Assembly: GCA_938006875.1 (NCBI GenBank)
Contig: CALLMJ010000001.1
Location: 1 to 52,340 of the forward strand
From: an uncultured Bacteroidia bacterium
GTDB taxonomy: Bacteria > Bacteroidota > Bacteroidia > J057 > CALLMJ01
Direction: 5' to 3'
DNA: 52,340 bases
The notes under the pieces were generated by a model. It had not been told where the DNA came from. It searched no databases and worked only from the letters and a program-made list of their open reading frames with translations. How positions within the stretch are numbered: the first letter of the stretch is position 1; every line of letters begins with the position of its first letter. Below are positions 1 through 52,340 of this stretch, piece by piece. The translations under genes and the position numbers were made by a program.

Positions 1-2433
1 GAACTCGTTATCTTCTAATGGTAAGTTAGGATTGGATTGGTATCTTGGGTAATTTGAGCTAGAAATTAATATTTTGATTTTATGACCTTTACCAAAAGAG
101 TAAGCAATGGGCAACATTTTGAATTTTAATTCATAAATAGAATCAGATTTTGCGTTAGACCATTTAATAGTATCAACAGCTTCGTTACTAATCAACCATT
201 TATCTTCGGCGTAAGCTCTTGCATAATCACGAGCACGAATATTTAAAGCTCCTTCTGAGACATACAATTCTCTACCATCAGGGCATACATCTACAATTCT
301 AATAATAAAATCACAATTGGATTCTTCTAGGAATAATGTACCTTGAGGTTTTGTTTTCGCGTAAAGCATTGCAATAGGCTCTCCAATAATACAAACAGAG
401 TCTGTAATGGTATTAGAAATAAATTGTAGGACGTCAGGTCTATCCATAGTTTTCGTTTTCCAATCTAGATTTGCTAAATTCATTTGGCCTTGGCTGGTTC
501 TTGAACCATCAGGAGTATAAACAATCATATTGTTTCCACCAGTTGTAATTACAGCATCATTGGGGTCTGAAACATAAGAAAGAGTACCTTCATTGGTGGT
601 AGGTTTTCTAAAATCTACTGTTCCATTTTGATGTAAATACAAAGGAGTTGGAGTTACAATACTAGGAATTGGAAATGTATCAGCTTCATACCAGTAATTA
701 CCAACGCTTGGGTTTCCATTTAAACCATCGTAAGGGTCATTACCGTTGGGTCCAACTACATAAAACCTAACAGGTTTCATTCCACCGGGTTTGGAAGCAT
801 CTAATTCTATATTTTGAGGGGGGGTTAAAACTGTACCAGAAGTATCCCCAATCAAAGACTGACCTGTTGCAGGAATGGTTAAATATTGTACTTGGTTAGA
901 ATCCGATAAAGCACTTTTAATACGAATAGGAAAATTTCTTAAAGGACCTGTGCCATTGATAAAATTAAAGAAATCTGTAAAAGAAGAAGTAAAAGTATCC
1001 GCGGGAACCATAATTTGAGTACCAGGAATACCTGTATTTTGCCATTCATTAATGGGTGGAAAGATTACAGTAGGTTCCCCTAATAGTTTTCTAAACCAAG
1101 TAATTAATTCGGATTTTCCTACATCACCAATATTAGAAGTTGAAATATTATCAAATGTAACTCCCATGATATCACCTACATTTTTTTTGTAAGTAACATC
1201 ACCTGTTGTTCTTGAACCAATAGTTTGATGAGCCCAAGGTCCTATTACGAGTTTTTGATAATAACGATTTTTCCCTTTTAATTCTTTTAATAAATACTGC
1301 CAAGTTTGCAACTGACCATCCGTAAAAATATCCCACCAACCTGTTAAATGATAAATAGGAACATCCAAAAAAGTATATCTACTCACAGGACCGTTTCTCA
1401 TAGGATTACCGTTAGCATCTAAAGTTGCACGACTCATATCCATTACAGGCCTTAATTCAGAATGGGGATAATGGGCACCATTACTTACTGCCCAAGCATC
1501 AATGGCTGTTTCTGCTGCTATTCTTGAAGTAGTGATTCCGGGTCCGTAATCTTGTAAAGAATGAATTCCATTATAAATACTGGTATCATTAGGGTCATTT
1601 ACAAAATTATATCTTTCCACTTGACCTCTTAGCCAACCATCTATAATTCTTTCACGATAAACACCATTATGGTGCCCTGTTGCATGGTAATGTTCTGCGG
1701 AAGCAACAATAGGAACTAGGGCTTTCAATCCGGGTTGGTCGGGGTCAATTTTATGAGCACCTGCTAACTGATATTGGGAGTTTCCTAATGCTGATGCTCC
1801 CAGCATGCCAATGCTACCATTACATAACAAGTTATCAGTAGAATCAATAACATTATCGTGGTTGGAGTCCCATCGCATTTCGTTCAATATCCATTGAAGG
1901 GTATTGTAACCATCTTCATGTTGATTGGCTTCTTTATTGGGGGTTTTATCTAAGGGGTGACCACTGGTAGGAGAATTCATATAAGGGGTTTTATCCCATG
2001 AATCGGAATACATCGGTAAATAAACACCTTCTGAACGATATCTTCCTCTCATATCCTGCACAATTCCACAATAACCCAATAAAGATTCAATTTGACCTTG
2101 AGTTGGATCTTCTTTATTATATGGAGTTCTTGTAAAAATAACCGGTAACTGCCATGGATTGGCTTGACCCGGATAATAATAGTACTGAGTACCTTTTTTA
2201 GCTATCATTAAACTTACATTGTTTCCAAATAAGTTGAAAGAAGCTTTAAAATCATCTTGTAGAATAGGAACGAATACATCGGTAGCTAATCTAGCACCAT
2301 CTGGCATAGGAACCATAAATTCCATTCTTTCTACCATTTCTTCCAATCCATCAATATTTCCATTGTTATTCCCTTGCGCATGAACCATTTGTGTTAATGA
2401 CAAGGCGATGAGACCTAATAGGTATTTTTTCAT
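1..2433 (-). CDS. CocE/NonD (X-Pro dipeptidyl-peptidase-like) family hydrolase, 3' end beyond left window edge; absent from supplied ORF track
   Basis: Minus strand is open from ATG at 2433 to the window edge: MKKYLLGLIALSLTQMVHAQ (signal peptide) ... MVPMPDGARLATDVFVP ... VIFTRTPYNKE ... GYCGIVQDMRGRYRSEG ... GSIGMLGASALGNSQ ... HLTGWWDIFTDGQ ... KLVIGPWAHQT, typical of CocE/NonD hydrolases. Confidence 0.9.
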   Translation of the reverse strand, partial: MKKYLLGLIALSLTQMVHAQGNNNGNIDGLEEMVERMEFMVPMPDGARLATDVFVPILQDDFKASFNLFGNNVSLMIAKKGTQYYYYPGQANPWQLPVIFTRTPYNKEDPTQGQIESLLGYCGIVQDMRGRYRSEGVYLPMYSDSWDKTPYMNSPTSGHPLDKTPNKEANQHEDGYNTLQWILNEMRWDSNHDNVIDSTDNLLCNGSIGMLGASALGNSQYQLAGAHKIDPDQPGLKALVPIVASAEHYHATGHHNGVYRERIIDGWLRGQVERYNFVNDPNDTSIYNGIHSLQDYGPGITTSRIAAETAIDAWAVSNGAHYPHSELRPVMDMSRATLDANGNPMRNGPVSRYTFLDVPIYHLTGWWDIFTDGQLQTWQYLLKELKGKNRYYQKLVIGPWAHQTIGSRTTGDVTYKKNVGDIMGVTFDNISTSNIGDVGKSELITWFRKLLGEPTVIFPPINEWQNTGIPGTQIMVPADTFTSSFTDFFNFINGTGPLRNFPIRIKSALSDSNQVQYLTIPATGQSLIGDTSGTVLTPPQNIELDASKPGGMKPVRFYVVGPNGNDPYDGLNGNPSVGNYWYEADTFPIPSIVTPTPLYLHQNGTVDFRKPTTNEGTLSYVSDPNDAVITTGGNNMIVYTPDGSRTSQGQMNLANLDWKTKTMDRPDVLQFISNTITDSVCIIGEPIAMLYAKTKPQGTLFLEESNCDFIIRIVDVCPDGRELYVSEGALNIRARDYARAYAEDKWLISNEAVDTIKWSNAKSDSIYELKFKMLPIAYSFGKGHKIKILISSSNYPRYQSNPNLPLEDNEF

Positions 2434-2667
2434 ATGAATAATTTTAAACTTTTACGCTACAAAAATAATATTTTTTGATATTACTTTAAAATTTTTTTAT
2501 CTTTTTTCATTTTCCTTGATAATTTTTAACTTTATTTCTTGATTATTTTGACTGTTTTACATAAATTTTCCTTTCTATAAACTTTGAGTTTTTCGTAATC
2601 TATTTAATTTTTTTACAAATTGTTGAACCTAAATTTAATATTATTATTTTTGCAAAGTTTATAAACC

Positions 2668-3861
2668 ATGAAATTTAAACAAACTGAAATTGATAAATTA
2701 GAACTAACAGATACCATTAAATGTTCTAATTGTGGTAATTCTGTATCCTTATCAACAGAAGAAACTACAAATTGTGACTTCTGTAACTCTGAAGTAAAGA
2801 TTCCTGAAAATTATCGAAAACTAAAACAAAAACAATTAGAACGCCAAAAACAATTAGACGAAGCAGAAGAAGTTTATAAAGAAATTTCTATTCCTCCTAA
2901 AAAATGGATGCTCACTTGGAATAATTTAGCAGAAGGAGTTTTTAGTATGATAAGTTTAGTAGTTACTATTTTTGTTTGGTTAGGAGGTGCAATGGCTTTG
3001 GCTTTGATTTTTTTCCTTTACTTTGGTATTATGGCTATTGCCCCAATTATCCATGTAAACTACCTAGATACCATCGGAGCTGGGTGGATTTACCTAATTA
3101 CATTTGCTTTATTTACTTTACTTATTATTTTGCCCATGGTTCTAAACGCTTTTGTGAAAGACTTCTTAGTTTTAAAAACCACCCTTCAAGCTAATTTAAT
3201 GGCAAAATTTTCTGATGATAATAAAAAAATTCCTATTTGTAGAAATTGTGGTGCTCCGTTAGATACTCTAAAACCTCATTTCTGTATTCCTTGTGATTAT
3301 TGCGAAACTGAAAACATCATTAACGTAAAAACTGATTGGTTTACCAAAATTAAAGAATTTACAGTTTGGCAATTCAAAACATTAGATAAAGCTCTTAAAC
3401 AATTTCATTTATACAAAAAAGAAATGAAAGAAAACTTAAACTTATGGATTTATGGATCTGTATTTTTCCTTTTTATTAGTTATGGAATTGGAGTGTTTGT
3501 TACTTGGATTGATTTAGAAGATAAAAATCCACCTAATTGGAAAGTTCTTACCTCACAACCTCAAAAGTTATATTCAAACAAAGACCATTCAACTTTATTG
3601 TTAAATCAAAAAAATGAATGGAAAAATGAAGATTATTGGATTGCATTAGATTACAATCAAAATCTTGTAGTTCAAATAGAGAGTGAATTTAAACCTCAAG
3701 TGGTTATATCAAACACTACCACCTCAGATGGAAATAAAATTGCTGATTTTTTAAAAGAAACTTTACCTAATCAATGGGAATGGAAAGCCCCTTATAAAGG
3801 TAAATTTTTACTTACTATCAAAGGAAATACACCTTTTTTTATAACTGTGAGTGTAAAGTAA
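2668..3861 (+). CDS. Membrane protein with two zinc-ribbon-like CxxC...CxxC modules
   Basis: ORF of 397 aa; CSNCGN...CDFCN and CRNCGA...CDYCE; several hydrophobic segments; TATTTTTG motif just upstream. Confidence 0.7.
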   Translation: MKFKQTEIDKLELTDTIKCSNCGNSVSLSTEETTNCDFCNSEVKIPENYRKLKQKQLERQKQLDEAEEVYKEISIPPKKWMLTWNNLAEGVFSMISLVVTIFVWLGGAMALALIFFLYFGIMAIAPIIHVNYLDTIGAGWIYLITFALFTLLIILPMVLNAFVKDFLVLKTTLQANLMAKFSDDNKKIPICRNCGAPLDTLKPHFCIPCDYCETENIINVKTDWFTKIKEFTVWQFKTLDKALKQFHLYKKEMKENLNLWIYGSVFFLFISYGIGVFVTWIDLEDKNPPNWKVLTSQPQKLYSNKDHSTLLLNQKNEWKNEDYWIALDYNQNLVVQIESEFKPQVVISNTTTSDGNKIADFLKETLPNQWEWKAPYKGKFLLTIKGNTPFFITVSVK

Positions 3862-3877
3862 TAATAAAAATTTTTTT

Positions 3878-4040
3878 GGGGCTTACCTACTCACTAACAC
3901 TTTGGGGTCGGTTGCTACGTTTACACTGAGCTTTCCGAAGAGGGCTTCGCAAACGCTTCTGCATTTCGGTGAACTCAATATATCCTTTTTACACTTTTTT
4001 CAAAAGCATCAAAAGGCAGTGCCACTTCGTAGTCAATGAG
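3878..4040 (+). repeat. Palindromic repeat family 1, intergenic copy A
   Basis: ggtcggttgctacgtttacactgagctttccgaagagggcttcgc...gcatttcggtgaactcaatatatcc, similar to copies near 8.85, 12.4 and 40.05 kb; downstream AAAGGCAGTGCC matches AAAGGTAGTGCT in copy D. Confidence 0.7.
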
Positions 4041-4097
4041 TATTATTGAATTGTACCCTCCCCCTCACACTTATGTCGAAATAAAATTGTAAATTCT

Positions 4098-5126
4098 TTA
4101 TATCTTTTTAATCACTTCTACCACTTTTTCCACCATTAATTCTGTAATATTCAAATGAGTAACCATACGAATATGTCTTTCTCCAACGGGTAAACACAAT
4201 ATTTGGTGTTCTTTAAGTTTGAAAATAATTTCTAATGGGTGTAAATTAGGCTTTACTTGAAAAAGAATAATATTGGTTTGAACAGGAAAAACATGATGAA
4301 CAAAAGAGGTTTTTGCAAGATTATCAGAAATTATTTTAGCATGCTGATGGTCATTAGCAAGCTTTTGAATGTTATTTTCAAGAGCATAAATTCCCGCTGC
4401 TGCTAAGTAACCAGCTTGTCTCAAGCCACCACCCATCAATTTTCTGAATCTTTTAGCACGTTTAATAAAATCTTTTTTTCCTAAGAGAACACTACCCACA
4501 GGTGCGCCCAACCCTTTACTCAAACAAATGGAGATGCTATCAAACACTTTTCCATAGTCTAATGGATTTTCATTTTGAGCAATTATTGCATTAAACAACC
4601 TTGCTCCGTCTAAATGTAAGGCCATTTGATTTTGTTCACAAACTTTTTGGATATTTAAGATTTCTTGAAAATCATAACAAGCACCGCCTCCTCGATTGGC
4701 AGTATTTTCTAAACATACTAAACGGCTTATAGGTTGGTGAATATCATCGGGTCTTATGACTTTTATTATCTGTTCTCCAGTTATTCTACCATAATTACCT
4801 TCTAAAACTCGGGGTTGGCAACCTGAATGAAAAGCAATTCCACCGCCTTCATAATAAAAAACATGGGAATGAGCCTCACAAATTACTTCATCACCGGGTT
4901 GAGTATGCGTTTTAATAGCAATTTGATTAGTCATAGTCCCAGAAGGACAAAAAAGACCTGCTTCCGTACCTAACATTTCTGCGAGTTTTTTTTCTAATTT
5001 TTGTACGGTTGGGTCTTCACCAAAAACATCATCACCTACCTCCGCTTGCATCATAAATTCTAACATTTCTTGGGTAGGCTTTGTAACAGTGTCTGACCTT
5101 AAATCAATAATTTGTGAATGAACCAT
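4098..5126 (-). CDS. ltaE: Low-specificity L-threonine aldolase (beta-eliminating lyase family)
   Basis: [62 protein letters not shown] motifs. Confidence 0.92.
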
Positions 5127-5586
5127 TTTCTTTTATTTCCTTTAAAATTTTTTGAATATTTTCTAACTCATAACCTTTTTGTAGTAGATACTTTTGAGTT
5201 TTGAGATAAGCATCTTTATCATCATACAAAGATTGTATTTTTTTCTTTGCCAGTTGATATAAATTTTGAAAATACTCTTCATCATCAATTTCCGATAAAG
5301 CGATTTCAACAAGTTTTGAAGAAAAGTTTTGAGCATTTAATTCATACAAAATTTTTTCTTTACCCCATTTACAATTTCTAAATTTACCTCTGACAAAGGA
5401 TTTTACAAAACGTTCTTCATCTATAAATTTTTCTGTTTTGAGTTCTTGAATTAAATCAAAGATTTGTTGTTCATTTTGAAGACCCAATGATTTTAATTTT
5501 TCTTTTACTTGGTTTTCAGAACGTTCTTGATAAGCACAAAATTGATAAATTTTTTTTCTAATAGATTTAAAATCTTGAATTTTCAT
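5104..5586 (-). CDS. recX: Regulatory protein RecX
   Basis: RecX-like composition and length ([43 protein letters not shown]; start reassigned from 5607 to the internal ATG at 5586 because the extension contains the promoter motif). Confidence 0.85.
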
Positions 5587-5593
5587 TATACCG

Positions 5594-5601
5594 CAAAAAT
5601 A
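5594..5601 (-). promoter_or_regulatory. Bacteroidota -7 motif (TATTTTTG) of recX
   Basis: CAAAAATA on + strand, 7 nt from the recX ATG. Confidence 0.55.
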
Positions 5602-5614
5602 AAACAATTAAAAC

Positions 5615-6964
5615 TTATTGAGAATTATTCAAAGGTATAATCCAATCAAAAGCTTTAAAAGGGGTATATTTTTTTTCGGCTAAATTTACACTGGGGTTTA
5701 CATAAACTTGTGAGGGTCTTCCATTTAAAGAGCAATAACTATCCGCATAAACCTCTACTTTTTTTCCTTCTTTTTGATATTTATCCTTTAAAAAATGTGC
5801 AAATTCTAATATCATGTCGGGTTGAGTAGAAAGTTGTTTTACTTGGTTTTTGGTTAAGTAGTTTTCTGGTCGTTCAATCCATTGTTTTTTAGTTTGAGGT
5901 TCTTTGATGATGTACTCTAAATGAGCGGCTTTTTCAATAAGCATAATATGCCAAGCAAAACGAAAACCTTCCTCTGTCCAAAGCATATTTCCTGTATACA
6001 ATAAAAACCTGAAAGGTAAAAAAAACTGTAATCCTATAAAAATGGGAAGTAACTTATAAAAAATTGATGATAAAAAGGGTTTGGGTAATGATACATTTTT
6101 TGTATTTTGGGGGGGATTAAAAAGATGAAATTTAAAAAAAGTTAAAATTTTTTGATGAAAATGAGGCTCAAAGAATATCAATATACAAGCTGACATAATG
6201 AAAGGAAACATTCCGATATAAAATAAAAGGTGGGTCAAAAGATGGAAAATGATAGCAATAAAAAAAGCATAAATACGAGTTGGTTTATAGAATAAAAGAA
6301 AAGGTAAAGATAAATCCATGAGCATTGCTCCCCACGAAAATATATAAGCAGCCCATTCTTGAGCAAAAATAGGTCCTAATAAAAACCAATGACTTGAACT
6401 TCCTAACCAAATCTTTAAAGGTTGAGCCAAAATCAACCAATCATACTTGATTTTACATAACCCACCAAAAAAATAAACCGATACAATTTGAAGTTTTAAA
6501 ATCAAAATCATATAATAAGGAATTTCTTTTGAAAAAATTTGAGGTTTTAGTTTTACATCTATGGAATAGGCTTTATGGGCAGGTAAAAAGATGAACAAAA
6601 AACTTAACATGCTAATTAAGTAGTAATGGTTCAAATAGTTAGATTTATCCATTAGTTCAATGTAAGTAAAACTTAAAAAGAAAATCCCAGCACATGCGCG
6701 GTACCAAAATCCTAAAGCAATACCTAATGCACTCAATCCACAAATTCCAAATAAAAAATAGATGTAAGGGCTTTTAAAGGGTTTAATCCATTCAAAACCA
6801 TAGTAAGAAAAAAAATATTCAGGTTTTATATATAGTTCATCAATCCATCCATTTAAAAAAAAACGGAGTATAGAAAAAAACATTAATAAACCAAAAGCTA
6901 ATCTAAAAAAAGCTAACGATTCAATAGGATAGGGTTCTAATAATTTTTGAAAATATAGTTTCAT
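5615..6964 (-). CDS. HTTM / vitamin-K-dependent gamma-carboxylase-like membrane protein
   Basis: FFRLAFGLLMFFSILRF, ...FTYIELMDKSNYLNHYYLISMLSFLFIFLPAHKAYSID, LQIVSVYFFGGLCKI, typical HTTM-family pattern. Confidence 0.8.
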   Translation of the reverse strand: MKLYFQKLLEPYPIESLAFFRLAFGLLMFFSILRFFLNGWIDELYIKPEYFFSYYGFEWIKPFKSPYIYFLFGICGLSALGIALGFWYRACAGIFFLSFTYIELMDKSNYLNHYYLISMLSFLFIFLPAHKAYSIDVKLKPQIFSKEIPYYMILILKLQIVSVYFFGGLCKIKYDWLILAQPLKIWLGSSSHWFLLGPIFAQEWAAYIFSWGAMLMDLSLPFLLFYKPTRIYAFFIAIIFHLLTHLLFYIGMFPFIMSACILIFFEPHFHQKILTFFKFHLFNPPQNTKNVSLPKPFLSSIFYKLLPIFIGLQFFLPFRFLLYTGNMLWTEEGFRFAWHIMLIEKAAHLEYIIKEPQTKKQWIERPENYLTKNQVKQLSTQPDMILEFAHFLKDKYQKEGKKVEVYADSYCSLNGRPSQVYVNPSVNLAEKKYTPFKAFDWIIPLNNSQ

Positions 6965-6991
6965 GAATATTTAAGGTTTGAATGCAAAAAT

Positions 6992-7021
6992 AAAAAAACT
7001 CTCCAGAAAACCAGAGAGTTT
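6992..7021 (-). terminator. Intrinsic terminator downstream of nuoC
   Basis: AACTCTC...GAGAGTT inverted repeat followed by T-run on minus strand. Confidence 0.65.
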
Positions 7022-7044
7022 TAAAGAAATATGAAAAACATACA

Positions 7045-7536
7045 TTAATATCCTTTGGGGGGATCTTTTTCTGGTGTTTGAATAGAACCCGGAATACCAA
7101 TAAGAGGGAACTCCTTTCTTAATGGAAAATATTCAAAATCTTCTGGCATATAGATTCTTCTTAAATCAGGATGACCCGTAAAAATTACTCCCATCATGTC
7201 ATATTGTTCCCTTTCATACCAATTCGCTGAAGGCCAAATATCCGTAACAGTAGGAACTTCTGGTTTATCTTCAGAAATTTTTGATTTTACACGAACTCGA
7301 GAATTATTAGATAAATTAAAAACATTATAAGAAATTTCGAATCTATCACCATCTTCATATAAATCGGTTACAACAATATCTACTAAATAATCAAAACCTT
7401 GATTCGTTTTTAAATCTTTTAAAAAATCATGCAGACCCGATATTTTTACAATAAAAGTAACTTCGCCTGCATACTCTTTGATTTCCAGTATATTTTGCTC
7501 CTGGGTAGATTTTAACTGTTCGACGTATGTACTCAT
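7045..7536 (-). CDS. nuoC: NADH-quinone oxidoreductase subunit C
   Basis: WYEREQYDMMGVIFTGHPDLRRIYMPEDFEYFPLRKEFPL is the NuoC/30 kDa signature; start set at MSTYVEQ. Confidence 0.9.
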   Translation of the reverse strand: MSTYVEQLKSTQEQNILEIKEYAGEVTFIVKISGLHDFLKDLKTNQGFDYLVDIVVTDLYEDGDRFEISYNVFNLSNNSRVRVKSKISEDKPEVPTVTDIWPSANWYEREQYDMMGVIFTGHPDLRRIYMPEDFEYFPLRKEFPLIGIPGSIQTPEKDPPKGY

Positions 7537-7669
7537 TGAGTGCTTATTTTCAAACTGCAATATTAAAAAAACATTTTTTTATTTCCAAAACCTTCAAAAA
7601 AACTTTTCGTATTCTTGAAATTTATTGTATATTTGCGAACATTATTTTCTTAACGATTGTTTGATAATT

Positions 7670-8209
7670 ATGGAAAAAAATCAAATTTTGAAAGATAAAG
7701 TTTATATACCTTTAATTTGGGTTTTATCTATTGCTATTCCTATGGTAGTCGCTGTTTTACTTTATATGCCAAAATTGAGTATTACCGGCTTTAACGTGAA
7801 ATTTTTACCCACACTTAATGCAAGTATTAATTTTACCGTTAGTATTTTGTTAATTCTTGGTGTATATTTTATCAAAAATAAAAATTTGAAACTTCACAAA
7901 GTTTGTATGTTTTCTGCTCTGATATTATCCTCCTTATTTTTAATTTCTTATGTAATTTACCATGCTTCTGTTCCAGAAACTCGTTTTGGTGGGCAAGGAA
8001 TGATTCGTTATGTTTATTTCTTCTTTCTAATTACCCATATTTTTCTTGCCATTTTTGTAGTACCCTTAGCACTCTTTTCTATTTACAGAGGTATCAATTC
8101 CCAGATAGAATTACACAAAAAAATCGTGAAATATACCTTTCCAATATGGCTTTATGTTTCTGTTACAGGCGTAGTAGTTTATTTGATGATTTCCCCTTAT
8201 TATTCATAA
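7670..8209 (+). CDS. DUF420 family membrane protein
   Basis: LPTLNASINFTVSILLILGVYFIKNKNLKLHKVCMFSALILSSLFLISYVIYHA...FFLITHIFLAIFVVPLALFSIYRG; start MEKNQ. Confidence 0.85.
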   Translation: MEKNQILKDKVYIPLIWVLSIAIPMVVAVLLYMPKLSITGFNVKFLPTLNASINFTVSILLILGVYFIKNKNLKLHKVCMFSALILSSLFLISYVIYHASVPETRFGGQGMIRYVYFFFLITHIFLAIFVVPLALFSIYRGINSQIELHKKIVKYTFPIWLYVSVTGVVVYLMISPYYS

Positions 8210-8213
8210 ATTT

Positions 8214-8432
8214 ATGAAAAAGTATTTATTGTTTTTAATTCTGTTCTTTGTAAAATTAAGTTTTTTGATGGCTCAATGTCCTATGTGTAAACAAAATGTT
8301 CAAGCAGGTATTGAAAGCGGAGGAAAAGTAGGATTAGGTTTGAACAGTGGAATTATTTACTTATTAGCTGTTCCTTACATCATTGCTAGTATTTTTGGCT
8401 ATTGGTATTGGAAAAACCGCAATAAACTATAA
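8214..8432 (+). CDS. Small membrane protein with CPMC motif after a signal peptide
   Basis: MKKYLLFLILFFVKLSFLMAQCPMCKQNVQAG...; tightly spaced after DUF420 gene. Confidence 0.7.
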   Translation: MKKYLLFLILFFVKLSFLMAQCPMCKQNVQAGIESGGKVGLGLNSGIIYLLAVPYIIASIFGYWYWKNRNKL

Positions 8433-8436
8433 AATT

Positions 8437-8805
8437 ATGAGTTGGTTAGATAAGTACCCAGAAAAAAATCAAATTCAAAACGCAAATATGACTTCCAAAA
8501 TATTATTAAAATTAGGATTTTTTTTGGTTTTTATTGCTTTAATTTACGTTGCATTTCAGTATGCAGTAACCTTTATTAGTTCAAAAGTTTCACCCATGGT
8601 TGTCCAAACAACGAGTGCAGCAGGTTCTGGATTAGCAGCTACAGTTTTGATTACCAAATTTTTACCATTTTTTATTGCCTTTAAAGCCATTTTAAAAATC
8701 ATTAAAACCATTTTAACACTTTTGCTTTTAGCGGGATTATTTTTATTATACTTGAATATCAAACATCCTGAAACTTTTCAATCACTTACAAAAGCTTTTT
8801 CATGA
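8437..8805 (+). CDS. Hypothetical membrane protein
   Basis: Start moved to ATG 8437 (MSWLDKYPEKNQ); overlaps the next ORF by 4 nt (ATGA). Confidence 0.6.
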   Translation: MSWLDKYPEKNQIQNANMTSKILLKLGFFLVFIALIYVAFQYAVTFISSKVSPMVVQTTSAAGSGLAATVLITKFLPFFIAFKAILKIIKTILTLLLLAGLFLLYLNIKHPETFQSLTKAFS

Positions 8806-9683
8806 TTAAAATTATTAGTGATTTCCTCTTTACTAAAGCTCAAGCTCGGGCTGTTACTTTTATACAGAGCTTGCCTAAGTGGGTCTCACTTCAATTCAGT
8901 ATTTTGATGAACTCAATCTATCACAATTCTTTCTATTCTCATATTTTGCAACCAATTCCAGTACTTTCCTTAAATACCCCTAACGCATGCCTTAAAGTCT
9001 TACTTTCCTTTTTCCTTTTTTTTCCTTTTGTCAATGCCCAAAAAATCCAATCAGGTAAAAAATTTTATAAAAAATTCTACCACACTAATCTCCATAAAAT
9101 CCCTCAACATTTTGAATTTAAACAAGAAAATGAGCATTACAAAAATGATAGTTTATATGGAAATTCGGTTTGGTATGAAGAAATCAATTACCCCAAATAT
9201 TTCAGAATACAATTCGGAATGAATAACGGAAATTATGTTTTATTTCAAAATGATAGTTCTTACCGTTATGATTTTGGTGTTTTAAAAGAAAAAAAATATT
9301 CACCCAATAGACTTTTGTTTATGGTTGGTGGTTTTGTTTTTTATCCATATAAAACTTCCTTAGAAAAAATCAACAGTTTTGGTATTGACCTCAATGTTAG
9401 TTATACCACTGAATTAAATGGCAAAAAAGTAAGAGTAATTGGTTCAAAACCCAACGATTTTACCAAAAATCAATGGTGGATAGATGAAAAAACTCTACAA
9501 GTTTTAAGAATCATTGAAGAGGTTAGCCCGCAAGTTATGATGCGTTATGATTTTAAAAATTTTGAATTCATTGATAAAAAATTTTACATTGAAAACGAAG
9601 TATGGGTTTACCAAAATGAAGTTTTAGTACAAAAAGAATATTACAGGGATATTAAAATTTTGAAATTCGTATCAGAAGATTAA
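8802..9683 (+). CDS. Hypothetical secreted protein with repeat-derived N-terminal extension
   Basis: Signal-peptide-like LKVLLSFFLFFPFVNAQ lies about 60 aa in, preceded by TFIQSLPKWVSL encoded by repeat family 1; remainder looks LolA/outer-membrane-lipoprotein-like (low certainty). Confidence 0.7.
   Translation: MIKIISDFLFTKAQARAVTFIQSLPKWVSLQFSILMNSIYHNSFYSHILQPIPVLSLNTPNACLKVLLSFFLFFPFVNAQKIQSGKKFYKKFYHTNLHKIPQHFEFKQENEHYKNDSLYGNSVWYEEINYPKYFRIQFGMNNGNYVLFQNDSSYRYDFGVLKEKKYSPNRLLFMVGGFVFYPYKTSLEKINSFGIDLNVSYTTELNGKKVRVIGSKPNDFTKNQWWIDEKTLQVLRIIEEVSPQVMMRYDFKNFEFIDKKFYIENEVWVYQNEVLVQKEYYRDIKILKFVSED
8835..9010 (+). repeat. Palindromic repeat family 1, copy C, within coding sequence
   Basis: gctcgggctgttacttttatacagagcttgcctaagtgggtctcactt...gatgaactcaatctatcacaattctttc aligns with copy D; the 3' limit is approximate. 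Confidence 0.65.
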
Positions 9684-9737
9684 AAAAAATTTGGTTAAAT
9701 GAAATTTTTCTTAATTTTGTAGAATAATCAGCTGCCT

Positions 9738-10160
9738 ATGATTATTGTAAAAGTTGTAACTAACCAAGAAGATTACGAAAAAGCACTAGAAATAAGGAAG
9801 AAAGTATTTGTGGAAGAACAAGGAGTTCCATTAGAAGAAGACCAAGATGAACATGATAAAACTGCTACACATTATTTAGCTTTTATTGATGGTAATGTTT
9901 GCGGTGCTTGCAGAGTTCGTCTTACTGAAAAAGGGCAAAAAATTGAAAGAAATTGTGTACTTCCTGAATACAGAAATAAAGGAGCTGGTAAAAAACTCAT
10001 GGAACATGTGATTCAACAATTAGACCCTGCATATCCTATTTACTTACATGCCCAAATTGGTGTTCAAATTTTTTATGAGGCTTTGAATTTTGTTCCCGAA
10101 GGTGACATTTTTTATGAAGCCAATATTCCACATATTTTAATGAAGTTAAAACGTTCATGA
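9738..10160 (+). CDS. GNAT family N-acetyltransferase
   Basis: IRKKVFVEEQGVPLEEDQDEHDKTATHYLA...CRVRLT...VLPEYRNKGAGKKLMEHVI. Confidence 0.9.
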   Translation: MIIVKVVTNQEDYEKALEIRKKVFVEEQGVPLEEDQDEHDKTATHYLAFIDGNVCGACRVRLTEKGQKIERNCVLPEYRNKGAGKKLMEHVIQQLDPAYPIYLHAQIGVQIFYEALNFVPEGDIFYEANIPHILMKLKRS

Positions 10161-10951
10161 AAAACCCTTTAAATGAACCTTTAATTCTTGTTTTTTTTAT
10201 ACTTTTTATTTTTGTTGGTTACGGTTTTTATTCTAATCCTATTGTATTATTGGGCATTGAACTCAAAAAAAATAAACTTGAAATTTTTTTTAAACCTGAA
10301 AATTCCTCTAATGAACCTCATTTAGTAGACAAAATTTCCAAAGAACTTATCGAAACTAGTACCATCAAGTTAGATACAACGCCTCAAAGAATTTTATTAA
10401 CAGGGGATTCTATGGTAGAAGGATTAATGTTTGCATTTAAAGATTATGCTGAAGAGAATGGGCATGATTTGTTTCCTGCAATTTGGTATAGTTCATCAAC
10501 ATTAGTCTGGGGGCAATCAGAACAATTAAAAAAACTTATTGATTATTACAAGCCAACTATTATTTTTATGGCTTTAGGGTCTAATGAATTATTTATTCGT
10601 AATATCATTGAAGACCGTGCAAAATATGTAGAAAATATTTTATCACAAGTCGGCGATATAAAATTGATATGGATAGGTCCTCCCAACTGGAAACCTGACA
10701 CGGGGATTAATCAATTGTTAGAAAGTAAATTAGGAAAAAAAAGATTTTTTCTTTCAAAAGATTTACAGTTAGCCAGAGCAAGAGACGGTGCCCATCCTAC
10801 ACGGGGCGCATCTAGAATTTGGGCTGATACACTTTTTAAATGGGTACAATCTCAAAGTTCTTTTCCTTTTTTGGTTCAACCTCCACAAAAAAATTATGGA
10901 AAGACCCCTAACTGTGTATTTGTAAATGGTAATTTTCCTGATGTAAAATAA
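10157..10951 (+). CDS. SGNH/GDSL-like hydrolase
   Basis: GDSMVEGL block, IFMALGSNE block, DGAHPT near C-terminus; N-terminal TM segment. Confidence 0.75.
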   Translation: MKNPLNEPLILVFFILFIFVGYGFYSNPIVLLGIELKKNKLEIFFKPENSSNEPHLVDKISKELIETSTIKLDTTPQRILLTGDSMVEGLMFAFKDYAEENGHDLFPAIWYSSSTLVWGQSEQLKKLIDYYKPTIIFMALGSNELFIRNIIEDRAKYVENILSQVGDIKLIWIGPPNWKPDTGINQLLESKLGKKRFFLSKDLQLARARDGAHPTRGASRIWADTLFKWVQSQSSFPFLVQPPQKNYGKTPNCVFVNGNFPDVK

Positions 10952-10960
10952 AAAGTTAAT

Positions 10961-11443
10961 TTATTTAAGAGCTTTTTTCCAATAATTTAATTTTTCTTCA
11001 AAATTCATTTTTGCGTTGGCAGGGCTTGTGCTTGGTAATGCTTGATAATCAATAAAATCTAAAAATTCAAACTGTTTTTTATACAATTGAAACGCAGTAT
11101 TGCCATTAAAAAGAACTTTTTTTAAATTGGGTAATTGCAGTTGTAATTCAAATATGTTGTTCGTTTGAATGTCTTTGAGATTACTATCTAAACTACCATT
11201 TCTTTGAGCTTTCATCACCAAATCCCATAATCCTAAACGATAATATAAAAGTAAATTTTTTTGTTTATAAGAATCAGCAGTTAAAAATTCTGTTGAATAT
11301 AACACAGAAAGTATTTTCCAGAATACATTTTGAGGATGAGCATAATATCTTTGTTCTTGCAAGGATTTTTCTCCGGGTAATGTACCTAAAATAAGGATTT
11401 CTGTTTGATGATTATAAATGGGTTCAAAGGAATATTTTAACAT
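10961..11443 (-). CDS. DNA-deoxyinosine (hypoxanthine-DNA) glycosylase, UDG superfamily
   Basis: ILILGTLPGEKSLQEQRYYAHPQNVFWKIL ... LPSTSPANA motifs. Confidence 0.85.
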   Translation of the reverse strand: MLKYSFEPIYNHQTEILILGTLPGEKSLQEQRYYAHPQNVFWKILSVLYSTEFLTADSYKQKNLLLYYRLGLWDLVMKAQRNGSLDSNLKDIQTNNIFELQLQLPNLKKVLFNGNTAFQLYKKQFEFLDFIDYQALPSTSPANAKMNFEEKLNYWKKALK

Positions 11444-11452
11444 ATTAAGTAT

Positions 11453-12463
11453 TTATTGCTCTTCCCAACGGTATAGTATAGTGGTTTTAAATGATTTAGG
11501 GTCTTGAACGCCTAAGTAATCTAATACTTTCTCAGAAATTTCTAGTATAACATTAGGATTTGTTTTTTTTCCTACTACCTCAACAAATACAGAACGTCCG
11601 GTTATTAAATGAGTAACTTCAATCAGTTTACCAACAGGAACAACATCATGCAAACATTGCAATTTTTTAGGATTTAATAAGGGATTATTGGTAACCAAAA
11701 TTTCTCCAATTTCACTAACTTCGTAGTACTTTTTATTTTTCTTTTTGTCAAAATTAGGATAAGCAAAAGCTGATGGAGGAAGGCTTTTTAATTTTTCTGC
11801 TTCTCTGGGCTTTACTTCAGTTTCTTGAACTGCTGGAACAAAATTATCGGAGTTGTTTTTATTGGAATTTGATAAATCTGTATAAGATTCGATTTTGTAA
11901 CCAACGATTAAAGATTTTCCTTCGGGGAGAGTAAAATCTTTTAAGTTGTTCCAATCTATAATTTCTTTGACTGTAACGTCGTATTTTTTGGAAATGGAAT
12001 AGAGGTTATCACCCGTTACAATTACGTGTTTTATAGGAACTTTTTGGTTTAGAATAAGTTTTCTTCTAGGGATTTTTAAAATTTGACCGATTTCAATATC
12101 ATAATTAGGAAGACCGTTGGCTTCACGAATTTCTAAGGAAGTAATATCATATTTTTGGCTGATTTTGAAAATGGTTTCACCAGCTTCAACTTTGTAAAGT
12201 AAATAAACAATACCATTTTCAATAACTTGCCCAACGGAGTCTTTTGGAGCAAAAAAAGGATTATAAACGAAGTTTGAAGTAAGCGTGAAGGATGCGAAGG
12301 GTTTAGCACTACCTTTGACTGAAAGGAAAAGAATCGTGATATATTGAACTTGCCGAAATACCGAAGCAAATAGCGAAGCCCACTTCTGCAAGCTCTGTGT
12401 AAACGTAGCCAGCCGTAGCAAAGCAAGGGACACGCCCATATTATTATTTTTACTTACTTTCAT
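11453..12463 (-). CDS. LysM-domain protein with repeat-derived N-terminus
   Basis: Two LysM repeats (YKVEAGETIFKISQKYDITSLEIREANGL; HVIVTGDNLYSISKKYDVTVKEIIDWNNL); N-terminal LATFTQSLQKWASLFAS encoded by repeat family 1. Confidence 0.85.
   Translation of the reverse strand: MKVSKNNNMGVSLALLRLATFTQSLQKWASLFASVFRQVQYITILFLSVKGSAKPFASFTLTSNFVYNPFFAPKDSVGQVIENGIVYLLYKVEAGETIFKISQKYDITSLEIREANGLPNYDIEIGQILKIPRRKLILNQKVPIKHVIVTGDNLYSISKKYDVTVKEIIDWNNLKDFTLPEGKSLIVGYKIESYTDLSNSNKNNSDNFVPAVQETEVKPREAEKLKSLPPSAFAYPNFDKKKNKKYYEVSEIGEILVTNNPLLNPKKLQCLHDVVPVGKLIEVTHLITGRSVFVEVVGKKTNPNVILEISEKVLDYLGVQDPKSFKTTILYRWEEQ
12275..12438 (-). repeat. Palindromic repeat family 1, copy D, within coding sequence
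   Basis: Minus strand gggcgtgtcccttgctttgctacggctggctacgtttacacagagcttgcagaagtgggcttcgct...cggtatttcggcaagttcaatatatcacgattc. Confidence 0.7.
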
Positions 12464-13692
12464 TTGCTAATAGCTTGCTTAATTTGGGAATAAAAATCTT
12501 TTATGTCTTTTTGCATAGGTAAAAGATTTTCTGGTAAAATCTTCTCAGAAGTATCTAATATTTTGTGAACCAAATGGTTATCAACATTGATATGATTATA
12601 AGCGTAAAAAATAAATGGCATACGGTAGAACTGTAATTTTCGAAGTAAATGACTCGGTATTTTTCCGTTTAAAGACTTTAATTTTTCGAATTTCCATAAA
12701 TTAGAAGTATGGATTAAATCTTCATAAGGTTTTTGGGGAATTTCAAAATATAACCTTTTGGTTAGACCTATAATATTCCAATGATTTTTCATTGCACGGG
12801 TGATTTCATTATCAAAACTTGCAAGAGTATAAACATCAAATTGAAATGCATTATTTTGTAAAATTCTATAAAAAAACCAATTGGCTCTATCTAAAATTTG
12901 AGGAGAAGAAAAAGGAAATTCTAATTTAGTTCTGATTTGTGAATTGGAAAAAAATAATTGATTTTCAAATATTTGAACTTGTAAATTTTCTTCAATTTCG
13001 TCTTTTGAAATATTAAGTTGTTGAAAATAAATGTTTTGAATCCAAACGTCATACCAAACAGAATTTAGTCCTTCAAAGTAAATAATTTTTACATCTTTAC
13101 GGTGGTTTAAAATGATTTGGCTATATAGAGCGTAATAATAAGTATTTTCACTATTGATAAAAAGTATAGCATTGGGTTCAGTTTCATTAAGAATATTTTG
13201 AGCCATTTCTATTAAGGGTTCATAGAAATAATTTTTGCTCATTTCTTTGAAAGCCCATTTCATGGAATCTATTTTATTAAAATTCCAATAAGCTAAAGCT
13301 AAACGACCCCATATATTGTTGAGCATGGCATCAGGTTCATAGGACAAATCTTTCAGTTGTAATTCTTCTTGATTAAGTTCTAAGGTTTTTTTATAAGTAT
13401 CACTAATTAATTGTGCCTGATGTTTTTTTAAATTTTCAATGGCATCAAAATCATTACAGTACATTTTTTGGTAAGTTAAAGCTAAACGAAACCAAGCTTC
13501 AGAAGATTTAGGCTGAATTTCAATAGCTTTTTGAAAAGCTTTTTCAGCGGCTTTTAAATCATTGTAAGGAAAAGTTTTCATGTATTCATACTTTCCGGTT
13601 TCCATCCATTCTTCATAGGTGGATTGAGAAAATATATTCAACGAAAACAAGTATAAAAAATTAAAAATGAGTATTTTATATAAAAAATTCAT
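12460..13692 (-). CDS. Tetratricopeptide-repeat protein, signal peptide
   Basis: AAEKAFQKAIEIQPKSSEAWFRLALTYQKM TPR; start moved to MNFLYKILIFNFLYLFSLNIFSQ. Confidence 0.7.
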   Translation of the reverse strand: MNFLYKILIFNFLYLFSLNIFSQSTYEEWMETGKYEYMKTFPYNDLKAAEKAFQKAIEIQPKSSEAWFRLALTYQKMYCNDFDAIENLKKHQAQLISDTYKKTLELNQEELQLKDLSYEPDAMLNNIWGRLALAYWNFNKIDSMKWAFKEMSKNYFYEPLIEMAQNILNETEPNAILFINSENTYYYALYSQIILNHRKDVKIIYFEGLNSVWYDVWIQNIYFQQLNISKDEIEENLQVQIFENQLFFSNSQIRTKLEFPFSSPQILDRANWFFYRILQNNAFQFDVYTLASFDNEITRAMKNHWNIIGLTKRLYFEIPQKPYEDLIHTSNLWKFEKLKSLNGKIPSHLLRKLQFYRMPFIFYAYNHINVDNHLVHKILDTSEKILPENLLPMQKDIKDFYSQIKQAISK

Positions 13693-13730
13693 GATGATTA
13701 TGCTACAAAAATAAAAAAAATTTGATAATT

Positions 13731-15134
13731 TTAAACCCAAAAACTTTGTTTAAGTTTAGGAACAATTACATTTTGAAAACCTTTCTGAATTAAAAAAGTT
13801 TGAAAACATTCTGCTGTTTCGGTTTCGCTGTGAACTAAAAATATTAGCTGAAGCTGATTTTTGTCTAATGGATTAATAAAATCTAAGAGTTCCAATTTAT
13901 CAGCATGAGCGGAATAACCATCAATTTTTTCTATTCTTGCGTTTACTTTATAAATTTCCCCAAAAATAACCACTTCTTTTTGTCCAGATATTAACTTACC
14001 ACCCAGAGATTCAGGAGTACAATGACCTGAAAAAAGTATAGTATTTTTAGGATTTTCTATTGAGTGCATAATATGATGTTTTACGGGCCCGGCTTCTGCC
14101 ATTCCTGATGCGGAAATTATAATCATAGGACCTTGTGCTTCATTTAATTTTTTGGAATCTGAACGTTCCGTTACATAATACAAGTTATCAAAATGGAATG
14201 CATCGCCATCTGTTTTTTGCATGTATTCTTTGATGTCTTGATTGAAATATTCTGAAAATCTTCTCATGATATAAGTAGCTTTGATAGAAAGCGGACTGTC
14301 CACATAAACAGGGATTCTGGGCAATAGACCTTGGGTCTTTAATCTATCTAAGGCGTAAATAATTTCTTGAGTTCTATCTACACTAAATGCAGGTATAATT
14401 AATTTTCCTTTGTTTTTAATACAAGTTTCATAGACAATATCAAACAAAATAGAATCTTGAGAAGGTCTATGAGTTTTGTTACCATAAGTACTTTCACAAA
14501 TTAAAACATTGGGATTAGGTAAAATTTCAGGACTTTTTAAGATTTTATCTATTTCTCTACCCACATCGCCAGTATAGGTAATTCTAAATTCATGTGGAGT
14601 GTTTCTATGAAAATATAAATTTGCACAAGCAGAACCAATAATATGCCCTGCATCGGTTAAGTATAAATCTACTTCATCATTTATTTTAAAAAACTGATTA
14701 TAATTTACCATAAATAAAAACTCAAAACTTGCTTTTGCATCTTCGATTGTGTATATAGGAGCAATAGGTTTCAAACCTTTTTTGGCTCTTCTTTTATTAA
14801 CATATTCAATATCTAATTCTTGAATTTTTGCACTATCTTCAAGCATGATTTGAGCTAATTCTAAGGTAGGTGGCGTGCAATAAATATTACCTTTAAAACC
14901 TTCTTTTACTAATTTGGGAATTAAACCGCAATGGTCTATATGGGCATGGGTTAAGATTAAACAATCAATAGTTCTTGGGTCAAAACCAAACTGTCTATTA
15001 GGGTCTTTATCACTTTTGCCTTGAAATAAACCACAGTCTAATAAAATTTTGTAACCATTAGGGGTTTCTATTACATGCTTGGAACCCGTAACGGTTTCTA
15101 CCCCACCGTAAAATGTGATTTTAATATTTTTCAT
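13731..15134 (-). CDS. MBL-fold beta-CASP metallo-hydrolase (CPSF73/RNA-processing type)
   Basis: LTHAHIDHCGLIPKLV, SGMAEAGPVKHHIMH, FSGHC, VHSETE; start MKNIKITFYGG. Confidence 0.92.
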   Translation of the reverse strand: MKNIKITFYGGVETVTGSKHVIETPNGYKILLDCGLFQGKSDKDPNRQFGFDPRTIDCLILTHAHIDHCGLIPKLVKEGFKGNIYCTPPTLELAQIMLEDSAKIQELDIEYVNKRRAKKGLKPIAPIYTIEDAKASFEFLFMVNYNQFFKINDEVDLYLTDAGHIIGSACANLYFHRNTPHEFRITYTGDVGREIDKILKSPEILPNPNVLICESTYGNKTHRPSQDSILFDIVYETCIKNKGKLIIPAFSVDRTQEIIYALDRLKTQGLLPRIPVYVDSPLSIKATYIMRRFSEYFNQDIKEYMQKTDGDAFHFDNLYYVTERSDSKKLNEAQGPMIIISASGMAEAGPVKHHIMHSIENPKNTILFSGHCTPESLGGKLISGQKEVVIFGEIYKVNARIEKIDGYSAHADKLELLDFINPLDKNQLQLIFLVHSETETAECFQTFLIQKGFQNVIVPKLKQSFWV

Positions 15135-15243
15135 GAACGTAAATATAAAACAAAAATTGTTAAGCGATTTCCAAATAAAAAACATCTTAAAGATTTTTTG
15201 GATATTTTATTTTTTTTGTAGTTTTACGAACTCTTTTATTCCA

Positions 15244-15705
15244 ATGAAATATTTTTTTACTCTTTCGTTAGTACTTTTGATGTTAGTAGGTTGTAGTGGA
15301 AATTCTACTCATCAAAATTTGAATAATCAACCTAAAACTGAAAAAAATAAACAAACAAAGGTTGCAAATTCTGATAGCTCTGATACTCAATCATCTGATA
15401 AGAAAGACAAAAAGTTAAAGATTAGTTCAAAAGTTGTTTTAACAAAGCATGCTCAGTGTAGAATGGATTGTAGAAAAATTGATTTAGAGGAAATTAAAGA
15501 AATTGTTACAAAAGGACAAATAAATCCTAAAAAGTCAGAGTTAAAGAAAAAACCTTGTCCAGTTTTAGCGATGGAAGGTATTACCAGTAAAGAGAAACAA
15601 AAAATTAGAGTAGTTTTAGCGGCTTGTAAAGAAGAAACTAAAATTATAACAGTTATTGATTTGAACCAAAAAATTGATGACCCCAGTTGTAAAAACTGTA
15701 AATAA
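15244..15705 (+). CDS. Lipoprotein with DUF4258-like domain
   Basis: LVLLMLVGCSG lipobox; VVLTKHAQCRMDCRKIDLEEIKEIVTKGQI ... KIRVVLAACKEETKIITVIDL. Confidence 0.75.
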   Translation: MKYFFTLSLVLLMLVGCSGNSTHQNLNNQPKTEKNKQTKVANSDSSDTQSSDKKDKKLKISSKVVLTKHAQCRMDCRKIDLEEIKEIVTKGQINPKKSELKKKPCPVLAMEGITSKEKQKIRVVLAACKEETKIITVIDLNQKIDDPSCKNCK

Positions 15706-15708
15706 TTT

Positions 15709-16725
15709 ATGCTTTATAATCAAATTATTCAAAAAATTCAAAAAAAAGAATTTTCGCCTGTATATTTTTTGTGTGGTGAAGAAAATTATTTTATAGATAA
15801 AATTTATGAAGCGCTTGATAATAATGTTTTAAGGGAATCAGAAAAGGGATTTAATTATGATGTGCTTTATGCACCAGAAATCAAGCTGGGTCAAGTGATA
15901 GCGGCAGCAAGGGGTTATCCCATGATGGCAGAAAAAAGATTAGTGATTGTCAAAGAATTACAAAGAGCAAAAAAAGATGACCTTGAGATTTTAACACCTT
16001 ATTTAGAAAAACCTGTTCCTACAACCGTACTAGTTTTAATTTACAAAGATAAAAAATTGCCTGATGGGCGTTCTAAGTTCATGAAAGCCCTAAAAAATTC
16101 TGCTGTTTTTTTTGAATCTAAAGCTTTATATGAAAAAGATGTTATTCTTTACATTCAACAAATGGTGAGTGATAAGCAGTTTCAAATTGATAGTGATGCT
16201 CTTCAAATCATTGTGCAATATTTAGGTACTAATCTTCAACTGATTGAAAGTGAACTAAAAAAAATATTTATTTACTTGAATGCCAAGAACCTCAATAAAA
16301 TTACCAAAGAAATTGTATTTGAATTTGTTAATATAGATAAAGATTTTAATGTTTTTCAATTAATTGATGCTTTGGGTTTAAAAGATGTAAATAATGCCCA
16401 TCTTATTATTGACCAAATGAGTAAAAATTTTAAAGAACAACCACCTTTAATGTTGATTCCCCAAATTTATAAATTTTATTTACAACTCGGAATGTTAAAA
16501 CAATCCAATAAGAACAATGAAAAAGAAATTGCAGAATTTCTTAAAATTAATCCCTATTTTGCGACAAAATATAAATTAGCTTTACAAAAATATAGCATTT
16601 CCAAAATTAAACAAAACTTGTTACATCTTTTAAATGCGGATTTATCGTTAAAAGGAATACATTCAACGAGAATGGGTGAGGTTCATATTATGAAAACCTT
16701 AATAATCAATTTGCTATCACAATAA
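15709..16725 (+). CDS. holA: DNA polymerase III subunit delta
   Basis: FSPVYFLCGEENYFIDKIYEAL, AARGYPMMAEKRLVIVKEL, YLGTNLQLIESELKKIFIYL. Confidence 0.9.
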   Translation: MLYNQIIQKIQKKEFSPVYFLCGEENYFIDKIYEALDNNVLRESEKGFNYDVLYAPEIKLGQVIAAARGYPMMAEKRLVIVKELQRAKKDDLEILTPYLEKPVPTTVLVLIYKDKKLPDGRSKFMKALKNSAVFFESKALYEKDVILYIQQMVSDKQFQIDSDALQIIVQYLGTNLQLIESELKKIFIYLNAKNLNKITKEIVFEFVNIDKDFNVFQLIDALGLKDVNNAHLIIDQMSKNFKEQPPLMLIPQIYKFYLQLGMLKQSNKNNEKEIAEFLKINPYFATKYKLALQKYSISKIKQNLLHLLNADLSLKGIHSTRMGEVHIMKTLIINLLSQ

Positions 16726-16872
16726 ACTTTTTTAACATAAATAAGTAACTGATTTTTATTGAATTGTATTTTAATTTTTTAGTTTTTTAAGTGGTTTTCC
16801 ACACAAGGTGAAAAAGAATAAAATGTTATTCATTAAAAAAGTTGATATTTTCGTATAAATTTCATTTGAGGT

Positions 16873-17973
16873 ATGAATTGGAAAAACTATGCTTTTGCAG
16901 GCTTAACTCTTTTTCTGGGTTTTGTTGTGGGTAGTTATTATACTCATTATTTAATTGACCAAAAATGGCAAAATTTTGCGCCTTTTCAATATCAAAAAAA
17001 TACTTTTAGTGTAAATTTAGAAAATCAAGTTGATTTTACAGAAGGTTCAGAACAAGCGTTACAGTCAACTGTTTCTATAAAAGCATGGAAAACCAATCAA
17101 AAAGAATCAACGGGCGCAGGAGTAATTTTTAATTTACAAGGATATATTATTACCAATTATCATGTCATCAAAAGTTCGAAATTAATAGAAGTAGAACTTC
17201 ATAATCAAGTAAAATTAGAAGCTAAATTAATTGGATATGATGAATTTACGGATTTGGCAGTTTTAAAAATTCAAACGGATATTCCTCTTAAACCTATAGT
17301 TTTTAGTAATTCTGACCAATTAAAAGTTGGACAATGGGTTTTAGCTATTGGTTGTCCATTTCATTTACATTCAACAGTTACAAAAGGTATCGTAAGTGGT
17401 TTAGGAAGAGATATAGGAGTTCTTAAAAATCAATTAGATAACCAAGAGTTTTCTGATTTAATTATTGAATCTTTTATACAAACAGATGCTCCTATTAATC
17501 CCGGAAATTCTGGTGGTCCACTTGTTAATTTGAAAGGTGAAATGGTGGGTATTAATACAGCTATAGCTTCTGAATCGGGTTATTTTGAAGGTTTTAGTTT
17601 TTCAATTCCGTCAAATTTAGTTCTTAAAGTTGTTAAAGATATTATAACTTTTGGTAAAGTGAATAGAAGTTTTTTGGGAATTACTGCTCAAAATACCAAT
17701 AATCCTTTTTTTTATAAAAAATTGAATACCAATGGTTTAGAAATCTCATCAGTTTCATTAAATTCTCCAGCATTTCATGCGGGTTTAATGGAAGGAGATA
17801 TTATTTTAGCAATAAATAACATAAAATTAAAAAATTTTCCTGATTTAAAACAAAAAATTGCAACTCTTTCACCTAATGAAACTGTAAATTTGAAAATATT
17901 CAGAAATGATCAGGTTATTTCTGTAAAAGTTTTATTAGAATCTCTAAATTCTTATTTAGGTTATGAAAACTAA
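16873..17973 (+). CDS. HtrA/Deg-type trypsin-like serine protease with PDZ domain
   Basis: NYHVI, FTDLAVLKI, GNSGGPL triad; C-terminal PDZ; N-terminal TM anchor. Confidence 0.92.
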   Translation: MNWKNYAFAGLTLFLGFVVGSYYTHYLIDQKWQNFAPFQYQKNTFSVNLENQVDFTEGSEQALQSTVSIKAWKTNQKESTGAGVIFNLQGYIITNYHVIKSSKLIEVELHNQVKLEAKLIGYDEFTDLAVLKIQTDIPLKPIVFSNSDQLKVGQWVLAIGCPFHLHSTVTKGIVSGLGRDIGVLKNQLDNQEFSDLIIESFIQTDAPINPGNSGGPLVNLKGEMVGINTAIASESGYFEGFSFSIPSNLVLKVVKDIITFGKVNRSFLGITAQNTNNPFFYKKLNTNGLEISSVSLNSPAFHAGLMEGDIILAINNIKLKNFPDLKQKIATLSPNETVNLKIFRNDQVISVKVLLESLNSYLGYEN

Positions 17974-18049
17974 CAAACTAAATTCCTGCTATTTGATTAA
18001 GTTAGCCATCAGTTGCCAATATAAAAATTCGCAATCTTTTAGATGAATT

Positions 18050-18700
18050 TTATAATTCTTCTAAAAAATCTAATAAGAACCTTTCTCCATTTTCAATGGC
18101 TTCTTGGAGTTGCCATTTATGTTTATCTCTGGGTTCAACGTAATTAGAAATTGCTCTAAAAGCATAAAAAGGGACATTTTCTTCTAAACAAACTTGAAAA
18201 AAGGCGGCACTTTCCATAGTTTCAATATGTTTGTTTTTCCATCTTCTGCCTAATTCTATTATACTTTCTTGAGAGCCACTTACTTGGTTTAAGGTCAAAC
18301 CAGAAACTTTTTTTAAGTTAGAGGAAGAAGGATTAGGATTTCTGATAGTGTTGTAATATGCTTGATTATTTGCATAAAAATTTACGAAGCCCATGGCCCT
18401 CATACCTTCAAATCCAGATTGAGATAAAATGCCTAAGTCTGCATAACATTCCTCAACTACCTCTACAACTTCACCTAATTGAATTTCTTGAGAAAATGAA
18501 CCAGCAACACCAAAATTTATGGCTAATTCAAAGCGATTTTTAGTAAAATACTTCCCTAATTTATAGGCAATATTCACCATACCCATTCCTGTAATTAAAG
18601 GAACAATTCTATGTCCTTTAAATACAAACGACTCTTTACCAAATTTGTCAATAATATCTGCTAATTCAATTTGAGTAGCAGCAACTAAAAGTATATTCAT
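18050..18700 (-). CDS. mqnB: Futalosine hydrolase
   Basis: MNILLVAATQIELADI, INFGVAGSF, ETMESAAFFQVCLEENVPFYAFRAISNYVEPRDKHKW. Confidence 0.85.
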   Translation of the reverse strand: MNILLVAATQIELADIIDKFGKESFVFKGHRIVPLITGMGMVNIAYKLGKYFTKNRFELAINFGVAGSFSQEIQLGEVVEVVEECYADLGILSQSGFEGMRAMGFVNFYANNQAYYNTIRNPNPSSSNLKKVSGLTLNQVSGSQESIIELGRRWKNKHIETMESAAFFQVCLEENVPFYAFRAISNYVEPRDKHKWQLQEAIENGERFLLDFLEEL

Positions 18701-18701
18701 A

Positions 18702-19337
18702 TTAGTTAATTTCTATTGTTGTTTTGTACCACATTTTAACAGGTTCTCCGTTTAAAGTAGCAGGTCTAAATTTAAGTTTTTGAATTTTATCAGCTACTAT
18801 ATATTCTAATTTTTTATTGGTAACTCCAAAAAAATAATGTTTTAAGTAGTTCCCATGAGTACTTACCAAAATACCAACAACAACTTTACCTTTCACTCCA
18901 TAAAGTTTTGCATCTATTTTAATGTCTTCAATAATTTGTGGTAAATTTTTGGGTTTAGCTTCTCTATCCACTAAAACAAATTCATTGGGAGCAGGGTCTT
19001 CTTTAGGATTGTAAACATCTGTTTCTGGCAAGTCCGGGAAATCAGGTTCTTTGATTTCTGGTTCTACCTTTTTTTCTTCTTTTTCTATTTTCTTTTTTTC
19101 TTTTTCTTCTTCTATTTTCTTTTCAACTTTTGATGTATCATTTTTTAAAGTGTCAGTAGATAAATTTATTAGAGTATCTTTTTGAGATATTTGTATTTTT
19201 TCTTGGGTATCATTTTGGTTTATTTGGATATTTTCTTTTTTTTCTTCTTCTACAACTTCAACTTTTGGTGTTTGAGTACAATTTAATAAAATAGTTATAC
19301 CAATTAAAAACAATATTTTTTTCATTAAATTAAGCAT
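18702..19337 (-). CDS. TonB C-terminal-domain lipoprotein-like protein
   Basis: GITILLNC lipobox-like; charged K/E linker; KVVVGILVSTHGN...IQKLKFRPATLNGEPVKMWYKTTIEIN. Confidence 0.8.
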   Translation of the reverse strand: MLNLMKKILFLIGITILLNCTQTPKVEVVEEEKKENIQINQNDTQEKIQISQKDTLINLSTDTLKNDTSKVEKKIEEEKEKKKIEKEEKKVEPEIKEPDFPDLPETDVYNPKEDPAPNEFVLVDREAKPKNLPQIIEDIKIDAKLYGVKGKVVVGILVSTHGNYLKHYFFGVTNKKLEYIVADKIQKLKFRPATLNGEPVKMWYKTTIEIN

Positions 19338-20142
19338 CTTTAAAATTTTCTAAAATTTCTTCGGTTACACCCACAGAAGAAAAACCACCATCATGATAAA
19401 TATTTTGCATGGTAAGTTTTTTTGTATAATCAGAAAAAAGGATAATAATAAAGTCAGCGCATTCATCTGCAGTAGCATTTCCAAGTGGGGACATTTTTTC
19501 GGCATAGTGAAGCATTTTATCAAAACCCTCTACACCGCTTCCCGCAGTAGTTGGGGTTGGGGATTGTGAAACTGTATTCACTCTTACTTTTTTTAATTTT
19601 CCAAGATGATAACCAAAACTTCTTGCATAAGATTCTAATAAAGCTTTTGCTTCTGCCATGTCATTATATTTACCAAAAGTTCTTTGTGCAGCTATATAAC
19701 TTAACGCTACAATAGAACCATATTCTTTAAAAATATCCAATTTCAATCCTACTTGCATCATTTTATGGAAAGAAATAGCCGAAATATCATAAGTTTTATT
19801 TAAAAAGTCATAATTTAGGTCGGTATAGGGTCTATTTTTTCTAACATTAAGAGACATACCTATGGAATGTAATAAAAAGTCAATCTGTCCGAATTCTGAA
19901 TGAGCCGCTTCGTATAGTTTAGTAATATCTTCTAAAGAAGTTGCATCAGCAGGAATTAAAGGAGCTTGAATTTTCTCGGCTAAATCTTTGATTTTTCCCA
20001 TTCTTATAGCAACAGGAGCATTAGTTAGTATAATTTTGGCACCTTCATTATGTGCTTTTATAGCAGTTTTCCAAGCAATAGAAGATTCATCTAATGCACC
20101 AGTAATAATTCCTACTTTTCCTTTTAATATTCCGAAACTCAT
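19330..20142 (-). CDS. fabI: Enoyl-[acyl-carrier-protein] reductase (NADH)
   Basis: GKVGIITGALDESSIAW, LLHSIG, ALSYIAAQRTFGKYNDMAEAKALLES, VNTVSQSPTPTTAGSG. Confidence 0.93.
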   Translation of the reverse strand: MSFGILKGKVGIITGALDESSIAWKTAIKAHNEGAKIILTNAPVAIRMGKIKDLAEKIQAPLIPADATSLEDITKLYEAAHSEFGQIDFLLHSIGMSLNVRKNRPYTDLNYDFLNKTYDISAISFHKMMQVGLKLDIFKEYGSIVALSYIAAQRTFGKYNDMAEAKALLESYARSFGYHLGKLKKVRVNTVSQSPTPTTAGSGVEGFDKMLHYAEKMSPLGNATADECADFIIILFSDYTKKLTMQNIYHDGGFSSVGVTEEILENFKDA

Positions 20143-20324
20143 ATTTTTTGCTTGCAAATTTAATGATTTTTTTTATTGAAAATGATATTTCATTAATATA
20201 AGGGAAACTTGTTTCTTAAAAAAATATAAAAACTATTCTGTTTTATTCAGTATTTATAAGGATTTAATCAAATAAACTTGTTATTACTACAAAAATTTTG
20301 CAATTTTGCGTGACTTTTTAAAAA

Positions 20325-21461
20325 ATGAAATTTTTGAATGTTTATTTATTGATTTTGGTGGTTTTTGTACTTTCTAGCTGTAAAAAAACAGAAGATTATA
20401 GCATCAAAGAACATCCTGAATACCAAAATTTTTTAAATCTTTTTGAGGATACTCAATTACCTATTACTCTGCAATGGAAATCATTGACTACCAAGTTTGA
20501 ATGGTCAAAAAATAAACCCATTGAACAAAATTTATTGAACATCTTTGTAGATAGTTTATCAGAAAAGACAGAAATTCAGTATTTTGCTAAATATAAATTG
20601 TTAATAAAAGAAAATTTTGCGGTTATACTTATGGGAAATTCTGCTACTCAGCATGATATGCCTGGTTGGGTAGTTTTATCCATAAGAAAAGATGGAGAAA
20701 TTTTAGGTAAAGAATTTTTTCGATTTGCAAAAAATTCTATTGGTGATGCCAAATTAACCATCAATCCTAATGGTGATATGGTTTTTGAAAAGACACTAAA
20801 AGTTTTTGAAAAGGGTGCTGTTCGTACTATAAAAAGTGTTTATAAATATAAAATTGATGATGAAGGGAACATCAAAGAAAAAGATGAAGATACTTCTGAA
20901 AGTCTTACGGTTATTCCTAAATCTTTTTTAAATAATTTTCCACAAGGTAACACACCCTTTTATATTAATTCGGATTTTCTCAATAGTATTAAAAACTATC
21001 GCTTCAATGAATTTCAAGAGCTTTTACATGAAAATTGGTATAGACCTATTGATTTGGATTCCGCTTTAAAATATTTCCCAAAATTAGAAAAAACTATTGG
21101 AGACAGAATTCAAGTTGCTTGTGGTGCATTTAAATTGATTTACAAACATGAAAATTTTAGTGTGGGAGTTGTTGTAACCAGACAAGCAGGTAATCAACTT
21201 CGAGCTGGTGTAACTGCTTTTCATTTATTTACTTTTGATAGAAAAACTCAAAAAACTATTGATTTTCTTCCTATGGCGGCTTACATTGTTGAAATTTGGA
21301 ATGAAGAAAAACAAAAAAATGAATATAGTTTAGGTAGTTTCCAGTTTTTTGATGACCTAAAATTTGTTTTAAGAAATCTCAAAGGTATCCAAGAATCTTC
21401 AAAAGATACTAAAAGAAATGGATACATCAAAGACGATGGAACCTTTTTTCTTATGAACTAA
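20325..21461 (+). CDS. Hypothetical lipoprotein
   Basis: MKFLNVYLLILVVFVLSSCKK lipobox. Confidence 0.65.
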   Translation: MKFLNVYLLILVVFVLSSCKKTEDYSIKEHPEYQNFLNLFEDTQLPITLQWKSLTTKFEWSKNKPIEQNLLNIFVDSLSEKTEIQYFAKYKLLIKENFAVILMGNSATQHDMPGWVVLSIRKDGEILGKEFFRFAKNSIGDAKLTINPNGDMVFEKTLKVFEKGAVRTIKSVYKYKIDDEGNIKEKDEDTSESLTVIPKSFLNNFPQGNTPFYINSDFLNSIKNYRFNEFQELLHENWYRPIDLDSALKYFPKLEKTIGDRIQVACGAFKLIYKHENFSVGVVVTRQAGNQLRAGVTAFHLFTFDRKTQKTIDFLPMAAYIVEIWNEEKQKNEYSLGSFQFFDDLKFVLRNLKGIQESSKDTKRNGYIKDDGTFFLMN

Positions 21462-21465
21462 TTCC

Positions 21466-22395
21466 ATGAAAAGTTACTATTCTGAAGAATCCTTTTTCGG
21501 GAAAGCAAAATTTCACCCGCTTTTTATAATTATCTTCGGATTATCTTTATCAATTACTTTTATTTCTGCTATTGATGTATTTATCGCAAAACTTTCCTAT
21601 ATTGTTTTAGATGTTAGTTATGAAGACTATAACAACGCTTTGAAAGGTAACAATATTCCCAGTGCTTATTTGAATTATTTTTTGTTTAGAATTACCATGA
21701 TTCAAATTTTTGGATTTGGATTAACAGGTTGGTTATTAGCTGTTTCTGCTAATCAATGGAAAAATGAACTTCTCTTTGAAACAAAGATTCCTGTAAAAAA
21801 AATATTATGGGCTGGTCTTATTATGTTAGTTGCTATTCCTTTTTATCAAATTTTTATGATTACAGAAGACAATATTTCCGTCATATCTTCTGAAGATTTA
21901 AAGCAGCTGAGGTCTATTGAAGAACAAACCCAAAATTTACTGAATCAAATTATGAAGTCTAATCTTTTCTTGAACATTTTGGTTTTTGCGATTATTCCTG
22001 CAATATGCGAAGAAATATTTTTTAGGGGTTTTTTGTTTCAAAATTTTAAGCGATTTACTTCAATTTATTGGGCAATTATTTTAAGTTCATTGATATTTAG
22101 TTTATTACATTTTCAAATTTATGGATTTTTTGTAAGATGGATTATGGGAGCAATGTTAGCATTTTTATTTTTTTTTGGTAAGAGTATTCATGCTGCAATT
22201 TTTGCACATTTTATCAATAATTTTTTTACTACATTTGTAACTTGGTTAGCTTTGAACGGCTATATTTCCCAAGAAATTACCGATCATCATTACCAATTTC
22301 ATTACTTAATTGTACTTTTTTCATTCATTCTAACAGCGTCCTTGATTTATGGGTATTTAAAACATTACAAAAATGAACAATTTGGATCGGAATAA
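21466..22395 (+). CDS. CPBP family intramembrane metalloprotease
   Basis: IPAICEEIFFRGFLFQNF ... SSLIFSLLHF ... HAAIFAHFINN. Confidence 0.9.
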   Translation: MKSYYSEESFFGKAKFHPLFIIIFGLSLSITFISAIDVFIAKLSYIVLDVSYEDYNNALKGNNIPSAYLNYFLFRITMIQIFGFGLTGWLLAVSANQWKNELLFETKIPVKKILWAGLIMLVAIPFYQIFMITEDNISVISSEDLKQLRSIEEQTQNLLNQIMKSNLFLNILVFAIIPAICEEIFFRGFLFQNFKRFTSIYWAIILSSLIFSLLHFQIYGFFVRWIMGAMLAFLFFFGKSIHAAIFAHFINNFFTTFVTWLALNGYISQEITDHHYQFHYLIVLFSFILTASLIYGYLKHYKNEQFGSE

Positions 22396-23194
22396 TCTAT
22401 TAAAACGTATATTAACTGCTGTAATTGCAGGTTCTGCTGCTATTTCTTTAATTATTTTTTCTTTTCATGGTTTATTTTTTTTAACTTCTATTATCATTCT
22501 TATGAGTTTAGCTGAATACCTCATTTTAATTGAAGCAAAATTAACTGAAATTTCATCATTATTAGTATTTTTATCCGCATTAATTGCTTTAGGAGTTACA
22601 TTACCCGAAGTAGAACAATCTAAATTTTTATTTCGTATTTCTGTATCCATTTTAGTATTGGGTGTCCCTATATTAATGACCTATCAACTTATCGCTCATA
22701 ATGGTCATGGTTTTGATAATGTAATGAAACTTTGGTTTGGATTGATATGGTTAGCTCCATCGGGTTTCTTTTGGTTAGTTTTATCTCAAAAAAACAATTT
22801 CTATAATTATCAAATTCCCTTGGGTATGCTTTTTTTAGTTTGGATGGCTGATACAGCGGCTTATTTTGTAGGTAAATATTTGGGTAAACATAAAATTTCT
22901 GAAAAAGTTTCTCCAAACAAAACTTGGGAAGGTTTTATTGGTGGTATTTTGGGTAATCTATTCCTCGCATATATTTTAGAAACTTATTGGACTCAGTCTT
23001 TTTCTTGGTATTTAATAGGGCTTTTAACCGTTCCTATTGGATTAATTGGGGATTTGGTAGAATCTATGTTTAAACGTAGTAGAAACATTAAAGATTCTAG
23101 TGGTTTACTACCTGGTCATGGCGGTTTCTTAGACCGTTTTGATGGTTTCTTTTTTGTAATTCCCTTTAACTGGGTAATTATTCAACTTTGGTAA
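22373..23194 (+). CDS. cdsA: Phosphatidate cytidylyltransferase
   Basis: WMADTAAYFVGKYLGKHKISEKVSPNKTWEGFIGG ... GLIGDLVESMFKRSRNIKDSSGLLPGHGGFLDRFDG. Confidence 0.95.
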   Translation: MNNLDRNNLLKRILTAVIAGSAAISLIIFSFHGLFFLTSIIILMSLAEYLILIEAKLTEISSLLVFLSALIALGVTLPEVEQSKFLFRISVSILVLGVPILMTYQLIAHNGHGFDNVMKLWFGLIWLAPSGFFWLVLSQKNNFYNYQIPLGMLFLVWMADTAAYFVGKYLGKHKISEKVSPNKTWEGFIGGILGNLFLAYILETYWTQSFSWYLIGLLTVPIGLIGDLVESMFKRSRNIKDSSGLLPGHGGFLDRFDGFFFVIPFNWVIIQLW

Positions 23195-23198
23195 AAAT

Positions 23199-23373
23199 TA
23201 TTAGAGATTTTGAACAGAATTTTCGTTTAAGCTATAACTAATTGTTTTTAAATTAATTATGTAAGAAATATCAACATTTTGAAACCTATTTACAAAGGTT
23301 TATAGTTTGATTTATCTAAATGTTGAAAATTTATTTTCTGATGTTTAGTCAGGATTATTTTAAGGATTGGTCC
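23199..23373 (+). repeat. Repeat family 2 leader segment, copy 1
   Basis: About 95% identical by eye to 28248-28419; contains hairpin CAACATTT...AAATGTTG. Confidence 0.85.
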
Positions 23374-23806
23374 TTGAGTAGGCGCAGCCGTACCTGTGGG
23401 CATTGAGTAGGCGTAGCCATACCGATGGGCATTGAGTAGGCGTAGCCGTACCTGTGGGCATTGAGTAGGCGTAGCCGTACCGAAATGACCATTTTTCGTG
23501 GAGAATTGGTTGTTTCGGTATGTTCGCTTCACTCACTACTCAACAACCGCATAAATATAAGGGCTTGTCATTGAGTAGGCGGCCGTACCGAAGGTCATTG
23601 AGTAGGCGTAGCCGTACCGAAATGACCATTTTTCGTGGAAAAGCGGTTGTTTCGGTATGTTCACTTCGCTCACTACTCAACAACCGCATAAATATAAGGA
23701 CTTGTCATTGAGTAGGCGGCCGTACCGAAATGACCATTTTTCGTGGAAAAGCGGTTGTTTCGGTATGTTCGCTTCACTCACTATTTAACAACTGCATATG
23801 AGATGA
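23374..23806 (+). repeat. Repeat family 2 array, copy 1: 29-bp tandem units then three palindromic units of about 110 bp
   Basis: TTGAGTAG starts at 23374, 23403, 23432, 23461 (period 29), then 23571, 23598, 23708; TTGAGTAG...TACCGAAA...TTTCGGTA...CTACTCAA arms. Confidence 0.92.
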
Positions 23807-23816
23807 CAATTATAAT

Positions 23817-24478
23817 TTATTCCTTGTGACTTTCTTTGATTTCCGTAAAATTTATTGGTAGTAAATCAAAGGTTTCAAAAAGTGTTTTTAAATTCGGGTT
23901 TTCTTGAAAAAATTTATGAATTTTTTGTTCTGTTTGGTTAGGCGTATTTAAAAAAGCTTGAGCTTTAGAAGGGTCTATTTCAATATTTAATTGAACGGTA
24001 GGATTGTCCAATAAATTTCTTACATGATTTAAAATTTCATCTTTTGAGTTTTCTAAACTTTGTTTTTCAAAATCATTAAAAACTACTTGTTTCCAAATAT
24101 TTTCTTGTACGGAATAATCTTGCCTATCTAAAATGGTACGAATACTTTGTTTAGATTCAATAAATTTTAATAAATTTTGATATACAGAGTCAAAAATATC
24201 TTTTTTAATAGGAACAGGTTTATAGTCAATGATATTTTCTTCCACTTTATTTTCTTTTATAAGCTCAACTTTTTTATCTATATCTTCTAGGCTTTTTATA
24301 GAAGAAAGGGAAGAAAATGAAGGTAAAGGATTTTTAAATGAATGATTAGCATTTAGATTGTCAATTTTTTCCTGTTGATTTTTATTATCTTCAATAGAAT
24401 TTCCAATTTTTTGATTATTTTTTGAGGCATCTTCTTGGGACTGAGGATTGGATTTAATGATAGGCTGTATTACACTAC
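23817..24478 (-). CDS. dnaX: DnaX tau-specific C-terminal region in the -1 frame relative to the upstream dnaX ORF
   Basis: -1 frame after the A10 run is open: SSVIQPIIKSNPQSQEDASKNN...KENKVEENIIDYKP...ENPNLKTLFETFDLLPINF; 78 codons join exactly to the listed ORF 23817..24245. Confidence 0.8.
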
Positions 24479-25618
24479 TTTTTTTTTTAGTTGTAGTTCA
24501 TCATTGTCCATGATTAACTCTATGGCATTCCACAAATTGGATAACTTAATCAACAAAAGTTCTACTAATAAATTGGGAGATTGAGAACTACGAATTTTTT
24601 GTTCAACTTCAGTAACTAACTGAAATGCATTAATTAAATAACTTTCAGAAAATGTTTGAGATTGTTGGATATAATTTTTTTTGTGTAAATCTGTAACTTC
24701 CATGAGTTTCATAGTTTCAGGATTTTTAGAAACGATTAAATTTCTTACATGCTCTAATAAACCAGAAACAAAAGTTACAGAATCAAAACCTTTTTCTAAA
24801 ATTTGATTAAAAAGTAAAATGGCATTTTTGTAATTTCTTTGATGAACATACAAAAAGACCTCAAAATAAATGTCTTCATCTAAGATGCTCAAATTTTCAT
24901 GAACAATTTTTAAGGTAACATTTTTTTTAGAAAAATTAACAACCTGGTCAAAAATACTGAGAGCATCTCTTAAACCACCATCAGCTTTAATTGCAATCAA
25001 TTGCAAAGCATCTAATTCATATTGAACATTTTCTTTTTCGGCAATAGATTTTAAATGATTGGTGATATAATCTACTTTAATACGCTTAAAATCAAATTTT
25101 TGACAACGTGAAAGTATGGTAGGCAAAATTTTATGTTTTTCAGTGGTAGCCAAAATAAAAAGAGCGTGGGGAGGAGGTTCTTCTAAGGTTTTCAAAAAGG
25201 CATTAAATGCAGCAGTACTCAACATGTGAACCTCATCAATAATATAGACACTTTTTGTACCCATTTGCGGAGCAACTCTCACACTATCAATTAATGAACG
25301 AATATCTTCAACACTATTATTAGAAGCAGCGTCTAACTCAAAAATGTTTAAACTTCTGTTTTCATTAAAGGCTTTGCAACTGTCACATTCGTTACAAGGG
25401 TCTCCTTCGGGTGTAAGATGAAAACAATTAATAGCTTTCGCTAAAATTCTTGCACAGGTAGTTTTACCTACTCCTCTTGGACCACAAAATAAAAAAGCAT
25501 GTGCCAACTGGTGAGTAAGCAAAGCATTTCTCAAAGTATCTGTAACATGCTCTTGTCCAACCACCGTTGAAAAAGTTCCTGGTCTATATTTTCTTGCTGA
25601 GACAACAAAATTTTCCAT
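24470..25618 (-). CDS. dnaX: DNA polymerase III subunit gamma (short product of dnaX)
   Basis: VSARKYRPGTFSTVVGQEHVTDTLRNAL, FCGPRGVGKTTCARILAKAINC, zinc-site Cys, VYIIDEVHMLS, KTLEEPPPHALFILATTE; start moved to MENFVV. Confidence 0.95.
   Translation of the reverse strand: MENFVVSARKYRPGTFSTVVGQEHVTDTLRNALLTHQLAHAFLFCGPRGVGKTTCARILAKAINCFHLTPEGDPCNECDSCKAFNENRSLNIFELDAASNNSVEDIRSLIDSVRVAPQMGTKSVYIIDEVHMLSTAAFNAFLKTLEEPPPHALFILATTEKHKILPTILSRCQKFDFKRIKVDYITNHLKSIAEKENVQYELDALQLIAIKADGGLRDALSIFDQVVNFSKKNVTLKIVHENLSILDEDIYFEVFLYVHQRNYKNAILLFNQILEKGFDSVTFVSGLLEHVRNLIVSKNPETMKLMEVTDLHKKNYIQQSQTFSESYLINAFQLVTEVEQKIRSSQSPNLLVELLLIKLSNLWNAIELIMDNDELQLKKKVV
24479..24488 (-). promoter_or_regulatory. 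A10 slippery run in dnaX (candidate recoding site)
   Basis: Minus strand ctaAAAAAAAAAgtagtgtaa: frame 0 reads L K K K V V stop; ten A in total. Confidence 0.75.
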
Positions 25619-25625
25619 CTCGCTA

Positions 25626-25633
25626 CAAAAGTA
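25626..25633 (-). promoter_or_regulatory. -7 motif (TACTTTTG) of dnaX
   Basis: CAAAAGTA on + strand, 7 nt from the MENFVV ATG. Confidence 0.5.
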
Positions 25634-25819
25634 TAACAAAAATCTGGGCTTAAAAAATTCAGTTTTCTACATTCTATATTTTAACTAAAATTATAAAGTG
25701 CATGATTTTTTATATCTCCCTTTCAAACTAGAACATAAGATAACTCTTATAAAGAAATTGCAAAATTTTATATCGTCTTAAATCTGAATTTCAAAATCTT
25801 TTAATTTTGGAATCAAAAA

Positions 25820-28195
25820 ATGCCAATCTATTTTTCTGACCTAGCGAATATATTAAAAATTCCTTACCCTTACAATAACAACCCCCTAATTGAAAAGTTT
25901 TATATTGATACAAGAGAAATTTTTTATTCTCAAAATGCTGTTTTTATTGCGCTAAAAGGTTCAAGAGATGGTAACCAGTTTGTTTTAGACGCATATAACA
26001 AAGGAATACGCTATTTTATCATTACAAAAATTCTGGATAACTTTCCTTCTGATGCTTATTATATTCAGGTTGAAGATAGTTTAAATGCTTTACAAACCCT
26101 TGCACATCATTATAGAAAACAGTTTCAAATTCCTATTATAGGAATTACAGGTAGCAATGGAAAGACTATAGTAAAAGAATGGTTAAATATTTTTTTTAGT
26201 ACTCAATGGAAGATTTGTAAAAGTCCCAAAAGTTATAATTCTCAAATTGGAGTACCTCTGTCTATTTTAGAACTTAATGAAAATCATCAAATGGGAATAT
26301 TTGAAGCGGGTATTTCCAAACCTTATGAAATGGATAACTTGGAATGGATCATTCAACCCACAGAAGGTGTCCTTACTCACATGGGTGATGCTCATCAAGA
26401 GCATTTTAATAGTTACCAACAAAAACTATTAGAAAAGTTTAAACTTTTTAAAAATTGTCATTCCATTTATGCAAACCTCAACGATGAAGTCACTTTAAAT
26501 CTTTTGAGTAAAATATATCCTTTTGCTATTACTATAAGTAAAAACTTAAAAACAACCTATATTTATGAATATCAATATCCTGTCTTGAAGCTAAAAAAAC
26601 AAGAAAAACTTTATGAATTTAATGTAAATTTCTCAGACCCTTCTAACTTGGAAAATCTTGCTTTATGTTTAATGATTGGGTTAGAAAAAAATATATCAAT
26701 TGAAGTTTTACAAAATCAAATTCCTTTACTACCAACTTTGCCCATGCGTCTAGAATTAATAACTGATAATCAAGAATTTACTTTTATCATTGACACATGG
26801 TCATCGGATTTTGATTCGCTTCAACAAGCTCTTTACTTACTCAATCAAACTCAAACCTTTTTACAAAAAAAATTAGTTTTAACAGATTTTGAAAATCTTA
26901 AAATAGATTCAGAACTTTTTCAGTATATCTTAAAAAACTTCTCAAAAAATAATTTATACCTGATTGGTAAAACTTTTTTTCCTTTAAATAATCAATACCA
27001 AGTTTTTGAAAACGTTGAAGAATTTATACAAAATATAGTTTGGGAAGAATTTGTTAATTCAGTAATATTACTCAAAGGTTCAAGAAATTATGAGTTAGAA
27101 AGAGTTTATCATTTTTTTAACTTAAAAGCCAGTACTACCTATTTAAAAATCAATTTACAACAACTCAAAAAAAATTTAGGAATTTATAAAAGTTTACTAA
27201 AACGAAATACCCAAATGATGATCATGTTAAAAGCTGATTCTTATGGAAGTGGTTCTTGGGAAATCGCTAAAAGTTTAGAAAACTCAGTAGATTATATTGG
27301 TGTTGCTTATACTGTTGAAGGTATTCAATTAAGAAAAAAAGGTATTATTACTCCCATCATGGTCATGAATCCTGATTTTAATAGCTTGCATTTATTAGAA
27401 AAATACCAATTAGAACCTGCTGTTGGGTCTTTTGAATTACTAAATAGTTTAGCTCATTATCCTCTTAATATTCATTTAGAAATCGAAACAGGAATGAATC
27501 GATTAGGGTTTTCTTTCCATGAATTGGAATTAGCAATTTCTTACTTCAAAAATCAATCTTTAAAATTGAAATCTGTATTTACTCATCTCGCTTCAACGGA
27601 TAATTCTCTTGATGATGATTTCACTCATGAACAAATCTTAAAGTTTTTTAAGGTACAAAAATATATTGAAAATCATGGATTTAATCCTATTTATCATTGC
27701 CTTAATACTTCTGGTATTGAAAGATTTCCTCAATATCAAATGGATATGGTTAGGTTAGGTATCGGATTGTATGGAATTTCTAATAATTTAAAAGATTTAC
27801 AAGAAATTGGTAAAATGTATAGTAAAATTACAAGAATTCATGAAGTAAAAAAAGGAGAGAGTATTGGTTATAATAAAAGCTTTATTGCATTAAATGATAT
27901 GCTCGTCGCGACTATTCCTGTAGGTTATGCTGATGGTTTGAGAAGAAGTTTAAGTAACGGAAATTGGGCTTTTCTGACTCAAAATACTTTGTGTCCTATT
28001 GTTGGGAAAATTTGTATGGATATGACTATGATTGATATAACCAGCATTCCGAATGCAAAAGTAAATGATGAGGTTTTAATTTTTGGTGAATATCCATTAA
28101 CATTAAAACACATGGCTCAAAAAATCAATACTATTCCCTATGAGTGTTTAGTAAGTATTTCGTCAAGAGTAAAAAGAATATTTGTTGAAGAGTAA
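25820..28195 (+). CDS. murF-alr: Bifunctional UDP-MurNAc-tripeptide:D-Ala-D-Ala ligase / alanine racemase
   Basis: MurF P-loop GITGSNGKTIVKEW; Alr MLKADSYGSGSWEIA, LNTSGIERFPQYQMDMVRLGIGLYG, VPVGYADGLRR-like IPVGYADGLRRSLSNG, GKICMDMTMIDI. Confidence 0.93.
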   Translation: MPIYFSDLANILKIPYPYNNNPLIEKFYIDTREIFYSQNAVFIALKGSRDGNQFVLDAYNKGIRYFIITKILDNFPSDAYYIQVEDSLNALQTLAHHYRKQFQIPIIGITGSNGKTIVKEWLNIFFSTQWKICKSPKSYNSQIGVPLSILELNENHQMGIFEAGISKPYEMDNLEWIIQPTEGVLTHMGDAHQEHFNSYQQKLLEKFKLFKNCHSIYANLNDEVTLNLLSKIYPFAITISKNLKTTYIYEYQYPVLKLKKQEKLYEFNVNFSDPSNLENLALCLMIGLEKNISIEVLQNQIPLLPTLPMRLELITDNQEFTFIIDTWSSDFDSLQQALYLLNQTQTFLQKKLVLTDFENLKIDSELFQYILKNFSKNNLYLIGKTFFPLNNQYQVFENVEEFIQNIVWEEFVNSVILLKGSRNYELERVYHFFNLKASTTYLKINLQQLKKNLGIYKSLLKRNTQMMIMLKADSYGSGSWEIAKSLENSVDYIGVAYTVEGIQLRKKGIITPIMVMNPDFNSLHLLEKYQLEPAVGSFELLNSLAHYPLNIHLEIETGMNRLGFSFHELELAISYFKNQSLKLKSVFTHLASTDNSLDDDFTHEQILKFFKVQKYIENHGFNPIYHCLNTSGIERFPQYQMDMVRLGIGLYGISNNLKDLQEIGKMYSKITRIHEVKKGESIGYNKSFIALNDMLVATIPVGYADGLRRSLSNGNWAFLTQNTLCPIVGKICMDMTMIDITSIPNAKVNDEVLIFGEYPLTLKHMAQKINTIPYECLVSISSRVKRIFVEE

Positions 28196-28247
28196 AACTA
28201 AAATTGTGTCCAATTTTTTCTTCCTTGTTTTTTCCAATTTTATTATA

Positions 28248-28566
28248 TTAGAGATTTTGAACAGAATTTTGTTTAGGCTATAACTAATTGTTTTTAAATT
28301 AATTATGTAAGAGATATCGACATTTTGAAACCTATTTACAAAGGTTTATAGTTTTATATATCTAAATGTTGAAAATTTATTTTCTGATGTTTAGTCAGGA
28401 TTATTTTAAGGATTGGACATTAAGTAGGCGTAACCGTACCGATGGGCATTGAGTAGGCGTAGCCGTAACGCTGGGCATTGAGTAGGCGTAGCCGTACCGA
28501 AATGACCATTTTTCGTGGAAAAGCGGTTGTTTCGGTATGTTCGCTTCTCTCACTACTCAACAACCG
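28248..28566 (+). repeat. Repeat family 2, copy 2 (leader, two 29-bp units, one palindromic unit)
   Basis: Units start 28420, 28449, 28478; terminal unit ttgagtaggcgtagccgtaccgaaatgaccatttttcgtggaaaagcggttgtttcggta...ctactcaacaaccg. Confidence 0.92.
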
Positions 28567-28701
28567 AATATATACTTAATGTTTTAAATTAACTTATTAA
28601 TCGATAACCATTAACTGGTAAACCATTTTTAATGAATTGTTCATAAACTCTAATAAAGATACAAAAAATTAAGCTGCTTATTTCGGCAGCCTATTGAAAT
28701 T

Positions 28702-29976
28702 TTATAATCCAAAAACTTTTTTGATTTCTTGAACTTTGTTAAGTTCTTCCCAAGGGAAGAATTTCACTTTCTTGGTATAAGGAGTTCTACATTCAGTAAT
28801 AACACCATTATTTTCCGATCTTTCTACTTTGATTAAAGTAATTTCTTGTTCATAACATTCTCTACCCATGTGACCATAAGCAGCTGTAGGAAAATAAATA
28901 GGGTTTTTTAAACCTAAATCTTCAATAATAGCCTTGGGTCTTAAATCAAAAATGGAATTTAATTTTTCAGCAATTTGACTATCCGTCAATTTTATTTTTG
29001 CAGTACCATAAGTATTGACATATAAAGAAATAGGTTTTGCTATACCAATTGCATATGAAACTTGAATTAAAACTTCCTCAGCAATACCCGCAGCTACTAA
29101 ATTTTTAGCAATATGACGAGCCGCATAAGCAGCGGATCTATCTACTTTTGAAGGATCTTTACCAGAAAAAGCACCACCACCATGAGCACCTTTACCTCCA
29201 TAAGTATCTACAATAATTTTTCTTCCCGTTAAACCTGTATCTCCATGAGGACCACCAATCACAAATTTACCCGTAGGATTAATGTGAATAATTGTGTCTT
29301 TGTCTAGCATATTAGAAGGAATTACGTTAGGAATAACAATTTCTATCATATCCTTACGGATTTTTTCTAACATTTCATTTTCAGAAGCAAAATCATCATG
29401 TTGAGTGGAAATTACAATAGTATGAACTCTTTGAGGCTTGCCATGATCGTCATATTGAATGGTAACTTGTGATTTAGTATCAGGACGCAAATAAGTCATG
29501 ATTTTACCTTCTTTACGGATTCTTGCAATTTCTTTTACTAAACGATGAGAAAATGCTAAAGCCATGGGCATAAATTCAGGAGTTTCATTGGTAGCATAAC
29601 CAAACATCATTCCTTGGTCTCCTGCGCCTTGGTCTTTATCTAAACCTTTACCTTCATCAACACCTTGAGCAATATCAGGAGATTGTTGATGAACAGCAAC
29701 AATAATACCGCAAGAATTGGCATCAAACATATACTCTGATTTGGTATAACCAATTTTACGAATTGCTTCTCTTGCAATTTCAGCAATGTCTACACTTGCT
29801 TTTGTTGTAATTTCTCCTGCAATAGTAACTAAGCCCGTAGTAACTAAATTTTCACATGCTACACGTGAGTTAGGGTCTTGTGAAAGCATCGCATCTAAAA
29901 TAGCATCAGATATTTGATCGGCTACTTTATCAGGATGCCCTTCTGAAACGGATTCTGATGTGAATAAATAAGCCAT
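28702..29976 (-). CDS. metK: S-adenosylmethionine synthase
   Basis: [79 protein letters not shown]. Confidence 0.97.
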
Positions 29977-29986
29977 TATATTTTAT

Positions 29987-30718
29987 TTATGAATTTTTTC
30001 TTAATTGAATGATACCTAATTTGTTGAATAGTAATATAATAGGATAAACAGGATCAAATTCGTGCCATTTAATACCAAAATTTGCTCTACCAGGATGGCT
30101 ATGATGATTATTATGATAGCCTTCTCCTAACATTAATACATCTACAGGCATAATATTTTTAGAAGTATCATTAACTTTAAAATTAACATAACCAATTTTA
30201 TGAGCAAACCAATTGATGATTGCACCATGAAAGGGACCCATTATAGCATGAATAACAATTAAACCATACCAAGCCCAATGTGGAGAAAAATACCAGTAAA
30301 ATAAAAAGTATAAGGGAATCCATAATAACCTAATGGGCATTTTATCAACAAAATTATCAAAAACATGCCAAGTTGGAACATCTTTCTTAAATTTTTCATC
30401 TATTTCCACTTTATTGCTTGCAATGTTACTATAAATAACTTTTGTTTTCCACATCATATCAAAAATATTTTTTGAATATTTTGGGGAATGTGGATCTTTA
30501 TTTGTATCAGCATAAGAATGATGCATTCTATGCAAAATACCATAAGCATAAGGGCTTAAATAAGATGAACCCTGTGCAATGAAAGAACCAATATAAAAAA
30601 CTTTTTCCCAAAATTTGCTCATTGTAAACATTTTATGAGCAGCATAACGATGATGAAAAAAAGTCTGGAAAAATAACGATAAATACCAGTGACCAATAAA
30701 AAACAATAATATTGCCAT
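29987..30718 (-). CDS. Fatty acid (acyl-CoA) desaturase
   Basis: HHRYAAH, HRMHHSYAD, GEGYHNNHHSHP histidine boxes. Confidence 0.92.
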   Translation of the reverse strand: MAILLFFIGHWYLSLFFQTFFHHRYAAHKMFTMSKFWEKVFYIGSFIAQGSSYLSPYAYGILHRMHHSYADTNKDPHSPKYSKNIFDMMWKTKVIYSNIASNKVEIDEKFKKDVPTWHVFDNFVDKMPIRLLWIPLYFLFYWYFSPHWAWYGLIVIHAIMGPFHGAIINWFAHKIGYVNFKVNDTSKNIMPVDVLMLGEGYHNNHHSHPGRANFGIKWHEFDPVYPIILLFNKLGIIQLRKNS

Positions 30719-30838
30719 TAAAATAAAATAAATTTTGCAAAGTTATGAAATTTTTCAATACGAAAATAAAATTCTGTTTGTAACTTTTGTTGCAACTAAT
30801 TGGCTATGAAATCTTCTAATTTCGCATAAAAATAGAAA

Positions 30839-31639
30839 ATGGAAATCATAGGTTATTTAGCGTCCATATTAATTGGTGTTAGTTTAGGTTTAATTGGAGG
30901 AGGTGGAAGTATTTTGACCGTCCCGGTTTTAGTGTATTTGTTTGCAGTTCAACCAGTTCAAGCTACTGCTCTTTCTTTATTTATTGTTGGTTTGACCAGT
31001 GCAGTTGGTGCTGTCAATTATTTTAAACAGAATTTAGTAGACATCAGAACTACAATTTTATTTGGTATACCATCAATTATAGCAGTTTATTTAACAAGAA
31101 AATGGATTGTACCTTCTATTCCAAATGAGATACTTAAAATAAGTACTTTTGAATTAACCAAAAGTCTTTTTTTAATGCTTCTTTTTGCTGTTCTCATGAT
31201 TTTGGCTTCTTATTCTATGATAAAACCTTCCCAAAAAAATAGTGATAAACCCAAAAAAGAACTTTCACCAGTTTTAAAAAACTTCATTCCATTTTTAGAA
31301 GGTAGTGTAGTTGGGGTTTTAACAGGGTTAGTGGGTGCAGGTGGTGGGTTCTTAATCATTCCTGCATTGGTGGTAGTTGCAGGTTTAGAAATGAAAGTAG
31401 CTATTGGTTCTTCATTAGTGATTATTGCATTAAAATCTTTATTAGGTTTTCTTGGTGAAGATTTAAGTACAGTTCCGTGGAATTTTCTTAGTATCATTTC
31501 AGGTTTTTCAATTCTTGGAATTTTTATGGGTACTTATTTATCTAAAAAAATTGATGGTAATAAATTAAAACCAGCTTTTGGCTATTTTGTTTTAGTTATG
31601 GGTATATTTATTATTGTGAAAGAAGTTTTTATGAAGTAA
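30839..31639 (+). CDS. Sulfite exporter TauE/SafE family protein
   Basis: GLIGGGGSILTVPVLVYLF and GLVGAGGGFLIIPALVVVAG repeats. Confidence 0.92.
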   Translation: MEIIGYLASILIGVSLGLIGGGGSILTVPVLVYLFAVQPVQATALSLFIVGLTSAVGAVNYFKQNLVDIRTTILFGIPSIIAVYLTRKWIVPSIPNEILKISTFELTKSLFLMLLFAVLMILASYSMIKPSQKNSDKPKKELSPVLKNFIPFLEGSVVGVLTGLVGAGGGFLIIPALVVVAGLEMKVAIGSSLVIIALKSLLGFLGEDLSTVPWNFLSIISGFSILGIFMGTYLSKKIDGNKLKPAFGYFVLVMGIFIIVKEVFMK

Positions 31640-31671
31640 ACGTTCCATAGTTGTTAATAAATATTACAAAA

Positions 31672-31698
31672 AAATGGAGAGTTTAAAGCTCTCCATTT
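31672..31698. terminator. Bidirectional intrinsic terminator between TauE/SafE gene and fumC
   Basis: Perfect AAATGGAGAG tttaaag CTCTCCATTT. Confidence 0.75.
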
Positions 31699-31714
31699 AT
31701 AATTAAAAATATGC

Positions 31715-33115
31715 TTAAAAAATATCACCGACCATTTTTTCAGGTTTCACATATTCATCAAACTCTTCAGCGGTTAAGTATCCTAATTGAATAGCGGTTT
31801 CTTTTAAGGTTAAACCTTTTTTATGAGCAGTTTGAGCAATTTCTGCCGCTTTATAATATCCAATTTTAGTATTCAATGCAGTAACTAACATCAAAGAATT
31901 GTTCAGATGATTTTGGATATTTTCATGAATGGGTTCTATACCTATCGCGCATTTTTCGTTAAAACTCACACAACCATCAGCAATAAGCCTAGCGGAATGA
32001 ATAAAATTATAGATCATCATAGGTTTAAACACATTCAACTCAAAATGACCATTAGAACCACCAATATTGATAGCTACGTCATTACCAAGGACTTGTGCGG
32101 CAATCATGGTTAAAGCTTCGCATTGAGTTGGGTTCACTTTACCGGGCATAATAGAAGAGCCAGGTTCATTATCAGGAATAAAAATTTCACCGATTCCACA
32201 GCGAGGACCAGAACTTAACATTCTGATGTCATTTGCAATTTTCATTAAAGAAACCGCAACGGTTTTTAAGGCACCATGAGCTTCTACGATTGCATCATGA
32301 GCCGCTAATGCTTCAAATTTATTTTCAGCTGTTCTAAAAGGTAAACCTGTAAATTCTGCAATTTTTTTTGCTACTAATTCCGCATATCCTTTGGGCGTAT
32401 TGATGCCTGTTCCTACGGCTGTACCTCCCAATGCTAATTCTGAAAGATGTTCTAAGGTTCTTTCTAATGCTTTAATTCCATGTTCTAATTGAGATACATA
32501 GCCACTAAACTCTTGTCCTAAAGTTAAAGGAGTTGCATCCATAAAATGCGTTCTTCCAATTTTTACTATATGCTTAAATGCTTCGGATTTAGCTTTTAAA
32601 GTATCTTTCAAGGCAGTTATACCCGGAATAGTTTTTTCTACCAAAATTTTATATGCAGCGATATGCATGGCAGTTGGGAAAGTGTCATTAGAAGATTGAG
32701 ATTTATTGACATCATCATTAGGATGTAAAAATTTCTCTTTATCGGTTAATTTTCCACCTTTGATAACATGTCCACGATACGCAATCACTTCATTAACGTT
32801 CATATTGGATTGAGTACCAGAACCTGTTTGCCAGACTACTAATGGAAAATAATCATCTAATTTTCCTTCTAAAATTTCATCACAAACTTGCCCAATTAAT
32901 TCCGCTTTTTCTTGAGATAAAACACCTAACTCAAAGTTAGTAAAAGCAGCAGCTTTTTTTAAATAAGCAAATGCTTTAATAATTTCTTTGGGCATTTTGT
33001 TAATATCTTGAGCAATCTTAAAGTTCTCAATAGAACGTTGTGTTTGTGCTCCATAATAAGCATCAATAGGTACTTTTACAATACCCATAGTGTCTTTTTC
33101 TTCTCTAAATTCCAT
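31715..33115 (-). CDS. fumC: Fumarate hydratase class II
   Basis: [67 protein letters not shown]; start [11 protein letters not shown]. Confidence 0.96.
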
Positions 33116-33284
33116 AAATTTTAATGAATATTTTTTAAAACGCAAATTTAAAGAATAAAATTTTCAAATCCGTTTAATGTGAATAAACGAAAATAATTTT
33201 TTGGGAATAATGATGTATCAGAAAGTACCTTTCACATAAAAAGGCTACAAATTTCTCTTTTAGAGATTATAAATCAATTTGTTT

Positions 33285-33935
33285 TTAGTCCTCTCTTAAA
33301 TCTACTAACTCAACACCTGGATATTTATTAATATCAAAAATAAAAAAATCATCCGTTAAATTGGTGTTCACAACTATGCTATTCATTTCAAATTGATGAG
33401 TAGTACCGTTTCTATTATGAATTTTAATTCTGCGAATATTTTCTGTTTGTGCTTCAATCCAAAGTTCAACTTTAAAAAATTCTTTTTCTTGTATGGGGAA
33501 CAACGTCATTTTGTGTGTATTAGAACCTCCAATTATATCTATTGCATCATATTTAATTTTCATACCTTCATCATACATCTTAAAAACTTTTTGGAAGTTC
33601 ATACCTTCTTTTGGATTATTTTTAGATAAGTTAACTTCTTTTTCTTTTTTTAAATAATCCCATAAGTTTTTTCCATCACAAAACATTTCTCGTTCCTGAA
33701 AAACAATTTTATATTTATCTTTTTTGATGTATATCTTACCTTTTTTTACAGAAGGTGCTTGTTGAGTAGCTTTATTTTCCATAGTCCAAATAAAATCTGA
33801 GGTCATATCATTATAACCATTCATTTTTTTTCTTGAACTTTTTATAATTTTATCTGCTTTGGGGTCAACTTGTGCATAATTATATGGAATAAATAACCAT
33901 TGCAACAAAATTACAGTTACTAAAAATTTTTTCAT
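33285..33935 (-). CDS. LolA-like outer membrane lipoprotein carrier protein
   Basis: Signal peptide; MTSDFIWTMENK...KKGKIYIKKDKYKIVFQEREMFCDGKNLWDYLKKEKEV. Confidence 0.8.
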   Translation of the reverse strand: MKKFLVTVILLQWLFIPYNYAQVDPKADKIIKSSRKKMNGYNDMTSDFIWTMENKATQQAPSVKKGKIYIKKDKYKIVFQEREMFCDGKNLWDYLKKEKEVNLSKNNPKEGMNFQKVFKMYDEGMKIKYDAIDIIGGSNTHKMTLFPIQEKEFFKVELWIEAQTENIRRIKIHNRNGTTHQFEMNSIVVNTNLTDDFFIFDINKYPGVELVDLRED

Positions 33936-33993
33936 AAAAACGAATAATCTAAATTGGACTTTTTCAAAAATTGTTCCAAAAATACAAAAAAAA

Positions 33994-34716
33994 TCAAATT
34001 TCTAAAAATTTCATTAGGGATTCATAATTAGCATTAGCGTCAGAAAGAGCCAATTGTTTTTGATTTACATAAGCTATTTCATAACCAAATCTTTCATAAG
34101 CAGCAACAATTCTGCTTAAATCTTCTGTATTAAATTTTAAATTTAAATACCATAAATTTTCATCAGGGTGTTGAGATAAAAATAATGATACGATTTTAGC
34201 ATCGCAGGATTCAGCAATTCTTGCAATTTCCGACAAACTATAATTCTTATGCCCTATAGTAAGTACTAAAGTTCCACCATGAAAATTTTGAAGTTGTAAA
34301 TATTTGAGAATATCAGGAATTTGATGAACACTAATAATTCCTGCATATTCATTTTGTTGGTTTAAAACCACTAATACATCTTGGTATTGAAGTTTTAAAA
34401 GTGCATCGTAAACATGTTCATCAGAATAAACAAAAATGGGTAGAGCATATAAAGATAACAATTCTGAAATAGGAGTCTCTAAAGAAATATTTTCGGTCTT
34501 AATATCTTTTAAATTCAAATATCCTGCTAAATAATTATCTTGTAATATTGGTACTTGATATAAAAAATGAATATTTGACCATTCTAAAGCATCTTTATAG
34601 GGATGATTAGGCGAAAGTAACAAGGGTTTCTGAGCAAAAAATTGAACATACATAAGATTAGTATTTATAATTAATACGAAAAAAACAAATAAAAAGTTTT
34701 TACCAAGGACCTCCAA
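33994..34716 (-). CDS. CBS-domain-containing protein
   Basis: VPILQDNYLAGYLNLKDI ... VYDALLKLQYQDVLVVLNQQNEYAGIISVHQI; start uncertain (possibly MYVQFFAQKP). Confidence 0.7.
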   Translation of the reverse strand: MEVLGKNFLFVFFVLIINTNLMYVQFFAQKPLLLSPNHPYKDALEWSNIHFLYQVPILQDNYLAGYLNLKDIKTENISLETPISELLSLYALPIFVYSDEHVYDALLKLQYQDVLVVLNQQNEYAGIISVHQIPDILKYLQLQNFHGGTLVLTIGHKNYSLSEIARIAESCDAKIVSLFLSQHPDENLWYLNLKFNTEDLSRIVAAYERFGYEIAYVNQKQLALSDANANYESLMKFLEI

Positions 34717-35311
34717 TCGATTTCCATACTACCCAGCCTTTTTTTAAGTTGTAACAATCATTCAAATGAATTTCATATTCTGCAACTCCTTTGTAGGTAA
34801 ATTGCAAAGCAATATCATATTTATGTCCATTTTTGATGGGAGTTTTATTGATAATTCTATAACCTGTATATTTACAATCTGTCCACTGGATACCAGCATT
34901 TTTGGCGTTACTTTGAACTTTTTGAAATTTTTCTTTCATTAACGTTTGATGTTTTTTTACAAGATTTTCTGCATTTTTTAAAGCATTTTTTCTTGCATTT
35001 TCATCTTTAAAATTTTGCTTTGAGTTTAATTCAGGATAATCCTCTTTCTTTACTGTATAAATGTCAAATGCTTGGTAATTATTTTTAGTGATAGTGGTAA
35101 AAATGTCAGTAGAAAATTTCTCTAAATTACCATCTTGTGCAAAAATACCCAGATGAAAAGTAATTAAAAGTAAGAAAACAAAAATTTTCATAATCAAGGA
35201 ATTCATTTTAATTGCAATATTACAAAAAAAATGCCTAACACATTTAAAACTAACAAGTAAAAAATAAAAATTGGCTGTTGTGAATAACAGCCAATTTGTA
35301 AACATTTTCAT
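34700..35311 (-). CDS. Hypothetical secreted protein
   Basis: ORF with internal signal peptide MKIFVFLLLITFHLGIFAQ (true start probably downstream of ORF start). Confidence 0.55.
   Translation of the reverse strand: MKMFTNWLLFTTANFYFLLVSFKCVRHFFCNIAIKMNSLIMKIFVFLLLITFHLGIFAQDGNLEKFSTDIFTTITKNNYQAFDIYTVKKEDYPELNSKQNFKDENARKNALKNAENLVKKHQTLMKEKFQKVQSNAKNAGIQWTDCKYTGYRIINKTPIKNGHKYDIALQFTYKGVAEYEIHLNDCYNLKKGWVVWKSIGGPW
35268..35297 (-). terminator. Terminator downstream of rpsT
   Basis: Perfect 12-bp inverted repeat AAATTGGCTGTT/AACAGCCAATTT. Confidence 0.7.
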
Positions 35312-35320
35312 TATTCAAAA

Positions 35321-35587
35321 TTACTTACCTGCTACGGCTAATTTATTTACAAATTTTGTTAATTTAGATTTTTTGTTTGCAGCGTTATTTTTATGAATAA
35401 TATTTCTTTTTGCAAGTTTATCAATACCACTTACAACTTTTGGTAATTTTTCTTTTGCTAGGGTAGCGTCAGTAGTTTTTAATAAATCTTTAATTAATCT
35501 TTTAACGCCAATTTTTTGAAATCTATTTAACAGCCTTTTTTTAGCTGAATTTCTTATTCTCTTCTTAGCTGATTTTGTATTTGCCAT
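35321..35587 (-). CDS. rpsT: 30S ribosomal protein S20
   Basis: MANTKSAKKRIRNSAKKRLLNRFQK...KLPKVVSGIDKLAKRNIIHKNNAANKKSKLTKFVNKL. Confidence 0.97.
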   Translation of the reverse strand: MANTKSAKKRIRNSAKKRLLNRFQKIGVKRLIKDLLKTTDATLAKEKLPKVVSGIDKLAKRNIIHKNNAANKKSKLTKFVNKLAVAGK

Positions 35588-35676
35588 GACTTCTTATCCT
35601 TCTACTTTTTATGAAACGCAAAATTAATTTCTTTTTATATAATATCCAAAAAAAATTTTATTTTTATAAAACGTAA

Positions 35677-35704
35677 AGGTCTTGCAAATCAATACAAGAC
35701 CCTT
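35677..35704 (-). terminator. Terminator-like inverted repeat
   Basis: AAGGTCTTG...CAAGACCCTT (one bulge) downstream of the 35727 CDS. Confidence 0.5.
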
Positions 35705-35726
35705 AACCAAAAATTTTTTCGAATGA

Positions 35727-37073
35727 TTATTCAATCACTAACTTTTTAGTAACTTGTGTTTCTGAATTTTTGATAGTTACAAAATAAACTCCTTTAGGTA
35801 AATGACTTACATCTAAACGAGCTTTATAACCATTAACGTTCTCTGTTAAAACAGTTCTACCCGTAATATCTGTAAAAGAAATGGACTGAATTCTTGGAAG
35901 AGAATTATCCACAGATATAAACACTTCATTTCTTGCAGGATTGGGATAAATATTTGAAAAAGATCTTAATAAATCTGCTTGTTCTTTGCTGGTCCAAGAA
36001 GCTAAATCTAAAGTTTTAAAGAGGCGAGGTGTTAAGAAAGTAATAACAGTATCCAAATATCTGGAAGCAGTATCAATTCTTTCTGGTGTAGAGTTTGCGT
36101 AAATACCAAAAGGCTCAAAACCTACACCATAAAAAGGATATAATCCAGGGAAAGGATTATCATTTGCAAAATCGGGTAATAAAGAAGCTTGATTACCGAT
36201 ATTGAGGCTTCTTCTTACCATATCATGCCCACCATGAACCTCAATAACGGGCTGTCCAGTTATATTTACAATTACGACACCAGTAGTATAGGGAGTATTA
36301 TCGGCAGTTCCATGCATAGCTAAAATAACAGGTTCACCTGGTTCCATAAAAGCAGTATCACCAACAGCGCCACCCAAAGAAATCGTAACTCTATGATTAG
36401 AAGGATAACCAGGATTTCCACTATTACCTTCAAAGTTTCCTAATGTCACGGTATCAATCAGAGGTAAATTATTACTATCTAAAAATTTAGGGTAAGTAAG
36501 TTCAGCAGGTTTATTTAAACATCCAGCATGAATGGCAACATAGCCACCAGAGTTAGAACCACCTGCTGCAATTCTTGTAGGATCAATTTTCCAAGTATTT
36601 TTTTCTTTATTTAAATAACGAATTAAAGCTTTTAAATCTTGCTGAGCTCTAAAAACTGCGGACATAATGCTTCTTGCTCTTTCTTCTTCACTAGAGGCTA
36701 ATGGGTTCCAACCCACACGATAATCTGCGGAAATAGCAACATATCCTTTTCTCGCAAAAGCTTTACACAAATGCACCATTGCACTGTCTTTTTTGGTACC
36801 TAAACCAGGAGTTGGTATCATAGAAGGAGGCAGAAAACTACCTGCATGCAAAAAGATAATCACAGGACGATTAAAAATACTATCACCAATGGGTTGGTAA
36901 ATATCGCATTTTAAATCAATAGGAGCACTAGAACCAAAAGGCACATTGCTTCCATACACAACATTTGTATCAACTTTTACGTTAGTAAAAATGTTATCCA
37001 CGTAACGAGTTTGTGCTTTTCCAAAAAATGGTAATGCACATAAGGCTAATAATAAAAATCTTAATTTTTTCAT
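35727..37073 (-). CDS. Secreted alpha/beta hydrolase (carboxylesterase-like) with T9SS type A sorting domain
   Basis: VIIFLHAGSF, ISADYRVGW, AAGGSNSGGYVA; C-terminal IYPNPARNEVFISV...LPKGVYFVTIKN...KKLVIE; start MKKLRFLLLA. Confidence 0.9.
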   Translation of the reverse strand: MKKLRFLLLALCALPFFGKAQTRYVDNIFTNVKVDTNVVYGSNVPFGSSAPIDLKCDIYQPIGDSIFNRPVIIFLHAGSFLPPSMIPTPGLGTKKDSAMVHLCKAFARKGYVAISADYRVGWNPLASSEEERARSIMSAVFRAQQDLKALIRYLNKEKNTWKIDPTRIAAGGSNSGGYVAIHAGCLNKPAELTYPKFLDSNNLPLIDTVTLGNFEGNSGNPGYPSNHRVTISLGGAVGDTAFMEPGEPVILAMHGTADNTPYTTGVVIVNITGQPVIEVHGGHDMVRRSLNIGNQASLLPDFANDNPFPGLYPFYGVGFEPFGIYANSTPERIDTASRYLDTVITFLTPRLFKTLDLASWTSKEQADLLRSFSNIYPNPARNEVFISVDNSLPRIQSISFTDITGRTVLTENVNGYKARLDVSHLPKGVYFVTIKNSETQVTKKLVIE

Positions 37074-37198
37074 ATTGCAAAAAATATTTTCATGGCAAAA
37101 ATACAAATTTTTTAAAAGAAGTCAATACTATTTGAAAAAAATCATAAAAAAAATTGAAAAACTGTATAGAAAAAATTTTTTGATTTTATTTTGAAGTT

Positions 37199-38230
37199 TT
37201 AAAAATTCTTTATAAAGGCTGAACGCAGAAAGTGTTTTTCAACATCAAATGAAGATTCCTTCCCTAATTTATCCCAAGTTTCATTTAGCCATTTATCAGC
37301 GATTTCTCTTCCTCTATCCCTTAATTTGCATAAAAAATCCCAGTTGGTATTTAATTTTGAGGATTGAGATAGCTCTTTTAAAGCTTCATAACCAGAAATA
37401 GAGTGCATAAAAATTTCTTTATTGTTTTTTCCGGGTAATTGAACCCCATTTTGAATGAGATAATTTCTATAATGAATTAATTTGATTTCATTAATCATAC
37501 TGGAATTAAAGGAAATTTCATTAACTCTATCCGCAATATCTCTAGCTGTAAAAGGTAAGTTTTCAATATTTACAGAGTTTATTTTTACTAAAACAATGTC
37601 ATTAACAGTAGTTTCTTCAATTAATGGAAACATAGGAGGATTTCCCATATAACCACCGTCCCAATAAAATTCTCCATCAATTTCTACTGCTTGAAATAAA
37701 TATGGTAAACAGGTAGAAGCTAATAAAACATCTACGGTAATTTCTTCGTTATGAAAAACTTTTGCTGAATTGGTTTTTACATTCGTTGCACAAATAAATA
37801 GCTTTTTTTTGCTATATTTCCTAAGTTCATCAAAATCAACTATATTTTCTAATATTTCTTTTAAAGGGTTCAAATTAAATGGATTAAACATGTAAGGAGA
37901 AAAATATTGAATCATCGTATTAAAGAAAAGGTAACCTGGGGAAGTAAACATATTTCCGGATTTATCAAAAACAGTAGGCTCTAATAATATTGAGCCATAT
38001 CTAGAAATACCTTTCCATAATTTATAAAGTAATTCTTTTGCTTTTGATGGACCTCCTAAATGTAAACCATAAGCGGTAACTACTGCATTTACAGCGCCAG
38101 CACTTGTACCACATATTCCATCAGCTATAAGATTATCTTCTTCTAAAAGCCTATCTAAAACACCCCATGTAAAAGCCCCATGAGAACCACCTCCTTGAAG
38201 AGCTAATCCTACTCGTTTAATTTCTTCCAT
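37199..38230 (-). CDS. Patatin-like phospholipase family protein
   Basis: LALQGGGSHGAFTWGVLDRL, GTSAGAVNA, WDGGYMGNPP. Confidence 0.95.
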   Translation of the reverse strand: MEEIKRVGLALQGGGSHGAFTWGVLDRLLEEDNLIADGICGTSAGAVNAVVTAYGLHLGGPSKAKELLYKLWKGISRYGSILLEPTVFDKSGNMFTSPGYLFFNTMIQYFSPYMFNPFNLNPLKEILENIVDFDELRKYSKKKLFICATNVKTNSAKVFHNEEITVDVLLASTCLPYLFQAVEIDGEFYWDGGYMGNPPMFPLIEETTVNDIVLVKINSVNIENLPFTARDIADRVNEISFNSSMINEIKLIHYRNYLIQNGVQLPGKNNKEIFMHSISGYEALKELSQSSKLNTNWDFLCKLRDRGREIADKWLNETWDKLGKESSFDVEKHFLRSAFIKNF

Positions 38231-38303
38231 AATTTATTAATAACAACAATTTAGTCATTTTGTTTACAAATATAAATAATTTTTTTCAACTTGCAAACTT
38301 TAT

Positions 38304-38311
38304 TATTTTTG
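38304..38311 (+). promoter_or_regulatory. -7 motif (TATTTTTG) of dgt
   Basis: 4 nt upstream of the GTG start at 38316. Confidence 0.5.
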
Positions 38312-38315
38312 TAAA

Positions 38316-39638
38316 GTGGAAATTCAAGATTTACTCAATTTTAATAGACTTAACCAAACTTCCAATGACCAAAAATCCGCAAGAAGCGATTTTCAAAGAG
38401 ATTTTGATAGGTTAATATTTTCGTCTCCATTTAGAAGATTACAAAATAAAACTCAAGTTTTTCCTTTACCTGGTTCTGTATTTGTTCATAATCGTTTAAC
38501 ACATACATTAGAAGTTTCTACCGTTGGGAGATCTTTAGCTACTTTGTGTTCTTGGGATTTTGTTCCTAATCATGTTAATGATTTTGAAAATGCCATGCAC
38601 TGGGGCAACGCCGTTGCTGCTGCTTGTTTAGCTCATGATATTGGAAACCCTCCCTTTGGTCATTCTGGTGAAGCCGCAATTTCTAAATTTTTTTTTAATC
38701 ATTTACAATCCTACTGGTTTAAAGATTTAAGTAATGAACAAAAAAACGATTTTCTTCAATTTGATGGTAATGCTAACACTTTTAGGGTTTTAACTCATTC
38801 TTATCCCACCAAAAGACCTTTTGGTTTCGGTTTAACTTATACGGTTTTAGCTTCACTCATTAAATACCCTTGGGCTTCTTCAGATACTCAAGAAAGTAAG
38901 TTCGGTTATTTCCAATCTGAAAAAGAAACTTTTTATCAACTTTATCAACATCACTCATTAATTAACCATGTAAATAAGTTTTTTAGGCATCCCTTTGTTT
39001 ATATTCTTGAAGCGGCTGATGATATTTGTTACACTGTCATTGATATTGAAGATGCTCATAAACTCAAAATCGTTAATACGAATCAAGTTAAAGATTGGTT
39101 TTTGCAACTATTAGATACTCCATTTCAAAATGAAACTCTTTCAGAATTACAATCTATTGATGATGCGAATGAGCAAATCGCTTTTTTAAGAGGTAGAGCA
39201 ATTCATCAATTGATTTTAGACTGTAAATCCGTATTTTGTGAACAAAAAAATCAACTTTTAGATGGTGAAAAAATCCTTTCTCTAATGGAACAATTAAATC
39301 CATTTAGACAAAAAATTGTAAACGAAATCAAAAAGTTTAGTTATAATTTTATTTACAACGACAAAAGAGTTATTGAAATTGAAATGGCTGGTAAACAAAT
39401 TTTAGGAGGTTTATTAGAAGAATTAATTGAGGGTTGGTTTGAATCAGAACAAAATCCTAAAGACAGATTTGCCCAAAAAATTGTTAGCCTTATTCCTAAA
39501 CAATTCCAATTAACCCTTGAACACTCTAATTATGATAAAATTTTACATATTGTAGATTTTGTATCTGGTATGACAGATTTATTTGCTGTTGAATTATTCC
39601 AAAAATTAAAAGGATATACCTTCCCAAAATTCTCTTAA
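38316..39638 (+). CDS. dgt: Deoxyguanosinetriphosphate triphosphohydrolase-like HD protein, GTG start
   Basis: RDFDRLIFSSPFRRLQNKTQVFPLPGSVFVHNRLTHTLEVSTVGRSL, LAHDIGNPPFGHSGEAAI, EAADDICYTVIDIEDA. Confidence 0.95.
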   Translation: MEIQDLLNFNRLNQTSNDQKSARSDFQRDFDRLIFSSPFRRLQNKTQVFPLPGSVFVHNRLTHTLEVSTVGRSLATLCSWDFVPNHVNDFENAMHWGNAVAAACLAHDIGNPPFGHSGEAAISKFFFNHLQSYWFKDLSNEQKNDFLQFDGNANTFRVLTHSYPTKRPFGFGLTYTVLASLIKYPWASSDTQESKFGYFQSEKETFYQLYQHHSLINHVNKFFRHPFVYILEAADDICYTVIDIEDAHKLKIVNTNQVKDWFLQLLDTPFQNETLSELQSIDDANEQIAFLRGRAIHQLILDCKSVFCEQKNQLLDGEKILSLMEQLNPFRQKIVNEIKKFSYNFIYNDKRVIEIEMAGKQILGGLLEELIEGWFESEQNPKDRFAQKIVSLIPKQFQLTLEHSNYDKILHIVDFVSGMTDLFAVELFQKLKGYTFPKFS

Positions 39639-39640
39639 CC

Positions 39641-40003
39641 TTGATTAATTTTTTTCTTTGGTTTTTGTGGGTAATGCTTACACTTTCTTATCTCATCAAT
39701 TATTTTTATTTCAGATACCAACAAATTGACTTTTTCTCCAATTACCTAAATGATTTGATTGCTTTACCTTGGACTTTTGCTTTTATTACCTTGCTTTACC
39801 GTTTTATTTTTAAAATCAAGAATTACCAAATTTCGTCGGCTCAAATTATATTTACATTTTTAAGTTTTTCTATAATTTTTGAATGGATTTTACCTTATTT
39901 ATTTCCATCACGTTATTTTGGTGATTGGATAGATGTATTTATGTATTTCTTGGGGGTGATATTTTGGTGGATTTTCAATAGATTTTTTGCATTGATAAAA
40001 TAA
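39641..40003 (+). CDS. Hypothetical membrane protein (TTG start)
   Basis: Hydrophobic 120-aa ORF immediately downstream of dgt. Confidence 0.55.
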   Translation: MINFFLWFLWVMLTLSYLINYFYFRYQQIDFFSNYLNDLIALPWTFAFITLLYRFIFKIKNYQISSAQIIFTFLSFSIIFEWILPYLFPSRYFGDWIDVFMYFLGVIFWWIFNRFFALIK

Positions 40004-40011
40004 TAATCATT

Positions 40012-40120
40012 CGGGCGTACCCTTTCGCTACGTCAGGGTTAGGCGGCTTACTTCGTTTACACTGATCTTGCCGAAGTGGGCTTCATTAACGCTTCGACAA
40101 TCCTTTTTACACTTTTTTTA
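40012..40120 (+). repeat. Palindromic repeat family 1, intergenic copy B
   Basis: cgggcgtaccctttcgctacgtcagggttaggcggcttacttcgtttacactgatcttgccgaagtgggcttcattaacgcttcgacaatcctttttacactttttt; shares atcctttttacactttttt with copy A. Confidence 0.75.
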
Positions 40121-41239
40121 TCCAAAAAAATCTTTAACTTTTTGAATTACCTCTAATTGCTCTGTATCTATTAAACTCACACTTGAAGGTAAACAAATTC
40201 CTTTTTCAAACAAATAGCAACAAAAGTGATTACCATAAAAAGGAAAATTGTTAAATATGGGTTGTAAATGTAATGGTTTCCATACTCTACGAGATTCAAT
40301 AAGGTATGATTCTAAATACTCGATAAGATTATGCGGAGAGTAATTATCTGGAAGTAAAAATGTAGAAAGCCAACGAGAAGAAAATGAATGGGGTATTTCT
40401 TTTGGGTATTCTAAAAAATAGGGATGAATGAGTTCTTGAAAGTAAACATCAAAAATTTTACGTTTTTTTAAAACTCTCTCTTCAAAATTTTGTAATTGAG
40501 CTAAGCCAATAGCAGCTAATAAATTACTCATTCCATAATTATAACCCAGTTCTTCATGATGGTAATAAGGTTTGAGTGATTTTGCTTGGTGTGCTAAATA
40601 CTTTGCTTTTTTATATTCTTCATAATTTGAACAAATTAATGCACCACCAGCACTCGTGGTTATAATTTTATTTCCATTGAAAGAAAGGATACCCAGTTTT
40701 CCAAAAGATCCTAAATTTTGATTTTGATATTTAGCACCTAAAGATTCTGCATGGTCTTCTACAATAGGAATTTCATACCTTTGAGAAATAGATAAAATTT
40801 CATTCATTTTTGAGGAATTACCATATAAATGTACTACAATAATGGCTTTGGGTTTTTTTCCTTTTTTAATTCTATCTTGAATAGCAATTTCTAACCATTC
40901 AGGAGAAATATTCCAAGTTTCGGGTTCACTATCTACAAAAATAGGTATAGCTTTTTCATATAGTATTGGGTTTGCGGTAGCAACAAAAGTTAGACTTGGG
41001 CATAATACTTCATCATCATTTTGAATGTTTAATAATTTCAAAGCTAAATGAATTGCTGATGTACCCGAATTTAAACAACATACATAATCATAATGAAACA
41101 TTTTAGATAACGCCTTTTCAAAATCTTCAAGGCTTTGCCCCATAGTAGTTAACCAATTACTTTCAATAGCATTTTGAATAAATTCTGTTTCTTTTCCAGA
41201 TTGGTAAGGAGAAGAAAGCCAGATTTTATATTTTTTCAT
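40118..41239 (-). CDS. DegT/DnrJ/EryC1/StrS family PLP-dependent aminotransferase
   Basis: CLNSGTSAIHLALKLL, DEVLCPSLTFVATANPI, VEDHAESLGAKYQNQNLGSFGKLGILSFNGNKIITTSAGGAL. Confidence 0.93.
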   Translation of the reverse strand: MKKYKIWLSSPYQSGKETEFIQNAIESNWLTTMGQSLEDFEKALSKMFHYDYVCCLNSGTSAIHLALKLLNIQNDDEVLCPSLTFVATANPILYEKAIPIFVDSEPETWNISPEWLEIAIQDRIKKGKKPKAIIVVHLYGNSSKMNEILSISQRYEIPIVEDHAESLGAKYQNQNLGSFGKLGILSFNGNKIITTSAGGALICSNYEEYKKAKYLAHQAKSLKPYYHHEELGYNYGMSNLLAAIGLAQLQNFEERVLKKRKIFDVYFQELIHPYFLEYPKEIPHSFSSRWLSTFLLPDNYSPHNLIEYLESYLIESRRVWKPLHLQPIFNNFPFYGNHFCCYLFEKGICLPSSVSLIDTEQLEVIQKVKDFFG

Positions 41240-41769
41240 GATATAAGTTTAAAGTGATTAAGTACGGCTAAAGCTTCTTGAACTTGTCCATCTTCTAAAT
41301 AAAGCCATGTATTTTGTTTTTTATTATTTCCGTCTTTAAACTCAATTTGGATACTTGCTGATGCTATTATGGGTATTTTTTTTACGTATCTAACTTTTGT
41401 AATTTTTGAAATTTCTATTATTGGGGTTAATTTTAAAGTTAGTAAATTGATACTCCCAATTGAAAATAATGATGCAAAAATAAGAAAAACAAATGATAAA
41501 AAACGATTTCCAAATTGGTATTGGTCAAAAAAATACAATGAAAAAATAATTGAAAAAAAAGCATAAGTTGCTACTTGAGAATAAGGTACTGTTTTTTTTT
41601 GTGCTAATTGATTTTCATCAGGGATTTCTGTTTGAGTTAATAGAATTTTATTGTTCATAATATGGCAATACCCATCTTTAAACTGAAAAAAATTTTTTAA
41701 TCTATTTTTAGCCATAAGGATTTTAACCACAAATTTAAGGAAAACCTTGATATTATTTTCATAATACAT
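41236..41769 (-). CDS. Hypothetical membrane protein
   Basis: ORF overlapping the aminotransferase start by 4 nt; two TM segments. Confidence 0.5.
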   Translation of the reverse strand: MYYENNIKVFLKFVVKILMAKNRLKNFFQFKDGYCHIMNNKILLTQTEIPDENQLAQKKTVPYSQVATYAFFSIIFSLYFFDQYQFGNRFLSFVFLIFASLFSIGSINLLTLKLTPIIEISKITKVRYVKKIPIIASASIQIEFKDGNNKKQNTWLYLEDGQVQEALAVLNHFKLIS

Positions 41770-41823
41770 GATGTTCTTTCTTAATTGAAAGCTTATTCAT
41801 GATAAATAAAACCAAATAATAAA

Positions 41824-41846
41824 AACCGTCTTTATAAGAGACGGTT
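41824..41846 (-). terminator. Terminator downstream of etfA
   Basis: Perfect AACCGTCT...AGACGGTT followed by T-run on minus strand. Confidence 0.7.
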
Positions 41847-41870
41847 CTTAGTGAGTTTTTTTAAAAATTA

Positions 41871-42848
41871 TTAATGAGAAGTTTTATATTTTTTAACGGA
41901 TTCAATCAAAGCTGGCACAACTTGGAAAGCATCGCCTACAATTCCAATATCAGCAGCTTTAAAGAAAGGAGCTTCTGCGTCAGAATTAACAACCACAATA
42001 TTTTTAGAAGCACTAACACCAGCTAAATGCTGAATAGCACCAGAAATTCCAATTGCTATATATAAATTAGGAGAAATTTGAATACCCGTTTGACCTACGT
42101 GTTCGTGGTGAGGTCTCCAATGAACATCTGCAACAGGTTTACTACATGCAGTAGCGGCACCTAATAAGTCTGCTAATTCTTCTACCATCCCCCAATTTTC
42201 AGGACCTTTTAAACCTCTACCAGCAGAAACAACGATGTCTGCTTCCGTTAAACTAATTTTGGAAGAAGCTTTGATGACTTGTTTAGGTTGTAAAGCTAAA
42301 TCTTTTGCTGATGGCTCAAAAGCAAAGTTTTCTACTATGCCTGAAGCTTCATTTTTTTCTAATTTATAAGCATTGCTTTTTAATGTAATTACCAATTTAT
42401 CACGATTTGTAGATAAATTTTCTATTGCTTTTAAGGAATAAGCCGATCTTTGGACTTCAAAACCGTTACTGGATTTTGTAACTAATGAGGTTACTCCAGA
42501 AAACATTGAAGCATCTAATTTTACTGCTACTCTTGGAGCAACTGCTCTACCGTTATAGGTTTGTGGAATAACAATTATTTGAGCTTGTGTTTGTTTTGCA
42601 ACAGCTGCTATTCCTGAAGCATATGCCGGACCTATGAACTGCGATAAAGATGAATGATTAATTACAAATATTTTTGATGCTCCATAGGAAGCTAACGATT
42701 TATATTGATCATCAGAAACTTTACCAAAGCACACAGCATGAACTTCAGTACCTAAATTTTTTGCAATTGCTGTTGCATAACTTAATGCTTCAAATGTAGG
42801 TTTTTTAAAAACACCATTTACGTTTTCTGCAAATACTAATATAGCCAT
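41871..42848 (-). CDS. etfA: Electron transfer flavoprotein subunit alpha
   Basis: VVSAGRGLKGPENWGMVEELADLLGAATACSKPVADVHWRPHHEHVGQTG, LYIAIGISGAIQHLAGVSASKNIVVVNSDAEAPFFKAADIGIVGD. Confidence 0.96.
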   Translation of the reverse strand: MAILVFAENVNGVFKKPTFEALSYATAIAKNLGTEVHAVCFGKVSDDQYKSLASYGASKIFVINHSSLSQFIGPAYASGIAAVAKQTQAQIIVIPQTYNGRAVAPRVAVKLDASMFSGVTSLVTKSSNGFEVQRSAYSLKAIENLSTNRDKLVITLKSNAYKLEKNEASGIVENFAFEPSAKDLALQPKQVIKASSKISLTEADIVVSAGRGLKGPENWGMVEELADLLGAATACSKPVADVHWRPHHEHVGQTGIQISPNLYIAIGISGAIQHLAGVSASKNIVVVNSDAEAPFFKAADIGIVGDAFQVVPALIESVKKYKTSH

Positions 42849-42877
42849 AATTGAATTTTTTTTTGATAATTTAGAAA

Positions 42878-43612
42878 TTAAATTGCGCCTTTTTCAGATA
42901 AAATTTGAACTAATTTATCAGTTTCGTCTGGTTTTAAATAAATACAACCTTGTTTTGCAGGAGGTTGAGATAACTTTGTTGTAGTCGTATAATAAGGAAA
43001 ATCAACAGGTGTAATTACTTGAATTTGTTTGGTTCTTGCAGCCATAATACCTTTTACATTTGCAATTCTCCATTCTGCTAAGCCTTTTTGTGCACTTAAA
43101 ACTAAGGGTAAATCACAAGTTAATTCTTCTTTACCACCATCAATTTCACGTGTTAAGGTAGCAGTTTTGCCATTAATATCAATAGAAGTTGCAAAGGAAA
43201 CATCAGGTAAATCTAATAATTCAGCAACCATGCCGCTAACTTGAGAGCCATTAAAATCAATAGATTCTTTACCAAACATGATTAAATCAAAATTTTGAGA
43301 TTTAGCGTATTCAGCAATTTGTTTAGCTACATAGAATGCATCAAGCGGCTCTGCATCTATTCTTACAGCTTGGTCTCCAACGATAGCAATGGCTTTCCTA
43401 ATGGTCGGGTCAACTTCCGCTTTACCAACACATAATATGGTTACATTAGCGCCTTGTTTTTCTTTAAGTTCTGCAGCTCTACTTAATGCAAATTCATCAT
43501 AAGGGCAAACTATAAAAGTTACACCTGTTTTATTCAATGCTTTTCCTTCAGCATCAAATTGAATTTTAGTAGTAGTGTCAGGAACATGACTGATACAAAC
43601 TAATATTTTCAT
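42878..43612 (-). CDS. etfB: Electron transfer flavoprotein subunit beta
   Basis: MKILVCISHVPDTTTKIQFD...CPYDEFALSRAAELKEKQGANVTIL...SIDFNGSQVSGMVAELLDLP. Confidence 0.95.
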   Translation of the reverse strand: MKILVCISHVPDTTTKIQFDAEGKALNKTGVTFIVCPYDEFALSRAAELKEKQGANVTILCVGKAEVDPTIRKAIAIVGDQAVRIDAEPLDAFYVAKQIAEYAKSQNFDLIMFGKESIDFNGSQVSGMVAELLDLPDVSFATSIDINGKTATLTREIDGGKEELTCDLPLVLSAQKGLAEWRIANVKGIMAARTKQIQVITPVDFPYYTTTTKLSQPPAKQGCIYLKPDETDKLVQILSEKGAI

Positions 43613-43759
43613 TATTTTTTGAAATTTAACGGCAAATATACAAAAGGAATAGACAAAACCCAACCCTTTTTCAAAATTATAACAGTTTTCTTTGAATTTT
43701 CATTCATTTTTCAATCACTTTTAAAATAGTTCTTTCTACTTATCAATTTGTAATTACAA

Positions 43760-44827
43760 TCAAACTCTAATATCATGATTTTTTACTTGTAAAGATAAAG
43801 GTTGAAAATCAAATTCTAAAAAATGAGGGTGCGTAACAAAAACTTGTCCCTTTTTATAGGCATACAAATAATTAGAAATTTGATGTATTCTATGTTTATC
43901 CAATTTTTCAAAAACATCATCTAATAGTAAAATAGGAAATTTAGAATTTTGAGATAAAAATTTATATTCCGCTAATTTTAAAGCAATAATAAAAGTTTTT
44001 TGTTGACCTTGTGAACCAAATGATTTTAAATTTTGGTGATGAATTTGAAAAATGACGTCATCTTTATGAGCACCTATGGTTGTAAATCCATAAAAAAAAT
44101 CGTTTCTTAAATGATTTTCATAGTGTTGCATATCAGATTTTGGGTCTTGATATTCGTAATTAGGTTGATAAAAAAAGTTATTGACTTCCCAATTTCCTAA
44201 TTCATTTTGAATCTCTAAATAAATTTTTAATAATTCATTAAAATATTTTTTTCGTTTATCCACTAAAATTTTTCCATGAATACAAAGTTGATAAGTCCAA
44301 GGTTCTAATTCTTTAAAGGGTTTTTCAGATTTAAGAAGTATATTTCTTTGTTGTAGAGCATTTTCATATTTTTGCAAAGCAAATAAATATTCATAATCCC
44401 ATTGAGAAAAAAGTAAATTAAACCATTTTTTTCTTTTAGTAGAGTCTTTAATGATTTCACTATCTTCTGGAACTAAGGAAACACAAGGTAAAAGACCTAT
44501 ATGTTCAGAAAATCTATCAATAGGTTGATTTTCATGAAGAATTTTTTTTCCTTTATTTTTTAAATAGTTGCAACTTACTTGACGAAAAGAAGAATGATTT
44601 TGAATTTCTGCACTCAAAAAATAAAAATCTTGATTCCAATGGGTAAGTTCTTTATCACTAACAGATTTAAAGCTTTTGGTCAGACATAAAATATTCACAG
44701 CTTCTAAAAAATTCGTTTTTCCTGAACCATTATCACCGTAAAGGAAAATAAAATCATTAGGTAAAAAAACATTTAAAGAATGAAACCCTCTGAAAAAGTT
44801 AATTTCAATTTTAGAAAAATAAAACAT
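43760..44827 (-). CDS. recF: DNA replication and repair protein RecF
   Basis: FLYGDNGSGKTNFLEAVNILCLTKSFK, GAHKDDVIFQIH, FGSQGQQKTFIIALKLAEYKFL, PILLLDDVFEKLD. Confidence 0.95.
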   Translation of the reverse strand: MFYFSKIEINFFRGFHSLNVFLPNDFIFLYGDNGSGKTNFLEAVNILCLTKSFKSVSDKELTHWNQDFYFLSAEIQNHSSFRQVSCNYLKNKGKKILHENQPIDRFSEHIGLLPCVSLVPEDSEIIKDSTKRKKWFNLLFSQWDYEYLFALQKYENALQQRNILLKSEKPFKELEPWTYQLCIHGKILVDKRKKYFNELLKIYLEIQNELGNWEVNNFFYQPNYEYQDPKSDMQHYENHLRNDFFYGFTTIGAHKDDVIFQIHHQNLKSFGSQGQQKTFIIALKLAEYKFLSQNSKFPILLLDDVFEKLDKHRIHQISNYLYAYKKGQVFVTHPHFLEFDFQPLSLQVKNHDIRV

Positions 44828-44832
44828 TAAAA

Positions 44833-45351
44833 TTACTTTTTAAAATCGGAATCGTAATGAAGGCATTGAAGTATACGTTCAAGGGTATTATGTTCACCAT
44901 CAATTATATAATGAGCTTGTTTATAAAAAGGTTCACGTAATTCTAAAAGTTCATAAATCTTATTTAGCCATTGTTCTTTGGGTAAATTTTTAAATAAAGG
45001 TCTTTGATTATGAGTTTTTGATAATCTTTGAAGCAAAGTATTAGGCTGAGTTTTAATATAAAAAGATTTCCCGGTATTTTTAATAGTTTCCATATTATTA
45101 TGAAAACAGGGCGTTCCACCACCGCAAGCAATAATCGCATTTTCATAGTTTTCTATGGTTTTTAACAAAGCCTCACGTTCACAAAGTCTAAAATATTCTT
45201 CGCCTTTTAAAAAAATTTCTTGAATGGGTTGATTATAAATTAATTCTATTTGATGGTCAATATCAACATAAGGCATATTCAAACTCTTTGATAATATTTT
45301 ACCAAGAGTTGATTTTCCACAAGACATAAAACCCATCAAATAAATTCTCAT
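44833..45351 (-). CDS. aroK: Shikimate kinase
   Basis: IYLMGFMSCGKSTLGKILSKSLNMPYVDIDHQIE, EEYFRLCEREALL, IIACGGGTPCF, RPLF. Confidence 0.93.
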   Translation of the reverse strand: MRIYLMGFMSCGKSTLGKILSKSLNMPYVDIDHQIELIYNQPIQEIFLKGEEYFRLCEREALLKTIENYENAIIACGGGTPCFHNNMETIKNTGKSFYIKTQPNTLLQRLSKTHNQRPLFKNLPKEQWLNKIYELLELREPFYKQAHYIIDGEHNTLERILQCLHYDSDFKK

Positions 45352-45417
45352 AAAAAAATCATGCAAAATTAAGGAATTTAAACCATAATTTTGCATGAAA
45401 AATGTAAAGAAAAACAA

Positions 45418-46071
45418 TTAGTTTTGAGGAGTTTCGGTATTTTGTTGTTCTGAATTTTGCTGTTCTGGTTGCCGTTGTTGAACTTGTGGATTTATTGGTG
45501 GATTATTATCTTTGGGGGTTTCTTCCATTTGAATGCTTTCAATATAATCCTTTAATTTGAAAAGGCTTTTTTCCATTTCTTTATAGATTTTGTATTTAAC
45601 GGCTGCATTAACTACTTTTCCAATAGGATAATCTAATGGACCTCCGCTGATTGTCCAAGTAACAGTAGTTCTTTGTTGTGATTCTATTAAATCAAATGTT
45701 TCTTTTCCTGTAGTGTTTAGTAAATAATTAGTAAAACCGGCTTTAATAGGATAATTTATAAATTTTAAATTATTTTCCATTTTCTTTATATCGGCTAATA
45801 CAACCTCAACCTCACCATAACTCCAAGAAAATTTAGAACCATTATCTCCTTCCCCTGTTATTTTAATTGAAGAAACAATATTTGAATCTACTAAGGAATA
45901 CCATACTTTTCTATCTTCAAGATTTTTAAGTGTTTTAAAAACTACTTCTTTGGGTCTTTCAATTTCAATAAATTGAGAAATACTATAAGTTGAAGGCAGA
46001 ACCAAAGCAAAAATCATAAAAGATGCTAAAAATGATACGATAAAAAGTCCAGCTAATTTGAGAATTTGCAT
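45418..46071 (-). CDS. SRPBCC/polyketide-cyclase-like membrane-anchored protein
   Basis: TM anchor, then IEIERPKEVVFKTLKNLEDRKVWYSL...VTWTISGGPLDYPIGKV; Q/N-rich tail. Confidence 0.7.
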   Translation of the reverse strand: MQILKLAGLFIVSFLASFMIFALVLPSTYSISQFIEIERPKEVVFKTLKNLEDRKVWYSLVDSNIVSSIKITGEGDNGSKFSWSYGEVEVVLADIKKMENNLKFINYPIKAGFTNYLLNTTGKETFDLIESQQRTTVTWTISGGPLDYPIGKVVNAAVKYKIYKEMEKSLFKLKDYIESIQMEETPKDNNPPINPQVQQRQPEQQNSEQQNTETPQN

Positions 46072-46263
46072 TTTAATAATCTTTTAAATGGCAAATTTAA
46101 GAGAAGTTTTGATACGAAATTTGATTATTTGATATTTTTATCAACAAATTATCCTATTTTATTTTGAATAACTTATTTCTTTGAAAATTCAAGGTTTATA
46201 ATTTATTGGTTTTGAAGCATTTTTTTTTGATTTATTTTTGTAATGAGTTTATGAGAATTTATA

Positions 46264-47799
46264 ATGGCAAAAGTTGAAACCAAAACTTCCAAAAAAACTA
46301 TACCTATCAATTTGATGCCGGGTAAAATACCGCCTCAAGCTATTGATTTTGAAATGGCTGTTTTAGGAGCCCTACTACTTGAGAAAGATGCTTTACCCAA
46401 AGTTATTGATATTCTTAAACCTGAATTATTTTATAAAGATACTCATTCCATTATTTATGATGCAATTCTTGCTTTGTTTAGAGATTCTCAACCTGTTGAT
46501 TTATTAACAGTAAGCCAATATATTAAACAGCAAGGAAAACTTGATATTATAGGTGGTAATGCTTATTTAGCGGAATTAACCTCAAGAGTATCATCAGCAG
46601 CAAATATTGAATATCACGCCCGTATAATTGCTCAAAAATACATTTTACGTGAATTAATTAGAATCAGTGGTGAAGTCTTAACCGATGCTTACGATGATAC
46701 AACAGATGTTTTTCAATTATTAGATAAAGCAGAACAATCTTTATTTGGATTATCAGAAACAAACCTAAGAAGAAACTATGAAACAATGCCTAGTTTGACT
46801 CATAAAATGATACAACGCTTAGAGGAGTTAAAAGCAAAAGGTAATGCAATTACAGGGATTCCCTCAGGTTACCAAGCTCTTGATAATATGACTGCTGGTT
46901 GGCAAAAATCTGATTTTGTAATTATTGCCGCTAGACCAGCCATGGGTAAAACGGCTTTTACATTAAATATAGCAAGAAATGCAGCATTGTTGAGTAATGC
47001 TCCTGTGGTTATATTTACTTTAGAAATGGCAGCAATTCAATTAGCACAAAGATTAATTTTTGCAGAAGCTGAAATTAACCTCTCCAAAGCCAGAACTGGT
47101 AATTTATCTGCTCAAGAATGGAATCAATTAAATGCTCGTATTAGTGAAATTTCTAAAGCTCCTATATATATTGATGACACTCCTGCTCTTTCCATTATGG
47201 ATTGTAGGGCTAAATGTAGAAGATTAAAAGCTGAAAAAGGAATTCAATTGGTTATCATTGATTACCTCCAGTTAATGCGTGGTGATAATAGAAGCGGTAA
47301 CCGAGAACAAGAAATTGCTATGATTTCTCGTTCCCTAAAAGAATTAGCCAAAGAATTAGATGTTCCTGTTATTGCTTTATCTCAGTTAAGTCGTGCTGTT
47401 GAAACTCGTGGTAGTGATAAAAAACCTATGCTTTCTGATTTGAGAGAATCTGGTTCTATTGAGCAAGATGCTGATATGGTTATGTTTTTATATCGCCCCG
47501 AATATTATGGCTTCCAAACTCTTGAAGATGGAACACCCACTGAAGGAATTTGCCAAGTCATTATTGGAAAACAAAGGCATGGACCCGTAGGAGAGGTGTC
47601 TCTATTTTTTGATAAAAATTACGGAAAATTTAGGGATTTTAATAACAACTTTACACCTAGTTTCCCAAATACCAATATTCCTGATTTTGACCCTTCGCAA
47701 AACGCACCTTTTAATCCTTTAGGTACCATTAATTTACCTTCCAAAATGAATTCTTTAAATTTAGACGATTTAGATGAGTTTGGTGATACACCGTTTTGA
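46264..47799 (+). CDS. dnaB: Replicative DNA helicase
   Basis: IPPQAIDFEMAVLGALLLEKDAL, GIPSGYQALDNMTAGWQKSDFVIIAARPAMGKTAFTLNIARNAA, IDYLQLMRG, LSQLSRAVETR, LRESGSIEQDADMVMFLYR. Confidence 0.97.
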   Translation: MAKVETKTSKKTIPINLMPGKIPPQAIDFEMAVLGALLLEKDALPKVIDILKPELFYKDTHSIIYDAILALFRDSQPVDLLTVSQYIKQQGKLDIIGGNAYLAELTSRVSSAANIEYHARIIAQKYILRELIRISGEVLTDAYDDTTDVFQLLDKAEQSLFGLSETNLRRNYETMPSLTHKMIQRLEELKAKGNAITGIPSGYQALDNMTAGWQKSDFVIIAARPAMGKTAFTLNIARNAALLSNAPVVIFTLEMAAIQLAQRLIFAEAEINLSKARTGNLSAQEWNQLNARISEISKAPIYIDDTPALSIMDCRAKCRRLKAEKGIQLVIIDYLQLMRGDNRSGNREQEIAMISRSLKELAKELDVPVIALSQLSRAVETRGSDKKPMLSDLRESGSIEQDADMVMFLYRPEYYGFQTLEDGTPTEGICQVIIGKQRHGPVGEVSLFFDKNYGKFRDFNNNFTPSFPNTNIPDFDPSQNAPFNPLGTINLPSKMNSLNLDDLDEFGDTPF

Positions 47800-47835
47800 T
47801 TTTTTAATTAGTTTTGTAAAATCTTTTATTTTAAA

Positions 47836-48255
47836 ATGAAAAAAATATTTTTTGCATCCTTTATTTGTATATCCTTGGTTTTTGTAGCTTGTAATAAATC
47901 ATCAAAAACTGAAGAAAAAAATCAAACTGAAGAAACTTCAAACAATAAAGAAAACGAAAACAAAGTTGAAGAAGTTGTAAATATTGACCCAAAAAGTATA
48001 ATTGGAGAATGGGCACCCGTAGATGGAGGTCCTTCCATTACTTTTTTAGAAAATAGTGATTATGATGCACCCCCTCTTGGTGTTCAATTTAGTTACAAAG
48101 TAGAAGGAAATAAAATTATTTTTACTGCCAAACCTGATGCAATTGCAGAAGTAAAAGATGGAAATTCTACTTCAATCATCAATAAACTTGATAGAGACGA
48201 ATTAATCATTACTAATGAAAACGGAAAAACCACCTATAAACGTACCAAAAAATAG
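47836..48255 (+). CDS. Hypothetical lipoprotein
   Basis: ICISLVFVACNKSS lipobox; IIGEWAPVDGGPSITFLENS lipocalin-like pattern. Confidence 0.65.
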   Translation: MKKIFFASFICISLVFVACNKSSKTEEKNQTEETSNNKENENKVEEVVNIDPKSIIGEWAPVDGGPSITFLENSDYDAPPLGVQFSYKVEGNKIIFTAKPDAIAEVKDGNSTSIINKLDRDELIITNENGKTTYKRTKK

Positions 48256-48317
48256 AATAAAAATTTTGTTTTATATTTAAAACAAAAAAATTAATTTTGC
48301 CACTCATTAAAACGAAA

Positions 48318-49772
48318 ATGTCAAAAAGACCCATAACAGTAGCTTACGGAGATGGAATTGGTCCAGAAATTATGGACGCAACCCTTAGAATTTTAGAAGC
48401 AGGTAATGCTCAAATAGAACCTGAAATCATTGTAATTGGTGAAAAAAAATACCAAGAAGGTCATAGTTCTGGAATAGATAACTCTGCCTGGGAAAGTTTA
48501 AATAGAACCAAAGTTTTTTTAAAAGCTCCTATTACTACACCTCAAGGCGGTGGATTTAAAAGTTTAAATGTTACGATCCGTAAAACTTTAGGCTTATACG
48601 CAAATGTACGTCCTTGTATTTCTTATCATCCAATCATTACCACAAAAAATCCTATTATGGATTGTATAATTATTCGTGAAAATGAAGAAGATACTTACGC
48701 AGGTATTGAACATCAACAAACACAAGAAGTTGTTCAATGTTTGAAATTAATCACTAAACCTGGTTCAGAAAAAATTATACGTTTTGCTTTTGAGTACGCT
48801 AAAGCTTATAATCGTAAAAAAATATCTTGCTTTACAAAAGACAACATTATGAAACTCACCGATGGTATGTTTCATAAAATATTTGATGAAGTTGCCAAAG
48901 AATACCCAGAAATTCAAACGGACCATTACATCATAGACATTGGCTCTGCAAGATTAGCGGATACCCCTGAAAGATTTGATGTAATCGTAACCGAAAATCT
49001 TTATGGTGATATTATTTCTGATATTGCTGCACAAGTTACTGGTTCCGTAGGTCTTGGTGGTTCCGCAAATATAGGACATGACTTTGCTATGTTTGAAGCT
49101 GTTCACGGCTCTGCTCCTGATATTGCTGGTAAAAATATTGCTAACCCTTCTGGTCTTTTATTAGCTGCCATTCAAATGTTAGTATATATTGGACAACCTG
49201 AAACCGCATCTTTAATTCATAACGCTTGGTTAAAAACCTTAGAAGACGGGATTTTAACAGGTGATTTATATAAAGAAGGTATTCATAAAAAGAAAGTAAA
49301 TACTACAGAGTTTGCTGATGCTGTAATTCAGAATTTAGGTCAAAAACCTTCTACTCTAAAACCTGTTCATTATGCAACTGGTGAAAATAAAAAAATTGAG
49401 GGCAAATACACTATGACCCATAAAACTGAAAAAAAATTGGTGGGTGTAGATATTTTCTTGGATTGGGACGAAGCTGATAGAAATCCTAATGTACTAGGCA
49501 AAATATTAGACTCTATTTCAACTCAAAATTTAAAATTCCAAAAAATGTCTAACCGTGGAACAAAAGTTTATCCCGACGGAAATCCCGCTACTTTCTGTAC
49601 AGACCATTGGAGATGCCGCTTTGTAACCAATAATTATGCTATTGCTGCCTCTAATCAGGAAATCATTGAGTTGATGCAAAAAATTACAAATCAAAATCTT
49701 GATATTATCAAAACTGAAAACCTTTATACTTTTGATGGTAAATTAGGTTTTTCTGTTTTACAAGGTGAATAA
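48318..49772 (+). CDS. icd: NADP-dependent isocitrate dehydrogenase
   Basis: ITVAYGDGIGPEIMDATLRIL, TTPQGGGFKSLNVTIRKTLGLYANVRP, IIRENEEDTYAGIEH, NLYGDIISDIAAQVTGSVGLGGSANIG; start MSKRP. Confidence 0.95.
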   Translation: MSKRPITVAYGDGIGPEIMDATLRILEAGNAQIEPEIIVIGEKKYQEGHSSGIDNSAWESLNRTKVFLKAPITTPQGGGFKSLNVTIRKTLGLYANVRPCISYHPIITTKNPIMDCIIIRENEEDTYAGIEHQQTQEVVQCLKLITKPGSEKIIRFAFEYAKAYNRKKISCFTKDNIMKLTDGMFHKIFDEVAKEYPEIQTDHYIIDIGSARLADTPERFDVIVTENLYGDIISDIAAQVTGSVGLGGSANIGHDFAMFEAVHGSAPDIAGKNIANPSGLLLAAIQMLVYIGQPETASLIHNAWLKTLEDGILTGDLYKEGIHKKKVNTTEFADAVIQNLGQKPSTLKPVHYATGENKKIEGKYTMTHKTEKKLVGVDIFLDWDEADRNPNVLGKILDSISTQNLKFQKMSNRGTKVYPDGNPATFCTDHWRCRFVTNNYAIAASNQEIIELMQKITNQNLDIIKTENLYTFDGKLGFSVLQGE

Positions 49773-49800
49773 TAGTTCTGATAAATTAATTTTATTTTCT

Positions 49801-49838
49801 ATAACGGGAAAAGATTTAGTTTTCTCGTTATTTTTTTA
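49801..49838 (+). terminator. Intrinsic terminator downstream of icd
   Basis: ATAACGGGAAAA...TTTTCTCGTTAT followed by T-run. Confidence 0.8.
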
Positions 49839-49865
49839 ATTTTATACTAATCAATGTAAACAAAA

Positions 49866-49892
49866 AAGGCTGTCCATTTCTAAGACAGCCTT
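49866..49892 (-). terminator. Terminator downstream of the T9SS protein gene
   Basis: AAGGCTGTC...GACAGCCTT followed by T-run on minus strand. Confidence 0.7.
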
Positions 49893-49913
49893 ATTATTTT
49901 TTGTTTTGAAAAA

Positions 49914-52340
49914 TTATTGTTTTACGAATTTACCAACCAAATTTAAACTTTCATTTTGTATTTTGTAGGTATAGTATCCCGCTGGAAAATTGATTAAAGA
50001 AACTTGGGTTTGATTTTCAAAAGCATTTTCATAAACTAATTTACCTGCTACGTCGTAGATTTGAAGTTGAGCGGAAGCACCAAGTAACATAAAGTGAATG
50101 TTATCTTGAGCAGGATTTGGATAAACCATTAAAGGTGTGTTAGAAGGTTGCACAAAAATCTCTACAATGGAAGAGTAATGCGTTACTCCATTCAAATCTA
50201 CTTGTTCTAAACGGTAGTAATTTCTTCCGAAAGAAGGTTTTTCATCAACAAATTGATATTCAGAAATTTCGTTGGTAGTACCTTTCCCATTTACATTTCC
50301 AATATTTTCAAAACGTACTCCGTCAATACTTCTTTGGATATTGAAATGACTATTGAGCAATTCGGAAGCTGTAGCCCAATTTAATTGGACTTGTTGGTTA
50401 GGTAATAAAATACCTGAAAAATCTAACCATTCAACAGGGAGTGTAGTAGAGACTGCAATACCAAAATCAGAGAAAGAAGTTAAACCGTTACGAATAGAGG
50501 TCAAGGTAGCGGCATTAGTACAACCTGCCGGAGTTCCGGGTTTTGTCCATGGGCTGGAAACATTATTTCTTTTTACAACAATACAATTAGAAGCGGCATT
50601 TGAAGAACCATTCAAGTTTAGAGTTATGTCATAAGAACCAGTAAAAGTTCCAGAGGCAGGCTCAATGGTCCAGATTCCACCGTCTGCCATAGTAGTATAA
50701 AGATAATAAGCTTCAATTAAATTAGGAGGCGTTCCACCGATAGTGGTACTGAAAGAAGCATCTAATTCATTAATTCCAAGTGGAGAGGAACCAAAAGCTA
50801 TTGTCGCTAATTGGTAATGTAAGTTAGAACCTACAGGGAAATCGTAAGTTTGAGCATTAAGGACTTCTCTTCTTAATTTTCCTACTACATAACGATTGGC
50901 ATTATAATTTTGAATACCACCCGTAACAGGGTTAGGGTCAAATGGCATAATATCTAAATAATTTGTGCCATTATTAAAGACTTTTCCATTTTCAAAGCGG
51001 AAAAACTCTTGCACTTGCGTAACTTGGTTTAAAGTAAGTCCATTAGAATTATCTAAAACAATTCTTCCAAAGGTTTCTGGTTGGGCTGCGTTAATGTTTT
51101 GCATAGCAGAACCTACAAAATGTACACGGCTTCTGAAACCTTCATCAAAAGCAAGATTACTTGCATTATTTGTCCAATTTCCTCTTAAACGTATTAAACC
51201 ATCAATAGAAACAGGTACATCATCGTTCATATCTAATGTTCCACCATTGATAGTAAAGTTACCAAAAACCTCTAAACTATCCGCTAGTTTATCTATTTCT
51301 AAAATTCTACCGTTTAAAGTTAAATTCTTACATTTGGCTACATATCCATATTTACCAGCATTCGGAGAAGTTCTATCTATATGACAATCTCTAATTGCGG
51401 AAGGTGGAATCACCACATCAAGATTTTGATTAGGAACTTGTAGATTATCCCAATTGCGGCAATTGAACCAGTCTGTACTAACTGTACCTACCCACTGCCC
51501 ATCAACTGCATAAGAAGTAACATTCAAATAATTTTTGGGACAACCACAACTATGAGCAATGCAATTAGGGTCATTAACATCACCTACACTAGCATTTCCC
51601 CAGTCTATGTAACCAGGATTACCTGGTGAATAAACCACCCAATTCGTTGTAAAATTAACAATATTAGAAAGTAAGACGTGTTGAGAACCTGAAGTAGTGG
51701 AAAAATTATATCTTGCTCCGTGAGTTGCTGGAGAAGTAGCAGCTTGAATACTGAAACACTCAATGTCTGGATGTTTACGTGAAATCCTTAAAGCAGCTCC
51801 AGTAAGACTTGTTAAGTCATCTGTAAATTCATACCATACACCACCATCTTGAATACCTCCAAGTACTCTACCATTAAAAGTAGAACCAGTAGGAATATAA
51901 TTAAAAGTTCCTTGCATTAAAAATAAAGCATCTGGATTAGTGGTAGAAACGTTTATTAACCCTGAATTGATACTGCCTCCCGATGCGTTTCTTAGTATCC
52001 AAGAAAAATCGGAGGAGGTACCAAAACTACCTTTAGCAATTATCGAAATAAAGCCATCCGAACCATTGGGAGAAATGAAACAAATGATAGAGCCTGCGGG
52101 CAAAGTAGAAGTACCTGTATAAGTGATTTCTATATATGGGACATTTCCCGTAGGGGTAGCGGAGCAAGTATGCCAAGTATTCGTTCTTACTAATCCGCCG
52201 GGTTTAGCCCCCGTCTCGTAAGTACAATTCGCAACCAAAAATTTAGTTCCTGGTGCCAAATCAACTAAATTAGTCATTGCTAAATAATCTGTACCACTAT
52301 TTATAGCATTTACAAGATTGTCATAAGCCACGAAGACCAT
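49914..52340 (-). CDS. Large secreted protein with T9SS type A sorting domain; N-terminus probably beyond the right edge
   Basis: C-terminal LMVYPNPAQDNIHFMLLGASAQLQIYDVAGKLVYENAF...FPAGYYTYKIQNESLNLVGKFVKQ; no signal peptide at the listed Met. Confidence 0.88.
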   Translation of the reverse strand: MVFVAYDNLVNAINSGTDYLAMTNLVDLAPGTKFLVANCTYETGAKPGGLVRTNTWHTCSATPTGNVPYIEITYTGTSTLPAGSIICFISPNGSDGFISIIAKGSFGTSSDFSWILRNASGGSINSGLINVSTTNPDALFLMQGTFNYIPTGSTFNGRVLGGIQDGGVWYEFTDDLTSLTGAALRISRKHPDIECFSIQAATSPATHGARYNFSTTSGSQHVLLSNIVNFTTNWVVYSPGNPGYIDWGNASVGDVNDPNCIAHSCGCPKNYLNVTSYAVDGQWVGTVSTDWFNCRNWDNLQVPNQNLDVVIPPSAIRDCHIDRTSPNAGKYGYVAKCKNLTLNGRILEIDKLADSLEVFGNFTINGGTLDMNDDVPVSIDGLIRLRGNWTNNASNLAFDEGFRSRVHFVGSAMQNINAAQPETFGRIVLDNSNGLTLNQVTQVQEFFRFENGKVFNNGTNYLDIMPFDPNPVTGGIQNYNANRYVVGKLRREVLNAQTYDFPVGSNLHYQLATIAFGSSPLGINELDASFSTTIGGTPPNLIEAYYLYTTMADGGIWTIEPASGTFTGSYDITLNLNGSSNAASNCIVVKRNNVSSPWTKPGTPAGCTNAATLTSIRNGLTSFSDFGIAVSTTLPVEWLDFSGILLPNQQVQLNWATASELLNSHFNIQRSIDGVRFENIGNVNGKGTTNEISEYQFVDEKPSFGRNYYRLEQVDLNGVTHYSSIVEIFVQPSNTPLMVYPNPAQDNIHFMLLGASAQLQIYDVAGKLVYENAFENQTQVSLINFPAGYYTYKIQNESLNLVGKFVKQ

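Follow-up and report, generated by a model that had tools for sequence, protein, structure and literature searches.

A dnaX gene whose reading frame closes directly after the clamp-loader core, while a second open frame continues from the same point, raises the question of whether the gene is broken, wrongly sequenced, or recoded to yield two proteins. Such a gene lies on the minus strand of the 52,340 nucleotides of DNA from an uncultured Bacteroidia bacterium that were analysed here and are called the window. Frame 0 (24470..25618) is open from an ATG at 25618 and encodes the core with its AAA+, lid and domain III regions, giving a gamma-like product of 382 amino acids. Near its end, from 24499 to 24470, the minus strand reads GAA CTA CAA CTA AAA AAA AAA GTA GTG TAA. 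Exactly ten A's, the A10 run at 24479..24488 (T10 on the plus strand), mark the core/linker junction; the run starts within the CTA codon at 24490-24488 and is followed by GTA GTG TAA, and the frame-0 product ends with ELQLKKKVV. The TAA stop of frame 0 (24470..24472) lies 6 nt past the run, and a TAG in the third (+1) frame (24475..24477) lies only 1 nt past it. The -1 frame is entered with AGT at 24479 and remains open for 220 codons, up to a TAA at 23819-23817; this extension (23817..24479) comprises a polar linker and a putative tau C-terminal domain (23817..24266), and 78 of its codons lie upstream of the GTG at 24245 that starts a separate ORF of 142 amino acids. Joining the core to the -1 tail with one added A (A11) gives a tau of 600 amino acids. 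The first-pass annotation, which had described a dnaX split at A10 on this strand with 78 sense codons preceding the GTG, was correct in every detail checked.

Directly 3' of dnaX, positions 23368-23826 hold tandem repeats made of 137-nt units and of 29-nt units of the type TGGGCATTGAGTAGGCGTAGCCGTACCGA, and the divergent neighbour at 25820-28195 is an ORF of 791 amino acids that, judged from its sequence alone, looks like a MurF-Alr fusion.

The identity of the core was established by profile searches. It matches the DnaX model TIGR02397 with an E value of 1.6e-131 (438.8 bits against a cut-off of 250), PF13177, PF22608 and PF12169 all exceed their cut-offs, and DnaX chains in the PDB match it at an E value of about 7e-72. 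The Bacteroidetes model NF011531/PRK14971, of 614 positions, covers both parts of the split gene: core residues 1-365 align to model positions 1-365, and the -1 tail aligns to positions 419-611 (E 1e-4). These matches agree with the earlier view that the short form ends after the clamp-loader core and that the -1 extension adds a polar linker and a C-terminal domain. The last 149 residues, modelled with AlphaFold (mean pLDDT 87.5), are predicted to adopt a KH-like fold. A Foldseek search with this model returned weak matches (best E 0.009), headed by proteins of replication: DnaA domain I, DciA and, from the E. coli replicase entry 5fku, a chain that we take to be tau on the basis of the entry. 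A profile built from the tails matched the gamma/tau chain 4iqj_M weakly (E 0.4). Taken as predictions, these results suggest that the -1 tail carries a tau-type C-terminal domain.

Within the 52-kb window, A10 is the sole A/T run of this length; genome-wide, 63 overlapping matches corresponding to a few dozen runs were found in 2.87 Mb. In a sample of A10-A12 loci elsewhere in the genome, inspected by frame only, several sit within long open frames (L141, L144, L152, L159, L160, L165 and L167 among others). The A10 run alone is thus not proof of slippage, and the case for recoding rests on the flanking stops and the tail, beyond the run itself.

We propose, with a probability of about 0.86, that the window dnaX yields two clamp-loader subunits through programmed transcriptional slippage (transcriptional realignment) at A10. 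RNA polymerase would stutter at the run and produce transcripts of mixed run length. Faithful A10 transcripts would be terminated by the stop 6 nt past the run and A9 transcripts by the stop 1 nt past it, in both cases giving a short gamma-like product of about 380 amino acids, while A11 (or A8) transcripts would be read into the -1 frame and give the 600-aa tau with its linker and C-terminal domain. The label "-1" strictly describes the DNA; under slippage, A11 (or A8) transcripts are read normally. We infer that slippage takes place in this organism, and likewise its rate and the use of both proteins by the replisome. What the proposal builds on was observed: the anatomy of the locus, a stop in each of the two alternative frames, a conserved run and a constrained tail.

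Constraint on the tail was assessed with a genome of the same genus, whose dnaX locus has a core 89% identical to that of the window and shows the same A10, the same position of the frame-0 stop, and a -1 tail. Between the two copies the core has a dN of 0.08 and a dS of 1.54, and the -1 tail a dN of 0.39 and a dS of 1.38 (dN/dS about 0.28); for the last 126 tail codons the values are 0.27 and 1.73 (dN/dS 0.16). With dN well under dS, the tail therefore evolves as a protein, with -1 as its reading frame. The presence of A10 with the same split at the same place in this genome and in dozens more excludes coincidence.

These data bear on two explanations that do away with recoding. The first-pass annotation had regarded a homopolymer error, by which the real run would be A11 and dnaX a single frame, as a real alternative, and the assembly is indeed a draft of 185 contigs; yet A10 with its -1 tail recurs in the independent same-genus genome and in dozens of other genomes, and the stops just past the run are placed in a frame to which an error would be indifferent. 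Even with A11 the gene would stay of the slippage type, with tau then in frame 0, and we consider an error of this kind very improbable. Just as improbable is a broken gene from which gamma would be made alone, the tail being a relic or being translated separately from the GTG at 24245. The 142-aa ORF starting there could serve the latter, and a small relative with a 0.5-Mb genome has a frame of 359 amino acids only. However, the -1 frame is already open at the run, ahead of the GTG, and the same holds for the other genes that an A run splits; purifying selection acts on the tail; and run and tail are retained in many families. The 0.5-Mb genome itself, likely that of a reduced symbiont, carries at G045:C1:340083-341147 a dnaX open frame of about 359 amino acids with a stop inside the match, and perhaps makes gamma only.

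We surveyed dnaX loci from 59 relatives, from 80 contigs with organism names, and from genomes sampled evenly across the class, which contributed 29 split and 60 continuous genes. A run of A9-A12 was found at the same core/linker junction in 151 Bacteroidia dnaX genes and was exactly A10 in 124 of them. The tau frame is 0 in 94 of these genes, -1 in 53 and +1 in 4, the last mostly from draft genomes; these numbers are not prevalences, because split genes were deliberately fetched. In the even class sample we counted 34 genes out of 146 with a split at a run of this kind. Runs are found in each of the three codon phases, and also in genes whose other lysine codons are mostly AAG. Among named A10 relatives, Flammeovirga pacifica and Mongoliibacter ruber have gamma in frame 0, whereas Hymenobacter and Rufibacter have tau there. 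Run and transition are conserved in the same-genus copy and in most of the order to which the window organism belongs. Outside the Bacteroidia, A9/A10 runs of either polarity occur in five families (f84, f86, f91, f92 and f97) and in some members of f85, and no such run was seen in the other families sampled there. Comparison with related dnaX genes for the A run and the -1-frame stop, which had been suggested from the sequence, thus found the run conserved and many relatives split exactly like the window gene. The first-pass annotation had also held that recoding would be refuted by relatives whose dnaX frame is uninterrupted and lacks the run. Uninterrupted relatives do exist, but in most of them A10 is present and frame 0 encodes tau, so that they support slippage; among the 60 continuous genes of the even sample, 50 carry a run of A9-A11 between residues 360 and 385.

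When 136 DnaX cores were placed on a maximum-likelihood tree, polarity was seen to change at least 21 times while the run persists; for the single labels, well supported branches require 8-11 changes. The same tree has about 6 changes in the kind of signal. It scores the A7 of one further gene (L030) as A7, although this run lies at a different residue and phase and does not form a slippery site like that of Pontibacter described below. In a clade of gut Bacteroidales (L086, L095, L102, L104, L107, L109 and L110), dnaX is one continuous frame devoid of an A run, and recoding seems to have been lost there.

Polymerase slippage and ribosomal frameshifting make different demands on the frame that is neither gamma nor tau. 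Slippage should be accompanied by closure of both non-tau frames soon after the run, and for a -1 ribosomal shift the third frame is irrelevant. Both non-tau frames are shut within 30 nt past the run in 142 of the 151 genes. With one gene taken per family and a null of positions drawn from the tail of the same gene, 64-65 of the 72 families have a third-frame stop that lies nearer than the median of the null (p about 1e-12, an approximate value because the families remain related to one another). No downstream structure was detected in genes that combine an A9-A12 run with a frame-0 or -1 tau (mean z about -0.4); the four +1-tau genes have a mean downstream folding z of -2.6 and are too few to weigh. 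At the window dnaX, two folding computations found no downstream stem-loop (z -0.86 and +0.45), in line with what had been judged by eye, and no AGGAG-like element lies within 20 nt upstream of A10. The slippery site of the window is CTA AAA AAA AAA GTA, that is, A10 followed by G, and not A_AAA_AAG with an upstream Shine-Dalgarno (SD) element; in A10-type genes, the share with an SD-like sequence ahead of the run is slightly raised (24-25% against a background of 11-13%). Two further marks of slippage are present: a homopolymer of at least about 9 where the frame changes (10 in the window, 9-12 in 151 relatives) and transitions in both directions among orthologues, with tau in 0, -1 and +1, which is the criterion of Antonov et al. 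(PMC3711429).

The stops in both other frames, the third-frame enrichment and the lack of downstream structure therefore favour transcriptional slippage over programmed -1 ribosomal frameshifting, in which a ribosome on uniform A10 mRNA would step back one base on A_AAA_AAA within the run to make tau. Both processes predict an identical tau on A10, with LKKKSSVIQ spanning the junction, every A10 contains the in-phase A_AAA_AAA heptamer, 147 of the 151 genes have a frame-0 or -1 tau, and the mild excess of upstream SD-like motifs also suits the ribosome. However, the window lacks a stimulatory structure; runs are 9-12 long in nearly all genes with a junction run, though 7 would suffice for the heptamer; third-frame stops are enriched, yet a -1 shift has no need of them; and tau in +1, as in four genes, is out of reach for -1 ribosomal shifting. 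Moreover, the Pontibacter genes, which look ribosomal, combine A7 with an upstream SD-like element and a predicted pseudoknot; they demonstrate that our set of tests can reveal such a signal, and the A10 genes as a group show none. We regard frameshifting as the main source of tau in the window as unlikely, although some ribosomal contribution may exist. The rarity of +1 tau (4 genes against 53 in -1) fits insertion-biased slippage and would also fit such a contribution. Slippage at A10, with frame 0 encoding the short form, thus remains our reading; it had been favoured over ribosomal frameshifting in the first-pass annotation, and it fits the conservation of the run, the purifying selection on the tail, the stops in the other frames and the transitions in both directions.

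In a few lineages the run appears to have given way to other signals. In 21 Pontibacter dnaX genes (L033, L035, L036 and 18 more; for example at about L033:3595-3725), A7 (A_AAA_AAA G) stands where A10 is expected, with an SD-like element upstream and an immediate -1 stop. In Adhaeribacter terrigena, A_AAA_AAG takes the place of A10 around codon 378, and the frame-0 stop follows 5 codons past the heptamer, with a -1 tail of 239 codons; other Adhaeribacter have retained A10 with tau in frame 0. Together these A6/A7 genes have an upstream SD-like element in 77% of cases, against a background of 13%, and strong downstream folding (mean z -2.5). An H-type pseudoknot is predicted in common for the 21 Pontibacter genes, and its second stem, GGCACC/GGTGCC, is invariant. 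Covariation is uninformative here because the pairs are nearly invariant, and the prediction is backed by this invariance within a variable linker and by the fold z-scores. Pontibacter has apparently swapped slippage for a ribosomal frameshift signal. Two dnaX genes from rumen Bacteroidales MAGs (L066 and L084) are split around codons 375-385, with tau in +1 and no A run. Both carry AGGCAATCACGGGAGTG at the transition within otherwise divergent DNA, which is possibly a +1 recoding signal; across 395 Bacteroidia genomes, AGGCAATCACGGGAGTG had six one-mismatch matches, about the chance expectation by our estimate.

Our findings make it fairly likely that the A9-A11 run of Bacteroidota dnaX is an old stutter site that has been widely retained and where the frame of the template makes little difference: RNA polymerase would supply all three frames, and lineages would flip polarity (at least 21 times in our sample), a few of them having replaced the run by a ribosomal signal (Pontibacter and possibly A. 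terrigena) or by an unknown +1 signal (the two rumen Bacteroidales). That the slip site and its flanking stops are kept phylum-wide, whatever the template frame, indicates selection on cells to produce both gamma and tau; the importance of gamma is debated even in E. coli (PMC5009743). The Bacteroidota genes also offer a natural series for comparing transcriptional with ribosomal recoding, with tau in frames 0, -1 and +1, runs from A9 to A12, and slippage replaced by a ribosomal signal. Annotation pipelines may label many of these essential genes as frameshifted.

The window dnaX can be compared with several known systems. In E. coli, as in the window, one dnaX gene gives gamma and tau by a change of frame at lysine codons past domain III; the E. 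coli gene uses a -1 ribosomal shift on the short heptamer A_AAA_AAG with an SD element and a hairpin, and has tau in frame 0, whereas the window lacks these stimulators. A. terrigena has a slippery site like that of E. coli, with polarity reversed. Thermus thermophilus dnaX, which slips on A9 (PMC1088944; also PMC5009743), shares with the window a long A run at the gamma/tau junction, nearby stops in both other frames and independence of a hairpin; there, however, tau is frame 0, while the window encodes gamma in frame 0 and requires one extra A for tau. In Shigella flexneri mxiE, the long product likewise comes from transcripts with one extra homopolymer base, but the run is of U and the gene encodes a transcription activator (PMC1088944).

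The closest precedent is the work of Antonov et al. (2013), who reported nine species with a two-ORF dnaX and exactly 10 As, inferred transcriptional realignment, and took opposite shift directions among orthologues as their criterion (PMC3711429). Their two-ORF genes, which make up a GeneTack cluster, resemble the window in having the core in frame 0, a stop just past the poly-A and a long tau tail in -1. Reversed polarity relative to E. coli, remarked on in the first-pass annotation, is therefore borne out but is not new; two-ORF dnaX with A10 was already known, and the window adds another case. Our literature search, of partial coverage, returned no account of the A run in frame-0 Bacteroidota dnaX or of polarity that flips repeatedly, and none of dnaX in Pontibacter. 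Only split dnaX genes, 17 in all, were seen by Antonov et al. (PMC3711429), whereas in the present survey frame-0 relatives bear the same run and polarity flips repeatedly.
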